In this document: positions 1-64,000 of the stretch, one piece after another | Position numbering within the stretch: the stretch's first letter is position 1 | Layout: every line of letters starts with the position of its first letter | DNA from: Ignavibacteriae bacterium HGW-Ignavibacteriae-1 | GTDB lineage: Bacteria > Bacteroidota > Ignavibacteria > Kapaibacteriales > UBA2268 | Assembly: GCA_002839825.1 (NCBI GenBank) | Contig: PGYU01000001.1 | Span: 62,001 to 126,000 of the forward strand | Length of the DNA: 64,000 bases | Reading direction: 5' to 3' | Position numbers and translations under genes: made by a program | The notes under the pieces: model-generated | The model's input: the letters and a program-made list of their open reading frames with translations, nothing else | The model's database searches: none | Told to the model about the DNA's origin: nothing

Positions 1-1137
1 ACTCATAACAACGTCTGAAACTCTGATTATATCTTGAGCAGGATTAGGATATACAACGGGGGCTTTACTACCTCGCTCTCGTATGTAATCTTGCACGTTT
101 GTAGGTAAGAGAACTCCTCCTTCGCGAAAGACTTCGAGAGCAGGAAAACCATTAATTCCACTTCCTGTTGCAATCCATTTATTCCCATATTTATCAATAA
201 CGATTCTTGAAATTTGATTCCCACTTATTCCGGAATTTTCAGTATTGTACTGAGCCCATATACTTCCGTCATATTTGATAAGTCCTCCTTTTCTTGTTCC
301 AAACCATTTTGTACCTTCTTTATCAATTTTCAATTCGGAATCAGTGTCAAGTTGTGCTAAAGATGGGTTATCCATGTCATAATACTCCCAATTGACTCCA
401 TCATACTTAATCAACTTACCTGTTGATGGTAAGGATAATATATACTGTCCTATCATCCATAGATTATTATCATCGTCAATATCCAAACCCCTAATACGAG
501 GATTTACAATATTTGAATTTGATGTATCGAAATTAATAAATTCTCCTTGTAAAAATTTCATAATTCCTCCATAATTTTCATTTCTCCAAATCCAAATACT
601 TTCACCGTCAATATCTAACAATAAACGAGTGAATCTTTTAGATATAAATTTGTTTGGATGGTGAAAAAATTCTACTTCTACTCCATCAAAACTAACTAAA
701 CCGGTATCTGTTCCAAGCCACTTATTATCATATTTATCAATAGCTATTTCGTAGATAATTAAATCACCACCACTATAGCGCTTTAAATTAGAGTTTGTAC
801 GGTCATACTTATTAATAATAAATTTATCTCTTGTTTCCCATAAACCTCTGGGAGTACCTATCCAAACATTTCCTTTAGAATCTTGTTTGAATGATTCTGC
901 AACCATAGCTGGGTCAATTGTGTCAAGTTTTAGATTTTCAAGATTTAATCTAATGATACCTGTTTTTGGATAAGCTAAACCGAGATAAATATAATGGTCA
1001 ATAGCCTCCATTCCACGTATGTCCTCTAACTCAGGAAAATACATCCATTCAGGATTCTCGGACTTGAGATTAGTCGGAAATATAGCTAATACACACACCA
1101 TAGAGATGATATTGATTATTGATATGCTTTTTTTCAT
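1..1137 (-). CDS. Secreted two-component-regulator-type propeller protein with T9SS sorting domain (3' end off window)
   Basis: Translating the minus strand from the ATG at 1137 gives 379 codons with no stop up to base 1, so the stop lies outside the window. Residues 1-25 form a signal peptide (MKKS start, hydrophobic core). The body holds repeated propeller strands of the kind WIGTPRGLWE, KWLGTDTGLVSFDG, KWFGTRKGGLIKYDG and KWIATGSGI, which is the Reg_prop pattern seen in sensor ectodomains and secreted Bacteroidota proteins. The last visible part, VVYPNPAQDIIRVSDVV, is the start of a type IX secretion C-terminal sorting domain, so the protein is probably exported and surface attached or released. 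No kinase domain is seen and the sorting domain argues against one. Function unknown. Confidence 0.8.
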   Translation of the reverse strand, partial: MKKSISIINIISMVCVLAIFPTNLKSENPEWMYFPELEDIRGMEAIDHYIYLGLAYPKTGIIRLNLENLKLDTIDPAMVAESFKQDSKGNVWIGTPRGLWETRDKFIINKYDRTNSNLKRYSGGDLIIYEIAIDKYDNKWLGTDTGLVSFDGVEVEFFHHPNKFISKRFTRLLLDIDGESIWIWRNENYGGIMKFLQGEFINFDTSNSNIVNPRIRGLDIDDDNNLWMIGQYILSLPSTGKLIKYDGVNWEYYDMDNPSLAQLDTDSELKIDKEGTKWFGTRKGGLIKYDGSIWAQYNTENSGISGNQISRIVIDKYGNKWIATGSGINGFPALEVFREGGVLLPTNVQDYIRERGSKAPVVYPNPAQDIIRVSDVVMS

Positions 1138-1286
1138 ATAAATACACTCTTAAAAAAAATTATAAAAATGTGGCATACATTACAACTGGAATTTCTCACT
1201 TTTCATAAACTAAACACTATTCTATTTGTGTAAAGCCCTTGTTTTATAAAATTAGAAAAAATTTGCAAATCAACCAAATTTTTATG

Positions 1287-1323
1287 CAAAAAAAAAAGCG
1301 GCTGCCCTTTTGGGACAGCCACT
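1287..1323 (-). terminator. Rho-independent terminator of the hydrogenase operon
   Basis: GGCTGCCC (from 1300) pairs with GGGACAGCC (to 1320) with one bulged A and a TTTT loop. Read on the minus strand the stem is followed by a run of at least nine T. It lies about 22 bases past the hydC stop. Confidence 0.85.
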
Positions 1324-1344
1324 TTCACTTATATAAATCCGAAT

Positions 1345-1842
1345 TTACACTCTCTCAGCTGCTTTGATTTCGTTCAATATCTGTGATACTTGTTGCGAAA
1401 CGACGTTGCTGTAAACGCGGTCGTTGATTGTAACAACCGGAGCCAAAGCACAGACGCCGATGCAACGAGTGCCTTCGAGCGAGAATAGCCCGTCTGAGGT
1501 GGTTTCGCCCATATCAATACCCAATTCGCTCTTGAAAGATGTCAAGACGCTATCTGCACCTTTGACGAAACAAGCTGTCCCCATGCAAACGGAAATGGCA
1601 AATTGTCCTCTCGGTTTGAGTCTGAAGTAATGGTAGAATGTTGCAACTCCGTAAACGTTAGCTGTTGGCACTTGCAAAAGATGAGCCACTTCGTCCAAAT
1701 GTATTTCCGACAAGAATCCGTAAATCCCTTGGACTTTGTGCAAAATTGCAATCAAATATGATTCGGGATGTTCTTTGACCAAACATTCGTTGATATAGTC
1801 AACGATTTCATCACTTAGCGTATATTTTTTATTTGTACACAT
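1345..1842 (-). CDS. hydC: NuoE-like [2Fe-2S] subunit of trimeric [FeFe]-hydrogenase
   Basis: This 165-residue protein is the thioredoxin-like [2Fe-2S] subunit (NuoE/HydC/HndA family) that passes electrons between the flavin subunit and the hydrogenase core. The four cluster ligands are visible as C86-x4-C91 (SVCMGTACF) and C127-x3-C131 (TRCIGVCALAP). The N-terminal helical part (residues 10-70) matches the family, including the YGVATFYHYF segment. The ATG overlaps the hydA stop as TAATG and an AAGGGG ribosome-binding site lies inside the hydA end, so the two are translationally coupled. It is the last gene of hydB-hydA-hydC. The protein is cytoplasmic. Confidence 0.93.
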   Translation of the reverse strand: MCTNKKYTLSDEIVDYINECLVKEHPESYLIAILHKVQGIYGFLSEIHLDEVAHLLQVPTANVYGVATFYHYFRLKPRGQFAISVCMGTACFVKGADSVLTSFKSELGIDMGETTSDGLFSLEGTRCIGVCALAPVVTINDRVYSNVVSQQVSQILNEIKAAERV

Positions 1843-3602
1843 TATTTTATCCCCTTCGGCGATTTTTCTGAATAAGTTGTATGTAAAAGTTCGTGTGCAA
1901 TATGGCTACCGGGCGCTTCTAAGAATTCCTTGTATAGCTCAAGAATTGCAGGGTTTTCGTGTGATTTGCGCAATGTTTTGGCTTCATCAATCGAATACAG
2001 TGCTTGTTGGCGTTTTTTGACAAGGTCTTTATCCAATGGATAGATGAATTTGTTAACATGTGGAATCGGTTGCCCGCCACCGTTGACGCATCCACCCGGG
2101 CAAGCCATTATTTCAATCAAATGGAATTGCTTTTCGCCCGATTTGACTTTTTCCAAGATTATTTTTGCGTTATTCAATCCGTTTGCCACGGCAACGTTGA
2201 CCAAAGTTCCTTTGATGTCAATTGTCGCTTCTCGCAAACCTTCAACTGCTCTGACTTCTGTAAAAGTTAAGTTTTCGATTGATTCGCCTGTTATTTTTTC
2301 GTAAGCTGTACGCAAAGCGGCTTCCATTACGCCACCTGTAGCCCCGAAAATGTCACCCGCACCGGATGAAGTTCCCAATGGAACATCGAATTCATCTTCA
2401 TGCAACTTAACGAAATCAATTCCGTATGCTTTAATCATCCAAATTAGTTCACGAGTGGTTATCACAGCGTCTGTGTAAGGATAGCCGTTTGGCGAATAGT
2501 GCTCGGGACGTTTAGCTTCAAACTTTTTGGCTACACACGGCATAACTGCAACTACATAAATGTCTTTCGGGTCTCTATGAGTCTTTTCGGCATAATATGT
2601 TTTTGCCAATGTCGAAAGCATTTGCATCGGAGATTTGCAAGTTGATACATTTGGAAGTAGTTCAGGGTAAAAATGTTCTACAAAATTAATCCATCCCGGC
2701 GAGCACGATGTAATCATCGGCAAATTTTCGCCGCTTTTCAATCGTTCCATGAGTTCATGCGATTCTTCCATAATAGTCAAATCCGCTGTGAAATCTGTAT
2801 CGAATACTGCATCAAATCCTAATCTGCGAAGTGCTGCGACAGTTTTGCCCGTCCAGCTTGTAGAATACGGCATGTCCCAACCTTCGCCGATAGCAGACCT
2901 GATTGCCGGAGCAGTCTGAACCACAACGAATTTGTTTGGGTCATTGATAGCATTCCATACTTTATCAGTTTCATCGCGCTCGATGAATGCAGCCGTTGGG
3001 CAAACATTGATACATTGTCCGCATTTGATACAAACGGATTCGTCCATTGGTGCCATAAAAGCCGGAGACACAACTGTTTTCACGCCTCTGTACATTTGGC
3101 TCAAATTATGAACACCTTGGATTTCCGAACAAACACGAACGCATCTTTTGCATAAGATACATTTTTCGGCATCGCGAAGCACCGAAACGTTTGAATCATC
3201 AAATTTGAATTCCTTTCTCCAACCTTCAAACAAGCGTTCTCTTACACCTAATTTATACGACAAATTTTGTAATTCGCAATTGCCATCACGTTCGCATGTC
3301 AAACAATTTTTTGGGTGATTATCTAATAATAATTCGACCAAATCTCTACGAGTTTCTCTTAGGCTTGGGCTGTTTGTTGTGATAATCATACCGTCTTGCA
3401 ACTTAGTAGCACAAGCCGGCAAGTGATTATTATATCCTTCTACGTCAACAACGCAAATTCTGCAAGCGCCTTCAGTCGAGAGAACAGGGTGAAAGCACAA
3501 TCTCGGCACGTGAGAGCCAATACTGTCAGCTGCTTCCATTATGGTTTTGCCTTCTTCAACCGATACCGATAATCCGTCAATAACTGCATTTATATATTTC
3601 AT
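1842..3602 (-). CDS. hydA: [FeFe]-hydrogenase catalytic subunit, group A, NAD(P)-linked trimeric type
   Basis: A 586-residue hydrogenase that catalyses reversible H2 oxidation/proton reduction. Domains in order: N-terminal [2Fe-2S] (C36, C47, C50, C64); His-Cys3 [4Fe-4S] (H96, C100, C103, C109); two [4Fe-4S] ferredoxin clusters (C148/151/154/158 and C191/194/197/201); then the H-cluster domain with P1 TSCSPGW (C300), P2 MPCVAKK (C355) and P3 ACPGGCVNGGGQP (C501, C505). The C-terminal [2Fe-2S] extension of Thermotoga HydA is absent, so the length resembles HndD. The usual second Cys of P1 (TSCCP) is Ser301, while a Cys sits at 322 in STCKSP. A good AGAAGGA site precedes the ATG, 20 bases after hydB. 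The maturases hydEFG are not in the window. Confidence 0.95.
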   Translation of the reverse strand: MKYINAVIDGLSVSVEEGKTIMEAADSIGSHVPRLCFHPVLSTEGACRICVVDVEGYNNHLPACATKLQDGMIITTNSPSLRETRRDLVELLLDNHPKNCLTCERDGNCELQNLSYKLGVRERLFEGWRKEFKFDDSNVSVLRDAEKCILCKRCVRVCSEIQGVHNLSQMYRGVKTVVSPAFMAPMDESVCIKCGQCINVCPTAAFIERDETDKVWNAINDPNKFVVVQTAPAIRSAIGEGWDMPYSTSWTGKTVAALRRLGFDAVFDTDFTADLTIMEESHELMERLKSGENLPMITSCSPGWINFVEHFYPELLPNVSTCKSPMQMLSTLAKTYYAEKTHRDPKDIYVVAVMPCVAKKFEAKRPEHYSPNGYPYTDAVITTRELIWMIKAYGIDFVKLHEDEFDVPLGTSSGAGDIFGATGGVMEAALRTAYEKITGESIENLTFTEVRAVEGLREATIDIKGTLVNVAVANGLNNAKIILEKVKSGEKQFHLIEIMACPGGCVNGGGQPIPHVNKFIYPLDKDLVKKRQQALYSIDEAKTLRKSHENPAILELYKEFLEAPGSHIAHELLHTTYSEKSPKGIK

Positions 3603-3622
3603 TTCAATTTTCCTTCTTAAAA

Positions 3623-5806
3623 TTATATTTTTTGAATAGCATCAAACTTGCATACATTAAAGCATTCGCCGCATTTTATACATTGTGATTGTATGATTTC
3701 GTGCACTTGCTTGCGTCCACCTGTGATGCAAAGCACCGGACAACGTCTGGCACACAAAGTACAGCCTGTACATTTATCAGCGATAACGTGATAGCTGATA
3801 AGTTTCGAGCATTTTTGTGTTGGGCATCTATGTTCTTTAATATGTATTTCAAATTCTTCACGGAAATTTTCGATAGCGCTCAATACAGGATTTGGAGCAG
3901 ATTGCCCGAGCCCGCAAAGAGATGTTTTCTTAATCATATTTCCGAGGCGATACAATTTATCCAAATCTGCCATGACGGCATGTCCTGAGGTAATGCGTTC
4001 TAAAATTTCGAGCATTCTAAGCGTACCTTCGCGGCATGGGAGACATTTTCCGCATGATTCATCTTGAGTGAACTCGAGGAAGAATCTTGCAGTTTGCACC
4101 ATACAGTCAGTATGGTCTAACACAATCATCCCACCTGAACCCATCATCGAACCGACTTCTTTTAGAGATTCATAGTCAATCGGGGTATCAATAAGATGCT
4201 CGGGAATGCAACCGCCCGAGGGACCACCGGTTTGAACGGCTTTGAACTGGTTATCGCCAAATACGCCGCCGCCAATATCGAAAATTACTTCTCTGAGTGT
4301 GGTTCCCATTGGAACTTCAATCAATCCCGTATTCTTAACTTTGCCCGCAAGAGCAAAAACTTTTGTTCCTTTGCTACCGGCTGTACCGATTCTGTTGAAC
4401 CATTCAGCACCATATATAATAATAGGAGGGATATTTGCCCAAGTTTCGACATTGTTGATACAAGTCGGGTGTCCCCATAAGCCCGAAAGTGACGGGTATG
4501 GAGGGCGAATTCTCGGTTGACCTCTTAATCCTTCGATTGAGTGAATCAATGCAGTTTCCTCGCCACAGACAAATGCACCGGCTCCAAGTCTGATTTCCAA
4601 ATCGAAATCAAATCCCGAACCTAAGATGTTTTTACCCAAAAATCCATATTCTCTGGCGATTTTGATTGCATTTTCAATTCTAGCAATTGCAAGCGGATAC
4701 TCAGCTCTAATATAAAGGTAACCTTTACTTGCTCCCATGGAAAAAGCACCGATTGTCATCCCTTCGATAATCGAGAATGGGTCGCCTTCGAGTGCACTTC
4801 TATCCATGAATGCTCCCGGGTCGCCTTCGTCAGCATTGCAAATCACATATTTAATCGGGTCTTGCTTCAATGTACGCGTATTGCGCCATTTTGCACCGAC
4901 CGGAAATCCGCCGCCGCCTCTGCCACGGAGCCCGGATTCCAAAATTTCGGTTATAATCCATTCAGGGTCATTCTTTTCGAGTATTAGGGCAAGTGCCTTA
5001 TATCCTTGTGCATGGATGTAATCTGTGATATTTTCAGGGTCAATTATGCCGCAATTACGAAGTGTAATGCGTGATTGCTTGTTAAAAAATGAAACGTCAC
5101 CATAGAATTTCATATATTCTTCGGTCAATTTTTCAGTATGAATCAAGTGCTTCTGGCTGATGCTTTTGTCAATTATATGGTCTTTGATGATTTCATCCAT
5201 TTCATCAATAGTTTCATATCTGTAAATCACATTTTCAGGGAAAACTATCATAATAGCATGTTGGTCATCATCTTCAAATCGAGATAAACCAATATTGCCG
5301 CCTTTCAAAACCCTGACGCGTTCATTGCTAATGTTGTGATGTTCCAATCTTTCTTGAAACAATTCACTCAAATCTAAGTGGTCGGGTCTTTTTTCGTAAT
5401 TCGTTTCACAAAAGGTTATAATGTGGTCGTAAATTATATTTGTGTTTTTGTCTAACATTAGCGAAACAACAGGAGTACCACCTAATACGTGGCTCTGAAA
5501 TATTTCTGCTACTTTGTCAACTGTTACTTGTTTGTACTTTACCGGAAAATTATCAGGTGCGAACACGCCCACTATCGGCTCTTGCGAACATCTACCTGTG
5601 CATCCTGTTTGTTTGATGACGATATTATCTCTTCCGGAAGCATTAATGAGCTTTTGGAATTCAAATTTGACTGCTTCTGCTCCCGCAGCATTTTCACATG
5701 TTGCAGACCCAACTTGAATGACGGTAATACCGGTAGATTTCACATCTGTAGAGGCATAGTCGAGTGTCTCTTTGATTTTGCCATATTTTTTTAGAATTTC
5801 AGGCAT
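3623..5806 (-). CDS. hydB: NuoF-like flavin/NAD(P)H-binding subunit of trimeric [FeFe]-hydrogenase
   Basis: A 727-residue diaphorase subunit (NuoF/HydB/HndC family) that binds FMN and NAD(P)H. An N-terminal thioredoxin-like domain holds C37, C69 and C73 (GCTGRC). The NuoF core carries the glycine-rich [16 protein letters not shown] segment for [20 protein letters not shown], and the [4Fe-4S] motif [15 protein letters not shown]-terminal 2x[4Fe-4S] ferredoxin domain follows ([12 protein letters not shown] and [11 protein letters not shown]). With hydA and hydC this makes a soluble complex of the HydABC/Hnd kind; members of this family can be electron-bifurcating (NADH plus ferredoxin) or plain NAD(P)-linked, and sequence inspection cannot separate these. 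AGAGGA precedes the start. It is the first gene of the operon. Confidence 0.95.
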
Positions 5807-5892
5807 GTTATCCTCTAATCATAATCTTAATATATTTTTAATAAATTCACGTATAATGATAATAAAATCACATAAAACTAAATATCCTACTG

Positions 5893-5928
5893 CAAAAATA
5901 GTGAAATGAAGTAATATAAAAAAGCAAA
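5893..5928 (-). promoter_or_regulatory. Candidate Bacteroidota-type promoter of hydBAC
   Basis: On the minus strand TTTG (5928-5925) and TATTTTTG (5900-5893) are 24 bases apart, fitting the Bacteroidota consensus TTTG-N~20-TAnnTTTG with a slightly long spacer. The predicted start leaves a leader of about 80 bases before hydB. Confidence 0.5.
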
Positions 5929-5949
5929 ATCGTACAGTATGGGCTATTA

Positions 5950-5970
5950 TATGTAGTTTATTGTTACATA
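5950..5970. promoter_or_regulatory. Dyad between the divergent hyd and ispF promoters
   Basis: TATGTA and TACATA are separated by 9 bases (TATGTA-N9-TACATA), just upstream of the hyd -33 element. It could be an operator. It does not match the Rex or FNR consensus as I know them. The rest of 5807-6101 shows no gene. Confidence 0.2.
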
Positions 5971-6066
5971 AAATTAATATTTGTAGTGACTAAATTGTCG
6001 CAATAAAACTTATTCGATTTCATACATTATTATATGTGCCAAAGTCAGGCATTTAAGTTTTTTTAT

Positions 6067-6074
6067 TAGTTTTG
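6067..6074 (+). promoter_or_regulatory. Candidate -7 element for ispF operon
   Basis: TAGTTTTG matches TAnnTTTG and lies 27 bases before the ispF ATG, but no clear TTTG is found at the -33 distance. Confidence 0.25.
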
Positions 6075-6101
6075 TTATTATTATTTGATGGAGTTTTCAT
6101 A

Positions 6102-6578
6102 ATGAAAGTTGGATTTGGTTACGATGTTCACAAACTTGCACCAAACGAATCATTTATACTGGGCGGAATCCAAATCGAGTCCGAAATAGGCACCGTTGCC
6201 CACAGTGACGGCGATGTGCTTGCTCATGCAATCATTGATGCAATTCTTGGTGCTGCGGGGCTCGGCGATATTGGCGACCATTTCCCTGATACCGATATGA
6301 AGTACAAGGATTGCAATAGTATGGAATTACTCGCAAAATGTGTAGAATTAATTCGCAAAAATAATTATGCAATCGGCAATATTGACGCTACTATCAATCT
6401 CGAAAAGCCAAAGCTATACACATATAAAGAAGCCATGAAAAACAGTATTGCGAAGGTTTGCGAGATTGAGCCCACGAATGTAAACATCAAAGCTACAACA
6501 AATGAAAAGATGGGTTTCGTTGGGCGAAATGAAGGAATTGCCGTATATTGCGTTTGTTTGATAACTGAACAAAACTAA
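6102..6578 (+). CDS. ispF: 2-C-methyl-D-erythritol 2,4-cyclodiphosphate synthase
   Basis: A 158-residue enzyme of the non-mevalonate isoprenoid pathway that cyclises CDP-ME 2-phosphate to MEcPP. The start MKVGFGYDVHKL is the family N-terminus with the zinc ligands D and H of DVH. Further motifs: HSDGDVLAHAIIDAILGAAG (third ligand His and substrate site), DIGDHFPDTD, and the C-terminal TTNEKMGFVGRNEGIA. An upstream in-frame ATG at 6072 would add ten residues, but the TGGAG site and family length favour 6102. It leads an apparent operon with a histidine kinase 5 bases downstream, then ruvX and the GWxTD gene. Confidence 0.95.
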   Translation: MKVGFGYDVHKLAPNESFILGGIQIESEIGTVAHSDGDVLAHAIIDAILGAAGLGDIGDHFPDTDMKYKDCNSMELLAKCVELIRKNNYAIGNIDATINLEKPKLYTYKEAMKNSIAKVCEIEPTNVNIKATTNEKMGFVGRNEGIAVYCVCLITEQN

Positions 6579-6583
6579 AAACA

Positions 6584-8872
6584 ATGAAAATGTATTACTT
6601 AATCATATTTTTGCTTTTTGCAGCTAATTCAGTCTATTCAAATGACCGAATTTATCCGTATAAGCTGGAAATAGGTGAGTTTTACCAATCAAGCGAACTG
6701 ATTTCAAATGCTCATGGAGATTCTGCTTCGGTGACTTTTCAAATTAAGTCCGATTTCGCTGAAGCTGACGAAATGATTTCCGTCATGAAAAGTGGCGTCA
6801 AAACTGAATCGCAAAGCATAACACTCCAAAATCGTAGAATTTTGAACAAAAAGCTGATTGACGGGCATCTTTTTATGCTGACTAGCTCCGATTTCCAATT
6901 CTCTTTAGTCATTATGAACAGCAATTTGGAGTTCAATATTTATCCTATTTTTGATTTGAGAGAGGGCATTCCGTCTCAATTTAATGCGGAAATTCTTGGA
7001 AAAATTGATGAGGATTTGTTATTCGTGTTTGCAGGCAAATTATACCGCTTCAATTTAGGATTAAATTCATTAAGCAAAATCGAATCTGAAAGTGAATTCA
7101 CTCAATCTTTTATCTTATCGCCGAATGTACAAAATATTGAAATTGTAGGCGTAGTCAAAGAGCGAAACAACGCCGATGCAATATATATCACCGGAACTGA
7201 ATTACTTGAGTCGCGAAACAAGTTTGTCTCATTCGACGAAAATTTAGTCCTCAATAATAAGCACCATCTATATTTTATCAGCTCCGAGCGTAATTCCAAC
7301 CAAACTTTCATCCAATCTATAGCTTTGGAATCCTTTGCGACACTATCTGCTTTCTGGGTGAATACTTCTATGCGGCTGCTAAATTTCGATTTTGATGATG
7401 AAAATCTTCAAATGTCCTACGTTACCAACCAATCGGACAAGTATGAATTTGTAATTTCAACTATCAATGCCAACAACAATCTGACGGAAGTTTCGCGTAT
7501 TGAATTGCCAAGCTATATGCTGTTCCCGAGAGCCTTATTGAAAAGCCTCGATTCATATGTAGTGCTTTTCGCAAATGGAATTGTAATGATTGATTCTTTC
7601 GGAAAAATCATATCCGTTGCTTCATTCAATATCAAATTCCCCGAAAATGAGGAACTGCAAATTTATGATTACGGAAATCATTTCATAATTTCCTCCAATT
7701 CCTTATCGGTTGCTTTCAATATTAAAGAAAATAACTTATGGCTGTTCAATCGCGTCGTCGAAGGTGTGAAGGAATATCTTGTCGCATTTTTGTTCATATT
7801 CACTTTGATAATTTTTGTACAATTATACAGGCATCAGCGCCGACTATTTCGCGAAATGATTGATTTGCCCGGTATCGGGTTTATGATTTTTATTGATAAC
7901 AAAGGTAGATTGGTATTATACAACGCTTTGGCAAGGGATGCTCTTGGCATTACGAAAGCGATACCTAAGAGAAAATATTTCGAATTCTATTTCAAAAATG
8001 AGAGCTATAAAGAGATTTCGAGCTTGCTGAATAGCAGTTTCGAATCACGAAGCAACTTAACGGAACGCATTAACATCGAAATTGGTGCTGATTCTCGGGA
8101 ATGGATGTGCAAGACGATTATTCTACGCAATATAGCCGGAAGGTTCCGTGGAGTATTTTTCACCGGCGTTGACATCACAGAGCAACTCCAACGTAAGAGG
8201 ATTTCGAACTGGGCACAAATTGCTCACGATATGCAAACGAATCTTTCAACCATAAAATTAAATGCGGAACAAATCGAATGTGATGATTTCCCTGATATGG
8301 TCAAAAAGAAGACTCGAATTTTGCACCAAGTCAAACTATTGATTCACAGAGTTCGCGATATAGTCACTGTGGGCAGAAGCGACAAAGTTGATTATTCGAA
8401 ACACGACATAAATGTAATATGCAACGAAGTTTTGAGCGAATTCGATGATACGATGTTTCCAAATGTTACAATCGAAAACCATGCTGCTTCTATCATGTTT
8501 TATTGTGATAAAGCAAAAATCATCAGGGCAATTCGCAATGCAATCGAAAATTCTATCAAAGCTACCGATAATCGAAATGGATTGATTCAAATCAATGCAA
8601 TTCGCAATAATGCGAATATCGAAATCAGCATCAAAGACAATGGCAAAGGAATGACGCCCGAAACTTTGGCAAAAATGATGATTCCATATTTTACCACAGG
8701 GCGAAAAACAGGCGGCAGTGGCATCGGTACTATGATTATGCAACATGTTGTCGAATTGCATGGTGGCAAACTCGAAATTAATTCAGAAATTGGAGTCGGG
8801 ACTGAATGCAAATTCATTTTCCCCATAATTCCTCCCAAAACATCAATAAAATTCCATGATAGATCAGAATAA
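6584..8872 (+). CDS. Membrane-bound PAS sensor histidine kinase with large N-terminal sensor region
   Basis: A 762-residue kinase. Residues 1-19 are a signal peptide. A periplasmic region of about 370 residues with strand-turn repeats suggests a propeller-like sensor, but no family is recognised. One membrane helix lies at 397-415, a PAS domain at about 426-535 ending in GVDITEQ, then HisKA with phospho-acceptor H548 (IAHDMQTNLS). The ATPase part has an N-box (RNAIENSIKA, about 651), G1 DNGKGM (685) and G2 GGSGIG (710). The DMQTNLSTIKLN helix and the C-terminal half recall NtrY-like kinases. No response regulator is adjacent, so it is an orphan here. It overlaps ruvX by 17 bases. Confidence 0.88.
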   Translation: MKMYYLIIFLLFAANSVYSNDRIYPYKLEIGEFYQSSELISNAHGDSASVTFQIKSDFAEADEMISVMKSGVKTESQSITLQNRRILNKKLIDGHLFMLTSSDFQFSLVIMNSNLEFNIYPIFDLREGIPSQFNAEILGKIDEDLLFVFAGKLYRFNLGLNSLSKIESESEFTQSFILSPNVQNIEIVGVVKERNNADAIYITGTELLESRNKFVSFDENLVLNNKHHLYFISSERNSNQTFIQSIALESFATLSAFWVNTSMRLLNFDFDDENLQMSYVTNQSDKYEFVISTINANNNLTEVSRIELPSYMLFPRALLKSLDSYVVLFANGIVMIDSFGKIISVASFNIKFPENEELQIYDYGNHFIISSNSLSVAFNIKENNLWLFNRVVEGVKEYLVAFLFIFTLIIFVQLYRHQRRLFREMIDLPGIGFMIFIDNKGRLVLYNALARDALGITKAIPKRKYFEFYFKNESYKEISSLLNSSFESRSNLTERINIEIGADSREWMCKTIILRNIAGRFRGVFFTGVDITEQLQRKRISNWAQIAHDMQTNLSTIKLNAEQIECDDFPDMVKKKTRILHQVKLLIHRVRDIVTVGRSDKVDYSKHDINVICNEVLSEFDDTMFPNVTIENHAASIMFYCDKAKIIRAIRNAIENSIKATDNRNGLIQINAIRNNANIEISIKDNGKGMTPETLAKMMIPYFTTGRKTGGSGIGTMIMQHVVELHGGKLEINSEIGVGTECKFIFPIIPPKTSIKFHDRSE

Positions 8873-9302
8873 GTCAAATATTATCGGTCATAGAGTTGCA
8901 GCGATAGATTTCGGTTTGAAACGAGTCGGGCTTGCATATTGCGACGAACTCCATATCAGCATCACTCCTTCTGATACCTTTGATTATACTTCGCCCCAAT
9001 TCTGGGAGCAATTGAATGCAAAACTTGCGAAACTGAAGATTAAGCATATTGTAGTTGGCGTTCCTGTTTGGCATACTCAAAATGAAAAATTCAGCAAAAA
9101 GCTCTCAAATTTCATAAACAAATTGTCACAAAATCCTGACTTTGACGTCTCTACGATTGATGAATCTTTTACTTCACAAAGAGCTACAGAAACTATGATT
9201 GAAATCGGAAAAAAGAAAAGCACTCGCAGTGAGAAAGGACAAAAAGATAAAATTGCTGCTGCTTTAATTTTACGAGATTTTCTGGATGAATACGGAGCAT
9301 AA
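8856..9302 (+). CDS. ruvX: Putative pre-16S rRNA nuclease / Holliday junction resolvase-like YqgF
   Basis: A 148-residue RNase H-fold protein of the YqgF/RuvX family, implicated in 16S rRNA 5' end processing. Visible motifs: AAIDFGLKRVGLAYCD (first catalytic Asp), IVVGVPVW, DESFTSQRATETM (second acidic site), and a C-terminal KDKIAAALILRDFLDEY where the last Asp/Lys pair sits. The start overlaps the kinase end by 17 bases, and the next gene begins 2 bases after the stop, indicating tight coupling. Length is normal for the family. Confidence 0.9.
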   Translation: MIDQNKSNIIGHRVAAIDFGLKRVGLAYCDELHISITPSDTFDYTSPQFWEQLNAKLAKLKIKHIVVGVPVWHTQNEKFSKKLSNFINKLSQNPDFDVSTIDESFTSQRATETMIEIGKKKSTRSEKGQKDKIAAALILRDFLDEYGA

Positions 9303-9304
9303 TA

Positions 9305-10645
9305 ATGAAATTAATAATAAGCATAATATCAATAATATTTCTATTTCAATTGCAAATCCATGCACAAGGATTTTCCGACAGGAGCTCATACTATTCCTAC
9401 GGAACGAAGATGTATGCGGAATCATTCTATCAACCTATCGCAGGCAGTGATTCGATTGAAGTCATCTTAATGTTCAAAATCGTTCATCATGCTCTTGGCT
9501 TTGTCAAAGCTAATGAGAGCGATAGAGAAAATCAATTTTCCGCTACTCCCTCCATTGAAATAATCATGAAGGATTCTGACGGGATAATCAGAAATAGAAT
9601 TCGATGGAAAGACACAGTATATGTGAATCGTTATGATGATACCGAATCGAAGGATAAGTTTGCTGTCGGCTTTGTCCGGTTCAACATGATGCCCGGCATT
9701 TACAACACTGTGATTACATTATTAGATGCCTATGACAAAAAGACTCATTCAGTTGATTTAAAATTGAATGCCGAAAACTTTTCACAAAAACCCTTGATTT
9801 CGAAACCAGTATTTGCGACAAAAAATGCCGGAATTAGTGATTACATTTATTATCCCTTTATTTTGGGTGGCAATGTTGCCTTCTCTGCGGATAATTCTAC
9901 CATTTTGATACCATTATCCTACGCAAATGAATTCGACAGCTTCAATTTTATTCTCCAAAGTAAGGCTAATTCGGAAATGCTTTATAATGTTGATGATTTC
10001 AAATTGAGTGGCAGAATGGAATTGATTCAATCTGACGGGATTGTAATTAATGAAGAACCACTTTATATAAAAGTAGCAGGATTTACCGAAAAAATGTTCG
10101 ATTTGAATTACGGGATCTTGCGACTTGAACTGCCCGAACAGTCATTGTTGCCTGGCGATTATACTTTAGCTGTTTATAAGGATGGCTCTCGTGATACTTC
10201 GCAAATCGAATTCAAAGTGCTTTGGCATGATATGCCTTTAGCTTTACGTGATATGGATTTTGCCATAAATTCAACATTTTATTTGCTGAATGATGAAGCT
10301 TTTGAAAAAATGAATTCCGGTAATAAAGAGGAGAAGCGGAAAAAATTCCTCGAATTCTGGAAAGCAAAAGACCCGACACCTCTTACTCCTTACAATGAAG
10401 CTTTGACGCAATACTTTAGCAGAGTTGATTACGCATTTTTCAATTTCCAAACGATAACACAACGAGACGGCTCCAAAACCGATAAAGGCAAAATTTACAT
10501 ATTATTTGGTGCACCGGACAATATCAAAAAGGAACTGATAAATGCCAACAGCTTTGATGTATGGCGATATACAGCTTTGAATAAGACCTTTTATTTCGAG
10601 TCTCAACCGAAAGGAATTTTCAAATTGACGAAAATTGTTGATTGA
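9305..10645 (+). CDS. Secreted GWxTD-domain protein
   Basis: A 446-residue protein with a signal peptide (residues 1-21, cleavage near IHAQG). Residues about 330-446 carry the GWxTD domain found in Bacteroidota/Chlorobiota and Acidobacteria: KRKKFLEFWKAKDPTPLTPYN, FSRVDYAFFNFQ, and KTDKGKIYILFGAPDNI followed by FDVWRY. The name-giving GWxTD is altered to DGSKTDKG, so Gly-Trp is lost while the T-D-(R/K)-G core is kept. The middle is beta-rich. Function of the family is unknown; it is probably periplasmic. It closes the ispF operon and converges on the next gene with only 3 bases between them. Confidence 0.8.
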   Translation: MKLIISIISIIFLFQLQIHAQGFSDRSSYYSYGTKMYAESFYQPIAGSDSIEVILMFKIVHHALGFVKANESDRENQFSATPSIEIIMKDSDGIIRNRIRWKDTVYVNRYDDTESKDKFAVGFVRFNMMPGIYNTVITLLDAYDKKTHSVDLKLNAENFSQKPLISKPVFATKNAGISDYIYYPFILGGNVAFSADNSTILIPLSYANEFDSFNFILQSKANSEMLYNVDDFKLSGRMELIQSDGIVINEEPLYIKVAGFTEKMFDLNYGILRLELPEQSLLPGDYTLAVYKDGSRDTSQIEFKVLWHDMPLALRDMDFAINSTFYLLNDEAFEKMNSGNKEEKRKKFLEFWKAKDPTPLTPYNEALTQYFSRVDYAFFNFQTITQRDGSKTDKGKIYILFGAPDNIKKELINANSFDVWRYTALNKTFYFESQPKGIFKLTKIVD

Positions 10646-10648
10646 TTT

Positions 10649-11047
10649 TTAATATGGTTCCCAACTTTCGCCTTCGCAAGGGATGTAGTCTTTGCTGACG
10701 TGTTCATCATAAATATTGCAACTTTGCCCACCCTTGTTGAAATGTTTACACGAGCCACATAAGGTTTCTTCTGCGAAACTTTCGATTCTTTTAGCATATT
10801 TCTCATATTGGCGGTATGCCGGAAAGGCTACAAATGCCCAAATGAAAAACAGGGAAACCCACCAATAGTCGTTGCCTCTGATGGAGTCCATCAAAAAGAA
10901 GAAAGCAATCAATACTATTGTCGCACGTAGCAGCACACCCCAAACTATAGAGCCTGTGGTTATTATCGGTGCTCTTGAGTTGCTGTCTTCGTCAGAACCT
11001 TCTCTGAACATTAAGACATCAACTGTTTTATCATATATACTTTTCAT
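10649..11047 (-). CDS. Small two-helix membrane protein with C-terminal Cys motif
   Basis: A 132-residue protein not recognised as a named family. Residues about 32-55 and 62-80 are hydrophobic (IVWGVLLRATIVLIAFFFLM and WWVSLFFIWAFVAF), consistent with two membrane helices. The cytoplasmic tail after about residue 95 has four cysteines as CGSCKHFNKGGQSC then C 15 residues later, in a pattern that could bind zinc or an iron-sulfur cluster. The ATG has a purine-rich AAGAGAA before it. It stands alone, convergent with the GWxTD gene and divergent from mutL. Confidence 0.7.
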   Translation of the reverse strand: MKSIYDKTVDVLMFREGSDEDSNSRAPIITTGSIVWGVLLRATIVLIAFFFLMDSIRGNDYWWVSLFFIWAFVAFPAYRQYEKYAKRIESFAEETLCGSCKHFNKGGQSCNIYDEHVSKDYIPCEGESWEPY

Positions 11048-11173
11048 ATTATTCTCTTTTAATAAAATATGACGATTTTGGGAACTATTGTTTTAATTTG
11101 TTATTAACCTGAAATTTGCAAAAAGTGGAAGATTTGTGGAAAACGATATTGTAATTTTAGGTAATTTTAAAGG

Positions 11174-13015
11174 TTGGAAAATTACATAAAAATATTACCG
11201 GATTTCATTGCTAACCAAATTGCTGCAGGCGAGGTAGTGCAACGACCCGAATCTGTAGTTAAGGAATTGGTCGAGAATTCTATTGATGCCGGAGCTGATA
11301 GCATTGGTATATTTGTCAAAAATGCCGGTAAAACACTCATCCATATAATTGACAATGGCAGAGGAATGTCCGAAACAGACCTCGCATTGAGTGTCCGTCG
11401 CCATGCTACAAGCAAGATTATGTCTGTCAGCGATTTGGACGAAATACGCACATTCGGGTTTAGGGGAGAGGCTCTCGCTTCTATTTGCTCGGTATCGCAT
11501 GTTGAAATCAAAACAAAGCGTGAAATTGACAAATTTGGCTATAAACTTATTGCCGAACCGAATTCAGAAATAGTTATTGAGCCGGTGAATTGCGACAAGG
11601 GCACTCAGATAATTGTCCGAAATTTGTTCTTCAATGTTCCCGCTCGACGCAAATTTTTGAAATCAAATCTCACGGAATTCAGGCACATTTCCGATACGAT
11701 TACGAAAATCGCTTTAGCTTACCCGGAAATTAGATTCACTTTTTATGACGATGATAATTTGATATTCGATTCTCCCAAGCAAGGCGATATCGAACGAATT
11801 GCTCATATATTAGGCGAACACTATGCCGCCGAAGTTATTCCTATCAATTTCAAAAACGAATATCTTAGCTTTGAAGGGCATATCGGCAAGCCCTCACTAT
11901 CTCGGCAAAATCGCTCAGGGCAATTTCTATATCTAAATCGCCGACCAATTTTCTCGCCATCGCTCAATCATGCTGTATTTTCAGCCTATGAACATCTGCT
12001 TGAAAAAAATCAGAAGCCGCTATTCATCATAAATATGAAGATTGATTTTTCGAGAGTTGACGTAAACGTACACCCACAGAAGCATGAAGTAAAATTTGAA
12101 GATGAGCGATACATATATAATCTATTGATGAATTCAGTGGCAAACACTTTGTCCGAAAATGATTTAGCGCCTGTATTTGTGCCCGACCTTGTGGCTTCCC
12201 ATTCGCCTTTTATCAGTACCTCAGACTCCGAAAAAGGTGCTAAAATATTGGTAAATACAGTCACCGGAGAAATTATCGATAATAATAATCGGCAATATCA
12301 TGATTTCCCTGCCAGAAGGGATTTTGCGTCTCACGGCTCAATTTCCGGTTCAAATTGGCGTTCTGCGTATGATGAAATTTTCGAGCGAAAAAATGGAGAT
12401 AGTGCGTTACAATTAGATTTGAATGAGAATGCCGAACAAAAATCATTCGGTAAAACCATGCAAATTGACGGGAAATTCATCTTGACTGACTTCAACGGCG
12501 GATTGTTCATAATAGACCAATCTCGTGCCTCGCGGAAAGTCATCTTTGAAAAAATCCGAAAAGCTGCTTCAAATTCCGCTTCACGTGCAGTGCAAATATT
12601 GATTTTCCCGCTTGTTGTATCACTCACGCCTGTAGAAATGGGCGTTGTAAACAAAATCCGAAGGGATTTAAGAACAATCGGATTTGAATTTGAAATAGAA
12701 GACGACACTTTAAATATCAATTCTGTACCTCAATACATAGCTCAAGGCAAAGAATCAATCATCTTTAAAGAGCTAATCCACGAACTTAGCGAAGAAAAAA
12801 ACCTCAGCACCGATAAGCAATTCGAACAAGTCCTGATAAAATTTGCAAAAAAATCTGCAATTTCGTATAATACTATTCTTAGCGAATCAGAGCAAACGCA
12901 ATTGGTTTCAGATTTGTTGAATTGCGAAAACCCGCTATTCACCGCCGACGGTCTCAAAATTGGCATTATAATAAAAAGCGAAGATATACTTCATAAGCTC
13001 TTTGAAATATATTAG
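11174..13015 (+). CDS. mutL: DNA mismatch repair protein MutL with degenerate C-terminal endonuclease motifs
   Basis: A 613-residue MutL that links MutS to downstream repair. The N-terminal GHKL ATPase is intact: IAAGEVVQRP, KELVENSIDAGA (E31, N35), DNGRGM, TFGFRGEALAS, and the second-subdomain NVPARRKFL. VNVHPQKHEVKF closes the N-terminal half. The start must be TTG at 11174, since an in-frame stop lies at 11168 and no ATG/GTG fits the conserved N-terminus. The C-terminal dimerisation domain is present, but the metal-binding endonuclease motif DQHA(x)2E reads DQSRASRK (448-455), and the usual CPHGRP and terminal FxR are replaced by FTADGLK and FEIY. Nicking activity is therefore probably lost. 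Confidence 0.93.
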   Translation: MENYIKILPDFIANQIAAGEVVQRPESVVKELVENSIDAGADSIGIFVKNAGKTLIHIIDNGRGMSETDLALSVRRHATSKIMSVSDLDEIRTFGFRGEALASICSVSHVEIKTKREIDKFGYKLIAEPNSEIVIEPVNCDKGTQIIVRNLFFNVPARRKFLKSNLTEFRHISDTITKIALAYPEIRFTFYDDDNLIFDSPKQGDIERIAHILGEHYAAEVIPINFKNEYLSFEGHIGKPSLSRQNRSGQFLYLNRRPIFSPSLNHAVFSAYEHLLEKNQKPLFIINMKIDFSRVDVNVHPQKHEVKFEDERYIYNLLMNSVANTLSENDLAPVFVPDLVASHSPFISTSDSEKGAKILVNTVTGEIIDNNNRQYHDFPARRDFASHGSISGSNWRSAYDEIFERKNGDSALQLDLNENAEQKSFGKTMQIDGKFILTDFNGGLFIIDQSRASRKVIFEKIRKAASNSASRAVQILIFPLVVSLTPVEMGVVNKIRRDLRTIGFEFEIEDDTLNINSVPQYIAQGKESIIFKELIHELSEEKNLSTDKQFEQVLIKFAKKSAISYNTILSESEQTQLVSDLLNCENPLFTADGLKIGIIIKSEDILHKLFEIY

Positions 13016-13038
13016 TCAAGCATTGTTGAAAAATAATT

Positions 13039-13069
13039 TTTGTCAGTTCAACTAATATTATTATTTTTG
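13039..13069 (+). promoter_or_regulatory. Bacteroidota-type promoter of rplM-rpsI
   Basis: TTTG (13039-13042), 19 bases, then TATTTTTG (13062-13069): an exact match to TTTG-N17..23-TAnnTTTG. The predicted transcription start is about 30 bases before the rplM GTG. Confidence 0.7.
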
Positions 13070-13105
13070 TAAACTGTATTGATTGTGATTTATTTGGAGA
13101 ATTAA

Positions 13106-13558
13106 GTGGTACCTTCAGCAAAAATGACGAAGTCGTTACGTAAAGAAGACGTAACAAGAGATTGGTGGGTAATTGACGCATCCGAGCAAACTGTCGGTAG
13201 GTTATCTACACAAGTTGCAATTTTATTGCGCGGCAAACATAAGGCAACATTCACTCCTCATGTGGATAATGGTGATTTCGTCGTTATTTTAAATGCAGAG
13301 AAGATAATGTTGCAGGGTAAACGCCCCGAGCAAAAAACTTACTTTAGGCATTCGGGCTATCCGGGTGGTGTGAGATTGGATACTTTCAAAGATGTAATGA
13401 ATACAAAACCTGAAAGAGTTCTCGAACATTCCATCAAAGGTATGTTGCCCAAAAATAGACTTGGCAGACAGATTATCAAAAAATTGAAAATCTATGTCGG
13501 TAATGAGCATCCGCATGAAGCTCAAAAGCCAAGAAATTTAGAATTGAAATATAAATAG
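13106..13558 (+). CDS. rplM: 50S ribosomal protein L13
   Basis: A 150-residue L13 with WWVIDASEQTVGRLSTQVA, LRGKHKATFTPHVDNGDFV, YFRHSGYPGG and the conserved GMLPKNRLGR. The GTG at 13106 is chosen because GGAGA (13096-13100) sits 5-6 bases before it; the internal ATG at 13124 has no such site. L13 is an early-assembly large-subunit protein. rpsI follows 20 bases downstream, the usual pairing, and both end at the terminator at 13986. Confidence 0.96.
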   Translation: MVPSAKMTKSLRKEDVTRDWWVIDASEQTVGRLSTQVAILLRGKHKATFTPHVDNGDFVVILNAEKIMLQGKRPEQKTYFRHSGYPGGVRLDTFKDVMNTKPERVLEHSIKGMLPKNRLGRQIIKKLKIYVGNEHPHEAQKPRNLELKYK

Positions 13559-13578
13559 TAATATAGGGATAATAATTT

Positions 13579-13968
13579 ATGAAAGCACTCACAGCAACCG
13601 GAAGAAGAAAAACATCCGTAGCGCAGGTTAGAATGGTTACTCCCGGAACAGGAAAAGTTTCTGTGAATAAGCGCGAATTCGACACTTATTTCCCGGTTGA
13701 CCTAAATAGAATCGAAGCCGTTAAACCGTTCATGGTAACAGGCACCGAAGGCAAATTTGACGTTAGCGTCACTGTCCGCGGTGGTGGTGTCACTGGGCAA
13801 ACAGGAGCTATCCAACTCGGTATAGCAAGAGCATTGGTCGAATATGACGAAGAAATGCGCTCACCGCTCCGCCAAGCCGGTCTTATGACTCGTGACCCGA
13901 GAATGGTTGAACGTAAAAAATACGGACAGAAAAAAGCTCGTAAACGCTTCCAATTCTCTAAACGTTAA
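13579..13968 (+). CDS. rpsI: 30S ribosomal protein S9
   Basis: A 129-residue S9 with the family motifs [13 protein letters not shown] at the start, [20 protein letters not shown] in the middle, and the basic tail [12 protein letters not shown] ending in the SKR signature that reaches the P-site tRNA. Length and position after rplM are typical. Confidence 0.97.
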
Positions 13969-13985
13969 GACAATTTCAACAATTT

Positions 13986-14007
13986 CCCGCTGTTATGCGG
14001 GTTTTTG
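13986..14007 (+). terminator. Terminator after rplM-rpsI
   Basis: CCCGC-TGTTAT-GCGGG stem-loop followed by TTTTTG, 18 bases past the rpsI stop. Confidence 0.8.
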
Positions 14008-14131
14008 TTAATCAGATTTTTAAGATAGAATATAATTAATCATGTCGTTGGACTTGTTAGGTGTGGCAAATGCTGAATAACAGGGATGAAAGCGACAGAA
14101 GTACAACACTCATATATTTTGGAGTTCATTA
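14008..14131 (+). promoter_or_regulatory. Leader of rpsB-tsf (possible regulatory 5' UTR)
   Basis: About 120 bases between the rpsI terminator and rpsB. A TATAAT hexamer lies at 14031-14036, without a good partner at -35. The following 90 bases (GTGTGG... ACAACACTC) can pair at their ends, which would fit an autoregulatory r-protein leader, but I cannot recognise a known class. A TTTTGGAG ribosome-binding site precedes the ATG. Confidence 0.25.
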
Positions 14132-15082
14132 ATGGAACATTCAGTATCAATCGAACAACTCCTCGAATCAGGAGCGCATTTTGGTCATCTTACCCGTCGT
14201 TGGAACCCTAAGATGGCTCAATTCATTTTTACCGAACGCAACGGTATTCACATCATTGACTTGCGTAAAACTCAAGTGCTTTTAGATTTGGCTCGTCAAG
14301 CAATTTACGACATCACTTCTCGTGGTCGTTCTGTGCTTTTCATCGGAACTAAACAACAAGCCAAACTTGCTATCGAAGAATCAGCTAACAAAGCTGAAAT
14401 CAACTACGTTTCCGAAAGATGGTTGGGCGGTATGTTGACTAACTTCACCACTATCAGAAAAAGTATCAAACGCCTGAATGCCATTGATAAAATGGAAACT
14501 GACGGCACATTTGAAAAAATCACCAAAAAAGAAAGATTACTTCTCGGTCGCGAACGCGACAGACTTCGCAAAGTCTTCGGAGGTATCGAAACTATGACAA
14601 AACTCCCCGGAGCATTGTTCGTAGTTGATACTAAGAAAGAACACTTGGCCATTAAAGAAGCAAAAATCTTGGGAATTCCCGTAATCGGAATCGTTGACAC
14701 TAACGTTGACCCCGAAGAAGTAGAATACCCAATCCCTGCAAATGACGATTCAATCAAGACTGTAGAACTCGTCGCAGGTATTTTAGCGGATGCAATCATC
14801 GAAGGCTCGCGCATTGCCAAAGTTAAAATGGCAGAACTTGCTGCTGATGGCGAAAGAATTGACAAAGAAACTGAAGTCGACACCGAAGACGATCCGAAAG
14901 TAAGACGTAAATTAAGAGAAAGAAGACCACCGGCTCGTACTACAGGACAAGCTACTTCAAGATATAACGCTCCGCAAAAACAGGCTTCAGACGCACCGGT
15001 AGCTAACGCTCCACAAAAACAAGCTTCAGACGTTCCGGTTGCTAACGCAAACCAATCTGACGCTGCACCAACTGAAAATTAA
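14132..15082 (+). CDS. rpsB: 30S ribosomal protein S2 with C-terminal low-complexity extension
   Basis: A 316-residue S2. The core (residues 1-235) shows LLESGAHFGHLTRRWNPKM, FIGTKQQAKLAIEE, YVSERWLGGMLTNF, GALFVVDTKKEHLA and the NDDSIKTVELVAGILADAI end. About 75 extra residues follow, starting with an acidic/basic stretch and ending in two tandem copies of APQKQASD[A/V]PVAN. S2 is usually 230-270 residues, so the tail is lineage-specific. tsf follows 34 bases on, the usual operon. Confidence 0.96.
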   Translation: MEHSVSIEQLLESGAHFGHLTRRWNPKMAQFIFTERNGIHIIDLRKTQVLLDLARQAIYDITSRGRSVLFIGTKQQAKLAIEESANKAEINYVSERWLGGMLTNFTTIRKSIKRLNAIDKMETDGTFEKITKKERLLLGRERDRLRKVFGGIETMTKLPGALFVVDTKKEHLAIKEAKILGIPVIGIVDTNVDPEEVEYPIPANDDSIKTVELVAGILADAIIEGSRIAKVKMAELAADGERIDKETEVDTEDDPKVRRKLRERRPPARTTGQATSRYNAPQKQASDAPVANAPQKQASDVPVANANQSDAAPTEN

Positions 15083-15116
15083 AATTTTGTTTAAATAATT
15101 GAGATAATTTAAAATC

Positions 15117-15974
15117 ATGGCAGAAATTTCAGCTCTTATGGTTAAAGACCTTCGCGATAAAACAGGCGCAGGTATGGCTGATTGCAAAAAAGCATTGGTC
15201 GAAGCAGATGGCGATATCACTATTGCTATCGAAGTTCTTAGAAAAAGAGGAGCGGCTTCGGCTGCTAAACGTGCAGACAAAATTGCTAACGAAGGTATGA
15301 TCGTTGCTGTTTCCAAAAATGACAACAAAAATGCTGTTATGGTCGAAGTAAATTGCGAAACCGACTTCGTTGCCAGAAATCAAGAATTTGACGATTTCGT
15401 TAGTATCGTAGCAAATGCTTTGCTTAACAACAATATTACAAATGTTGATGAATTGATGAAAGTTAGCGTAGATGGCGATTCTGTCGAAGGTCTTTACAAT
15501 AGTATTTTGTCCAAATTCAGCGAAAAAATTGAAATCAGAAAATTTGAACATTGGACTTCAGAAGGCTTCATTTCTACATATATTCATGCCGGAAACAAGC
15601 TCGCAGTCTTATTAGACGTTGCCATTACAAATGTTAATGATAAAGCTGTTGCTTCAATTCGCGACATTGCAATGCAAATTGCAGCGATGAATCCTCAGTT
15701 CATTGACAGAAGCCAAGTTGATCAAACTACTTTAGACAAAGAAGTCGAAATCTACAAGCAACAAGCTATTGATTCAGGCAAAAAACCTGATATCGCCGAA
15801 AAAATTGCACAAGGCAAACTCGATAAATTCTTCACAGAAAATTGTCTTATCGAACAAGCATTCGTCAAAGATGGTAGCATTTCAGTAAACGACGTAATCA
15901 AACAAATTTCTGAACTTACAGGCTCGGAAGTTAAAATCAATCGTTTTGCAAGATACGCACTTGGCGAATCCTAA
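15117..15974 (+). CDS. tsf: Elongation factor Ts
   Basis: A 285-residue nucleotide-exchange factor for EF-Tu. The N-terminal module has VKDLRDKTGAGMADCKKALV and GDITIAIEVLRKRG, followed by the TDFVARN motif that contacts EF-Tu (NCETDFVARNQEF). The core ends at the coiled-coil/C-terminal module with ENCLIEQAFVKDGSISV. pyrH follows 24 bases downstream, giving the common rpsB-tsf-pyrH-frr order. Confidence 0.97.
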   Translation: MAEISALMVKDLRDKTGAGMADCKKALVEADGDITIAIEVLRKRGAASAAKRADKIANEGMIVAVSKNDNKNAVMVEVNCETDFVARNQEFDDFVSIVANALLNNNITNVDELMKVSVDGDSVEGLYNSILSKFSEKIEIRKFEHWTSEGFISTYIHAGNKLAVLLDVAITNVNDKAVASIRDIAMQIAAMNPQFIDRSQVDQTTLDKEVEIYKQQAIDSGKKPDIAEKIAQGKLDKFFTENCLIEQAFVKDGSISVNDVIKQISELTGSEVKINRFARYALGES

Positions 15975-15998
15975 TCAATAAAAAAAAGAACAATACAA

Positions 15999-16715
15999 AT
16001 GATAGCTTTCAGTAGAATACTTCTTAAATTGAGCGGCGAAGCCTTGATGGGCGAACGCCAATTCGGAATTGACCCGACAGTGCTAAAAGTATTTGCCGCA
16101 GAAATTGCCGAAATCTATAATTTGGGAGTTCAAATTGGTATCGTAATCGGTGGCGGGAACATCTTCAGAGGTGTTCAAGCCGCCGCTCACGGCATACATA
16201 AAGTTTCCGGCGACCAAATGGGTATGCTGGCGACTGTCATTAATTCCATTGCGTTCCAAAATGCACTCGAAGAGTTGGGCGTCCAAACTCGTCTGCAGAC
16301 TGCAATCAAAATGGAACAAATTGCCGAACCGCTTATCAGACGTCGCGCCATTCGCCATCTCGAGAAAAATCGAGTTGTGCTTTTCGGTGCCGGTACAGGC
16401 AATCCTTACTTTACAACTGATACTGCCGCAGTATTACGTGCTATCGAAATCGAAGCACAAGTCATAATCAAAGCTACTCGCGTGGACGGTGTTTACGACA
16501 GCGACCCCGAGAAAAACCCGGATGCTGTAAAATTTGACGAAATTACATACCGCGAAGTTATCGAAAAAGACCTTAGAGTCATGGACCACACAGCAATCAC
16601 ACTATGCCACGAAAATCATCTGCCCATGTCAGTCATCAATATCAACCAGCGTGGTAATTTGAAAAAGCTGATTCAGGGCGAATTCATTGGAACATTAATC
16701 AGAGATAAACAATAG
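15999..16715 (+). CDS. pyrH: UMP kinase
   Basis: A 238-residue hexameric UMP kinase of the amino-acid kinase fold, making UDP for pyrimidine nucleotide synthesis. Motifs: [13 protein letters not shown] (ATP phosphate site), [34 protein letters not shown] (UMP site) and [15 protein letters not shown]. The next gene frr starts 9 bases on. Confidence 0.97.
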
Positions 16716-16724
16716 AGGTCAAAA

Positions 16725-17285
16725 ATGTTTAACCAAGAATTAGTAGAAGAAATTAAAGCCAATATGATTAAATCTGTAGATTTTTTCAAACAACAATTGG
16801 CAAAAGTCCGCACAGGTAGAGCATCATCATCATTGATTGATGGCGTAACCGTTGATTATTACGGCACTCCAACACCTGTGTCACAAGTGGGTGGCGTATC
16901 GGCTCCCGATGCCCGAACCATACTCATTCAGCCATACGACCGCTCAATCATCCAAGATATTGAAAAAGCGATTCGCTCGGCTGACCTCGGATTCAACCCA
17001 CAAAACGACGGCACAGTCATTCGTATTCCGGTGCCGCCACTGACAGAACAGCGCAGAAAAGACTTCGTCAAGATGTGCAAAAAATACGCAGAAGAAGCTC
17101 GTGTAGCAATCCGCAGCGTTCGTCGCGACGGTATTGATGCACTCAAAAAAGCCGAAAAGGACAAAATTGTCACCGAAGACGACCGCAAACGCGGTGAAGA
17201 GGAAATACAAAAGCACACCGACGAATACGTCAAAAGTATTGATGTACTGCTTGAAGTCAAAGAAAAAGAATTGATGGAAGATTAG
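16725..17285 (+). CDS. frr: Ribosome recycling factor
   Basis: A 186-residue RRF that splits post-termination ribosomes with EF-G. The N-terminal helix KVRTGRASSSLIDGVTVDYYG, domain II TPVSQVGGVSAPDARTILIQ, and the C-terminal helices with KMCKKYAEEARVAIRSVRRD match the family. It is the last gene of the translation block and is followed by a terminator. Confidence 0.97.
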   Translation: MFNQELVEEIKANMIKSVDFFKQQLAKVRTGRASSSLIDGVTVDYYGTPTPVSQVGGVSAPDARTILIQPYDRSIIQDIEKAIRSADLGFNPQNDGTVIRIPVPPLTEQRRKDFVKMCKKYAEEARVAIRSVRRDGIDALKKAEKDKIVTEDDRKRGEEEIQKHTDEYVKSIDVLLEVKEKELMED

Positions 17286-17308
17286 ACTCTTTCAGACACA
17301 AAAAAAAT

Positions 17309-17345
17309 GGGGCTGTTTCATAATGATTCAGCTCCTTTGTTTTAA
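17309..17345 (+). terminator. Terminator after frr
   Basis: GGGGCTG pairs with CAGCTCC (one G-U) around a 13-base loop, followed by TTTGTTTT. Confidence 0.7.
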
Positions 17346-17389
17346 ATATGTAAATTGATTATTATTGTTAGAATATAATCCTTCTAAAA

Positions 17390-18298
17390 ATGGAAAAATC
17401 GAAAGCAATTGAAACAATCAGCCTGAGTAAAAATTACGGCAAAACGACCGGAATTAAAAACTTAGATTTAACAGTCGAGCGTGGCGAAATCTTCGGATTT
17501 ATCGGTCCAAATGGTGCAGGCAAATCAACAACCATCAGGCTATTGTTTAATCTCATTTTCCCAAATTCCGGTAGCGGTAAAGTTCTCGGTTATGATATTA
17601 TCAAACAGTCGAAGGATATCAAATCCAAAACGGGATATTTGCCCGCCGAAGTGAATTACTACTACAAAATGACTGTGAAAGAACTCCTCGAGTATTCCCA
17701 AAGATTCTACGGAGTTAATGATAGCAAAAGATTAAATGAACTCGCTGACGATTTGGACCTAAAAACAAATTTGAAAATCAGAGATTTATCATTAGGCAAC
17801 AAAAAAAAGGTATCATTAATTCAATCACTGCTCCATAAACCGGAATTATTGATTTTAGACGAACCGACAAGCGGACTTGACCCGTTAATTCAATCAAAAG
17901 TTTTTGAAATATTCAAAAAGGAAAATGAACGCGGGTGCACCATATTTTTCTCTTCTCATGTCTTGAATGATGTACAGAAAATTTGCTCGAGAGTCGCAAT
18001 TATCCAAAAAGGTTCGATAATTAAGTTGGAAAGTATTGATGCATTACGCAAAAAAATGCTCAAAAAAATATCGGTTTCCTTGCCCGATAATCAAAGCGAT
18101 ATAAATCCGGATTTACCCGCAATTGTTGATTTTAAAAGAGTTAATAATCACATGAATTTCTTGTTTAACGGCGATATGAACGAGTTAATCAGCTATCTCG
18201 CCAATCTTAAAATTGAAAATATAAGTATCGAAGAGCCCACTTTAGAAGAAATATTTCTCCATTATTACCAAAATGCGGAGTCCGGCAATGAATTATAA
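17390..18298 (+). CDS. ABC transporter ATP-binding protein
   Basis: A 302-residue ATPase. Walker A GPNGAGKST (about 42-50), signature LSLGNKKKVSL, Walker B LLILDEPTSGLD and the switch SSHVL are all present. The first 220 residues are the nucleotide-binding domain; the last 80 form the accessory domain common in ABC-2 type exporters. The stop overlaps the following permease start, so the pair makes one transporter. The substrate cannot be read from sequence; similar pairs export lipids, peptides or drugs. Confidence 0.9.
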   Translation: MEKSKAIETISLSKNYGKTTGIKNLDLTVERGEIFGFIGPNGAGKSTTIRLLFNLIFPNSGSGKVLGYDIIKQSKDIKSKTGYLPAEVNYYYKMTVKELLEYSQRFYGVNDSKRLNELADDLDLKTNLKIRDLSLGNKKKVSLIQSLLHKPELLILDEPTSGLDPLIQSKVFEIFKKENERGCTIFFSSHVLNDVQKICSRVAIIQKGSIIKLESIDALRKKMLKKISVSLPDNQSDINPDLPAIVDFKRVNNHMNFLFNGDMNELISYLANLKIENISIEEPTLEEIFLHYYQNAESGNEL

Positions 18299-19103
18299 TC
18301 TATTTAAAATGGAATTATATCGTTACAAAAACTCTATGTTAATATGGTTAATACTTATTTGCGGATTAATAATTCTCGATATGGCGCTTTACGAAATCTT
18401 TTTGAAAGAAGGAATGCTCAAAAATTTGGAACCGCTTTTGAATCAACCATTTTTAGCACCTATGATGAAGGGATTCGGAATGGAAATTGAAAAGCTTTCA
18501 AACATATTAGGATTCTATGTCATTAGGAATACTCCTCTGATTTTATTATTGACCGGAATGTTTTCCATACTCACGGCAGTTTCCCTATTTGCGAATGAAG
18601 AATTTGAAAAAACAGCAGAGTTTCTATATACGCGTCCCATGACGCGCACCGAAATCTTCGGAGCGAAAGTTCTTGCCTGCATGACCCTTATATTTATAAT
18701 AAACTCTGTGGCAGTTTTGACAGGATTTGTAAGTCTGGAAATCTTTAAAACTGAAGATTACGAAAAAGCTCCGTTTTTTATTCACTCAATTTACGGATTT
18801 TTGACTTCACTTACTTTTGCTTCAATCGGATTAGTTATTTCCGCAGTCGCCAAGCGCGGACGTGGATTATTTGCTTTGTCGGTAGCAATAGTTATGGGAA
18901 CCTACTTTTTGGATTTGATTTCCAAAGTATCCGAATCAACTGCCTATATCGGATTCATAAGCCCATTCCATTATGTTGACAACGATATTTTAGTCCCCGA
19001 TTATACACTAAATATGCTCTACACAGGAACTTTTGTTGCCACAATCCTAATTCTAACACTATTTTCCTACCTATATTTCCTCAAGAAAGACATTCTGAAT
19101 TGA
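18288..19103 (+). CDS. ABC-2 type transporter permease
   Basis: A 271-residue membrane protein with about six hydrophobic segments (for example MLIWLILICGLIILDMALY and ALSVAIVMGTYFLDLIS). The MxRTEIFGAKVLA segment (TRPMTRTEIFGAKVLACM) is typical of the ABC-2 permease coupling region. The ATG at 18288 has GGAG eight bases upstream and gives MNYNLFKMELYRYK; an in-frame ATG at 18273 would only add MRSPA. It overlaps the ATPase gene by 11 bases. Confidence 0.87.
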   Translation: MNYNLFKMELYRYKNSMLIWLILICGLIILDMALYEIFLKEGMLKNLEPLLNQPFLAPMMKGFGMEIEKLSNILGFYVIRNTPLILLLTGMFSILTAVSLFANEEFEKTAEFLYTRPMTRTEIFGAKVLACMTLIFIINSVAVLTGFVSLEIFKTEDYEKAPFFIHSIYGFLTSLTFASIGLVISAVAKRGRGLFALSVAIVMGTYFLDLISKVSESTAYIGFISPFHYVDNDILVPDYTLNMLYTGTFVATILILTLFSYLYFLKKDILN

Positions 19104-19131
19104 TAGGTTGGTTTATGATTTGTTTGGTTTT

Positions 19132-19156
19132 TGTAGGGACAGAACATCGTTCTGTC
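19132..19156. repeat. Palindromic repeat family A, copy 1
   Basis: TGTAGGGACAGAAC, ATC, GTTCTGTC: perfect 8-bp stem around three bases. Four copies in the window. Confidence 0.85.
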
Positions 19157-19182
19157 TATATTGTTCGGTAGGTGATTGGTTT

Positions 19183-19208
19183 TGTAGGGACAGAATATCG
19201 TTCTGTCC
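19183..19208. repeat. Palindromic repeat family A, copy 2
   Basis: TGTAGGGACAGAATATCG then TTCTGTCC; differs from copy 1 at one stem base. Confidence 0.85.
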
Positions 19209-19240
19209 ATTTTTGTATAAGATCTTATTTGTTTTTGTTC

Positions 19241-19266
19241 GGACAGAACGCTGTTCTATCCCTACA
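19241..19266. repeat. Palindromic repeat family A, copy 3, inverted
   Basis: GGACAGAACGCTG then TTCTATCCCTACA; the reverse complement matches copies 1 and 2. Region 19104-19495 (392 bases) holds no gene: it contains these three copies, the CGCAA-rich stretch and the promoter of the next gene. Confidence 0.85.
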
Positions 19267-19312
19267 AGTCTTATATATGAATGATGATTCTTATTGTCAT
19301 TACGCTAAAACC

Positions 19313-19418
19313 GTAACACAAATCCCGCAACGCAAAATGCGAAACGCGTAAACCGTAACGTTAAACACGCAATGCAAAACACGCAACGTAATCCCCCAAA
19401 TCCCAAATCCCAAATCCC
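19313..19418. repeat. Degenerate CGCAA/CCGTAA repeats ending in (CCCAAAT)n
   Basis: A stretch of loosely repeated CGCAAnGC / CCGTAACG words runs into 19393-19418, which is three and a half CCCAAAT heptamers. No coding potential was seen. Confidence 0.6.
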
Positions 19419-19421
19419 TAC

Positions 19422-19455
19422 TTTGTTATCATTTGAAAGATAATTCGTATATTTG
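19422..19455 (+). promoter_or_regulatory. Bacteroidota-type promoter, upstream paralogue
   Basis: TTTG (19422-19425), 22 bases, TATATTTG (19448-19455). The -7 region and the following leader are shared with the promoter at 20125. Confidence 0.65.
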
Positions 19456-19495
19456 ACTGTTGTCTGCCGAATAAAACACGATTTGTGGATGGTTT

Positions 19496-20122
19496 ATGAA
19501 ACGAGCAATCTTGCTATTAATATTTTTTATCAGCATTGATACCGCCAATGCTCGGTTCTCGGACAACCATGCGATATATCTATCAAGTGAATTGAACTTT
19601 GGGAATTATGTTGGAGTAGATTTCAACCTAAACTATGTTTACCAAGAACTGTATGCACTTAAAATAGGATATTCCGGTAATGTGAGCCCTGCTTCATCTA
19701 CACCGGAGGATTACAGTCCCGGCTTAATAGGTTTTTTAATATTAGGATTAGGGGGTCCTTTTGACTATCTATCAAATTATCAAATTACTGTTGGAAAAAT
19801 ATTCAAAATAAATGTTAAAGGAACAACTAGGGCAAATATTTCCGTTGGACTTGGTTATACAACAATTAACGAACCTACTAACTATCAAGCAACCGGTGAT
19901 GGTATTATTGGTTCAAATTATAGATGGGAACATCACAAATACAACACAGTCAGTTTAATAATCAACCCCAAAATTGAATTTGCTACATCTACAATTTTTG
20001 GACCGACTATTACCGGAATGATTCAAATCAACAAAGACAGAGTTTTCTACGGACTTGGAATAGGATTGATGTTAGGAGTATTGCGAAAGGAGCTAGTGAA
20101 ACCATGGCATATAAGGAAATAA
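19496..20122 (+). CDS. Secreted outer-membrane beta-barrel-like protein, tandem paralogue 1
   Basis: A 208-residue protein with a signal peptide (KRAILLLIFFISIDTANA). The body alternates hydrophobic and polar residues in strands (NFGNYVGVDFNLNYVYQELY, YALKIGYSGNV, RANISVGLGYTTI, VFYGLGIGLMLGVL) as in small eight-strand outer-membrane barrels. It is about 75% identical by eye to the next gene over most of its length, with the main difference in a loop near residues 65-80 where this copy has an extra GLIGFLILGLGG insertion. Function unknown. Confidence 0.75.
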   Translation: MKRAILLLIFFISIDTANARFSDNHAIYLSSELNFGNYVGVDFNLNYVYQELYALKIGYSGNVSPASSTPEDYSPGLIGFLILGLGGPFDYLSNYQITVGKIFKINVKGTTRANISVGLGYTTINEPTNYQATGDGIIGSNYRWEHHKYNTVSLIINPKIEFATSTIFGPTITGMIQINKDRVFYGLGIGLMLGVLRKELVKPWHIRK

Positions 20123-20124
20123 TT

Positions 20125-20155
20125 TTTGTTCTTTGATTAATAATTCGTATATTTG
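20125..20155 (+). promoter_or_regulatory. Bacteroidota-type promoter, downstream paralogue
   Basis: TTTG (20125-20128), 19 bases, TATATTTG (20148-20155). The 16 bases AATTCGTATATTTGAC are identical in both paralogue promoters, as is the TTGTGGATGGTTT just before each ATG. Confidence 0.7.
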
Positions 20156-20198
20156 ACTCATAGAATAGCGAAAAAAACACGAATTTTGTGGATGGTTT

Positions 20199-20807
20199 AT
20201 GAAACAAACAATCTTGCTATTTATAGTTTTTATCAGCATTAATACTGCCAATGCAAGGTTTTCGGACAATCATGCATTCTATCTAACAGGTGAGTTTAAC
20301 ATTGGGAATTATGTTGGAATAGATTTCAATCTAAACTACGTTTACCAAGAATTGTATGCACTTAAAATAGGATATTCCGGAAATGTGAGAACACCTAAAT
20401 ATAGACCAGTCGATTATCATCCGGGCCTGCTTTCATTTGGTCCACTTGACTATCTGTCAAATTACCAGATTACGGTTGGGAAATTATATAAGTTTAATGA
20501 TAAAGGAACAATCAGGGCTAATATTTCAGTTGGGCTTGGATATACAACAATTACCGAACCAACAAATTGGCAAGGAGCATATAGTGGTTGGTTCAGCTCA
20601 AATTACACAAGTGATTATTACGAGTATAACACAGTCAGCTTGATAATCAACCCCAAAATTGAATTTCCTACATTTACAACTTTTGGACCGACTATTACCG
20701 GAATGATTCAAATAAACAAAGATAGAGTTTTCTATGGACTTGGAATAGGATTTATGTTAGGAGTACTGCGAAAGGAGGAATTAAAACCATGGGAAGTAAA
20801 GAAATAA
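20199..20807 (+). CDS. Secreted outer-membrane beta-barrel-like protein, tandem paralogue 2
   Basis: A 202-residue protein with signal peptide (MKQTILLFIVFISINTANA) and the same barrel-like strands as its neighbour at 19496: NIGNYVGIDFNLNYVYQELY, RANISVGLGYTTI, MIQINKDRVFYGLGIGFMLG. The tandem copy includes the promoter and ribosome-binding region, so the duplicated unit was the whole gene. Function unknown. Confidence 0.75.
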   Translation: MKQTILLFIVFISINTANARFSDNHAFYLTGEFNIGNYVGIDFNLNYVYQELYALKIGYSGNVRTPKYRPVDYHPGLLSFGPLDYLSNYQITVGKLYKFNDKGTIRANISVGLGYTTITEPTNWQGAYSGWFSSNYTSDYYEYNTVSLIINPKIEFPTFTTFGPTITGMIQINKDRVFYGLGIGFMLGVLRKEELKPWEVKK

Positions 20808-20815
20808 TCCCCAAT

Positions 20816-20846
20816 AAAAAAAAGAGTTTGCCTTGCGACAAACTCT
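20816..20846 (-). terminator. Terminator of tRNA-Leu
   Basis: AGAGTTTG (20823-20830) and CAAACTCT (20839-20846) form a perfect 8-bp stem; on the minus strand it is followed by a run of T. Confidence 0.85.
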
Positions 20847-20847
20847 G

Positions 20848-20931
20848 TACTCGGAGAGGGACTTGAACCCTCACGGGCTAATGCCCACAGGATTTTAAGT
20901 CCTGTGCGTCTACCGGTTCCGCCATCCGAGC
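20848..20931 (-). tRNA. tRNA-Leu (UAA)
   Basis: On the minus strand the 84 bases begin GCTCGGATGGCGGAA and end TCCGAGT plus discriminator A. The acceptor stem pairs with one G-U at position 1. The D-loop contains GGTAGACG, the anticodon stem CAGGACTTAAAATCCTG gives anticodon TAA, a long variable arm GGGCATTAGCCCGT marks a class II tRNA, and the T-arm is GAGGGTTCAAGTCCCTC. CCA is not encoded (CAG follows). Confidence 0.97.
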
Positions 20932-20987
20932 GGAAAAAGAATACAAATATAAGGAGAATTTTTAGAATAGCAAAATGATATTTTTCT

Positions 20988-21023
20988 TTTGCGATTTTTA
21001 CCCTTTTTTTGAAACTAAATTTG
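20988..21023 (+). promoter_or_regulatory. Bacteroidota-type promoter of lipoprotein/porin operon
   Basis: TTTG (20988-20991), 24 bases, TAAATTTG (21016-21023), 33 bases before the ATG. The spacer is slightly long. Confidence 0.5.
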
Positions 21024-21056
21024 TTTTGATGCGTTTAATACCTATGGAGGTATATC

Positions 21057-22172
21057 ATGAAAACATATAATATAATATTGTCAATCGCCTTAATGGCATT
21101 CATCGCAGTGGGTTGTTCCACTACGAACTCATCGGATAACTATTTTGGTTATACGAACAAAGCTAAGCAAGTAGAAGAAGCACCTGCTCCGGCTCCGCAA
21201 CAGACGGCTGTCGCTCCTGCTCAGGCATGGACTAATCCTATGGCTGCAGGCGGAGGAGCTCCCGTTCAGGAAGTAGCAGTGCGTTCCGAGGACTTGAGAC
21301 GCAATGATTATAATTACAACCAAACTGTTTACGTCCCTGTGATTGTGCCTTGGTGGTCTAACCACTATGGTTGGGTCTCTACGCATCATTATAGCAGACA
21401 CCATTATCATTTATCATCGGGATATTGGGGAATGGGCTGGTATAGTCCTTGGTACGATTATCATCCTTATCACGGCAGATACTGGGACCCTTGGGCTCCT
21501 TGGTATAGCAGAGGTTGGTACTCACAACCGGTTTATGCATATTCTAACTCAAAACCTAACAAACGCGACACTTATCGTTCCTTTGGTGCGAATAGGGGTT
21601 CTTATACTTATGACGACCGCAATGTAACGGGTCAATCTGCTCCACGTTCATCGGGACAATCTGACAGGGTTTCAACGGGTTCGGCTCAAAGAGTCAGTGG
21701 CACAAGTTCGCCGGTAAGGTCAAGTAGTAGTAGCGATTATAACAGAGCGGAATCTCCTTCCAACTCTCCAAATTCGGTTCGGTCGTCAGGCTCTTCAAAT
21801 TCTGTACGTCCGTCCGGCACTCAAACACGTAGTTCGGGTAGCTCGGGGAATGTTTTCAGAGTGGTAGATACTGAATCACGTCCTGCGTCCGAACCATCAA
21901 GAACAAGTGGCAGTGGTGTAATCCGCAATGTAGGGGAGACACAAGCATCACCAACGAGAAGCTCTACAAGACCTTCTGAATCGGCTCCGACCTATCGCAA
22001 TGATCAGCCAAGCAGTTCAGGTAGTAATGCTCCTACATCCTCACCCGGTTCAGTCAGAAGCACTCCTTCGAGTAGCGGCTCGAGTTCGGGCGAAAGTTCA
22101 AGAGGTAGTTCAAGTGGCTCGTCAAGGTCAGGTTCAAGTAGTGGAAGTGGTTCAGGTAAAAGAACGAGGTAA
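21057..22172 (+). CDS. His/Tyr/Trp- and Ser-rich lipoprotein
   Basis: A 371-residue protein with a lipoprotein signal (lipobox IAVGC, Cys20). After a Pro/Ala linker, residues about 95-165 are extraordinarily aromatic and His-rich (HHYSRHHYHLSSGYWGMGWY, YHPYHGRYWDPWAPWY). Residues 185-371 are a Ser/Arg/Gly-rich tail with repeated SSGSS and RSSG words. GGAGG precedes the ATG. The fadL-like gene starts 3 bases on, so the two are coupled. No family is recognised; the composition suggests a surface or adhesive/metal-binding role, but that is only inference. Confidence 0.75.
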   Translation: MKTYNIILSIALMAFIAVGCSTTNSSDNYFGYTNKAKQVEEAPAPAPQQTAVAPAQAWTNPMAAGGGAPVQEVAVRSEDLRRNDYNYNQTVYVPVIVPWWSNHYGWVSTHHYSRHHYHLSSGYWGMGWYSPWYDYHPYHGRYWDPWAPWYSRGWYSQPVYAYSNSKPNKRDTYRSFGANRGSYTYDDRNVTGQSAPRSSGQSDRVSTGSAQRVSGTSSPVRSSSSSDYNRAESPSNSPNSVRSSGSSNSVRPSGTQTRSSGSSGNVFRVVDTESRPASEPSRTSGSGVIRNVGETQASPTRSSTRPSESAPTYRNDQPSSSGSNAPTSSPGSVRSTPSSSGSSSGESSRGSSSGSSRSGSSSGSGSGKRTR

Positions 22173-22175
22173 AAT

Positions 22176-23624
22176 ATGAAAAAAATTATTACATTAATGG
22201 TTTGCATAATTTGTGCAAACGTGGTAGCTCACGCTCAATTTATTGATGACGCATTAAGATATGCAAAAAGCAATCCGATTGTATCGCCAAGAGCGGCAGG
22301 ATTGAACGTAGCATTCTATGGTATCTCTGATGATGCTTCGGCTATGCTTTTCAATGCGGCAGGTTTGACGCTAATCGGCAAATCAGAACTCAATGTTGGT
22401 CTGGGTTTCACCAGAAATAGCAGCGAAACAGATTATTTGAATTTTAATAATATGCTGAAGACAAATGTAGAATCTATCACAAATGCTGCGCTTGTTTCTT
22501 CGTTTCAATTCGGTGCCGAAAAGCGGAATGGAGCAATCGGCATAGGATACTTTTTGGAAGATGATTTTGCCAATACTTTCAGATTCACGGGTGTGAATAA
22601 TCATTACTCGATGATTGCATCCGAAGTGGATTATGGTCCCGGAAGTGCAGATGATAACTGGGCATACCAACTTTATTTGGCTGATGAAATGCAAAATGGT
22701 AATCAAACTACTTTTTCAACACCTTACAAAGATAGTCTTTCGCAATCAGCTATGGTTACCGAAAAGGGTGGCTTGCATAATGTAACTGCAGCTTTCGCTT
22801 ATGATGTCAACGAATTCGTGGCTTTAGCGTTCAGCATTGCCGGAAAATGGGGCAATTATGGATATATACGTGAATTCAACGAACGAGACGCTACCGGCAA
22901 ATATGCCAATACAAATGTTGGCGGCTATGTATTTGATAATTTGCAAACATTTGAAACTCTCGACCAGAAAGTTTCCGGAATTACAGGTTCTGTTAATATC
23001 ATGGCTCGTCTCGAAGAATTTTTGAGATTTGGTGCTACGATTAAATTCCCGACTTGGTATCAATTCGAGGAACAATTTACAGCGAAATATACCGCAAACT
23101 ATAGCAACGATCAACAATCCCGTTTTTACGAATATGACGGCGAAAGTTCATACAATCTTCGTACTCCATTTATTTATGCGGCGGGACTATCGGTCAATAC
23201 TCTTGGCTTGACATTCTCAGCAGGTGTCGAATATACCGACGTCACTCAAATGGAATTTAGCGACGCTTTGCCAAATGTTATGGCTTTGAATAATAATATT
23301 ATACTTGATTTAGTTGGTCAAACCACTTGGGGACTTGGTGCTGAGTATCAGATACCTATTTTCCCGGGTATGGTTCGTGCAAGTTATGCTAAGACTACTT
23401 CGCCATATCAACAAGATATTCCAAATGCCGGAGTCGAAAATTTTGCAATCGGCGGTAGTGTGTTTGTTGGCAAAAATATTAGAATTGATGGCGTAATGCG
23501 TTGGGTTGATTATTCAGAGATGCGTACTACTTATGCTTCACCACACGAAATGCAACAATATGCACGGTACGTACTGACTAAAAGCCCCTTAAATATAATG
23601 TTTGGAATGGCTTATAGATTTTAA
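22176..23624 (+). CDS. OmpP1/FadL-like outer-membrane protein
   Basis: A 482-residue protein with signal peptide (cleavage near AHAQF). The N-terminus RAAGLNVAFYGISDDASAML then FNAAGLTLIGKSELNVGLGF is the hallmark of OmpP1/FadL/PorV-type barrels (the ...DPAALFFNPAGL region). The rest is amphipathic strands and the chain ends in an aromatic residue (GMAYRF), the outer-membrane insertion signal. FadL proteins carry hydrophobic substrates across the outer membrane; PorV-type relatives act in T9SS attachment. The substrate is unknown. It is followed by a strong terminator. Confidence 0.82.
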   Translation: MKKIITLMVCIICANVVAHAQFIDDALRYAKSNPIVSPRAAGLNVAFYGISDDASAMLFNAAGLTLIGKSELNVGLGFTRNSSETDYLNFNNMLKTNVESITNAALVSSFQFGAEKRNGAIGIGYFLEDDFANTFRFTGVNNHYSMIASEVDYGPGSADDNWAYQLYLADEMQNGNQTTFSTPYKDSLSQSAMVTEKGGLHNVTAAFAYDVNEFVALAFSIAGKWGNYGYIREFNERDATGKYANTNVGGYVFDNLQTFETLDQKVSGITGSVNIMARLEEFLRFGATIKFPTWYQFEEQFTAKYTANYSNDQQSRFYEYDGESSYNLRTPFIYAAGLSVNTLGLTFSAGVEYTDVTQMEFSDALPNVMALNNNIILDLVGQTTWGLGAEYQIPIFPGMVRASYAKTTSPYQQDIPNAGVENFAIGGSVFVGKNIRIDGVMRWVDYSEMRTTYASPHEMQQYARYVLTKSPLNIMFGMAYRF

Positions 23625-23649
23625 ATTTAGACTGGTTAATATATTTAAA

Positions 23650-23687
23650 AGAGTCTGTCTCAAAAGAGCAGACTCTTTTTTTTTTTT
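23650..23687 (+). terminator. Terminator after FadL-like gene
   Basis: AGAGTCTG and CAGACTCT flank an 11-base loop, followed by a run of 12 T. Confidence 0.92.
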
Positions 23688-23709
23688 AGGAAGAGACACC
23701 CAAAAGCCG

Positions 23710-23744
23710 TTCCCCCTCTTGTAAGAGGGGGTTAGGGGGTGTTA
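23710..23744. repeat. Palindromic repeat family B, copy 1
   Basis: TTCCCCCTCTT-GT-AAGAGGGGG followed by TTAGGGGGTGTTA. A second copy lies at 48433-48468. Confidence 0.85.
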
Positions 23745-23820
23745 AGAATTGCATTTATTTTGATGTTTTTTTGTAAACGTACATTTATAAAATACAAAGC
23801 TGCATTTTGTGTTAACTCTT

Positions 23821-25206
23821 TTATTTTTGGATAATTACAAATTCAGTTCGCCGATTTTTTGCTCTTCCTTCGGGAGATAGATTTTCCGCGACAGGCATGT
23901 GCTCTCCAAATCCGCGAGTTAAAATCCGGCGCTCCGATATTCCGGTTTTTGCCAAAGTCTGTTTGACAGCATCGGCACGCGATTGCGAAAGTTTGATATT
24001 ATAATCGGGGTCGCTCGTTTTATTTGTAGAATCAGTATGTCCGCGAACTTCGATTACCATACCCGGATATACATTCATCATGGCTGCTACTCTTTTGATG
24101 GCTTTGTCAGATTCTTTTTTAATTGTTGATTTATCAATATCGAAATAAATATTTAATAAATTGATAAAACCGACATCGGGTAAATTATTGATTAATATAT
24201 TATTATCGATATCTCCTTTTGGAGAGCATAATTTGAGATTTAATTTATGTTCGCCAAAATCAGGTTGCTCAAATTCGATGACATAAAAATATTCGAATCT
24301 TTTGTAAATGTCTTCGAAAACTAATTGGAATTCTTCCTTTTTATAAACATGATGATAAATTCCATTTGTTGCATCGGAATATTTTTTCATGAATCCTTCA
24401 TTAATTCCATATCCGAAATCAATTGCACAGATAATTGTATTGGTCGCCATAGCCTTGGCGACGACCGAATCATAAGCGATTTTGGACGAATTATCAAACC
24501 CATCTGTAAACACGATAACCACTCTTTGCTTGCTATTGTCGGAGCGAGATACCTCATCAATGCCCTGCATGATAGCATCTGAAACCGCAGTCATCCCACC
24601 AAAACCTTGCAATCCGGATTTCTGGAAATTCGATAAAGAAACCGACTGCGAGGATGTCAGAGGTGATTCGACAATCACTTTACTGTCATATTTAATTATC
24701 GAAACAGCGTCATCGGATTTTTTACTCCTCACAAATTCTTCAACTGCTTCCTGGCAAGCAATCGCTCGTTCGACACCCATCGAACCGCTATGGTCAAGCA
24801 CCAATGCTATAGATAGTGGTAATCGGTCTTGTGCAGTACTTTCACGAACGGTGAATTTATCTATTTTTCTGCTCGTTCCGTCGGTAATAATCGTCAGTTC
24901 GCACCAGCGTTTGAGCCATTCTCCGGTTGCCGCACCGCTGAGAAAGGTATTTCCGTTATCTATAAAATGTGTATATAATTTGATTTTATCAGGGTCATGA
25001 ACATCAACTCGAGAAATCATCAGGCTTGGATTGTCCAAATTCGATTGATTTATATTTTTTATATCTTGAATAAATATTGGTTTGTAATCAGCCGGAGGAG
25101 GCAAATCCGGCAAAACGGCTTCCTTCTCTGCATCATAAACTACACAAGATTGAAAAATAAATACTGAAATGGCGAGCAATAAAACAAGTCTATTTAATTT
25201 ATACAT
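23821..25206 (-). CDS. VWA-OmpA lipoprotein
   Basis: A 461-residue protein starting at MYKLNRL (25206); an upstream in-frame ATG at 25266 would spoil the signal. Lipobox is FIFQSC. A von Willebrand A domain spans about 125-310 with MIDAS DHSGSMG, the Thr loop (GGMTAVSDA) and FTDGFDNSS. An OmpA-like peptidoglycan-binding domain lies at about 345-461: NIYFDIDKSTI, VRGHTDSTN, LSQSRADAVKQTL, RGFGEHMPVAEN and GRAKNRRTEF. The protein is therefore anchored to a membrane by lipid and to peptidoglycan by its C-terminus, presenting a VWA adhesion/metal module. It is transcribed after the Pth fusion gene with 43 bases between. Confidence 0.9.
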   Translation of the reverse strand: MYKLNRLVLLLAISVFIFQSCVVYDAEKEAVLPDLPPPADYKPIFIQDIKNINQSNLDNPSLMISRVDVHDPDKIKLYTHFIDNGNTFLSGAATGEWLKRWCELTIITDGTSRKIDKFTVRESTAQDRLPLSIALVLDHSGSMGVERAIACQEAVEEFVRSKKSDDAVSIIKYDSKVIVESPLTSSQSVSLSNFQKSGLQGFGGMTAVSDAIMQGIDEVSRSDNSKQRVVIVFTDGFDNSSKIAYDSVVAKAMATNTIICAIDFGYGINEGFMKKYSDATNGIYHHVYKKEEFQLVFEDIYKRFEYFYVIEFEQPDFGEHKLNLKLCSPKGDIDNNILINNLPDVGFINLLNIYFDIDKSTIKKESDKAIKRVAAMMNVYPGMVIEVRGHTDSTNKTSDPDYNIKLSQSRADAVKQTLAKTGISERRILTRGFGEHMPVAENLSPEGRAKNRRTEFVIIQK

Positions 25207-25249
25207 ATAATCCCTAATTAATAATAATAATAATTTAATTATCAAATTG

Positions 25250-27925
25250 TTATTCAGAAATCCCAAGTGTTTTCAATATAAAAGCATAATCAAAAGCTAT
25301 TTCTTTAAATTTGGAATAACGTCCCGAAGAGCCACCATGCCCCGAATCCATTTCAGTAACCAATAATAATAAATTATTATCAGTTTTGAATTCTTTTAAT
25401 TTCGCATTCCATTTTGCAGGTTCCCAATAATGTACACGCGGGTCATTCAATCCTGCTCTAATTAATATATTCGGATAATCCATTTTCTTGACATTATCAT
25501 ATGGCGAATATGATGAAATATAATCAAAATAATCTTTTTGCTCAGGATTGCCCCATTCGCTATATTCCGCCACTGTCAATGGTATTGTGGCATCAAGCAT
25601 TGTATTCAGCACATCTACAAAAGGCACTATTGCCAGAGCACTTTTGAATAATTCCGGACGTAAATTCAGAACCGCACCAATTAACAAACCACCTGCACTT
25701 CCACCCTTGATTACTAATTTATCAGGACTTGTATATTTTTCATTAATTAAATATTCGGAGCAAGAAATGAAATCCGTAAATGTATTTAATTTTTTCATCA
25801 TTTTCCCATCCAAATACCACTGTTCGCCGTTTTCGCCACCACCGCGAATATGAGCAATAGCTATCACAAAGCCTCGTTCGAGCAAGGATAAATAAGTATG
25901 GGCAAAGCTTGGGTCGTTAGTAATTCCGTATGAGCCGTATCCGACAAGCAATGTGGGATTATTGCCGGATAATTCAAGATTACTCCGATGAACAATTGAA
26001 ATTGGAATCATCGCGCCGTCTTGTGCCTTTGCGAATAATCTTTTCGTTAGATAATCATTTTTATCGTAATTGCCCAGAACGGTAGTTTCTTTTAGCAAAG
26101 TGAGTTGACGCGAACTCATATCATAATCAAAAACAGTTTTTGGAGTAATAAATGAGCTATATGTGAATCGCATTATATCGGAATTGAAATCCGGTAAATC
26201 GTTCGAGTCGCATGAATAAGTCTCATCCGGAAATTGAATATAATGTTGCTCCAAACTCAACATATTATATATTCGGATTTTGCTCAAACCCGCTGACCGC
26301 TCATTTATCACTAAATAATCTTTGTATGGCTCTATATTGGTGATTCGGATATTTTCATCATATGGCATGAAATCAACCCAATTCTCTTTATGAGGCTGGC
26401 TTTTAGGAGTTTTAACAATTTTGAAATTGAGAGCCGCATCATTTGTAACGATGAGATAATCATCCAAATATGATTCTAAATAATATTGCATATTCGGTTC
26501 GCGAGCACGAATTAATTGCGGCATCGTGTCTGCTTCATTTGCAGGAATCACCCAAACTTCAGATTCGTCCTTGCTCATCAATGTTATCAATATTGTTGAT
26601 TTATCCTTAGTTTTATCAATACTCAAAAAATAAGCATTGTCTAATTCATGATAAATTAATTTATCCGTATTTATTGATTCGCCCAAAACATGCTTCCACA
26701 CTTTGTCGGCTTGTTGAATATCATTTAAAGTCGAATAAAATAAAGTTTTGTTATCATTAGCCCACTCAATATTTTCGGAGGTATTTTCAATTTTATCAGG
26801 CAAAATTTCATCCGTATCAATTACTTTAAAATTAATTGAATAAGTTTCGTAACCCTCTGAATCTATTGAAAATGCTGCGATTTCATGATTCGGACTAACT
26901 GCAATCGAACCAATTTGCAAATATTGTTTGCCTTCGGCTAATTGATTATGGTCAAGTATGACTTGCTCGGGGGCGTCCATTGAGCCTTTGCGACGGCAAT
27001 AAATAGGGTATTGCATGCCCTGGACAGTCCTAGAATAATAGTAATAATCATCCCTCTTAACCGGAACGGACAAATCAGTCTCTTGAATTCTGGATAAGAT
27101 TTCATTGTAAATTTTCGCTTGAAGTTCGCTCGTGTCTTTCATCTTTTGTTCGGCGTATTTATTCTCGGCTTTGAGATATTTTATGACTTCAGGGTCGTTT
27201 TTGCGTCTCATCCAGAAGTAATCATCAGTGATTTCAATCCCGTGAACCGTGCTTATGTGCGATACTTTATTAGCAAGAGGGAATGATTTATTATTTGATT
27301 TATCGCTTTTTGCAGAGCTTTGCTTTTTCGTTTTTGAATCAAATTTCTTGGATTGGTGAGCATTCACATCGGACATTGCACGCGCGAATCCGATCTTCAA
27401 GACCATTTCCAATGCTTTGACACCGTCATTAATCATATCATTGACAGTCTCATCTTCATTTGGATAAAAATGTGATAGTACGTAATCCGACATTCCGCCG
27501 GGACCAAAGTCTTTGCCGATTCCGAGCCTTAGTCGGATAAAATTGCTTGCGTTTATATGCTCGATGACCGATGCGATTCCATTATGACCACCATCGCTAC
27601 CCGCAGCTTTGAGGTGAATTCTACCAACTTGAAAATTGTATTCATCTACGCAAATCACAATGTTTTCGGGTGAAATGCAGTATTTATTCAGCATTTTCTT
27701 GACTGCGGTTCCCGAATTGTTCATATAAGTCGTTGGTAAGCAAGTATATACTTCCTGACCTGCATATTTGAATTCTGCAAATTCGCAATCGGGTCCGAAT
27801 TTGAATTCGGACTTGCATTTTGATGTAAAGGATTCTACAACTCGCATTCCGATATTGTGTCGAGTTAATTGGTACTTTGAACCGGGATTGCCTAAACCAA
27901 CGATAAGCCACTTAGTTTTCGTCAT
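25250..27925 (-). CDS. pth: Fusion of peptidyl-tRNA hydrolase and oligopeptidase B-type (S9A) peptidase
   Basis: A single 891-residue chain. Residues 1-190 are a complete bacterial Pth: GLGNPG (N13), RHN (H23), TYMNNSG (N69), CVDEYN (D94) and GGHNG (N115), so every catalytic or tRNA-contact residue is there. A Lys/Ser-rich linker (about 191-215) follows. Residues about 216-891 are a full S9A prolyl oligopeptidase/oligopeptidase B: start PLANKVSHISTVHG and DDYFWMRRKNDPEV, a propeller, HIRGGGENGEQW, catalytic Ser743 (GGSAGG), Asp828 (LNDPRV) and His863 (DSGHGG). No signal peptide, so cytoplasmic. The ATG at 27925 overlaps the rhodanese stop as ATGA. Pth frees tRNA from peptidyl-tRNA; the peptidase cuts short peptides. 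No frameshift or internal ribosome-binding site was noticed. Confidence 0.92.
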   Translation of the reverse strand: MTKTKWLIVGLGNPGSKYQLTRHNIGMRVVESFTSKCKSEFKFGPDCEFAEFKYAGQEVYTCLPTTYMNNSGTAVKKMLNKYCISPENIVICVDEYNFQVGRIHLKAAGSDGGHNGIASVIEHINASNFIRLRLGIGKDFGPGGMSDYVLSHFYPNEDETVNDMINDGVKALEMVLKIGFARAMSDVNAHQSKKFDSKTKKQSSAKSDKSNNKSFPLANKVSHISTVHGIEITDDYFWMRRKNDPEVIKYLKAENKYAEQKMKDTSELQAKIYNEILSRIQETDLSVPVKRDDYYYYSRTVQGMQYPIYCRRKGSMDAPEQVILDHNQLAEGKQYLQIGSIAVSPNHEIAAFSIDSEGYETYSINFKVIDTDEILPDKIENTSENIEWANDNKTLFYSTLNDIQQADKVWKHVLGESINTDKLIYHELDNAYFLSIDKTKDKSTILITLMSKDESEVWVIPANEADTMPQLIRAREPNMQYYLESYLDDYLIVTNDAALNFKIVKTPKSQPHKENWVDFMPYDENIRITNIEPYKDYLVINERSAGLSKIRIYNMLSLEQHYIQFPDETYSCDSNDLPDFNSDIMRFTYSSFITPKTVFDYDMSSRQLTLLKETTVLGNYDKNDYLTKRLFAKAQDGAMIPISIVHRSNLELSGNNPTLLVGYGSYGITNDPSFAHTYLSLLERGFVIAIAHIRGGGENGEQWYLDGKMMKKLNTFTDFISCSEYLINEKYTSPDKLVIKGGSAGGLLIGAVLNLRPELFKSALAIVPFVDVLNTMLDATIPLTVAEYSEWGNPEQKDYFDYISSYSPYDNVKKMDYPNILIRAGLNDPRVHYWEPAKWNAKLKEFKTDNNLLLLVTEMDSGHGGSSGRYSKFKEIAFDYAFILKTLGISE

Positions 27926-28263
27926 TGCTGCGAACGAAAATAAGACGTACTTCCCCCAATTAGCGAATAGACGTTTTTGAAGCCATGCTTGTTCAGTATA
28001 GTAGCAGCGGTTTTGCTGCGAACTCCGAAAGTGCAATACACGACTATTTCATTGTATTCAGGATACTTTGTTGTAATTTCATGAACAAAGGTATCAATTA
28101 TGGATAACGGTATATTTACAGCTCCTTCAATATGATTGCGATGGAATTCCCATTCTTCGCAAACATCAACTAACAAAGGCGGTTCGTCATTTTCCATAAC
28201 GAATTTCAAATCGTCAGCTGTAATTTTTTTGTAAGCTTTCTTTTGCAAAATTTTCTTGTACAC
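27922..28263 (-). CDS. Rhodanese-domain protein
   Basis: A 113-residue single-domain rhodanese. LLVDVCEEWEFHRNHIEGAV is the first CH2 motif region and VVYCTFGVRSKTAATIL holds the active-site Cys with a six-residue loop, as in sulfurtransferases acting on sulfane sulfur. GGSTSYF lies near the C-terminus. It is cytoplasmic. It overlaps the Pth-peptidase start by 4 bases (ATGA), so the two are co-translated. The substrate is unknown. Confidence 0.9.
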   Translation of the reverse strand: MYKKILQKKAYKKITADDLKFVMENDEPPLLVDVCEEWEFHRNHIEGAVNIPLSIIDTFVHEITTKYPEYNEIVVYCTFGVRSKTAATILNKHGFKNVYSLIGGSTSYFRSQQ

Positions 28264-28301
28264 TTAAAAACCATCCCATATAAAAATGAAAATCAACATA
28301 A

Positions 28302-28341
28302 ATAAAAAAAAGTAATCTACAATATTACATATAGATTACTT
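28302..28341 (-). terminator. Terminator between SLOG-like and rhodanese genes
   Basis: AAGTAATCTA and TAGATTACTT flank a 12-base loop. On the minus strand it is followed by at least seven T, so it ends the 28364-28915 transcript. Confidence 0.75.
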
Positions 28342-28363
28342 CAATATACGGAATTTTGGGCAA

Positions 28364-28915
28364 TTATGCAAATGATCTTGCAAATAATTCTTCAATAGCT
28401 TTCTTGCCATTGTCTTTAAGTAGTCTGGTACCTGTTCCGGTAAAATGCTCATTAGTGATGACCGGATCGTTGACATTTATCCAATTTTCACGATTCCATT
28501 TGAACCAACGATTTTGTTCTTGGTCAAATACGTAAAGAGGCTTGTTGCAAATTTTGGCAAATTCAGCGCCCCATCCGGTGCCACCTTTTACAGTCTTGTC
28601 ATTTTGGATTTTCCCGATTACGAAAACTTCCTGCCCTTTGTTGATTTGATACCAAATCGTTTGCAAAATCTTACGGAAAAGCTGAGTTTCGGGGTATTTG
28701 CGGTTCATCAAGCGCGAAGCATATGTCATGCTGATATCGCCTTGCTTCAATTCTTCATGATTCAAAATTCTGATTCCGCGAGTACGGGCTATTTCGTGAC
28801 CTTCGAACGAAAAATTCACTTCTTCGATTCCATATTTTTCGGCTATTCTGCCAAACTCTTCTTCAGCACCATTGGCACCACCGCTAAAGAGTATTGTGTT
28901 TTCTACTTTCAACAT
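28364..28915 (-). CDS. SLOG-like Rossmann nucleotide-binding protein
   Basis: A 183-residue cytoplasmic protein. The N-terminus TILFSGGANGAEEEFGRIA resembles the GGAxGAD loop of SLOG/DUF2493-type Rossmann proteins, and GGTGWGAEFAKICNKPLYVFD further on matches the second phosphate-binding GG(T/S)xxGA element. VFVIGKI is a central strand. SLOG proteins bind nucleotides or nucleotide-derived ligands. No partner effector gene is adjacent. The exact family is not certain. Confidence 0.55.
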   Translation of the reverse strand: MLKVENTILFSGGANGAEEEFGRIAEKYGIEEVNFSFEGHEIARTRGIRILNHEELKQGDISMTYASRLMNRKYPETQLFRKILQTIWYQINKGQEVFVIGKIQNDKTVKGGTGWGAEFAKICNKPLYVFDQEQNRWFKWNRENWINVNDPVITNEHFTGTGTRLLKDNGKKAIEELFARSFA

Positions 28916-29060
28916 GTATAACTCAAATTTGTTTTAAATAACATAAACTCACTTTTTAACGTATATCTTGTGATATTCATTTAAAAATTTTTGCGACTCT
29001 TTGTATTTTAGTGTATTATCATTAAATTAGATTTTTAAAATTGACATAATTGAGAAAAAC

Positions 29061-31667
29061 ATGAAAATTATAAACATTTTAGTAGCTTTTGTAGTTGCAT
29101 ACTTGTTGTTTGGCAGTATGGCAGCATTTTCCGCTGATGGCGACACAGTCAAAGTCCGCACAATCGAATTTCAGGACCGCAGAGAGGGATGGTACGAGTT
29201 CCCTTCGATTGATGAGGAATTCCAGAGAATTTTGCTCCATTTTACTCTAAGATGCCCGCCCGGTAAGCCATGTGGCGAGTGGGACTACATTTCGAATGTT
29301 TTCGTTAGTCATTATTTTGCTCCTTCATTCCGAGTCAACGGCGGCTCACCTGCTACATACTCATTCGTGAAAGATACGGCTTGGAGCTATGAGAGAATTC
29401 AGGTTGGTGGCGTATGGGAAACCAAAAAAACTGCCAAAAATTCAACAGTGCTGTATTTTTACGATATTGATTCCGAAACACCGACTAAGGCAGTAGATTC
29501 GATGATTGTTTGGAATTTGTATTATGATAATTATGAATGGGATGCAAGCGGCAAAGCAACTGATTCGACTCTTGTTGAGCCTGATTCCGTAGTTACATTG
29601 GCTAAGAAACGTGTTTATTTCAATGACAATGTCACAATTAGAGAGCGTTTTGAATTGATGAGATTTATCACACCATACGGCAATGGCTTAAACTTGGGTG
29701 CCGGTTTCACTTGGACTTTAGACGTTAGCGATTTGAAAGATATGATTGCCGGCAAAGTGCACCTGTCTTCGCCGAATGGTGGTTGGGGAGACCCTTATGA
29801 CCAAAATGACCAAGAGGATTTGCAACTTACTTTCAGCTTCATCGAGGGCACTCCTCCGAGAAATATAATCAACAGGCATACATATTTAAATTATTTAAGT
29901 GCAGTTTATGACGGAAATTTTGAATCGAAAGTTCCGGCTTTTGACTATACATTTTCCGGCGAGGAGAAGGGAGCAAAGTTAATCGTAATCCAAACCGGAC
30001 ACGGATTCGGTGGAAATAGTGATAACTGTGCGGAATTTTGCCGCAAAGAGGCTTTCGTCAAAGTGAACAATGCTCAGACTCATTCGCAATGGATTTGGCG
30101 TGATTGTGGCATAATTCCGGTATTCCCACAAGGTGGCACTTGGATTATTGACCGCACGAATTGGTGTCCGGGAGCAGAAGTTGTGCCTCACGAATACGAT
30201 ATCACTCCTTACATAACGTCGGGCAGCACAGCTTCAATTGATTATGATATGGAATTCTATAATACTCCTTGGAATCCCGGCAGTAACCAAGCACCTGTTT
30301 GGGTTTTATCATCATACCTTGTGACTTACGATGACTACAATTTTGAAACTGACGCCAGATTGGAGGGTATTATTGCCCCAACAAACGAACAAATGCACTT
30401 GCGTCAAAACCCGATTACAACAAATCCCATAATTCAAATTAAAAATACAGGTAAAAACCCAATTTCGACAATTAAAATCAAATATGGCAACAACCCTGCT
30501 AATTTAGCTGAATACACTCATGAATTTGTAGCATCGGAGCTATTAAATTTCGGCGAAGTAGCCACACTATATTTGCCTTATAATAACTGGCTGCATGATG
30601 GTTCACCTAATTTATTTTTTGCCGAAATTACTGAAGTCAACGGTAGCGCTGATGACTACGCATCGAACAATATCGGTAAAGCATTTTTCACGAAAAATAC
30701 AAATATTTATCCGGGCAAATTCGTTGTTGATTTAACTACGAATAATTCTGAAGTTTTGGGAATTAGCTCACCATATAATTGGGCAATTTATGATGCAAAT
30801 TTCAACATTGTGAGCGAAAGAGCAACAACGCAAAACAGCACACGATACCTTGATACAGTCAATTTACCCGAAGGCAATTATAGATTTATTATCCGCAATC
30901 CTGCCGGCTACGGGCTCGGATTCTGGTTTTATAACAGCCAATTAGGTTTGAATAACGGAGCTTTGAAATTTTCGCGTGATGGTGCCACAATTCGTTCATT
31001 TGCTGCTGATTTCGGAGATTTTATAATTCACGAATTCACAGTTGCAAATAAGCCGACAGTTATTTCTTCAATAATTGGCGATGCCATTGAATTTGCATCA
31101 GTTGGCGTCGGCGAAAGCAAAATTATTGATTTAATATTAAAGCCCGAAAATAATGCAGGTGTAATTATAAACGATTTAACCTTATTTTTTGCGGACACCA
31201 AAAAATTCGAAATAAGCGAGATAATCGGCAACGGTGCTGCTTTCCCATATAATTTAAAATTAGGCGATTCGCTAATTATCAAAATTAAATTCACACCGCA
31301 ATCAGTTGGTCCCAAGTCCGGTCAAATGCGTATTTCGACAAATGACCAATTCAAGTCAAGCTTAGTATATAATTTGACGGGCTCAGGAACCGATGGCACA
31401 GGCGTAGAATCTATGCAAACGCCTTCATTCAGTATTACTCCAAATCCGGCAGATGACTTCTTAACAATCCAAGCTAAACCTTCCGAAGGTTTGGAACCTT
31501 CGGAAGGTTCCAAAATTCAGATTTATGATGTGTTGGGAGTTGAAGTTTTGACGGTAGAGACACGGCATGCCGTGTCTCTACAAAAAATTGATGTGTCAAC
31601 CCTTCCCATTGGTGTCTATATCCTAAAAATTGGCAATTATACACAAAAGTTTATGGTGGTGCGATGA
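29061..31667 (+). CDS. PNGase F-like secreted protein with ASH-type domain and T9SS sorting domain
   Basis: An 868-residue protein with a signal peptide (1-25). Residues about 35-250 resemble the N-terminal domain of peptide-N-glycosidase F (RTIEFQDRREGWYEFPS, PPGKPCGEWDYISNVFV). Residues about 290-440 resemble its C-terminal domain (TGHGFGGNSDNCAEFC, FPQGGTWIIDRTNWCPG). PNGase F removes N-linked glycans from glycoproteins; the assignment of activity is inference. An immunoglobulin-like ASH/choice-of-anchor segment spans about 660-780. The C-terminus (SITPNPADDFLTIQ to GVYILKIGNYTQKFMVVR) is a T9SS type A sorting domain. Two short palindromic elements (31476-31511 and 31554-31581) lie inside this last domain and are translated. 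Confidence 0.82.
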   Translation: MKIINILVAFVVAYLLFGSMAAFSADGDTVKVRTIEFQDRREGWYEFPSIDEEFQRILLHFTLRCPPGKPCGEWDYISNVFVSHYFAPSFRVNGGSPATYSFVKDTAWSYERIQVGGVWETKKTAKNSTVLYFYDIDSETPTKAVDSMIVWNLYYDNYEWDASGKATDSTLVEPDSVVTLAKKRVYFNDNVTIRERFELMRFITPYGNGLNLGAGFTWTLDVSDLKDMIAGKVHLSSPNGGWGDPYDQNDQEDLQLTFSFIEGTPPRNIINRHTYLNYLSAVYDGNFESKVPAFDYTFSGEEKGAKLIVIQTGHGFGGNSDNCAEFCRKEAFVKVNNAQTHSQWIWRDCGIIPVFPQGGTWIIDRTNWCPGAEVVPHEYDITPYITSGSTASIDYDMEFYNTPWNPGSNQAPVWVLSSYLVTYDDYNFETDARLEGIIAPTNEQMHLRQNPITTNPIIQIKNTGKNPISTIKIKYGNNPANLAEYTHEFVASELLNFGEVATLYLPYNNWLHDGSPNLFFAEITEVNGSADDYASNNIGKAFFTKNTNIYPGKFVVDLTTNNSEVLGISSPYNWAIYDANFNIVSERATTQNSTRYLDTVNLPEGNYRFIIRNPAGYGLGFWFYNSQLGLNNGALKFSRDGATIRSFAADFGDFIIHEFTVANKPTVISSIIGDAIEFASVGVGESKIIDLILKPENNAGVIINDLTLFFADTKKFEISEIIGNGAAFPYNLKLGDSLIIKIKFTPQSVGPKSGQMRISTNDQFKSSLVYNLTGSGTDGTGVESMQTPSFSITPNPADDFLTIQAKPSEGLEPSEGSKIQIYDVLGVEVLTVETRHAVSLQKIDVSTLPIGVYILKIGNYTQKFMVVR
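31476..31511. repeat. Palindromic repeat family E inside a coding region
   Basis: AACCTTCCGAAGGTT, spacer TGG, AACCTTCGGAAGGTT: each half is a palindrome and the halves are reverse complements. Translated as KPSEGLEPSEGSK. The same 33-base core with spacer TCG is at 52438-52470. Confidence 0.9.
31554..31581. repeat. Perfect 28-base palindrome inside a coding region
   Basis: GTAGAGACACGGCA followed by its exact reverse complement, translated as VETRHAVSLQ within the T9SS domain. From memory it resembles short dispersed palindromes known from cyanobacteria and Bacteroidota. Confidence 0.9.
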
Positions 31668-31674
31668 GTTATTT

Positions 31675-31804
31675 GTCTGAACTATGATTTGTTCGTCAGA
31701 ACTATGATTTGTATGATTATTTTGATTTTTATGATTTGATAATTTAATGTTTGAATTATTTGAATCATATTAATCATGTAAATCACGAAAATCATAGTTC
31801 AGAC
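31675..31804. repeat. Repeat family C, copy 1 (16-bp terminal inverted repeats)
   Basis: Begins GTCTGAACTATGATTT and ends AAATCATAGTTCAGAC. The 5' end has the start word twice with a 20-base period, then GATTnnnnTGATTTTTATGATTT. No open frame. Together with the hairpin at 31834 it fills the gap before the sigma-factor gene. Confidence 0.88.
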
Positions 31805-31833
31805 AATAATAATATGAAATTCAGTGTTGACTA

Positions 31834-31866
31834 ATTCATCCGATGACACCCAGTCATCGGATGAAT
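31834..31866. repeat. Hairpin repeat family D, copy 1
   Basis: ATTCATCCGATGAC, loop ACCCA, GTCATCGGATGAAT: a 14-bp perfect stem. No T-run follows. Second copy at 35698-35730. Confidence 0.88.
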
Positions 31867-31960
31867 AAATTGACAACTTATTCCTCCATATCCCCATTTT
31901 TCTTTATTTTTATCATACTGAAACAAACACAAAAAAAATGTGTCTTTGCAATTGAGAACG

Positions 31961-32524
31961 ATGATGAAAAATTACAAAAGATATAGCGACGAAGAATTGA
32001 TAAGTATCACGGCTACCGAGCCTGAGCCTGAGAAGTCGGGTGCATTCTCGGAACTGTACAACCGACATAGCAACAAACTGTACTTGTATTGCCGGAAGAT
32101 TTTTGGCGATGGCACTTATGCCGAGGACATTTTCCAAGACACATTCATGCAACTTATCCGAAGTATCGAAAGCAAAATTGTCATCGGCAATGTGCAAGGT
32201 TATCTGCTCCGAACCGCACGAAATCTATCGCTAAATTTCAAGAGAAACAACAATAAATTACTTGTCGAATTTGACGATTACCATGCTTATTTCACAGAAC
32301 GGAATTTCGAAGTGAAAGAGTTGACTCAGATGATTGATGCAGCGCTCGATTTGCTTCCCGAAGAACATAAGGAGGCATTCATTTTGCAGGCTTACCAAGG
32401 ACTAACATATAGCGAAATAGCTGCACTAACAGAGGTTCCGCTCACAACTGTCAGAAATCGAGTTGTTAGAGCGAAATCGAAACTGAGAGAAATTTTGTCG
32501 CCAATGCTTGAAGAAGGAAAATAG
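31961..32524 (+). CDS. ECF-type RNA polymerase sigma factor
   Basis: A sigma-70 factor of the extracytoplasmic-function class, 187 residues from the ATG at 31961 (a GTG at 31940 would add MSLQLRT; neither start has a strong ribosome-binding site). Region 2 is visible as FSELYNRHSNKLYLYCRKIF and EDIFQDTFMQLIRSI with the region 2.3/2.4 end YLLRTARNLSLNFKR; region 4 as LPEEHKEAFILQAYQGLTY, SEIAALTEVPLTTVRNRV and RAKSKLREIL. The next gene starts 7 bases downstream and looks like its membrane anti-sigma factor. Confidence 0.93.
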   Translation: MMKNYKRYSDEELISITATEPEPEKSGAFSELYNRHSNKLYLYCRKIFGDGTYAEDIFQDTFMQLIRSIESKIVIGNVQGYLLRTARNLSLNFKRNNNKLLVEFDDYHAYFTERNFEVKELTQMIDAALDLLPEEHKEAFILQAYQGLTYSEIAALTEVPLTTVRNRVVRAKSKLREILSPMLEEGK

Positions 32525-32531
32525 GAGAATA

Positions 32532-33740
32532 ATGATGAATGAGAATATAAAATATAATGATTTGATTTATCTTGTGATTGACGGGGAGGCGAACGAAATC
32601 GAGAGCTCGACCCTTTTTGCCGCACTCAATGATAATATCGAATTGCAAAATGAATTTCAAGCTGCACTTAAATTGAATCGTGCTTCTGAAGCATACGTCA
32701 CTGATTCGGCAGTACCAATCGGCTTAACTTCAAAACTGTTCACTCAAGCAGGATTGACTTATGTCCCTATGGCTACCACGACTGCCGCTAAAGTTGCAAC
32801 AGGTGCTGTATTGAGTAAGTTTATGAAATCAACGCTTAGTAGCATCGGGTTCACAGTTTTGGGGCTTGTTTTGGGTGCTGCAATTATGTATTTGCTGAGT
32901 GATAGCAAGAGAACTGACGAACATAATAAAAATCAATATACCATAAATAATAGGCAAATTCAATTTACTAAATCCGACAAAACGTATCCCGAAATGAGTT
33001 CATTTAGTGAAGTTAGTGAGGTGCCAAAAGTAAAAAAGATTATACCGAAATCAATCATCAATCCTGAAGACTCGCAAAATGATATGACTTTCATTGAGAA
33101 TGATGCCCCTGTAGCTACATTGAAAATCGTACCGGAAATAAATAAATCTCAATATGTTCAAAATCAAGATAATCTCGAATTGAAAAAACTAATTGAATTT
33201 GAATATATTAATGAAAATAATTCAGAAATTATTCCAATTTCCATGTTTGATTTTAGTGATTTGGGCTTGTCAGTCGAAGTGAAAAACGCATCCTACTGGA
33301 ATCTCCCGAAAGAGTCTATCTATCCCAGCGAAATATCGAAATTTCATAATATGTCGGTATCATTATTATATGATTTATCTGAAAATTGGAAAATTGGCGG
33401 CGAAGTCCGACATGAAACTTTTTATGTGAAATATTTAAGCACGGACGCTCTCCGGCAGGATTTCATATTTGAGCAGCAGCCGAATCTGACGAGTTATGGT
33501 GCACTAATAAGATACTCATTTTATAATACTGAATCATTAAAAATGTTTGCGCAAAATAATTTTTCAGCTAATTATTATGGCTTAGTATTTCGGGGTTCAT
33601 TAGGTGTTGAATATTACATTATTCCTGAACTCTCAATTTTATGTGCTGTGGACTTTGCCGGATTATACTACAAGCATCAGACGAGAACGAATACATCAGA
33701 AAAAGTTGGCATTTCTTATGGAATTAATTTTAAATTATAA
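32532..33740 (+). CDS. Putative anti-sigma factor fused to C-terminal beta-barrel-like domain
   Basis: A 402-residue protein from ATG 32532, preceded by GGAG. Residues 1-60 are a small cytoplasmic helical domain (YNDLIYLVIDGEANEIESST) of the kind seen in anti-sigma proteins. A membrane helix spans about 101-123 (LSSIGFTVLGLVLGAAIMYL). A linker of about 120 residues follows, then from about 245 amphipathic strands (MSVSLLYDLSENWKIGGEVR, SYGALIRYSF, YGLVFRGSLGVEYYIIPEL) resembling an OMP beta-barrel domain and ending YGINFKL. Coupling to the ECF sigma gene supports the anti-sigma role. Whether the barrel part enters the outer membrane is unknown. Confidence 0.7.
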   Translation: MMNENIKYNDLIYLVIDGEANEIESSTLFAALNDNIELQNEFQAALKLNRASEAYVTDSAVPIGLTSKLFTQAGLTYVPMATTTAAKVATGAVLSKFMKSTLSSIGFTVLGLVLGAAIMYLLSDSKRTDEHNKNQYTINNRQIQFTKSDKTYPEMSSFSEVSEVPKVKKIIPKSIINPEDSQNDMTFIENDAPVATLKIVPEINKSQYVQNQDNLELKKLIEFEYINENNSEIIPISMFDFSDLGLSVEVKNASYWNLPKESIYPSEISKFHNMSVSLLYDLSENWKIGGEVRHETFYVKYLSTDALRQDFIFEQQPNLTSYGALIRYSFYNTESLKMFAQNNFSANYYGLVFRGSLGVEYYIIPELSILCAVDFAGLYYKHQTRTNTSEKVGISYGINFKL

Positions 33741-33764
33741 ATGTATAAAATGAGGGTATGAATT

Positions 33765-34571
33765 ATGAAAAAATATGCTACCACTATTGTTTTTATTGCA
33801 TTTTCCATATTACAAGTACAGGCTTCTTTTTCTCAAGATGTTAGTTTAGGTTTAACGGTTGGAATAAATCATTTTATGCATAATTCAGACAACGCAAATT
33901 TCTCATGGACTGAAGGAAATATGATTGCAACCGACAAATTAAGCGATAAAGGCAAGTCTATTGCATTTGGTTTTGTTGCGGAGTTCCAGCCATCCGAAAC
34001 TGCTAACGATGCTTTCCAATTCCGTTTTTCATACAATACATACAGTTTTCAAAGTGAATATTTTGAATTGAATAATGAACGTAATGATGTAAGTTTGGGT
34101 GATGTAATAATTGTGGGTGATTCTAAAACTCCTATGGATGATACAAATCAAACTTTTATACATAGAAATGAATTTACTATTAACAGTATTTCAGCTGACT
34201 TATTATATAAGTATAATATAATTGATGATTTATCAATAGTTTTAGGTACAAAATTGAACTATTTTATAAATAAGGAAATTGAAGCTACACAGAATTTACT
34301 TAGACCACTAGCCGCTCAGTTTAAAAGAGAAGTTGGAAAAGTTTATTTTAATAATGATAGGTCCATACTTATTTATCAAAATGATAATGTCGAGGAAATT
34401 TCAAGTTTTAATATAGGAGCCACAATTGGCTTACAGTACAAAATTAAGTTAAAGAGTTTGGAAATATGTCCCATTGTCTTATATAATTTTTACTCAACTA
34501 ATCTTATGAATGATACAGGATGGAAATTGACTACGATTACAATTGGTTTTGATTTTATGTTCGGTGTTTAA
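33765..34571 (+). CDS. Secreted outer-membrane beta-barrel-like protein
   Basis: A 268-residue protein with signal peptide (cleavage near SFSQD). Alternating strands (SLGLTVGINHFMH, QFRFSYNTYSFQSEYFEL, SIVLGTKLNYFINKEIE, IGLQYKIKLKSLEICPIVLY) and the terminal TITIGFDFMFGV suggest a porin-like barrel. It follows the anti-sigma gene by 24 bases, so it may belong to the sigma-factor operon or its regulon. Function unknown. Confidence 0.7.
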   Translation: MKKYATTIVFIAFSILQVQASFSQDVSLGLTVGINHFMHNSDNANFSWTEGNMIATDKLSDKGKSIAFGFVAEFQPSETANDAFQFRFSYNTYSFQSEYFELNNERNDVSLGDVIIVGDSKTPMDDTNQTFIHRNEFTINSISADLLYKYNIIDDLSIVLGTKLNYFINKEIEATQNLLRPLAAQFKREVGKVYFNNDRSILIYQNDNVEEISSFNIGATIGLQYKIKLKSLEICPIVLYNFYSTNLMNDTGWKLTTITIGFDFMFGV

Positions 34572-34630
34572 GTTATTGTGAATTTGTATTTTATTAATAA
34601 TTAATTATAAATCTTAATTTGGAGAGAATT

Positions 34631-35683
34631 ATGAAAAAGTCTATTAATTTACTTGCTTTTTTAACTTTGTTGCTTGCTGTTTCCTGCGGAGATATTGTTG
34701 ATTCGGATGAAAATATCAAGAAAACAGCTGTTACCTATGCCAAAGTGCTTGAAAATCAAGAAACAGGAGTGATTTTGCCATTGAAAGTAGGGAATAAATG
34801 GCTCTACACAGTTGATGAACTTAATGATAACGACGTCGTGATGAGAAAAAGGGCAGACTCAATTGTAGTGATAAGCGAACTTACTTTAGACGACGGCATA
34901 TGGTTCGAAGTATATTTCCCGTTAATTTCCAAAAAAGAAAATGTTTTGATGACAAATACCGAAAAAGGGCTGTGGGTACGGTGCGAACAATGCGAAGATA
35001 AATCATTTCTTTGGGCTGAATATCCCTACCAAAATAAATTATTTTATGTAATGGAAAAACACTTTGTAATATCTGATTCAAACGGCGATACACTTGCTGA
35101 AGATTTTGGTAGTATAGGGAAAACTGCCCAATCAGCTTCTATTAAATTGTCAAATGGTCAAGATTATGAAACAATTAAATACGATGTTTTCGCAATAAAT
35201 AAAGAAAAAATGATAACACAACTTCATCTTGGTGATGAGCATTACGTTCCGGATTTCGGATTAGTTGCATCATACATCAAGCCATATTCCAAAATGATTG
35301 GCGAAAATTACGAATTAGTTCAATTTATAAATGAAGAAAAAGAGGAAAAATCCTGTGTATTTGATGAGTATATCAACTTAGGTGAAATTCGTAAAGATAG
35401 CCTTGTAACAATTTCAAAAGAAATCATAAACACAACAAATAATAGCTTCAAATTAAAAGGGATTGCAATTATTCCGGCAACCGAAATAATCAGCTTTGGA
35501 AAGTTTAAACCTTCGATGCATGAATGGCTAAATGCATCGCTCAAACCCGGACAAACACAATCAATTGAAATAAAAGTCACTCCCGACAAATTAGGTGAAT
35601 TTTCCACCACAGTTATGATAATATATTCGGACCAAAATAAGTGCTTTTATAATATATTAATCGAAGGTACTTGTATAGAGTAG
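34631..35683 (+). CDS. Lipoprotein with C-terminal DUF1573/ASH-like domain
   Basis: A 350-residue lipoprotein (lipobox LAVSC) starting at the ATG at 34631, six bases after GGAGAG. Residues about 45-230 hold a beta-rich domain beginning ILPLKVGNKWLYTVDE, as in secreted proteins of this phylum. Residues about 240-350 resemble the ASH/DUF1573 immunoglobulin-like fold (INLGEIRKDSLVTISKEI, IEIKVTPDKLGEFSTTVMI). It is the last gene of the sigma-factor cluster and a hairpin repeat sits 15 bases after its stop. Confidence 0.7.
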   Translation: MKKSINLLAFLTLLLAVSCGDIVDSDENIKKTAVTYAKVLENQETGVILPLKVGNKWLYTVDELNDNDVVMRKRADSIVVISELTLDDGIWFEVYFPLISKKENVLMTNTEKGLWVRCEQCEDKSFLWAEYPYQNKLFYVMEKHFVISDSNGDTLAEDFGSIGKTAQSASIKLSNGQDYETIKYDVFAINKEKMITQLHLGDEHYVPDFGLVASYIKPYSKMIGENYELVQFINEEKEEKSCVFDEYINLGEIRKDSLVTISKEIINTTNNSFKLKGIAIIPATEIISFGKFKPSMHEWLNASLKPGQTQSIEIKVTPDKLGEFSTTVMIIYSDQNKCFYNILIEGTCIE

Positions 35684-35697
35684 CAATTTAATAATCA

Positions 35698-35730
35698 ATT
35701 CATCCGATGACTCCCGGTCATCGGATGAAT
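35698..35730. repeat. Hairpin repeat family D, copy 2
   Basis: ATTCATCCGATGAC, loop TCCCG, GTCATCGGATGAAT. The stem is identical to the copy at 31834. It may act as a transcript end, but there is no T-run. Confidence 0.88.
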
Positions 35731-35796
35731 ACAAAGCATTTACCCACTGGCTTCATCAAAATAGGTGATAGTGTAGAGAAATTTGAGAAAATAGTA

Positions 35797-38202
35797 TTAA
35801 AACGGTGCAGTTACCGATAATGCACCGCCGGTTCTACCTTTGGCGTTTGGACCGATGCCAAACCTAACATCAAATGACCAATAAAGTACATTGCTAAAAA
35901 ATGTTGGTATGCGAGATAATCCAAAACCTGCTTCAGAATAACCGGCTGAGCCTGTTTCCCTGTAAAAAGAATTCGAATTATTATAATATTCTCCGTAAGT
36001 GCCACCGATTGTTAGCTCCGGACCTCTGCCTTCATAGGTTGGAAGTCTCATCCATCGCCACCAAATATCAGATAAATTATAAAGTGCTTGAACCGAATAA
36101 TATTTATTTCCGCCATAAAACCCAAGTGGTGCTGTATAGAAATTACCCACATTGTTCAAAATAAATAGCCTCGTAGCCATTCGATGTTGGTATTGAACCG
36201 GAGTTTCATCTGTTGCAATGCCACCGGAAAGTGACAACATGAGTTTCATCGCTCCATAACCGGTTTTAAATGTCGGAATTGAAACAATGAATCTGCCACT
36301 AATACCACCAAAATCTGTTTCAGTTTTCGTTTCCTGACCTCCGAAAGCATCAATATTGATTTCGGCATCAATCGTTTCAGGAAGCATAATTGGAATAATT
36401 TTACCATAAGCAATGATTGAGCGCAAGATTCGATAATCACCATTAATTGCTTTTGGATGATTTCGCCATTCATAATCCTCAAAAAGCGATGCATTTGTAG
36501 TTTTATCAAGTGAAAAATTTCTTGAAAATTCCGCACTTAAAGCGAATTTAAGATTTTTGGAACTTATATCCAACCCTAATCCAAATCCATCGTTTTGATA
36601 ATAGTCGTTATAATCCTCATGAACGAATGCAGCCGCTGCAGTATTGAAAAGTCGGGGATACTGACCTATGGAATGCCCGAACTCGTCCTGAACTGAAAAA
36701 ACTTTACCACTAAATATGAAATCCGCACCTGCCATTTTTAAAGGTGGCAATTCCAACTGAACGCTCCCAAAAACATCCTGCAATCCAAAACTAAAATAGC
36801 CCACAGTATTTAGATTAAATCCATACGCCTCTAATTTAGGTCTCAATCCCAAAGAAACTGAGCTAACCCTATTAAAATCAATATATGGAATCTTCCAGCT
36901 AAAATTGACATTGCTTGGGGTTTGGGCAATTTGCACTGAATCAAGTGCAACTGCACTATCAACTTTTGCATAAATCTCAATTTCCCTATCGGACAATTCT
37001 CGCATCGAATTTTGTTCCCAGAATAATGAATCTCGTGTATCAGCAAGTTCTGAAACTGTGATTTTTCGAACATTTTCCGTATAAATCGAATCGGGTAGAA
37101 TCACATTAATATTTGCATCGCTAAAAATACTCGTTGCTTTCACATCCGTCGTGAAGCCTAATATTCCCTTGACTACATCAACTTTAGCTTTAGCACTTAC
37201 CTCAAGGAATGCCGGATACCAGACTTTTTCTTCAGATTCGCTGTACTTTTGTTTTATTACAAGGTCTTCAAAAAATGGAATAGCAGTAGTTGAACTTGGG
37301 CTCAGCTCAAGTTCTACGATATTATAAGTATCCTCAATTATTCGAATTTCACCTTCAAAACGAGGATAAATATCTGACTTCGGCTCAACATTTAATACAT
37401 AAATATATCTACCATTTTGGTTAATTCTATCTTTTAATGTATAATTATAATCAGATAGGGCAGAAGTACCTATCGGTGAAGGCATTGTCGTTTTCAGAAA
37501 AGTAATATCATCATCGTAAAAACTAATAAACTGAGTGATTGCCATAATGTTCTGTTCAGATGGGATATTTGCAGTCTGGCGACGTTTGTTTATTGTCGCT
37601 TTGCTAATATTTTTCTCATAATCCTTTTGAACTGTCGAATATGTTTCCATAATTATATATTTTTTACTGTCCGATGGCTCTTCACTTCCACCTATACCAA
37701 CTGATGCACCCATCGACACTTTTCCATCTTCACTTGTACTAAATGAAATTAAGGAACCATCAAGTTCCATGACTAATTTTGAATAGAGCTCGCCCGAAAA
37801 GGTGCGCAGCTTTTGCTTATTTTCATCGCGTTTTTTCACTGCCCTTTCAATTATTTGTTCAGGCGTGATAGCAGCCGTAACATTCACATTTCCGGTAACT
37901 ACGGGAATAGGCTTGAGTTTGAATTCTAATTTCTCCGGTTTAACTTTAACTATCAACGAATCTGAACTATAGCCCAAGGAGCGCACAAGCAGTGTTTCGC
38001 CTTTATTGACACTTATTCGGAAAAAACCTTTAGATGATGAGTAAGTCCCGCGGTTTGTTCCTCCAATTCTGATGCTCGCCCCGGGAATAGCCTTGCCGTT
38101 CGTGGCATCAATTACATTTCCTTCTATTACAAAAATATCGGCAGAGTAAACAGTCGAAACAGTCAACAAAATGGTAGCAATGATCAAAGTTACAATTTTC
38201 AT
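35797..38202 (-). CDS. DUF5686-type outer-membrane protein with carboxypeptidase regulatory-like domain
   Basis: An 801-residue protein with signal peptide (cleavage near VYSAD). Residues about 22-105 form a CarboxypepD_reg-like domain (VIEGNVIDATNGKAIPGASI and the SLGYSSDSL motif), as at the front of many Bacteroidota outer-membrane proteins. The rest matches the DUF5686 layout: a domain with EQIIERAVKKRDENKQKLRT, FSGELYSKLVM, then PKSDIYPRFEGEIRIIED, and a C-terminal barrel ending LSVTAPF with a terminal Phe. It is not a TonB-dependent receptor, since no plug is seen. Its role is unknown. Confidence 0.85.
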   Translation of the reverse strand: MKIVTLIIATILLTVSTVYSADIFVIEGNVIDATNGKAIPGASIRIGGTNRGTYSSSKGFFRISVNKGETLLVRSLGYSSDSLIVKVKPEKLEFKLKPIPVVTGNVNVTAAITPEQIIERAVKKRDENKQKLRTFSGELYSKLVMELDGSLISFSTSEDGKVSMGASVGIGGSEEPSDSKKYIIMETYSTVQKDYEKNISKATINKRRQTANIPSEQNIMAITQFISFYDDDITFLKTTMPSPIGTSALSDYNYTLKDRINQNGRYIYVLNVEPKSDIYPRFEGEIRIIEDTYNIVELELSPSSTTAIPFFEDLVIKQKYSESEEKVWYPAFLEVSAKAKVDVVKGILGFTTDVKATSIFSDANINVILPDSIYTENVRKITVSELADTRDSLFWEQNSMRELSDREIEIYAKVDSAVALDSVQIAQTPSNVNFSWKIPYIDFNRVSSVSLGLRPKLEAYGFNLNTVGYFSFGLQDVFGSVQLELPPLKMAGADFIFSGKVFSVQDEFGHSIGQYPRLFNTAAAAFVHEDYNDYYQNDGFGLGLDISSKNLKFALSAEFSRNFSLDKTTNASLFEDYEWRNHPKAINGDYRILRSIIAYGKIIPIMLPETIDAEINIDAFGGQETKTETDFGGISGRFIVSIPTFKTGYGAMKLMLSLSGGIATDETPVQYQHRMATRLFILNNVGNFYTAPLGFYGGNKYYSVQALYNLSDIWWRWMRLPTYEGRGPELTIGGTYGEYYNNSNSFYRETGSAGYSEAGFGLSRIPTFFSNVLYWSFDVRFGIGPNAKGRTGGALSVTAPF

Positions 38203-38265
38203 TCTATTCTCGCTTTCATTTCTAAATAATTCATATTACGGATGGTGTATAATTTAGTTGCAAAT

Positions 38266-38325
38266 GTCTGGACTATGATTGACTGAATTATGATTTTTAT
38301 GATTAATTTGATTTTTATGATTTTT
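38266..38325. repeat. Repeat family C, copy 3 (5' part only)
   Basis: GTCTGGACTATGATTG then GATTAATTTGATTTTTATGATTTTT. It matches the left half of the elements at 31675 and 51510 but lacks the right inverted end. Confidence 0.7.
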
Positions 38326-38338
38326 ATATTTAGTTTTG
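38307..38338 (+). promoter_or_regulatory. Bacteroidota-type promoter within a repeat copy
   Basis: TTTG (38307-38310), 20 bases, TAGTTTTG (38331-38338), 43 bases before the ATG at 38382. The TTTG lies inside repeat family C copy 3. Confidence 0.6.
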
Positions 38339-38381
38339 AATTGAACTAAATTGATTTTATTGAAATATTGGAGCTCTAACA

Positions 38382-39497
38382 ATGAAAATGTTTTTATCCT
38401 TGGTAGTAATTTGTGTTTTGTTTGTGTTTTCTTGTGATTCTACTACAGAGCCTACCACTAAAGCTATGATTTATGGTACTTTCGTAGATGCCACCGGCAA
38501 TCCGATTGCTGACGCTGAGATTTGTTTGATTCCTGATAGAGTCACAAAAGCAATAATTGGCAAGAGTGCAATTATGGATGCTCCAAAGCCGCCTATGCTT
38601 CAAGTTGTCGAACTTGATTATTTCACTGCAATTCGGAGGTATGGACATGTTGAATTGGAATGGGCTACTTCAAGTGAACAGAATTGCGACCGTTTTGAAA
38701 TTATGCGTGCTGAAAGGAAAGATAACAAACCCGATGTTTATACGATAATTGCAACTGTTAAAGCAAAAGGGACAAGTGCGACACCTTCTTCTTATTCTTT
38801 TATTGATGAAAAAATCGCCTCAAATTATGCTTACTTTTATAAGTTAAAGATTATTGATAAGGATGGAAGCTCAGTTGAAACTAATGAAATTTTTATTGAC
38901 ATAAATCAAGTACTTACTGAAATGAAAGCGAATTTTCCTAATCCATTTTACACCACTACGTTTATTGACTTCATTTTACCAAAATCGAGTGATATTCAAT
39001 TTAAAATTATTGAGAAAAGTTCTGGACACGCTTATCTTGATGTAAAAATGTATGCAGAGAGTGGAGACTACCGTATGGAATGGTTCCCCTACCTTGACCC
39101 TCCAAAGAATGATTATACTCTACTTCGTCCGGGTGTTTACACAGCAAATCTAAAGACTAAGGATACTACTATTTCAGTTGATATGGTTCTCGATTTTATA
39201 TTTATGGAATCTAATTGCGAAATTCCTCTCCACATTATTAAAACTGATAAAGATGGTAAATTTGAGATTGATTGGAAATGGGTACCGGAACTTGCTGAAT
39301 ATAAACGAATAGCTGATAATGGTTCTGTACTTGGGAAATTTTTGTATGGCGATAGTGGTGAAATCATTGGTAGAAAATTTGTCTCCGAGAATGATAACAC
39401 TAAGAAATACTTAATTGGACGTCACTCTTTTGTCGCCGATAGGAATGGGGAGTTAAAGATAACACTCATTGCTAAGGAAGTTGAAGTTCAAAAGTAA
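38382..39497 (+). CDS. Lipoprotein with FlgD/T9SS-like internal module, tandem paralogue 1
   Basis: A 371-residue lipoprotein (lipobox FVFSC, then DSTTEP). A short carboxypeptidase-regulatory-like strand set follows (IYGTFVDATGNPIADAEICL), then a fibronectin-like segment (VELEWATSSEQNCDRFEIMR) and at about residues 190-270 a module like T9SS/FlgD Ig domains (NFPNPFYTTTFIDFILP and RPGVYTANL). In cargo proteins that module is C-terminal; here about 100 residues follow. GGAG sits before the ATG. Highly similar to the next gene. Function unknown. Confidence 0.75.
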   Translation: MKMFLSLVVICVLFVFSCDSTTEPTTKAMIYGTFVDATGNPIADAEICLIPDRVTKAIIGKSAIMDAPKPPMLQVVELDYFTAIRRYGHVELEWATSSEQNCDRFEIMRAERKDNKPDVYTIIATVKAKGTSATPSSYSFIDEKIASNYAYFYKLKIIDKDGSSVETNEIFIDINQVLTEMKANFPNPFYTTTFIDFILPKSSDIQFKIIEKSSGHAYLDVKMYAESGDYRMEWFPYLDPPKNDYTLLRPGVYTANLKTKDTTISVDMVLDFIFMESNCEIPLHIIKTDKDGKFEIDWKWVPELAEYKRIADNGSVLGKFLYGDSGEIIGRKFVSENDNTKKYLIGRHSFVADRNGELKITLIAKEVEVQK

Positions 39498-39545
39498 TGG
39501 AATGTGGTACGAATTAAGTCTATTTATAATATCGGAGCTCTAACA

Positions 39546-40661
39546 ATGAAAATAATTTTATCCTTGATTGTAATTTATGTATTATTTGCTATTTCATGTG
39601 ATTCTACAACAGAGCCTTCTGCAAAACCTATGATTTATGGTACTTTCGTAGATGCTGACGGTAATCCGATTGCTGACGCTGAGATTTGTTTAATTCCGCA
39701 TATAGCCACGAAATACATGATTGGCAAGGCTGCAATTATGGATGCTCCAAAACCACCGATGCTTCAAGTTGTCGAACTCGAGTATTTTACAGCAAGTCGG
39801 ATAGATGAGAATGTAGAATTGCAGTGGGCTACTTCAAGTGAACAAAATTGCGACCGTTTTGAACTTATGCGTGCCGTAATGCAAGATAATAAGCCCGGTA
39901 CTTATACGAAAATTGCTACAGTTCAAGCTAAAGGAATAAGTGCGACTACTACCACTTATTCTTTTACTGACGAAAATCTCGAAGCTATCAATACCTATTA
40001 TTATAAGTTAAAAATTATTGACAAGGATGGAAGTTCAGTAGAAACTGATGTGGTTAAATTTAAATATTTAAAAATTATTACTCAACTGAGAGCAAATTCC
40101 CCTAATCCCTTTACTATAGTAACAGCTTTTTACTATTCGTTACCAAAATCAAGTGACATTAATTTCAATATTGTCGAGAAAAATACAGGAATCAAATATG
40201 TTGATTTGAATATCCACGCATCGAGCGGATCCCATATGTATCGGTGGTTGGCTCTTCTTGACCCTGCTAATAATGATTCAACTCATCTTCGTCCGGGTAT
40301 TTATATTGCAAATCTAACGACTCAAGATACTACTATGTCAACCAATTTGGTTCTCGATTTCTGGTTTAAAGAATCAAATTGCGAAATTCCTCTACAGATT
40401 GTTAAAACTGATAAAAATGGCAAATTTGAGATTGATTGGAAATGGATACCCGAACTTGCTGAATATCCTCGAGTAGCTGCAGATGGTTCAGTACTTGGGA
40501 AATTTATGTATGGTGATAGTGGTGAAATCATTGGTAGAAAATTTGTCTCCGAGAATGATAACACTAAGAAATACTTAATAGGACGGCATTCTTTTATCGC
40601 TGATAGAAATGGGGAGTTAAAGATAACACTCACAGCTAAGGAAATTGAAGTTCAAAAGTAA
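39546..40661 (+). CDS. Lipoprotein with FlgD/T9SS-like internal module, tandem paralogue 2
   Basis: A 371-residue lipoprotein (lipobox FAISC). The ATG at 39546 has the same context CGGAGCTCTAACA as its neighbour, which fixes the start; an in-frame ATG at 39504 would put 14 residues before the signal. The order of segments matches the upstream paralogue, and the last 70 residues are nearly identical (DSGEIIGRKFVSENDNTKKY). The duplication therefore covers the whole gene with its ribosome-binding region. No separate promoter was seen. Function unknown. Confidence 0.75.
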   Translation: MKIILSLIVIYVLFAISCDSTTEPSAKPMIYGTFVDADGNPIADAEICLIPHIATKYMIGKAAIMDAPKPPMLQVVELEYFTASRIDENVELQWATSSEQNCDRFELMRAVMQDNKPGTYTKIATVQAKGISATTTTYSFTDENLEAINTYYYKLKIIDKDGSSVETDVVKFKYLKIITQLRANSPNPFTIVTAFYYSLPKSSDINFNIVEKNTGIKYVDLNIHASSGSHMYRWLALLDPANNDSTHLRPGIYIANLTTQDTTMSTNLVLDFWFKESNCEIPLQIVKTDKNGKFEIDWKWIPELAEYPRVAADGSVLGKFMYGDSGEIIGRKFVSENDNTKKYLIGRHSFIADRNGELKITLTAKEIEVQK

Positions 40662-40668
40662 TATTTTG

Positions 40669-41058
40669 TCATGATGACAATTTACTCATGACGAAATTTT
40701 TGATTTTGGGCAGTAACAGCAGGCTCAGTAATATTCCTATAGAATCGGCAGCAAAATCCCAAAAATCGCACATTCTGCCCGGTACAAAGTGTTGGTGAAG
40801 TTCGTCACCCAAGGCATATAAAATGGCAATTATTGCTACTGCGAAGTAAGTTTTTTTAAGTGTCAAATTTGGTTTTTGAGCCACAACCGCAAATTGCATC
40901 AATATTCCGAATATAAAATATGCTGTCATGTGCAAAAGTTTGTCTTGACCCATGATTGCATCTGAAACAAAGGGAACTTGGTGTATCGAAGACATTACAA
41001 AAATCGAAATTGCCATCATCACGACCGGCAATGTAAAAATCAGTTTTTTGTTTATCAT
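40669..41058 (-). CDS. VanZ-like membrane protein
   Basis: A 129-residue protein with four hydrophobic segments. The VanZ pattern is visible: QDKLLHMTAYFIFGILM, then ALGDELHQHFVPGRMCDFWD and ADSIGILLSLLLL. VanZ proteins are small integral membrane proteins, one of which lowers teicoplanin sensitivity; most have no known role. The ATG overlaps the nnr stop by one base (TAATG), so it is translated after nnr. Confidence 0.85.
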   Translation of the reverse strand: MINKKLIFTLPVVMMAISIFVMSSIHQVPFVSDAIMGQDKLLHMTAYFIFGILMQFAVVAQKPNLTLKKTYFAVAIIAILYALGDELHQHFVPGRMCDFWDFAADSIGILLSLLLLPKIKNFVMSKLSS

Positions 41059-42581
41059 TATTCTATTTCTGTGCTAATGATAGATTTGAAAGAGTTCGGC
41101 AAATATTCAATAATCGATGATGCTGTAAGGGTGTATTCATCATTTTCAGCCGAGTACAAGTCTCCGGCTCGTGAATGTAAATATGCCGCTAAGGCAGTCG
41201 AATTCAGCAAATCATCAGATTGAGCCGCAAAAGTGCCGATTATCCCGCTCAACACGTCACCACTACCGGCTGTTGCCATACCCGAATTCCCGCCCAGATT
41301 CAAAATCGTGCTGTCACCATTTGTAATAATTGTGGGGTGCGACTTTAAAAGAAGCGTGCAATTATGTTCGAGGGAAAATTTCTTAGCAATTTCAATTATA
41401 TTTTGTTGAATCTCCTCAACGGGCAGATTAGCCAATTTTGAAAATTCATATATGTGTGGCGTGAGTATGAGATTTTTATTCAGCTTAGTATCATTGCTAA
41501 TGATTCGCAAACCATCTGCATCAATCACAATGGGTATTTCCGGAAATTCAGCGATAATTTCATTCAACATTTTCAAAGTTGATTCATTCGTTCCGATTCC
41601 GGGACCAATAACAATTGAACTTGCCTTTTTGCAACGACTGAGGAGTAAATCCTTATTTTCGGATGAAATCGTACCATCTGAATTTGCTTTCAATTTATAT
41701 GCAATGACTTCGGGCAAAAGTGCCGGATGTATGTTTGGCGTGAGTAATTCGACGAGACCGGCTCCTGATTTAATCGCGGAATTTGCTGTAAGTGCTGCTG
41801 CTCCGGGCATCGAATCCGAACCTGCAATGACAACAACTCTTCCAAAATCAAATTTGTCGCTATTTTGATTGCGAACGCTAAGAATCTCTGCTGCTGATTC
41901 ATCATCCAGACACATATATGAATTTGCTTGAGGTAAATTCAGTGGTGCCCCAAGATTGCAAACTATGATTTCGCCACAATGGTTAGGACCATATTGCAAA
42001 TACATCCCCAATTTTGAGGCAAACATTGTCAAAGTAATGTCGGCACTGAAAGCATCAATATGTGCTCGTCCGGTATCGGCATTCAATCCCGCGGGAACAT
42101 CAATTGCGATTTTCATGGCATCAGCATAATTCAACAATTTGAGCAAATCCGGAGTATTCCCCCGAAGATTTTCATCGGCACCAACGCCTATCAAAGATTC
42201 AATCAAGACGTCTGATTCTTTCAGCATATCAAATATGAAACTATGCTCAAGGTTTTCATACATCGGAATCTGCATTTTGCGGACAATTTCATAATTGGCT
42301 CTTGTTTCGGGACTCATCTTGTCCGGTGAGCCAAAGAGGAAAATCTTGATAGAACTGAATCCATTCACGTGCAAATGTCTCGCCAGAGCGAAACCATCTC
42401 CACCGTTATTACCTGTGCCGCAAAAAATCGCGATACTTTCCTGTTGTAAAACTCTTTCTCTAATCACTTCGAATGAAGCGCGTGCCGCATTTTCCATCAA
42501 AATCTGAGAACTAATTCCCAAACTTTCGATTGCGTAAGCATCCGCTTTGCGAGTTTGCTCTATTGTTAAAATTTTTTCCAT
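41058..42581 (-). CDS. nnr: Bifunctional NAD(P)H-hydrate epimerase / ADP-dependent dehydratase
   Basis: A 507-residue metabolite-repair enzyme. The N-terminal YjeF_N epimerase domain (1-215) has IFCGTGNNGGDGFALARHL (55-64 core), LIGVGADENLRG and IAIDVPAGLNADTG. The C-terminal ribokinase-like dehydratase domain (about 230-500) has VVIAGSDSMPGAA, VIGPGIGTNEST, VIDADGL, ILTPHIYEFSKL and the catalytic GSGDVLSGIIG. Together they restore NAD(P)H from its hydrated R and S forms. The fused form is the common bacterial arrangement. VanZ-like follows, overlapping by one base. Confidence 0.95.
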   Translation of the reverse strand: MEKILTIEQTRKADAYAIESLGISSQILMENAARASFEVIRERVLQQESIAIFCGTGNNGGDGFALARHLHVNGFSSIKIFLFGSPDKMSPETRANYEIVRKMQIPMYENLEHSFIFDMLKESDVLIESLIGVGADENLRGNTPDLLKLLNYADAMKIAIDVPAGLNADTGRAHIDAFSADITLTMFASKLGMYLQYGPNHCGEIIVCNLGAPLNLPQANSYMCLDDESAAEILSVRNQNSDKFDFGRVVVIAGSDSMPGAAALTANSAIKSGAGLVELLTPNIHPALLPEVIAYKLKANSDGTISSENKDLLLSRCKKASSIVIGPGIGTNESTLKMLNEIIAEFPEIPIVIDADGLRIISNDTKLNKNLILTPHIYEFSKLANLPVEEIQQNIIEIAKKFSLEHNCTLLLKSHPTIITNGDSTILNLGGNSGMATAGSGDVLSGIIGTFAAQSDDLLNSTALAAYLHSRAGDLYSAENDEYTLTASSIIEYLPNSFKSIISTEIE

Positions 42582-42807
42582 GCCTATTTGACGTTTAATG
42601 ACTTATAAATTTTGGAACTTTCTTTTTAAAAATTCGTATATATTGTATGGATATGACGATATAAAGAGGGGAAATCGTTTGTTTTTGAATATTGATGAAG
42701 TTTTTTAAAAGACTAAACCAAATGTCGGTATAATTTTTGTATTTCGATAATAACATTTGTTGGATTTGCGAGTCTAAAGCTTAATATAATGTTCAAAGGA
42801 GAAACCG

Positions 42808-43173
42808 ATGATTGATGAAAAATTGAAGATACAGACCAAAAAAAATGATGATATACATTGTGTGTATCTGAATGGCTATCTTGATGCTCATACAGCACCA
42901 AAACTCGAAGAGACCTTCCAACGAATAATTAACGAGGGAGGCTATAAGATTTTGGTCAACTTTAGCGAGTTGGACTATATCAGTAGTGCCGGTTTGGGTG
43001 TATTCATGGCATATATCGAAGATGTTCGCAATAATGGTGGTGACATCAAACTAACATCGATGAAGGACAAAGTCTTCTCGGTTTTTGATTTGCTCGGTTT
43101 CCCGATGCTTTTTGATATTGATGCTGACGAGCAAGATGGTATCTCGAAATTAGCGAATAATCAGTTTAGATGA
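42808..43173 (+). CDS. STAS-domain anti-sigma factor antagonist (RsbV-like)
   Basis: A 121-residue single STAS domain. VYLNGYLDAHTAPKLEE is the first strand-turn, and YISSAGLGVFMAYIED carries the conserved phosphorylatable Ser. It should be dephosphorylated to bind and block the serine kinase encoded directly downstream, whose start overlaps its stop (ATGA). AAAGGAG precedes the start. No sigma factor or PP2C phosphatase gene is next to it. Confidence 0.9.
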   Translation: MIDEKLKIQTKKNDDIHCVYLNGYLDAHTAPKLEETFQRIINEGGYKILVNFSELDYISSAGLGVFMAYIEDVRNNGGDIKLTSMKDKVFSVFDLLGFPMLFDIDADEQDGISKLANNQFR

Positions 43174-43604
43174 AAGCTGAAAATTCACATAACACTATTT
43201 GTACGGCTGGTGACGTTGTCGAGCTTTCACGGATTCGTGACTTTGTCAAATCGAAAGCTGAAGTTTTCGGATTTGGCGATGGCGATTGCAATAAAATTGT
43301 GCTTGCGGTGGACGAAGCCTGCTCAAATTTGATTGAACATGCTTACCGAAAAGATGCCTCAAAACTTCTATGCGTTGAAATTGATTCATTAGACAAAGAC
43401 TTCATCATCAAAATTTTGGACAATGCAAGCCCTTTTGACCCATTGAATGTACTGCAACCTGATATGGAAGAGTATTTCAAAAAGCTCAAAAGGGGAGGGC
43501 TTGGCATTAAAATCATGCTTATGGTCATGGACGAAATCCACTATTATCCTTCTACTGAACAGAATCCTGTCAATACTTTAATCCTAAAGAAGCATTTAAA
43601 CTAA
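43170..43604 (+). CDS. ATP-binding serine kinase of the RsbW family
   Basis: A 144-residue GHKL-type kinase. The N-box is KIVLAVDEACSNLIEHAY, G1 is IKILDNASPFDP, and G2 is KRGGLGIKIMLMVMDEI. These proteins phosphorylate the STAS partner and can sequester a sigma factor or another target. Pairing with the upstream STAS gene gives a two-gene partner-switch module. It may act on the cluster's surroundings or elsewhere, which the sequence does not show. Confidence 0.9.
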   Translation: MKAENSHNTICTAGDVVELSRIRDFVKSKAEVFGFGDGDCNKIVLAVDEACSNLIEHAYRKDASKLLCVEIDSLDKDFIIKILDNASPFDPLNVLQPDMEEYFKKLKRGGLGIKIMLMVMDEIHYYPSTEQNPVNTLILKKHLN

Positions 43605-43624
43605 ATAATATCATTAAATATTCG

Positions 43625-43632
43625 TAATTTTG
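43625..43632 (+). promoter_or_regulatory. Candidate -7 element for ccm cluster
   Basis: TAATTTTG matches TAnnTTTG, 35 bases before ccmC. No TTTG at the expected -33 distance. Confidence 0.3.
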
Positions 43633-43667
43633 TATGTGATGTATTTGTAAAATTTTACAAAGGTTTT

Positions 43668-44729
43668 ATGAAATTTGTTATAATGTTTGGGGCAATAATT
43701 TTGGCGGCACTATTCGCCGCAATTGGTGGTTACACTAAACCCAAGGCTTTATGGTGGAAAGTCATAGCAATTCTGATGGTTGCATTCGCGCTGATTCTGA
43801 CTATTCTTCCGCCTGTATCAGGCAATCTTACTACTGCACGATATATTAAAGAGGGTTTCTACGAAAGCCTCAACCTTCATATCAATAATAAAACTGAGAA
43901 CCATTACTTCGACGAGCAATCAGGCAAATGGTTTGTCTATTTTGGTGATAAGCCCGCTGACCTTTCTGACCCTTCAACTGTAGATTTTAATCGTAAATTG
44001 ATCATCAATTCCAAAGAACTTCCGCATGGATTTTCCGAAGATTCAGAATTGGTAATCAAAGCCGGATATGATAAGGAAAACGATGCCATAGAATTTATCG
44101 AAACTAAATATGTCAACCCTCTTTTCGATTATCCTTTCGTTCCCAATTTGGACGAGCGAATCAAAATATTGAATTTGCATGTTCCAATGGCTTGGATAGC
44201 TGTAATTGCCTATTTGATGTCCATGATTTATGCCATTCGATATTTGAAATCAGGCGATTTGAAATGGGACATCAACACTGCATCTGCGGCTGCATTAGGC
44301 AACCTTTTTGCAATATTGGCTACTGTAACGGGTATGTTGTGGGCAAAATATAATTGGGGTACATATTGGAACTGGGACCCTCGTCAAACGTCTATATTTG
44401 TATTGATACTAATTTATGCAGCATTTTTTGCACTCAGATCTGCGATTGATAATCCGGAACGTAGAGCAAAACTCAGCTCGGTTTATTCAATCATCTCGTT
44501 TGTAACGGTGCCTTTTTTGGTCTTCGTATTGCCGAGAATGGCAAGCGGCTTGCATCCCGGCTCTGCCGATGATGTTAACGCAGGACCACTTGTTTCAGCA
44601 CAGCCAAGTGCATTGGATACTAATTTGGTCTGGGGTTTTGGTTTGTCTTTGTTTGCATTTTCGGTCATTTATTTCTGGCTGTTCAATATTTTAGTCAGAT
44701 TGAACATTATTAAGAACAAATTAAGTTAA
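43668..44729 (+). CDS. ccmC: Cytochrome c maturation protein CcmC with N-terminal OB-like insertion
   Basis: A 353-residue member of the heme-handling CcmC/CcsA family. The tryptophan-rich WWD motif is WGTYWNWDPRQTSI (about 230), with conserved His near LHVPMAWIAV and SGLHPG. CcmC presents heme to CcmE in the periplasm. Family members are about 240 residues; here residues 1-45 form two extra helices and about 55-160 a soluble part containing SELVIKAGYDKENDAIEF then IETKYVNP, which lines up by eye with the CcmE segment VVIKGKFEGNDFHASNILTK. It heads ccmC-D-E-F-G. Confidence 0.9.
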   Translation: MKFVIMFGAIILAALFAAIGGYTKPKALWWKVIAILMVAFALILTILPPVSGNLTTARYIKEGFYESLNLHINNKTENHYFDEQSGKWFVYFGDKPADLSDPSTVDFNRKLIINSKELPHGFSEDSELVIKAGYDKENDAIEFIETKYVNPLFDYPFVPNLDERIKILNLHVPMAWIAVIAYLMSMIYAIRYLKSGDLKWDINTASAAALGNLFAILATVTGMLWAKYNWGTYWNWDPRQTSIFVLILIYAAFFALRSAIDNPERRAKLSSVYSIISFVTVPFLVFVLPRMASGLHPGSADDVNAGPLVSAQPSALDTNLVWGFGLSLFAFSVIYFWLFNILVRLNIIKNKLS

Positions 44730-44739
44730 GGATTTTGAA

Positions 44740-44883
44740 ATGGAACAATTTCTGCATGATAATTCGCTCTTTGTGGTGCTTGGAATCGCTTTGATTCTAT
44801 GGTTCGGTTTAGGATTTTACATGTTCTCTTTAGATAAAAAAGTCAGCAAGTTGGAAAAACAAATCGCAACAAACAAAGAATAG
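44740..44883 (+). CDS. ccmD: CcmD-like small membrane protein
   Basis: A 47-residue protein that lies 10 bases after ccmC. One membrane helix (LFVVLGIALILWFGLGFYMF) is followed by a charged tail (SLDKKVSKLEKQIATNKE), matching the topology and size of CcmD, which releases holo-CcmE from CcmC and CcmAB. Position between ccmC and ccmE supports this. Sequence similarity in this family is weak, so context carries most weight. Confidence 0.75.
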   Translation: MEQFLHDNSLFVVLGIALILWFGLGFYMFSLDKKVSKLEKQIATNKE

Positions 44884-44968
44884 TTGCGTTGTCAGTACGA
44901 TTTTCTGGGTTTAATTGAAAAAAATGTGTTATATTACATTGTAGTAATATTGTAAATTAAGGTAAATT

Positions 44969-45370
44969 ATGAAAACAAAATATATAATCGGAATCGTTGC
45001 GGTAGCAATATTTGCCGCACTCGCTATTTTCTCTTTCGATTCTTCAAAAATCGAATATGCAAGTTTCCCCGAAGCTAAAGACAAAGCAAAAGTTGTCCAA
45101 GTTATTGGTTCATGGGACCAAACCGAAGGTCAAGAGTACAACTCTGAATCTAATACTTTTTCTTTCTCAATGGTTGATGAACTCGGCAACAAAGCTCGAG
45201 TGGTAAGCACAGGCTCAAAGCCAAATAACTTCGACGTTGCTCCTATGGTTGTAATCAAAGGTAAGTTCGAAGGTAACGATTTTCACGCATCCAACATTCT
45301 TACAAAATGCCCTTCAAAATACGAAGGCGAGTTTGAAGAATTGGAAGGCAAACAACTTTATAAAAATTAA
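44969..45370 (+). CDS. ccmE: Heme chaperone CcmE, CxxxY variant
   Basis: A 133-residue periplasmic heme chaperone: N-terminal anchor (IIGIVAVAIFAALAIFSF) and an OB-fold. The classical covalent heme ligand motif HxxxY is here CPSKY (114-118, ILTKCPSKYEG), as in the so-called System I* of archaea and some bacteria, where Cys replaces His and CcmH is absent. No ccmH is found in the cluster, which agrees. It sits between ccmD and ccmF. Confidence 0.93.
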   Translation: MKTKYIIGIVAVAIFAALAIFSFDSSKIEYASFPEAKDKAKVVQVIGSWDQTEGQEYNSESNTFSFSMVDELGNKARVVSTGSKPNNFDVAPMVVIKGKFEGNDFHASNILTKCPSKYEGEFEELEGKQLYKN

Positions 45371-45399
45371 TTTTTAAGAAATTTCCTGAGATAAAATAT

Positions 45400-47700
45400 A
45401 TGTTTGGTAAAATTTTAATCATTTTGACAGTGCTTTTCGGCTTACTGTCAACTATTCTCTATTTAGTTTCCTACAAGAAAGACCACCTACGCAAATTAGG
45501 TAGGCTCTTTTACTATTTGATGACTGCAGGAATCGTGGGAGCAAGTATTTATCTGCTTGCCAACATCTTGGGGCACAACTTCCAATTTACCTATATTTGG
45601 GAGTATTCATCCACCGAATTGCATAATTATTTCTTAGTTGCCTCTTTCTATTCGGGGCAACAAGGTTCATTCATGCTTTGGATGATTATACTTGCAATTA
45701 TCGGATTATTTTTGATACAAAGCACTAAAAATAATGGTTATGAATCATTAGCTATGGGATTTTTTGCTTCCATAATTTTCTATGTAGCTTTGATTTTAGT
45801 ATTCAAAAGCCCATTCGATTATGTTTGGGAAACTTTTGCAGGCGAGGGACTCGAAACCGGATTTATGCCGGCAAATGGGCGAGGGCTCAATCCGATTTTG
45901 CAAAATTATTGGATTACGATTCACCCACCGATTCTATTTATAGGCTATTCGTTGATGGCTGTACCTTTTGTTTTGGCATTAGCCGCGCTTATCAAAAAAG
46001 AATACAAAACTTGGATTGACATCTTAATGCCTTGGGCATTGGTAGGAACTGCAATCTTAGGCTTGGGAATCATGCTCGGTGGATTTTGGGCATACGAAAC
46101 CTTAGGTTGGGGTGGTTTTTGGGCATGGGACCCGGTTGAAAATTCTTCACTTATTCCATGGATGATAGCCGTTGCTCTGATACATACCTTGATGGTACAG
46201 CGTCGCACAGGCGGATTAATCAAAACGAATCTTATACTTGGAATGCTATCGTTCATTTTCGTGGTCTATGCAACGTTTCTGACCCGAAGCGGTATCTTAG
46301 GTGATACTTCTGTTCACTCATTCGTTGCTCCGGGAGCTATCGTTTATACGATGTTGGTATTCTTCCAAATTACTTATTTAGCACTTGGAATTTTCTATAT
46401 TGCATATAGATACAAAGATATTAACAAGTATTTGAGCAGGACCACCATCAAAGACTTCTCTAAAGAATATTCGCTGACATTAGGTTCAATACTAATTTTA
46501 GCTATGGCTGCCATTGTAATTATGGGAACAAGTTGGCCCGCAGTTGCAGAATTATTCGGACAACAAAAAGTTGCAATTGAAATTTCGGTCTATGACAAGT
46601 TCGGGACCGTCTTTGCTATAGTTTTCCTAATCCTTAACGGATTATCCTTATACCAAAAATGGAAAATCGGCAATCTGAAAGATGTTTTCGGCAAAATCAT
46701 ACTTCCTTTTATCGCATCTGCCTTACTCGTAGTATTGCTTGCATTCATGGGATTAGACGGTTTTAATTTCATTTTGCTCACATTTGCTGCAGTTTTCTCA
46801 CTACTCACAAATCTCGAATTTTTGATTAGAAACCTTATCAAAAACCCCAAAAAACTTGGTCCATATTTGTCTCACTTTGGTGTTGCATTCTTGATTTTGG
46901 GTGTTGTCGCGAGTGGTGGATACGAAGCAACTCAACAAATTAGGTTGACTGAAAATCAGACAAAATCAGCTTTCGGATATGACTTTACTTATATCGGAAA
47001 AAAACGTATCGAACAAGAATTCAAAGACAGAGAGAAATACCGCTACAATGTATCTATTAAAAAAGGTAATGAAGAGAAAGTCGTCGGACCAATTATTTAT
47101 TGGAGCGATTTTAATGAATGGCAATCACCATTCTTAGAACCCGGCGTTTTCGTTAAAGTCGAAAAAGATATTTATCTGGCTCCAAAAGCTGTCGAAGCTG
47201 CAAGTACTGCACCCGAAGCATATCTCCGCAAAGCTGAGTCAACATTAGTGCCGATTGATTCGAGTCTCAGAATTTCCATTACAGGATTTGATTTTGACCA
47301 AGTTACAGGAGTCAGTGGAAATACTGCCGTAATTGGAACGATTTTGAAGACTCAATTTGCAGATGAAAGTTCCAGAGCGGACACACTTTATTCGATGTTG
47401 GACGTAACTACGTGGGAATCGCAACCTAATTGGTATAAAATCCCCGATACAGAGGTCGAAATCAGCATGATTAGACTCGTTCGCGATATGAATGATGTCC
47501 AAAATACAAAGGCACACTTAGTATTCAAAAAAGCAGGAATGCCTGAGCCCGAACCGATGGAAATTTTCACATTCGATGTTACAATCAAGCCTTTCATAAA
47601 CCTTGTTTGGCTCGGAACTATACTAATCGTAGTGGGATTTTTGCTTCCGATATCTAAGTACACAGCAAATGGAAGGAAAAACAATATTGCTCAAGAGTAA
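45400..47700 (+). CDS. ccmF: Cytochrome c heme lyase subunit CcmF
   Basis: A 766-residue polytopic protein that attaches heme to apocytochromes c. The WWD motif WGGFWAWDPVENSSLIPW lies at about 236-253, with further family segments ISIHPP-like (ITIHPPILFIGYSLMAVPF) and FLTRSGILGDTSVHSF. About 15 hydrophobic segments are visible and a periplasmic C-terminal domain (about 520-740) before the last helix. It lies 29 bases after ccmE. Confidence 0.95.
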   Translation: MFGKILIILTVLFGLLSTILYLVSYKKDHLRKLGRLFYYLMTAGIVGASIYLLANILGHNFQFTYIWEYSSTELHNYFLVASFYSGQQGSFMLWMIILAIIGLFLIQSTKNNGYESLAMGFFASIIFYVALILVFKSPFDYVWETFAGEGLETGFMPANGRGLNPILQNYWITIHPPILFIGYSLMAVPFVLALAALIKKEYKTWIDILMPWALVGTAILGLGIMLGGFWAYETLGWGGFWAWDPVENSSLIPWMIAVALIHTLMVQRRTGGLIKTNLILGMLSFIFVVYATFLTRSGILGDTSVHSFVAPGAIVYTMLVFFQITYLALGIFYIAYRYKDINKYLSRTTIKDFSKEYSLTLGSILILAMAAIVIMGTSWPAVAELFGQQKVAIEISVYDKFGTVFAIVFLILNGLSLYQKWKIGNLKDVFGKIILPFIASALLVVLLAFMGLDGFNFILLTFAAVFSLLTNLEFLIRNLIKNPKKLGPYLSHFGVAFLILGVVASGGYEATQQIRLTENQTKSAFGYDFTYIGKKRIEQEFKDREKYRYNVSIKKGNEEKVVGPIIYWSDFNEWQSPFLEPGVFVKVEKDIYLAPKAVEAASTAPEAYLRKAESTLVPIDSSLRISITGFDFDQVTGVSGNTAVIGTILKTQFADESSRADTLYSMLDVTTWESQPNWYKIPDTEVEISMIRLVRDMNDVQNTKAHLVFKKAGMPEPEPMEIFTFDVTIKPFINLVWLGTILIVVGFLLPISKYTANGRKNNIAQE

Positions 47701-47764
47701 TATGTAATTATTTTCATTTGTAATCGTCTTAAAAGTACAATTGTAATCATTTAAGGAGTATTTA

Positions 47765-48349
47765 ATGTCTGTTACTAAGTTCAAAAAGACTTTTGCCTTG
47801 CCCTTTGCCCTAATGGCGGTGGCGGCTATATTAGTGTTTTCATATACAAACACAAGTAAAGCCGAATCTACGAGCAAAGCAGGCGACCCGATTGTTTTGA
47901 CAATCAATTCTGTGATTCCTAACACTGCTGTCGGTACTGCGGTTGACTTCAAGTTTACTCATAATGGAAAAGAGACCACTTTTGCAGAGTTTACTAAAGG
48001 AAAAGTTGTATTTTTGAATTTCTGGGGTACTTGGTGTCCACCTTGCCGCAAAGAGATTCCTGATATAATTGAAATACAAAAGGAATTGGGAACTAAAGAT
48101 TTTATTGTAATCGGCATAGCAAGGGAAAAAGACCGTGACCCGATTGCAAAAGTAACTAATTTCTCGAAAGCTCAAGGAGTTAATTACATTAATTTCATTG
48201 GAGTCAATGAACTCTTCAAAGCATATGGCGGCATAAGTGCCGTACCAACTACTTACATCATTGGTGCTGATGGCAAAATCGCAGAAGAAATCGTAGGTAT
48301 GCGTGCAAAATCACAATTTATGAAATCAATCAGCAAAGTACTGAAATAA
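47765..48349 (+). CDS. ccmG: TlpA/CcmG-like thiol-disulfide protein
   Basis: A 194-residue periplasmic thioredoxin-fold protein with an N-terminal anchor (about 15-32). The active site is WCPPC (FLNFWGTWCPPCRKEIP), and the cis-Pro loop is GGISAVPTTYIIG. These reductants keep the CXXCH motif of apocytochromes in dithiol form, fitting the ccm cluster. GGAG precedes the ATG. A strong terminator follows. Confidence 0.9.
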   Translation: MSVTKFKKTFALPFALMAVAAILVFSYTNTSKAESTSKAGDPIVLTINSVIPNTAVGTAVDFKFTHNGKETTFAEFTKGKVVFLNFWGTWCPPCRKEIPDIIEIQKELGTKDFIVIGIAREKDRDPIAKVTNFSKAQGVNYINFIGVNELFKAYGGISAVPTTYIIGADGKIAEEIVGMRAKSQFMKSISKVLK

Positions 48350-48381
48350 TTATCAACTGATTTTTACTTTAGAATATTTTC

Positions 48382-48418
48382 AAGTGGCTGTCTTCCAAAA
48401 GGCAGCCACTTTTTTTTT
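48382..48418 (+). terminator. Terminator of the ccm cluster
   Basis: AGTGGCTG and CAGCCACT flank a 12-base loop, followed by at least nine T. Confidence 0.92.
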
Positions 48419-48432
48419 GCTGCGTTGTCTTG

Positions 48433-48468
48433 TTCCCCCTCTTCTCAAGAGGGGGTTAGGGGGTGTTA
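48433..48468. repeat. Palindromic repeat family B, copy 2
   Basis: TTCCCCCTCTTCTC-AAGAGGGGG then TTAGGGGGTGTTA, matching 23710-23744. Region 48350-48869 (520 bases) has no gene; after the terminator it is filled with repeats of families B, A and F. Confidence 0.85.
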
Positions 48469-48500
48469 CGTAAACTTATTTTAGGACTAAACCCAAAACC

Positions 48501-48541
48501 AACCACCCCGTCTGCTTCGCAGACACCCCTCAAGAGGGGAA
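48501..48541. repeat. Related C/G-rich double hairpin
   Basis: GTCTGC-TTC-GCAGAC followed by CCCCTC-AA-GAGGGG; probably the inverted relative of family B. Confidence 0.65.
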
Positions 48542-48549
48542 TGAAGAAT

Positions 48550-48574
48550 TGTAGGGACAGACAGCGTTCTGTCC
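48550..48574. repeat. Palindromic repeat family A, copy 4
   Basis: TGTAGGGACAGACAGCG then TTCTGTCC, one base shorter than the copies at 19132-19266. Confidence 0.85.
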
Positions 48575-48586
48575 AAAACATAGCCC

Positions 48587-48717
48587 ACACTGCCCGTAGG
48601 TTTCACCTACGGTTATTAACATTTAAGCCCTTCGGGCTTTGACCTTGTGCAAAAGTTAATTACACTGCCCGTATGTTTCACATACGGTTATTCACATTTA
48701 AGCCCTTCGGGCTTTGA
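48587..48717. repeat. Tandem 56-base double-hairpin repeat (family F), two copies, 75-base period
   Basis: 48587-48642 and 48662-48717 share ACACTGCCCGTA, then TTTCAC, a matching TACGG stem end, ATTTAAGCCC and TTCGGGCTTTGA. Each copy forms two hairpins: CCGTAGGT/ACCTACGG (copy 2 CCGTATGT/ACATACGG, a compensated change) and AAGCCC/GGGCTT. Confidence 0.85.
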
Positions 48718-48869
48718 AATAAATCTATTGTTGATTTGTCTATCAAAAAGTAATTTATTTGATATAGTTAAGTTTGAGCTATTTGTAATTCAAATTGAAC
48801 AGATTTCAACATCATAACTTATAAATTATCGGGTTTTTGAGACATTAGAATATTTAAAGCAGAATAATT

Positions 48870-51494
48870 ATGAAAAAGTCGGGCTTCAAAAAATCAGATA
48901 GTAAAGTTGCTGTTATTGAACAACCTAGACCCCAAAAAGAGGCTTTCAATAATTTTCCTGTTGTAGGTATTGGTGCTTCCGCCGGTGGCTTAGAAGCACT
49001 TGAGCAGTTTTTTTCTAATGTTCCTCCCGACATAGGTATGGCATTTATTGTCATCCAGCACCTCGACCCTAATCATGTCGGAATGTTGCCTGAAATTCTT
49101 CAACGCACAACTGATATGAAAGTAACTCAGGCTGAAGACCTAATGAAAGTATTATCCAATCATGTCTATGTAATTCCACCCAATAAAAGCATGTCAATCG
49201 TAAGAGGTTCTTTGCGTTTATTAGAGCCAATTGAAATACGCGGGCTGAGATTGCCGATTGACTTCTTTTTCAACTCGCTTGCAGAAGACCAACTCAATAA
49301 CGCTGTCGGTGTTATTCTTTCCGGAATGGGTAGTGATGGTAGTCTGGGTATAAAATCAATCAAGGAAAATCATGGTATTGTTTTGGTTCAAGACCCTGCA
49401 ACTTCAGTTTTTGATGCAATGCCCAGAAGTGCAATTGATTCTGTAGTTGTGGATATTCAAGGCTCGGCTAATGAATTACCCGGCAAACTGATAGATTTTA
49501 TTAATTTTAATACCAATAATGCTATCAAAAATGACTTTGATGGTGCCAATAAAAGTAATATCGAGAAAATAGTTCATTTGCTTCGCACATCTACAGGTCA
49601 TGATTTTTCCCAATATAAAAAGAATACCCTGTACCGTAGAGTTGAACGGCGAATGGGTGTTCATAAGATTGATAAGATTACCAATTACGTAAGGTTTTTA
49701 CAAGAAAATCCGAGTGAAATTAATATTCTTTTCAAAGAATTATTGATAGGAGTTACTAGTTTTTTCAGAGATTCTGAAGTATGGAATAAGCTCAAAAAAA
49801 GCGTTCTACCTGAAATGATGAATGAGTTGCCTGATGGTTATATTCTCAGAGCGTGGGTTCCGGCTTGCTCTACCGGTGAAGAAGCATATTCTCTGGCTAT
49901 TATTTTTGATGAAGTATATCAAGAAATCAAACATAAAAAGAAACTTTATTTGCAAATATTCGCTACAGATATTGATAAAGATGCAATTAATATCGCTAGA
50001 AAAGGAAATTATTCTTCGAACTTAGCTGCAAATGTTTCATTAGATAGAATTGACAAATATTTTAAAAGTAATGAGTACGGCTATAGAATAAACTCGTATA
50101 TTCGGGAAATGGTTGTTTTTGCAACACATAATATAATCAATGACCCTCCATTTACAAAATTAGATATTCTATCATGCAGAAATTTGTTTATATATATAGA
50201 GCCTGTTTTACAGAAACAACTTATGTCATTATTTTACTATAGTATAAATGTCGGTGGATTAATGATTCTCGGCACTGCTGAAAGTAATAGTTCCAAAAAA
50301 GGAATGTTTGACTCAATAGATTCAAAATTGAAATTACTGAAACGCTCTAATAATGAAATAGAATCAATTTTTATAGATTTTCCAAGTTCATATTTAACTA
50401 AATCGAGAAGTCCGATGAATGAAAAAAAGACAAACATAATGCCGGAAAGTATCCAGTCAGTTGCAGATCAATTATTGCTGCAAAGATATGCACCGGCAAG
50501 CGTTCTAATTAGTGATTCAGGTGATATAATTTATATTACAGGTCGCACGGGCAAGTATTTAGAGCCTGCTGCCGGAAAAGCTAATATGAATATCTACATA
50601 ATGGCTCGGGAAGGTTTAAGCCACAAGCTACCTGAAGCTATCCGAAAAGCGAAACAAAATTATGAGCCTGTTTTAATTTATGATTTAAAAGTTGGTACCG
50701 AAAAAGATTATCACATGGTTGATGTTGTTGTTCAACAAATTGAAAAACCTGATTTATTGAAAAATAATATTATTGTGGTTTTTTCAGATGTTCCTGCATA
50801 TAGAGTACCGCTTTATTCTAAAGTAAAGCCCGGACAAACAGGCGCTATGCTGCCATTGAATGAGTTAGAAATTGCACTTGCCCGCGCTTATGAAGATTTG
50901 CACACCTTGAGAGAGGAAATGGAAACCTCGAACGAGGAACTAAGCTCCTTGAACGAGGAACTTCAATCCTCAAACGAAGAATTACAATCCTCAAACGAAG
51001 AATTAACTTCATCAAAAGAGGAAATGCAAAGTCTGAACGAAGAGCTTCAAACTGTTAATGCCGAATTACAAATACGTGTAGCAGATTATCTCGAAGCAGA
51101 TAATGACATGAAAAATCTTCTCAACAGTACTGATATTGCTACATTATTTCTCGATAAAGAATTGAATATCCGTCGTTTCACAGACCAATTAACTAAATTA
51201 ATAAAACTAAGACCAACTGATATTGGACGACCTTTTACTGATATGGTTTCAGAGTTACAGTATCCCGAAATTGCAGAACATTCAAAAGAAGTTCTCCGAA
51301 CACTGATATTCAAAGAAATGGACATCGCAACCAACGATAATAAATGGTACACTGTAAGAATTATGCCTTACCGAAATTTCGAAGACAGAATTGATGGTTT
51401 GGTAATAACCTTTATTGACATAACATTTGCTAAACATTTGGAAGCTGAACTAAACAGAACCAAAGATTTACTTCGTAAAAATAATTTATTGTAG
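48870..51494 (+). CDS. CheB-CheR-PAS fusion protein (methylesterase/methyltransferase)
   Basis: An 874-residue cytoplasmic protein. Residues about 28-215 are a CheB methylesterase domain with the triad S37 (GIGASAGG), H64 (QHLDP) and D156 (GMGSDG), and no receiver domain. About 230-490 is a CheR methyltransferase with the SAM-binding PACSTGEEAYSLA and FATDIDKDAI, then SCRNLFIY. A heptad-like stretch at 686-735 (repeats of SSNEELQ/SLNEELQ) leads to a PAS domain at about 740-860. The chain ends there; many relatives continue into a kinase. No chemotaxis genes are nearby, so a role in non-chemotactic signalling is likely. Confidence 0.93.
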   Translation: MKKSGFKKSDSKVAVIEQPRPQKEAFNNFPVVGIGASAGGLEALEQFFSNVPPDIGMAFIVIQHLDPNHVGMLPEILQRTTDMKVTQAEDLMKVLSNHVYVIPPNKSMSIVRGSLRLLEPIEIRGLRLPIDFFFNSLAEDQLNNAVGVILSGMGSDGSLGIKSIKENHGIVLVQDPATSVFDAMPRSAIDSVVVDIQGSANELPGKLIDFINFNTNNAIKNDFDGANKSNIEKIVHLLRTSTGHDFSQYKKNTLYRRVERRMGVHKIDKITNYVRFLQENPSEINILFKELLIGVTSFFRDSEVWNKLKKSVLPEMMNELPDGYILRAWVPACSTGEEAYSLAIIFDEVYQEIKHKKKLYLQIFATDIDKDAINIARKGNYSSNLAANVSLDRIDKYFKSNEYGYRINSYIREMVVFATHNIINDPPFTKLDILSCRNLFIYIEPVLQKQLMSLFYYSINVGGLMILGTAESNSSKKGMFDSIDSKLKLLKRSNNEIESIFIDFPSSYLTKSRSPMNEKKTNIMPESIQSVADQLLLQRYAPASVLISDSGDIIYITGRTGKYLEPAAGKANMNIYIMAREGLSHKLPEAIRKAKQNYEPVLIYDLKVGTEKDYHMVDVVVQQIEKPDLLKNNIIVVFSDVPAYRVPLYSKVKPGQTGAMLPLNELEIALARAYEDLHTLREEMETSNEELSSLNEELQSSNEELQSSNEELTSSKEEMQSLNEELQTVNAELQIRVADYLEADNDMKNLLNSTDIATLFLDKELNIRRFTDQLTKLIKLRPTDIGRPFTDMVSELQYPEIAEHSKEVLRTLIFKEMDIATNDNKWYTVRIMPYRNFEDRIDGLVITFIDITFAKHLEAELNRTKDLLRKNNLL

Positions 51495-51509
51495 TGTGCC
51501 TTCGGATTT

Positions 51510-51659
51510 GTCTGAACTATGATTTGAATGTCTGAACTATGATTCATATGTCTGAACTATGATTTATATGATTAAAATGATTTTTATGATTTCATAATGT
51601 GATTATGTATTCAGTTTTATCATACTAATCACACAAATCATATAAATCATAGTTCAGAC
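51510..51659. repeat. Repeat family C, copy 2 (terminal inverted repeats)
   Basis: Starts with three 20-base units of GTCTGAACTATGATT and ends AAATCATAGTTCAGAC, the same termini as 31675-31804. The inner GATTAAAATGATTTTTATGATTT also matches. Confidence 0.88.
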
Positions 51660-51669
51660 ATTCCCCTCC

Positions 51670-51690
51670 CGTCAGGTGCAACACCTGACG
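51670..51690. repeat. Palindromic repeat family G, copy 1
   Basis: CGTCAGGTG-CAA-CACCTGACG, 11 bases past the hicA stop. It may also act as a weak transcript end. Confidence 0.75.
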
Positions 51691-51701
51691 AAACGGAAAA
51701 A

Positions 51702-51917
51702 TTACAAAAACTCTTCGATTTTAACACCGGATTGCTTAATAATTTCATATAATGTACCTTTCGGCAAATCCTTTTTGTGCATTGGTATCACGACTCTTGT
51801 TTTAGTATCATGGTTAATTAGAATGTGGTGACTACCTTTTATTCTGTCAATCAAAAAGCCATTTTTAAGAAGTATTTTCATAATTTCCGTTGGCGTCAAT
51901 GATGGCAGTTTAGGCAT
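51702..51917 (-). CDS. hicA: HicA-type toxin (mRNA interferase)
   Basis: A 71-residue protein with the double-stranded-RNA-binding-like HicA fold: LTPTEIMKILLKNGF, then the active-site region IKGSHHILINH with the catalytic His, and VVIPMHKKDLPKGTLYEIIK. HicA cuts mRNAs and stalls growth unless neutralised by HicB. Its start overlaps the hicB stop by 8 bases, giving antitoxin-first order. Confidence 0.93.
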   Translation of the reverse strand: MPKLPSLTPTEIMKILLKNGFLIDRIKGSHHILINHDTKTRVVIPMHKKDLPKGTLYEIIKQSGVKIEEFL

Positions 51918-52143
51918 AAGATTCTACCATAACACTATACTCCAAGGTTTCATTATCATTCGGAATAGATTCATTATGCTCTGAAAGGCTTTCTAAATAT
52001 AGCTCGATTGCTTCCTTAGCCATAACTTTTGCCTCCGAGAGCGTTGAACCATACGAGATACATCCGGGCAATGAGGGCACTAAAACTGTAAAACCACCTT
52101 CCGGCTCTGGTCTTAATAATACCTTGTAATTATTATATGTCAT
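51910..52143 (-). CDS. hicB: HicB-type antitoxin
   Basis: A 77-residue HicB with the RNase H-like fold: VLLRPEPEGGFTVLVPSLPG, CISYGSTLSEAKVMAKEAI and ELYLESL. It is short, with no room for a C-terminal helix-turn-helix, so DNA binding is not evident and the tail is only NDNETLEYSVMVESYA. It precedes hicA, the reverse of the classical toxin-first order. Confidence 0.9.
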   Translation of the reverse strand: MTYNNYKVLLRPEPEGGFTVLVPSLPGCISYGSTLSEAKVMAKEAIELYLESLSEHNESIPNDNETLEYSVMVESYA

Positions 52144-52208
52144 ATCAAAACCTAAAAATAATATATCATAAAAATCGACGAAATGTAAATCTTAATATTT
52201 TCCTTGTT

Positions 52209-52229
52209 CCGTCAGGTGTTACACCTAAC
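52209..52229. repeat. Palindromic repeat family G, copy 2 (decayed)
   Basis: CCGTCAGGTG-TTA-CACCTAAC; the right arm has lost the match. It lies on the other side of hicBA from copy 1. Confidence 0.6.
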
Positions 52230-52283
52230 TTATACATTTTGTCATTCTGAACGAAATGAAGAATCAAGATTTCTTTATGAATT

Positions 52284-52402
52284 AATCCCAAAGGGATTAC
52301 ATGTTTATAGAAATAAATTGATACCCGTTGCGATGCGACCTCGAAGAGGTCGAATGTATATTATTAACAATTTTGCTATAAACATGTGACTCCTTCGGAG
52401 TC
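52284..52402. repeat. Composite inverted-repeat element (family H)
   Basis: AATCCCAAAGGGATT hairpin, ACATGTTTATAG (52299-52310), inner CGACCTCGAAGAGGTCG hairpin, CTATAAACATGT (52376-52387) and GACTCCTTCGGAGTC hairpin. The two 12-base arms are exact reverse complements. Gap 52144-52484 has no gene; it holds this element, families E and G, and a GTCATTCTGAACGAAATGAA word. Confidence 0.75.
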
Positions 52403-52436
52403 AACATGTCCCATCAGTTCTGACAAAGCCCAGACG

Positions 52437-52470
52437 AAACCTTCCGAAGGTTTCGAACCTTCGGAAGGTT
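52437..52470. repeat. Palindromic repeat family E, intergenic copy
   Basis: AACCTTCCGAAGGTT, TCG, AACCTTCGGAAGGTT, identical except for the spacer to the in-gene copy at 31477-31509. It lies 14 bases past the pepF stop. Confidence 0.9.
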
Positions 52471-52484
52471 GAAAATATCAATAT

Positions 52485-54356
52485 TTACGATTTCATCAGC
52501 TTTTCTAATTCTTCTGTGTAGCGTTTGATTTTTTGTATCGTGAGTTCTATGGGTTTGGGGCTGCTCATGTCAACTCCGGCTTTTTGCAAAACGTTGATTG
52601 GGTAATCCGAACTTCCCGATGAAAGGAAATCCAAATAGCGCTTAATTGCAGGGGCGCCTTCGTTTTTGATTTGCTCGGCTAATGCGTGGGCTGCCACAAA
52701 TCCCGTTGCGTATTGGTAAACATAGAAATCATATTTAACTAAATGATGTACGCGCGACCATGATAATCCCTCTTCTGCATCGGTAACCATTTCGGGTCCC
52801 CAATATTTTTGGTAAAGTTCGGCAAATAATTCAGTCAGTTGGTCTGCTGTCAATATCTCACCTTTTTGAGCCTTTTCGTGTGTCAACATTTCAAATTCGG
52901 CGAATCGTGTTTGACGGAAAAATGTCATTTGTGCAGAGATTAAGAATTTTTCGAGTAGTTCGGCTTTTTCTTCCTTTGTTTTAGCATTTTCGAGCAAGTA
53001 ATCGAGTAATAACGCTTCATTTGTAATTGATGCCACTTCTGCGACGAAAATCGAATATCCGGTATAATGATATGGTTGGTTTTTCTCGCTGAAAAATGAG
53101 TGCATATTATGCCCGATTTCATGAGTCAATGTAAACATATCGTCCATTGTGTTGTTCCAATTCATCAAGATGAATGGGTGAGGACCTGCACCTGTACTAT
53201 TGGAATAAGCTCCGCTGCGTTTGCCTTGAGTTTCGTAAACGTCAATCCATCTGTTTTCAAATCCAAATTTGACTTGTTTGACGTATTCGTCGCCTAATGG
53301 TTTGAGGGATTTCAAAACGATGTCTGTCGCTGTTTCATAATCATATTCCCGTTGAGTAGCAGGGAAGAGCGTCACGTATGTATCATATGGGTGCAATTCG
53401 TCTAATTTCAAAGCTGTCTTTTTGATTTTTGCCCATTTGTGCAATGCATCAAGATTGTTATTTACAGATTTGACTAAATTTTTGTAAACATCTACCGGTA
53501 TATCGTTGCCTTTCAAAGCTGCTTCAATCGGGGAGGAGTATTTACGAATCTCCGAATTTACAAGTCTTTGCTTTACTCTGGAATTATACAAAGACGCCAT
53601 TGTTCCTTTTAATGCTCTGTATGGTTCATAAGTGGCTTTGTAAACATCGCGACGGTAATCTCTGTCCAATGCAAATAGGGCGGCTCTGTAACGACCGTGT
53701 GACACTTGCATTTCCGTTCCGTCATTCATTTTGATATTTGGGAAAGGCAATTCTGCATCGTTCAGAATTGAATAAGTATTGCTTGCAGTTTGGAACACAG
53801 GACTAAGCTTTGCGAGAAGTTGTTCTTGGTCTGCAGGTAGAGTATGGTCGCGCATTTTGTAAGTTGATTCCAATTGGTGCCTGTAATCTACCAAAACTTT
53901 ATCATTCAAATATGAATTGAATTTCTCCTTTGGAAGGGCAATCAATTCAGGCGTCATGAATGATGCTGCTGCGGAAAATTCCGAACCGAGCTTTTGGATT
54001 CGGTCATACATCATTTGGAATTTGCCTTCATTCAAATCTGTATCTCTCGACAAAGCTACGTACAAATATAATTTCGAAAATGCTGCCGAGACTTTATCAG
54101 TCAGAGCGAAGCTTTCATAAACGGATTTTGCCGATTCTCCAAATTTACCTTTGTATTGTTGAATCTTGGGAATTTCACTTTTTATACGTGCGAATTCCTT
54201 TTCCCATGCTTCATCCGAAGTAAAAATATCAGCAGTATTCCACTTGTATTTGTCGTCAATCTCAGCCCTCGTAGGTAGTTTAGTTTGCGTATAAGATTTC
54301 ATGGAAGCTCCAATTATACAAAAAATTACAATCAAAATCATATTAAACTTATTCAT
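52485..54356 (-). CDS. pepF: Secreted oligoendopeptidase F (M3B family)
   Basis: A 623-residue zinc peptidase. The HExxH motif is HEIGH (412-416, LTHEIGHNMHSFF), and the third ligand Glu lies in the following EVASITNEALL segment. Family features include the N-terminal KYKWNTADIFTSDEAWEKEF and WSRVHHLVKYDFYVYQYATG, conserved in PepF. Unlike most PepF, which are cytoplasmic, this one begins with a signal peptide (residues 1-22, MILIVIFCIIGAS), so it should work in the periplasm or outside. Confidence 0.93.
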   Translation of the reverse strand: MNKFNMILIVIFCIIGASMKSYTQTKLPTRAEIDDKYKWNTADIFTSDEAWEKEFARIKSEIPKIQQYKGKFGESAKSVYESFALTDKVSAAFSKLYLYVALSRDTDLNEGKFQMMYDRIQKLGSEFSAAASFMTPELIALPKEKFNSYLNDKVLVDYRHQLESTYKMRDHTLPADQEQLLAKLSPVFQTASNTYSILNDAELPFPNIKMNDGTEMQVSHGRYRAALFALDRDYRRDVYKATYEPYRALKGTMASLYNSRVKQRLVNSEIRKYSSPIEAALKGNDIPVDVYKNLVKSVNNNLDALHKWAKIKKTALKLDELHPYDTYVTLFPATQREYDYETATDIVLKSLKPLGDEYVKQVKFGFENRWIDVYETQGKRSGAYSNSTGAGPHPFILMNWNNTMDDMFTLTHEIGHNMHSFFSEKNQPYHYTGYSIFVAEVASITNEALLLDYLLENAKTKEEKAELLEKFLISAQMTFFRQTRFAEFEMLTHEKAQKGEILTADQLTELFAELYQKYWGPEMVTDAEEGLSWSRVHHLVKYDFYVYQYATGFVAAHALAEQIKNEGAPAIKRYLDFLSSGSSDYPINVLQKAGVDMSSPKPIELTIQKIKRYTEELEKLMKS

Positions 54357-54459
54357 AAAGTTTTTCCTTTAAGTACGTAAAGAGTATATTTACAAAAAAT
54401 CATTTTCAGTTTATTCATTTTTATTTTCAAAATTATCAATATTTTTATTATGTTACATC

Positions 54460-56139
54460 ATGCTGATGACAACTTTATATAAATACGAAAAAAACTTATT
54501 AAAGATTCTGATAATTTTGATGATTTTTCATCTACCTGTTAGTAGCAAGGATTCCGCAAGTGACCCGCTAAATCAGAGTGTTCTGTCGCTGAATCCAATG
54601 AATTTTAGAGAGATCATTCATATTCTAGCCCACGATTCGATGATGGGCAGACCGACCGACGGACGAATCGGGAATAAAGCCGCACAAGTGATAGCAAACA
54701 AATTAGCTGATTACGGCATTTTGCCGGGTTTAAACGGTTCCTATTACCAAAATATTCCATTGCATGAAATTTCAGTTCTACCGGAAAGCGAATTGAAAAT
54801 TGTTTGTGACGAAACTTTGCAGTTCGCTCTTTATGAAGATTATATTGTCAATTCTACGGGAATGATGTCATATTTGCCACGACCTTTGGATATTGTTTTT
54901 GCAGGTTTTGGGATTTTCGCACCCGAATTTGATTATAATGATTACCAAAATATTGATGTAAGCGGCAAAGTGGTTGTATTGCTCAATGGAGAGCCCTATT
55001 CCGAAGACCTCGAATATTTCAATGGCATTTATCCGACTATTTATTCAAATTTCCAAACCAAAGCTAAATATGCCTTAGCTCGAGGTGCAAAAGCATGTAT
55101 AATTCTGCTCTCCGAGAAGGATTTGCGATTCAAACCCTGGGCGGACTTGTTGGTCGATTATAATTTGCCCGAGATGACATTGGCTCAAACCGCTTCGGAA
55201 ATCTTAACAATAATTATGCCTTATACAAAGGCAGATAAAATTCTCGATTGTGTGGGAGCTGTCATTGAACAAGATGAATTCGGCTTTTCAAATTTCAGCA
55301 ATTCAAGTTTGTCCAAAGCTACTTTTTCCTTCAAGGGGAAATATACGGATAAGACTTTTTTGGCGCCTAATGTAGTCGGAATTATCCAAGGGCGTGGAGA
55401 AAATGTGAAAGATGAATATTTGCTTCTTTCTGCTCATTACGACCACCTTGGGATTGGTGTTCCGGTTGATGGCGATTCGATTTATAATGGTGTATTGGAT
55501 AATGCAATGGGTGTATCAGCTTTGTTGGAATTGTCAAGATTATTAAATCTATTTGCCGATAATTTGAACCGAAATATTATAATCGTTTTTACCACTGCTG
55601 AGGAAAGAGGTCTACTCGGGAGTATTTATTATGCCAAAAATCCGATCGTACCATTATACAAAACTATCGCGAATCTTAATATTGACGGCATTGCATTCAT
55701 TGATAATTTTAATTCTGTTATTGGAGTGGGGGCGGGTTTTTCGGAATTGAATGAAATATTAAATAAAGTAGCCGAGAAAAATAATTTGTATGTAGAGGTG
55801 CTTCCTTATGAATTAAGCAAAGTCGGCGCATTTAATCGCTCCGACCAAACTATTTTTGCTCAAGCTGGAATTCCCTCGATGCTTGTGATGGAGGGAACCG
55901 ATTATTTAAATATTAGCCATGAATTCGGCTACTATCGTTTGTACGACTACATGGTGAACTATTATCATTCGCCTTTTGATGATTTAAATTATATGATAAA
56001 TTACGATGCGGCTATGCAACATGTGGATTTTTTGTTAAGTTTGTCAATTGAATTAATCAATTCTGAAAAAATTCCTGAATGGAACGCAGGAACAACATTC
56101 GAAATTGAAAGACTGAGAACAAGAGCGGAAAGGAGATGA
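54460..56139 (+). CDS. M28-family metallopeptidase with inserted PA-like domain
   Basis: A 559-residue protein with an N-terminal hydrophobic segment (about 14-28), probably secreted. A PA-like domain lies at about 130-260. Zinc ligands of M28: SAHYDHLG (His, about 325), LDNAMGVSALLEL (Asp), TTAEERGLLGS (catalytic and metal Glu, about 379), NIDG (Asp) and a final His in YHSPFDD. Such enzymes are aminopeptidases. The stop overlaps the next gene region (ATGA), so expression is coupled to the PstS-like gene. Confidence 0.88.
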   Translation: MLMTTLYKYEKNLLKILIILMIFHLPVSSKDSASDPLNQSVLSLNPMNFREIIHILAHDSMMGRPTDGRIGNKAAQVIANKLADYGILPGLNGSYYQNIPLHEISVLPESELKIVCDETLQFALYEDYIVNSTGMMSYLPRPLDIVFAGFGIFAPEFDYNDYQNIDVSGKVVVLLNGEPYSEDLEYFNGIYPTIYSNFQTKAKYALARGAKACIILLSEKDLRFKPWADLLVDYNLPEMTLAQTASEILTIIMPYTKADKILDCVGAVIEQDEFGFSNFSNSSLSKATFSFKGKYTDKTFLAPNVVGIIQGRGENVKDEYLLLSAHYDHLGIGVPVDGDSIYNGVLDNAMGVSALLELSRLLNLFADNLNRNIIIVFTTAEERGLLGSIYYAKNPIVPLYKTIANLNIDGIAFIDNFNSVIGVGAGFSELNEILNKVAEKNNLYVEVLPYELSKVGAFNRSDQTIFAQAGIPSMLVMEGTDYLNISHEFGYYRLYDYMVNYYHSPFDDLNYMINYDAAMQHVDFLLSLSIELINSEKIPEWNAGTTFEIERLRTRAERR

Positions 56140-56141
56140 TT

Positions 56142-56960
56142 TTGAAAATTGTAACATTGTTGGTTTGTATTTTGATAATTATTGGGTGTAGCTCTACAAC
56201 AAATGAGCCTACTCGAATCATTATCAAAGGCTCTGATACAATGTATATGCTTTCGATTAGATTAGCCGCAGAATACATGAAGAACAATCGCAATGTTTCA
56301 ATTTATGTTTATAGCGGCGGCACAGCCTCAGGATTTCAAGCAATTCAAGATAAATCTGCCGATATTTGCATGGCATCACGTAATGTCGAACCCGAAGAGG
56401 TTCAGCGGCTCGTTGATGAATATAGTGCTGTTGGCGTTTCGCACTTAATCGCCAAAGATGCCTTAAGTATTTATGTGAACAACAAAAACCCTGTGCAATC
56501 GCTTTCAATGCAACAATTGCAAAATATTTTCAAGTGCGAAATTACTAATTGGAAATCGCTGGGATGGGCAGACTTGAAAATCAGTCCTATCAATAGGCAG
56601 GAAAATTCCGGCACTCGTGAATATTTCCTGACGCATGTTCTTGACGGACATCAATATTGCGAGAATATTCCTTCGGCACTTTCACTCAGCAATATGATTG
56701 AAACTATCAGTCAAGATTCAGCGGCAATCGGTTATGGCGGGATAACTTATGTAGAAGGGGTCAAACATCTGAACATTAATGGTATCGAACCGACAACAGA
56801 AAATGTACTGAATGATTTATATCCAATAGTAAGATATTTACAATTTTATACGATAAACACTCCCAAAGGTGCTGTCAAAGATTTTTTGGATTGGTGTTTG
56901 AGCAAACAAGCTCAAGATTTGATTAAGGAAATGGGATTTATTCCAATTTGGGATAAATAA
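56142..56960 (+). CDS. PstS-like phosphate-binding lipoprotein
   Basis: A 272-residue substrate-binding protein of the PstS family with lipobox LIIIGC. IIKGSDTM, VYSGGTASGF, ADICMASR, INRQENSGTREYF and SAAIGYGG fit the phosphate-binding pattern. The start is likely TTG at 56142: AGGAG (56131-56135) is six bases upstream and gives MKIVTLLVC. The ATG at 56136 directly abuts AGGAG, which is too close. No pstABC or phoU is adjacent, so it may be an orphan binding or sensor protein. Confidence 0.85.
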   Translation: MKIVTLLVCILIIIGCSSTTNEPTRIIIKGSDTMYMLSIRLAAEYMKNNRNVSIYVYSGGTASGFQAIQDKSADICMASRNVEPEEVQRLVDEYSAVGVSHLIAKDALSIYVNNKNPVQSLSMQQLQNIFKCEITNWKSLGWADLKISPINRQENSGTREYFLTHVLDGHQYCENIPSALSLSNMIETISQDSAAIGYGGITYVEGVKHLNINGIEPTTENVLNDLYPIVRYLQFYTINTPKGAVKDFLDWCLSKQAQDLIKEMGFIPIWDK

Positions 56961-56983
56961 TTATCACAATTTGAAAATAATGA

Positions 56984-57838
56984 ATGAATATTCTCGAGAA
57001 ATTTTTCGGTAATGTGAGTTTCAAAAGCGATGCAGAAATTGATTTGATGCAAGATTCGGCTCGCATTGTTTCAGATACTCTTGCGATGCTCGCCGATGAA
57101 ATCAAGCCCGGAATTAAGACTATCACACTTGACCGTTTGGCTGAATCATTCATTAGAGACCACAAAGCTACTCCCGCATTTATAGGATTGTACGGCTATC
57201 CGAACACTCTTTGTACTTCGGTTAATGATGAAATTGTTCATGGAATCCCCGGAAATAGAGAACTTCGCGATGGAGACATTATTTCGATTGATTGTGGTGC
57301 AATTATGCACCAATTCTATTCAGACCAAGCCTACACTTTCGGAATTGGCGAAATTTCCGAAGATAAAAAAAGACTCATTACCGTAACTTATGAATGTTTG
57401 ATTTTGGGAATCGAACAAATGAAATCATATTATAAAGTTGGCGATATTAGTTTTGCTATCGAGCAGCACGCACTACGCAACGGCTATCAAATTGTTGAAG
57501 AATTAGTCGGACACGGAATAGGGCGTAAAATTCACGAATTCCCGCAAATTCCGAATTATGGACAAAAAGGCTCGGGTACAATTCTTGTCACCGGTTTTGT
57601 ATTGGCAATAGAACCAATGCTGACGCACGGTTCGTCGAAAATTCTCAAACTCGATGACGGCTGGACAATTGTAACTCGTGACGGATCGCCTGCTGCTCAT
57701 TTTGAACATAATGTTGCAATCAGAAATGGAAAACCAACCGTGCTTTCCGATTTTTCTAAGATTGAATTAGTCCTTAGTCGTAGAGGATATTTCAAAGCTC
57801 AAGATTTTGTTTCTATTGAAAATTCAATTAATTATTAA
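56984..57838 (+). CDS. map: Methionine aminopeptidase, type I
   Basis: A 284-residue metalloenzyme that removes the N-terminal Met. All five metal ligands are visible: Asp in ISIDCGA, Asp in YSDQAYTF, His in GHGIGRKIHE, Glu in AIEPML and Glu in HFEHNVAI. SVNDEIVHGIP carries the substrate His. About 35 residues beyond the normal C-terminus (LSDFSKIELVLSRRG...) form an extra tail. It lies 23 bases after the PstS-like gene. Confidence 0.95.
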   Translation: MNILEKFFGNVSFKSDAEIDLMQDSARIVSDTLAMLADEIKPGIKTITLDRLAESFIRDHKATPAFIGLYGYPNTLCTSVNDEIVHGIPGNRELRDGDIISIDCGAIMHQFYSDQAYTFGIGEISEDKKRLITVTYECLILGIEQMKSYYKVGDISFAIEQHALRNGYQIVEELVGHGIGRKIHEFPQIPNYGQKGSGTILVTGFVLAIEPMLTHGSSKILKLDDGWTIVTRDGSPAAHFEHNVAIRNGKPTVLSDFSKIELVLSRRGYFKAQDFVSIENSINY

Positions 57839-57905
57839 TGATTAATTGTGCATTCTAATTTTTTTATTTATTTTTAAAATATTCTATCACTCAATTTCAC
57901 ACTAT

Positions 57906-58484
57906 ATGATGAGATATATTATTATTCCTTGTTTTTTGGTGTTGATTTGCTCAAGTGTCCAAGCCCAATTGTATTTGGGTGCGGGTCCTTCAATGTACGT
58001 TCCAACCCAAGATTTCGCCGATTTAAACAACGAAAGTATAGGATTCAATCTCCAAATTGAGAACCACTATTTTTGCAATCTTTGGTGGGGCGCTAAGATT
58101 GAATATTTCGAATTCGACAGAATCGAGTCGTTGCCTGCCGAATCGCCCTCGCTCGTAGATTATTTTGCGATTACCCCAAATGTCAAATTTAATTTGACAG
58201 ATGTTTCAATTTATGGCGATAATAATTGCAACCGGAAATTCATTCCATATATTAATTTGGGTGTGATTATGAGTATTTCCGATACTTTCCAACCCGAAAC
58301 GGATAAATTTGGTGTTGGCGGAAATGCAGGTGTAGGCTTGGCGTACGGGTTCACTTTTTTAAATGCTTGTATGATGGTTGACCTGAATGCAACATATAAT
58401 TCGGCGAATTTTCTATACAAGGATGATGCTCGGAGTACAATTAATGCGCTGATTGTGGGACTAAATCTGAGCGTAAGATTATGA
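57906..58484 (+). CDS. Small outer-membrane beta-barrel protein
   Basis: A 192-residue protein; the start MMRYIIIPCFLVL at 57906 gives a clean signal peptide (cleavage near VQAQL). The body (LYLGAGPSMYVPTQDFADLN, GFNLQIENHYFCNLWWGAKI, GGNAGVGLAYGFTF) and the ending TINALIVGLNLSVRL have the strand pattern of eight-strand barrels. Its stop overlaps the next lipoprotein start as ATGA, and four envelope genes run in one direction to 63528. Function unknown. Confidence 0.75.
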   Translation: MMRYIIIPCFLVLICSSVQAQLYLGAGPSMYVPTQDFADLNNESIGFNLQIENHYFCNLWWGAKIEYFEFDRIESLPAESPSLVDYFAITPNVKFNLTDVSIYGDNNCNRKFIPYINLGVIMSISDTFQPETDKFGVGGNAGVGLAYGFTFLNACMMVDLNATYNSANFLYKDDARSTINALIVGLNLSVRL

Positions 58485-59605
58485 AAAAACAATTAGTGAA
58501 AATATTTACATTTATAATTCTTACTTTGATTGTTTCGTGTAGCAGTTTTGAACGTACAGACGAAGCAATAAGAATCAAACCCGAAGCGACTCACAAATAC
58601 AATGAAATCTTCAACCGCGATAGTAATTTCGTCGCTATCCGAAACAGCAATACATTACGAGGAACAGTCCTGAAAATAGTCGAAGTTACCAAACCTGTGG
58701 ATTGCACCGCCGAAAATGAACTTTTTGAAACCCAAAAATATGTTGTATTTCTGGATTCCCTCCAACCCGATATAAAATCATTAGAGATGATTCCAATAGA
58801 AGACATTGAATTAATTGGACCCAAATTGAGCGATTTGCCACCAAATGAGCACGGAAATATCAATTGGTTCGAAAGCTTCAATAATCCGCTTGACCCAACG
58901 ACGATACGCGAAGTTCCGGTCGAAAAAATCAAAATTCCCTGCAAAGATTCAAGTACAAAATTTTGCGATTGCAGCCCTTTGGTATTGCCAACATTAAACT
59001 GTCCCGATTGCGATTACAAATCATATTTTGTCGAACTACGCGGTGGTATTGCAGCTTATCGCGACCGAAAATTGACTGATATTGATATGATTCAGCAAGT
59101 TTATGAAGGGCGGTCTGCATATTTTGGCGATATTGCCGCCGGTTACCGTGCAGAAAATTGGGGTCTTGGAGTAGTATTCAGCAGTGGTGTACCGATTTAT
59201 AATTCATTTGTCGGCGATGATTTTTATCGCCCCTTTGGATTATTGCATGGCAGATGGCATTTCGACGATTTTTTCTGTATGAGACCTTTTTTATTCGGTG
59301 AATTTGGGCTTGCAGTTGATGATATAACACTCGATTTGTTCAGAGTTGCGATTTGCGAAGAATGCAACGAACAAATCCGAATCGAAGATAAAAGCAAATT
59401 TGATATTTCGCTTCCGGTCTCTTGGGGTTTGGGTGCAGGGCTTGATATTCCGTTGCCGTATTGTTGGTTTGACTTATCTTTCGATATTGGTTACAGATCT
59501 TTGGCAATAGGCGAATACGTCGAAGCTTCAGGATTTTCAAATGTTCCGTCCAAAAGAAGAGTGAACATGTTCTTTTTCAGATTAGGTATAACTCTCGGGT
59601 ATTAA
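58481..59605 (+). CDS. Lipoprotein with Cys-rich linker and barrel-like C-terminus
   Basis: A 374-residue lipoprotein (lipobox LIVSC). An N-terminal domain up to about 160 precedes a Cys cluster (KFCDCSPLVLPTLNCPDCDY, about 160-187). The rest looks like an outer-membrane barrel (SYFVELRGGIAAY, FGDIAAGYRAENWGLGVVFS, VSWGLGAGLDIPL) ending FFFRLGITLGY. A lipoprotein with a barrel tail is unusual. No family recognised. Confidence 0.7.
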   Translation: MKKQLVKIFTFIILTLIVSCSSFERTDEAIRIKPEATHKYNEIFNRDSNFVAIRNSNTLRGTVLKIVEVTKPVDCTAENELFETQKYVVFLDSLQPDIKSLEMIPIEDIELIGPKLSDLPPNEHGNINWFESFNNPLDPTTIREVPVEKIKIPCKDSSTKFCDCSPLVLPTLNCPDCDYKSYFVELRGGIAAYRDRKLTDIDMIQQVYEGRSAYFGDIAAGYRAENWGLGVVFSSGVPIYNSFVGDDFYRPFGLLHGRWHFDDFFCMRPFLFGEFGLAVDDITLDLFRVAICEECNEQIRIEDKSKFDISLPVSWGLGAGLDIPLPYCWFDLSFDIGYRSLAIGEYVEASGFSNVPSKRRVNMFFFRLGITLGY

Positions 59606-59611
59606 TGAAGG

Positions 59612-60469
59612 ATGAAAATAATAATGATAAATATTAAAAAATGCTTTATATCAGCTTCGATAGGAATTTTGCTAATTTTTATGGCAAATTCCTGTTGCGA
59701 TTGTCCGCTCGAGCCTTATGATGCTCCGATTATTTGCAAGGTGCGTGAAGTAACGATTACCGAATTCAATCCCGGAATTAATCAAATTGATGATTCCACT
59801 TTCGTTCCGGTTCCCGAGTATTCTATACACACTTATCAGTTCCCAAATTCGGATTTGAATTCCGGAATATTGCCAAATGATGAACGTTTTGCTGATAGCG
59901 ATGTTATTGCTTTAGCAAGCGAACCTATCGAAGACACGCAGTATTCCGCCGTAATTCTAGATTCATATCCAATTAATAAGGACTTGAAAGGGGATATGAT
60001 GGTCGTTTCAGCCGACCCGGTAAATTTACGCGCACTGATAAGATTTAAGGGCAGTTTGCAACGCATCAATCCACAATTTTTATCAGAAAATGCTGATGAG
60101 TTTTGCGACTTTATTGATAATAATGAAACTCAAATAAATACCGCATTGACTGATTTGAAGGAATATGGCAAGGGCTTGACCGGCTCACAATTCATTTCGT
60201 ATAATTCTACAAATATAGACGTGATTGACGCAAACGGGCGAATTGTTACTAACCAAGACGGTGTACCTTTTCCATCGCAAAATATGATTGACAAACTACT
60301 TAATAGCATCAGCGAACAAGCGGTGAACATGCTTGTCGAAATTGGTGATGTTTTTGTTTATAAGGCAATTGACGGGAAATTTTTTGTGTTTGTAATTGCA
60401 GATGTCTCTCAAGGAACTTTTGAGCCACGCAAGAGGCGAGTCACCATCATGTTTAACCGAATCGGATAA
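59612..60469 (+). CDS. Cys-rich lipoprotein
   Basis: A 285-residue lipoprotein; the signal ends MANSCCDCPLEP, so the lipidated Cys is followed by more cysteines. An internal ATG at 59624 (MINIKKCF) is a possible alternative start. The body has no recognised domain. It lies 6 bases after the previous gene and 5 before the next, so it is co-transcribed with both. Confidence 0.7.
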   Translation: MKIIMINIKKCFISASIGILLIFMANSCCDCPLEPYDAPIICKVREVTITEFNPGINQIDDSTFVPVPEYSIHTYQFPNSDLNSGILPNDERFADSDVIALASEPIEDTQYSAVILDSYPINKDLKGDMMVVSADPVNLRALIRFKGSLQRINPQFLSENADEFCDFIDNNETQINTALTDLKEYGKGLTGSQFISYNSTNIDVIDANGRIVTNQDGVPFPSQNMIDKLLNSISEQAVNMLVEIGDVFVYKAIDGKFFVFVIADVSQGTFEPRKRRVTIMFNRIG

Positions 60470-60474
60470 TTCAT

Positions 60475-63400
60475 ATGCGTAATGTAAGATTTACAAGTAT
60501 TTCACTCGCTATTTTCCTTACTATTTTGTTAGCATCTTGCTCGAACAAAATCTACAAATACCCTGATGGCAATTTAAACAACAGCAGACCCGATGCAAAT
60601 AAAGAATTTAGTGAAGTGGCTCCTGTACAGAATTCCCAAGAATACGATATATGCGGGGCTTTCGACCGCGAGCATTCAAACAACGATTTTTCTGAGCAAT
60701 CTGTATCTCCATCGTCTGCTTATATCAATCAAATGTTTCCTGTTTCAAATTTTAACAAAGAAATTGTTGATTTTTTGACCCAAAATATCGAATCTATTGT
60801 ATTTACAGGTGTTGACAAAGGATTTGCCGCATTTGCTCATCCAATTTCATTCGATTTGGCTAAAAATTTGAATTTGCCATTTTCACCCGAATCTAAAAAT
60901 GTTGGTGGAGCAGATTTGTTTGAATTTTACAAAAATCGCGAAGGTAAGTTTGAATTTAAAATTTTAGATTCGCCCATAAATTCAATGTTTTGGGATTCTC
61001 ACCCGACTGCAATCACGGACACTTTATCCGATGGTTCCTGCGTTACATTGCTCATTTGGTCGTCCGATAGAAATGCACCTTTTGCCGAGCGAATCAGTTT
61101 GAGCGGCAAAAATCTTCCCGGCGGAAATACCGATTTGTTCTACGCTTTTAGATTTGCCGATGGAACCTGGTCTGAAGTCAAAACTTTGGCACAAAACATT
61201 AATACTGAATCACACGAAGGTACACCTTTTATTTATTGCTCGTGTTGCAATCCATATCTACTCTTTTCATCCGACAGATTGAAATCAAAAGCGGGTGATT
61301 TTGATATTTTTTACACCAAATTAGCGATTGATTATCACAATTTTGAAATTAATGTTTTTGATGATGCCCAACTATTAGAGAAAAAAGCGAATGAAAGGAG
61401 CTCTGACATCAATTCAATCAACTCTTTTTCAGATGACAGATTTCCTTTAGTTCCGTTGCCACACGGTTTGTCCTCTCCAAATTTGATTTACTTTAGTTCA
61501 AATCGTTATGATTCGAAGTCGGACAAACAGATGAAAGTTGGCGGTACTATTATCACAAATGCAGGCTCCTATGACATTTATAGATTGCCATTGCCCGAAT
61601 TCATGAACTGTCCTACACCCGAACCACCAACAGTCAAAATGAATGTGGCTCTAATCAATCTTGCCATTCCGGACGAACCTGTAAGAATGCCTGTTATCAG
61701 CCTATATGATAATAATGGAAATGAAATCGAGTCACGCGATTTGAGTCAAAGCGAATTTGAAATTAAAAGCGGAAAGCAATATTTCATCAAAGGTGGTTCG
61801 CATTTTAACATGCTTGATTGCGAATCCGAACCTGTAAAAGTGCTTTCTGGCTATCTTATCCCAAATGATACAATTGTTGTAATCGGACGAGAAATTTCTA
61901 AAGAGAAACGAGTTGTTAGTAATTTGAAATCGGGTTTAGCAGATTTTGAAAAATTGCAAAAGCTTCAGTATGACACAAGCTACAGTGAAATATTCGTTTT
62001 TGACAGAAAATTGAACGTTCAACATGCCAGAGCAATGGCTATCACTAATCCGAGATTAGTTGATGAGATGATGGAATATGACCAAGAAATCACTATCGTT
62101 TCAAGCTTTGACAAGCTACGGCGACAAACTCCAAAAACTGCTTCTAAATCTTCAAATGTTCGATTGTCCGGTGCAGGAGCAAATTCTGAAGTTTCTAAAA
62201 ATGGGGGATGGACTATTTCACCCGGAAGTGGTGATAATCTGGTATTTTACGATACAGTTTATGTTTTGCCCGAATATTTTGTCAAACCACCTTGTTATTG
62301 CGAATTCACCGAATTCATGACCGGATATGAACAAAATGTACCTTACTATCAAACCGGCTTTTGGGAAGTAAATACTTTGAGCAATTTCAGACGCGACATG
62401 AATAAATTGGGGAGACGTGAATTTTCCGAAGCTAAATGGGTCGAATTGCATAGGAATAATCAATATTTCACCAATTCTCCCGAACGTCGCCAAAGTAGAA
62501 TTTACGAATATGAAAAATTTGCCAAAATCGTTGACAAAAATTTGGATATGATGGCAGATATTATCAATCGCAGAATCATTCCGGCTTTCAATATAACAGA
62601 CAGTCTATCCGGTAACGAAAAATTGATTATTTCGCTCGATGCATGGAGCGACAAACGCCCAGTCAGAAGAGGTTGGTACATTGGTGAAGATGTTGATTAT
62701 TACGAAGGTGTGTTGCACGAATCGGCTTCTCATTATGATGTTAGTTTCAAAAAAGTAAGCATCCAATCCGGCGATTTGCTGAATATGAATAATGACACGC
62801 TGTCAAAACTCAGAGCATATTATGGTTATCATGAATTAATCACACGTTTGCTTGACACCAAAAAATTCGGCTCTGCATTTTACGATTATTTTGCACAAGG
62901 CAAAGTCCTATTGCCCGACAATCGCACTTTGGGCTCGAGCCAAGCTAATGTTGGAGCTTTTGACCCACAAGCGAGTATCGAAAATGCTAAGATAATTCTT
63001 TTAATCAAAGGGAATTATTTCGACCCGACTGAATTCAAAATCCCAAAATATATAAGAAATGTGGACTCATCGCTTTACATGCTCGATACTATTCGCCGCA
63101 TTGATTTGCGTATAAATAATTTATATTATCAAGCCGGAAAATTGGTCGAATCTCCTTGTTGCAACAAATCGCTGCCTTGTTTGGATTATGAAATGAAATT
63201 AAGTGCATCAAATATACAACCCGAGATAACAGCTACTTCGCCTACCAAAATAATTCCAAAACAAAATGACCATTTTATTCTTTATTTTGGTTCCTACAAT
63301 GATTTTGACGCTGCCCAATTAATTATGGTAATGCTGAATGAAGTCACTGATACAAAATTGATGATTGAGCAATCCGAATCCGAAGGGGAGCAAAAGTTTA

Positions 63401-63528
63401 TAGTCAGGACTGAAAGCAGTTTCTCGCCGGAAGAAGCGCGAAATAAGCAAGATTCGTTTATTAGACGTAGTAATATCCGAATTGAAGATTATCCGGGATT
63501 TGTAATAGAGTTAATTCAGTCCGAATAG
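60475..63528 (+). CDS. Large lipoprotein with PD40-like repeats, OmpA-like region and SPOR-like end
   Basis: A 1017-residue lipoprotein (lipobox LLASC, Cys22). Residues about 160-380 show PD40/TolB-propeller words: WDSHPTAITD, LLIWSSDR, GGNTDLFYAFR, LLFSSDRLKSKAGDFDIFYT and YFSSNRYD. About 716-800 looks like a drifted OmpA peptidoglycan-binding fold (LIISLDAWSDKRPV then LSKLRAYYGYHEL) with a large insert. About 932-1014 (FILYFGSYNDFDAAQLIMVM and FIVRTESSFSPEEA) resembles SPOR. T9SS PorE-like proteins also join PD40 and OmpA parts, so a link between outer membrane and wall is plausible, but this is inference. Confidence 0.72.
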   Translation: MRNVRFTSISLAIFLTILLASCSNKIYKYPDGNLNNSRPDANKEFSEVAPVQNSQEYDICGAFDREHSNNDFSEQSVSPSSAYINQMFPVSNFNKEIVDFLTQNIESIVFTGVDKGFAAFAHPISFDLAKNLNLPFSPESKNVGGADLFEFYKNREGKFEFKILDSPINSMFWDSHPTAITDTLSDGSCVTLLIWSSDRNAPFAERISLSGKNLPGGNTDLFYAFRFADGTWSEVKTLAQNINTESHEGTPFIYCSCCNPYLLFSSDRLKSKAGDFDIFYTKLAIDYHNFEINVFDDAQLLEKKANERSSDINSINSFSDDRFPLVPLPHGLSSPNLIYFSSNRYDSKSDKQMKVGGTIITNAGSYDIYRLPLPEFMNCPTPEPPTVKMNVALINLAIPDEPVRMPVISLYDNNGNEIESRDLSQSEFEIKSGKQYFIKGGSHFNMLDCESEPVKVLSGYLIPNDTIVVIGREISKEKRVVSNLKSGLADFEKLQKLQYDTSYSEIFVFDRKLNVQHARAMAITNPRLVDEMMEYDQEITIVSSFDKLRRQTPKTASKSSNVRLSGAGANSEVSKNGGWTISPGSGDNLVFYDTVYVLPEYFVKPPCYCEFTEFMTGYEQNVPYYQTGFWEVNTLSNFRRDMNKLGRREFSEAKWVELHRNNQYFTNSPERRQSRIYEYEKFAKIVDKNLDMMADIINRRIIPAFNITDSLSGNEKLIISLDAWSDKRPVRRGWYIGEDVDYYEGVLHESASHYDVSFKKVSIQSGDLLNMNNDTLSKLRAYYGYHELITRLLDTKKFGSAFYDYFAQGKVLLPDNRTLGSSQANVGAFDPQASIENAKIILLIKGNYFDPTEFKIPKYIRNVDSSLYMLDTIRRIDLRINNLYYQAGKLVESPCCNKSLPCLDYEMKLSASNIQPEITATSPTKIIPKQNDHFILYFGSYNDFDAAQLIMVMLNEVTDTKLMIEQSESEGEQKFIVRTESSFSPEEARNKQDSFIRRSNIRIEDYPGFVIELIQSE

Positions 63529-63529
63529 A

Positions 63530-64000
63530 CTATTTGACGTAAATTGCATGTATGTCATCTTCAATTTGTTTAAGCTGCTTTAGCTTGAAAGTAGGAGCTT
63601 CTTCAACACTTTGAACTTTGACTTGACCGAAGGTGCTAATGCCGCGTCCGAAAAATTTTGGTGCTATAAAAAGTTGCAGCTCATCGGCTAGTCCCTTTTC
63701 GAGAATCGTTGAATGCAGTGTCGCACCGCCTTCCACCAGAACGGATGCGATTTTGTACTGCCGTTCCAATTGCTCAAAAACATTCTTAATATCCAATTTG
63801 TCGGATTCATCAATATTAGAAACTAATATTTCATTTCCCATATCTCGAAGTTCGGCGGCTTTGTCAGTTACTGACATTTCCATAGAACAACAAATTATAG
63901 TACGAAACGCGTCATCAGTTTGGAATATTTTTAAAGCTTTTTCGAGTTTCAAATTTTTGTCGAGTACAATTCGCCAAGGATTTCTGCCTTCCACGTGGCG
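63530..64000 (-). CDS. ribD: Riboflavin biosynthesis RibD reductase domain (5' end off window)
   Basis: The frame is open to the right edge, so only the last 156 residues are seen. NPWRIVLDKNLKL, ASVLVEGGATLHSTILEKGL then ADELQLFIAPKFFG match the C-terminal reductase domain of RibD, which reduces the ribosyl side chain of the pyrimidine intermediate. VEGGATL is the conserved NADPH/substrate loop. Whether a deaminase domain precedes it cannot be told from the window. Confidence 0.88.
   Translation of the reverse strand, partial: RHVEGRNPWRIVLDKNLKLEKALKIFQTDDAFRTIICCSMEMSVTDKAAELRDMGNEILVSNIDESDKLDIKNVFEQLERQYKIASVLVEGGATLHSTILEKGLADELQLFIAPKFFGRGISTFGQVKVQSVEEAPTFKLKQLKQIEDDIHAIYVK

Follow-up and report, generated by a model that had tools for sequence, protein, structure and literature searches.

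One gene of the window, which is the whole stretch of 64,000 nucleotides that was analysed, joins a complete peptidyl-tRNA hydrolase (Pth) to an oligopeptidase B (OpdB)-type peptidase. The gene lies at 25250..27925 on the minus strand and consists of an uninterrupted frame of 891 codons and a stop, with an identical frame in two congeners. It is an intact, genus-wide and selected single-frame fusion of the sole Pth with the peptidase, and represents a new domain architecture joining two known enzyme families. The best reading of the sequence is that the product would be an obligate cytosolic bifunctional enzyme in which both activities are retained.

Composition of the fusion protein

The fusion protein contains three Pfam domains. 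Pept_tRNA_hydro occupies residues 7-188 and covers the whole 183-position profile (E 1e-54), Peptidase_S9_N occupies residues 218-613 (E 1e-101), and Peptidase_S9 occupies residues 673-888 (E 2e-66). The earlier note had described a complete Pth and a complete S9A peptidase in one 891-codon frame, separated by a Lys/Ser-rich linker. This description holds, as the frame has no interruption, all of the named active-site residues are there, and the linker is found at residues 189-215. A look for this architecture in related genomes, as the note had proposed, finds it in the two other species of the genus that were compared.

The Pth domain comprises residues 1-188 (27362..27925, minus strand), as placed by Pfam, structure matches and residue alignment. 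It passes the TIGR00447 pth cut-off of NCBIfam and aligns with solved Pth structures. The residues N13, H23, N69, D94 and N115, which the earlier note had listed, are all present and are invariant across the aligned Pths of the family. Like Pth1 (PF01195, TIGR00447), it has the complete domain and the active-site residues, and it is the only Pth of its genome; in contrast, its C-terminus carries a linker and a peptidase of 676 residues. The whole genome (3.23 Mb, 98.8% complete) has a single PF01195 match, and a search for PTH2 in the genomes of the genus found none. RF-1-family matches number two per genome, or three in G001, with frames of 355-389 aa, which as expected would fit RF1 and RF2 and not the short ArfB. 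Because Pth is essential in bacteria generally and this is the sole Pth of the genome, the fused Pth is probably active. The alignment behind the AlphaFold model holds peptidase rows only and none for Pth, so the model is uninformative on this half. Elsewhere in the family, G006 has two full-length Pth matches, at C71:38727-39272 and C53:7246-7797.

The peptidase half consists of an S9A N-terminal beta-propeller region, residues 216-613 (26087..27280, minus strand), and an S9 catalytic alpha/beta-hydrolase domain, residues 673-888 (25262..25909, minus strand). Both are placed by Pfam, the catalytic domain also by alignment. AlphaFold predicts a confident, full two-domain peptidase from residue 213 on, with most blocks above 90, and the predicted propeller has pLDDT values above 90 for most of its length. 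The half matches Serratia OpdB 7ywp end to end (E 1e-170). Ser743 (25697-25699), Asp828 (25442-25444) and His863 (25337-25339), all on the minus strand, align with the catalytic Ser, Asp and His of that enzyme, which confirms the triad that had been assigned to them. The oligopeptidase B model PRK10115 of NCBIfam is matched over positions 3-673 of 686, with 590 bits against an equivalog cut-off of 1313. The strict equivalog name is therefore barred, and the claim is limited to an "OpdB-type S9A peptidase". Identity is 44-51% to OpdB-type relatives versus about 29% to the POP-type enzymes of the family, and by sequence the half groups with OpdB and not with prolyl oligopeptidase.

The specificity site of OpdB is known from Salmonella, where Glu576 is the P1 determinant and Glu576 and Glu578 are the S1-site acids (PMC3778648). 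The predicted site in the fusion comprises Glu787 and Ser789 (25559..25567, minus strand), with the correspondence taken from a sequence motif. On this correspondence Glu787 is the kept equivalent of Glu576, and Ser789 stands at the Glu578 position, which is Asp or Glu in 37 of 42 relatives. The fused peptidase thus shares the full-length two-domain architecture, the triad and, by the motif correspondence, the P1 glutamate with the OpdBs of Serratia proteamaculans (7ywp) and Salmonella/E. coli (PtrB). In contrast, it lacks a start codon of its own, has an added N-terminal Pth, has Ser789 as its second S1-site residue, and sits on a long stem in the OpdB tree.

The linker (27281..27361, minus strand), delimited by alignment of three species, is hydrophilic and rich in Lys and Ser, with the sequence AHQSKKFDSKTKKQSSAKSDKSNNKSF in the window. 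It resembles the variable hydrophilic tails, of 2-34 residues, of standalone Pths of the family. Eight lysines, including two KK pairs, are unchanged in all three species, and six other positions vary; the chance that none of the six variable positions hits a lysine is about 0.08. All three species lack an in-frame ATG, GTG or TTG between residues 188 and 235. The nearest start-type codon common to all three is ATG184, within the conserved Pth RAM motif that is also present in standalone Pths. An internal start yielding a separate peptidase is rejected, since the linker has no candidate codon. The lack of an evident start codon for the peptidase indicates that one chain is probably made, and the two halves are, judging from sequence, probably both active and cytosolic within it.

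Conservation, gene neighbourhood and distribution

The genus comparison comprises three species, namely the genome of the window, G001 and G002. All three have the same fusion, and their proteins align without gaps over 891 residues, with 93% and 85% identity of the two congeners to the protein of the window. The dN/dS values among the three species are 0.02-0.07 for the Pth part, 0.15-0.19 for the linker and 0.04-0.18 for the S9A parts, at a dS of about 0.3-1.4. The fusion is under purifying selection and fixed in the genus. A stop or indel near 27340 in relatives, for which the earlier note had asked to look, is absent, as both congeners have the same ungapped 891-codon frame. Assembly error or a recent frameshift is rejected on the same grounds. 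Because three separately assembled species carry the fusion in the same frame, an assembly or sequencing artefact is so unlikely as to be negligible. The propeller part (26087-27280, minus strand) has a dS of about 1.4 between the species of the window and G001, compared with about 0.5-0.6 for the Pth and catalytic domains, and a mosaic or recombination is possible there.

A single-domain rhodanese gene lies directly upstream (27922..28263, minus strand), and its stop overlaps the ATG of the fusion in the sequence ATGA (27922-27925). The overlap is kept in both congeners, thus in 3/3 species, and translation of the rhodanese and pth is probably coupled. In G015, which belongs to another genus, a rhodanese gene (L073:2147-2491) overlaps the start of a standalone pth from about position 2491 (plus strand), and there is no peptidase. 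Because the pair occurs without the peptidase in G015, an adjoining rhodanese is not confined to the fusion. The suggestion that the rhodanese is a co-translated partner therefore stands as regards its overlap with the start of the fusion in three species, but not as a feature particular to the fusion.

The order of PNGase F-like secreted protein, SLOG-like gene, rhodanese and fusion is conserved in the genus. The gene at 29061-31667 (plus strand) has a PNGase F C-terminal domain match, a weak N-terminal domain match and a type IX secretion sorting tail. The gene at 28364-28915 (minus strand) encodes a conserved protein of 183 aa with sub-threshold similarity to the cpYpsA/YspA SLOG families, and adjoins the rhodanese and the fusion in three species. 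Directly downstream of the fusion, a gene for a VWA and OmpA domain protein (23821-25266, minus strand) is also present in G001 and is absent from this place in G002.

The Pth-S9A frame occurs in 3/123 genomes of the order, with all Pth matches listed, and all three belong to this genus; it was sought in the other 120 and not found. The class-wide Pth survey covers the best 150 or so matches, and more Pth fusions may occur in the class. OpdB-like matches are present in 146 of the 395 genomes sampled across the phylum. Among the best 150 or so of these matches listed, only two frames exceed 820 aa, those of the window (932 aa from stop to stop) and of G492. The 909-aa frame of G492 is rejected as a second Pth-S9A fusion, its extra part being a GC-rich spurious frame without similarity to Pth, and G134 and G553 are rejected because no Pth is seen in them. 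The GTDB collection supplied 80 named relatives of OpdB, and none of them has a Pth in frame or within flanks of up to 3.5 kb. A search of the open-access literature, which includes few subscription journals, found no paper linking Pth to oligopeptidase B or to prolyl oligopeptidase, and none linking peptidyl-tRNA drop-off to an oligopeptidase. This agrees with the earlier note, which knew of no described Pth-S9 fusion, and the Pth-OpdB fusion is apparently undescribed.

A different Pth fusion is present in G087, a member of the same family from another genus. Its 608-aa frame (L068:1974-3800, plus strand) comprises Pth (16-198) and an iron-type alcohol dehydrogenase (237-606), joined via a Lys-rich stretch. 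In G025, a congener of G087, pth is not fused and a different gene lies downstream. The two fusions are alike in the family of bacteria and in having an unrelated enzyme on the Pth tail via a Lys-rich stretch. They differ in the partner enzyme, and the G087 case is seen in one genome only, where it may be an assembly error, and still has Met codons where the dehydrogenase probably once began. The independent fusion of an alcohol dehydrogenase suggests that the C-terminal tail of Pth may be a permissive fusion site. Since the dehydrogenase has no evident pathway link to Pth, the G087 case, if taken at face value, makes the Pth-OpdB fusion weigh less as evidence of coupling, and the G087 protein serves as a natural control against the over-reading of gene fusions.

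Origin of the fused peptidase

In a quick-search tree, the fused peptidases make up a single clade (support 100) within an OpdB group, on a long stem of 1.26. Their neighbours are Zixibacterial, Fidelibacterota, Saprospiraceae and cyanobacterial proteins, among which the deep forks are open. The family's own OpdBs (G005, G018 and G029) are split from the fused clade by supported branches and sit in a mostly Bacteroidota group with support 100. This clustering with the OpdBs of other phyla, and not with those of the family, suggests horizontal acquisition, and acquisition followed by fast change would be the simplest reading. The Pth half has no settled position within its family in the tree, which would allow vertical descent.

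The tree neighbours of the fused peptidase are a mix of signal-bearing and signal-less proteins, and its ancestral location is uncertain. A descent of the peptidase from the family's own OpdBs, which bear signals, with the fusion shifting it into the cytosol, was also considered. In this form the proposal is rejected, since the tree gives the peptidase another position and its nearest relatives differ in export state. As G015 has the rhodanese-pth pair without the peptidase, the peptidase was probably added behind a pre-existing pair. An OpdB gene of non-family ancestry would have landed there, and in-frame joining to the hydrophilic tail of Pth would have cost it its own start codon. The fusion would then have become fixed in the genus and been held by purifying selection.

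Function of the two-headed protein

A single-chain cytosolic enzyme with two heads, Pth and an OpdB-type peptidase, is the probable product. Its N-terminal Pth, being the only one, would perform the general peptidyl-tRNA hydrolysis of the cell, and its C-terminal peptidase would, as in its family, cut short peptides after basic residues. With a flexible linker between them, the two heads most likely act independently. The tether would ensure that both enzymes are present in equal numbers and in one compartment, the cytosol, and may favour clearance of the peptides released by Pth. A narrower form of this explanation, with both heads active, holds that a stop codon was lost between neighbours, that the result was harmless because extensions are tolerated at the Pth C-terminus, and that the fusion was kept since the two enzymes are useful separately, which makes the tether irrelevant. 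The independent fusion in G087 without an obvious pathway link, the variable length of Pth tails in the family, and the confinement of Pth-OpdB to one genus are in line with such a fortuitous event. In contrast, the fusion is ungapped through three species at a synonymous divergence of about 0.3-1.4, the start codon of the peptidase is gone, and the linker is constrained. A fortuitous origin may well be correct, with the balance slightly against it.

The two-headed enzyme could also form a unit of rescue and clearance, in which the tethered OpdB destroys the peptides that Pth releases from drop-off peptidyl-tRNA. Such functional coupling, which the earlier note had proposed, is plausible. Action of both enzymes on short peptides is established biochemistry, the P1 glutamate is kept, and the chain is single and obligate. 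OpdB cuts after basic residues in peptides of up to about 30 residues, according to PMC3827171, so that the tethered enzyme could cut some, but not most, of the released peptides. With cleavage only after Lys or Arg, the majority would not be degradable. As the Pth-alcohol dehydrogenase fusion shows, Pth can be fused to a partner without coupling being implied. The domains appear to be flexibly linked with no fixed interface, the S1 site has one of its two acidic positions changed (S789), and no support was found in the open-access literature. Coupling is thus a tentative and rather doubtful explanation. A precursor that the peptidase cuts in its Lys-rich linker, freeing an ordinary Pth and an ordinary OpdB, is quite improbable. 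Cleavage after basic residues is typical of the OpdB family, and the eight lysines with their two KK pairs are unchanged in three species. However, lysine conservation is weak evidence of processing because chance alone gives it in about 8% of cases, and OpdB-type gates usually keep out large proteins.

Pth is an essential housekeeping enzyme and almost always a separate protein, and here a genus has its only Pth joined permanently to a peptidase. To our knowledge, the fate of the peptides freed from dropped-off peptidyl-tRNA has been little studied. The natural fusion makes a link between peptide release and breakdown directly testable. If such coupling is true, it would be the first instance in which one and the same molecule releases the products of ribosome drop-off and destroys them.
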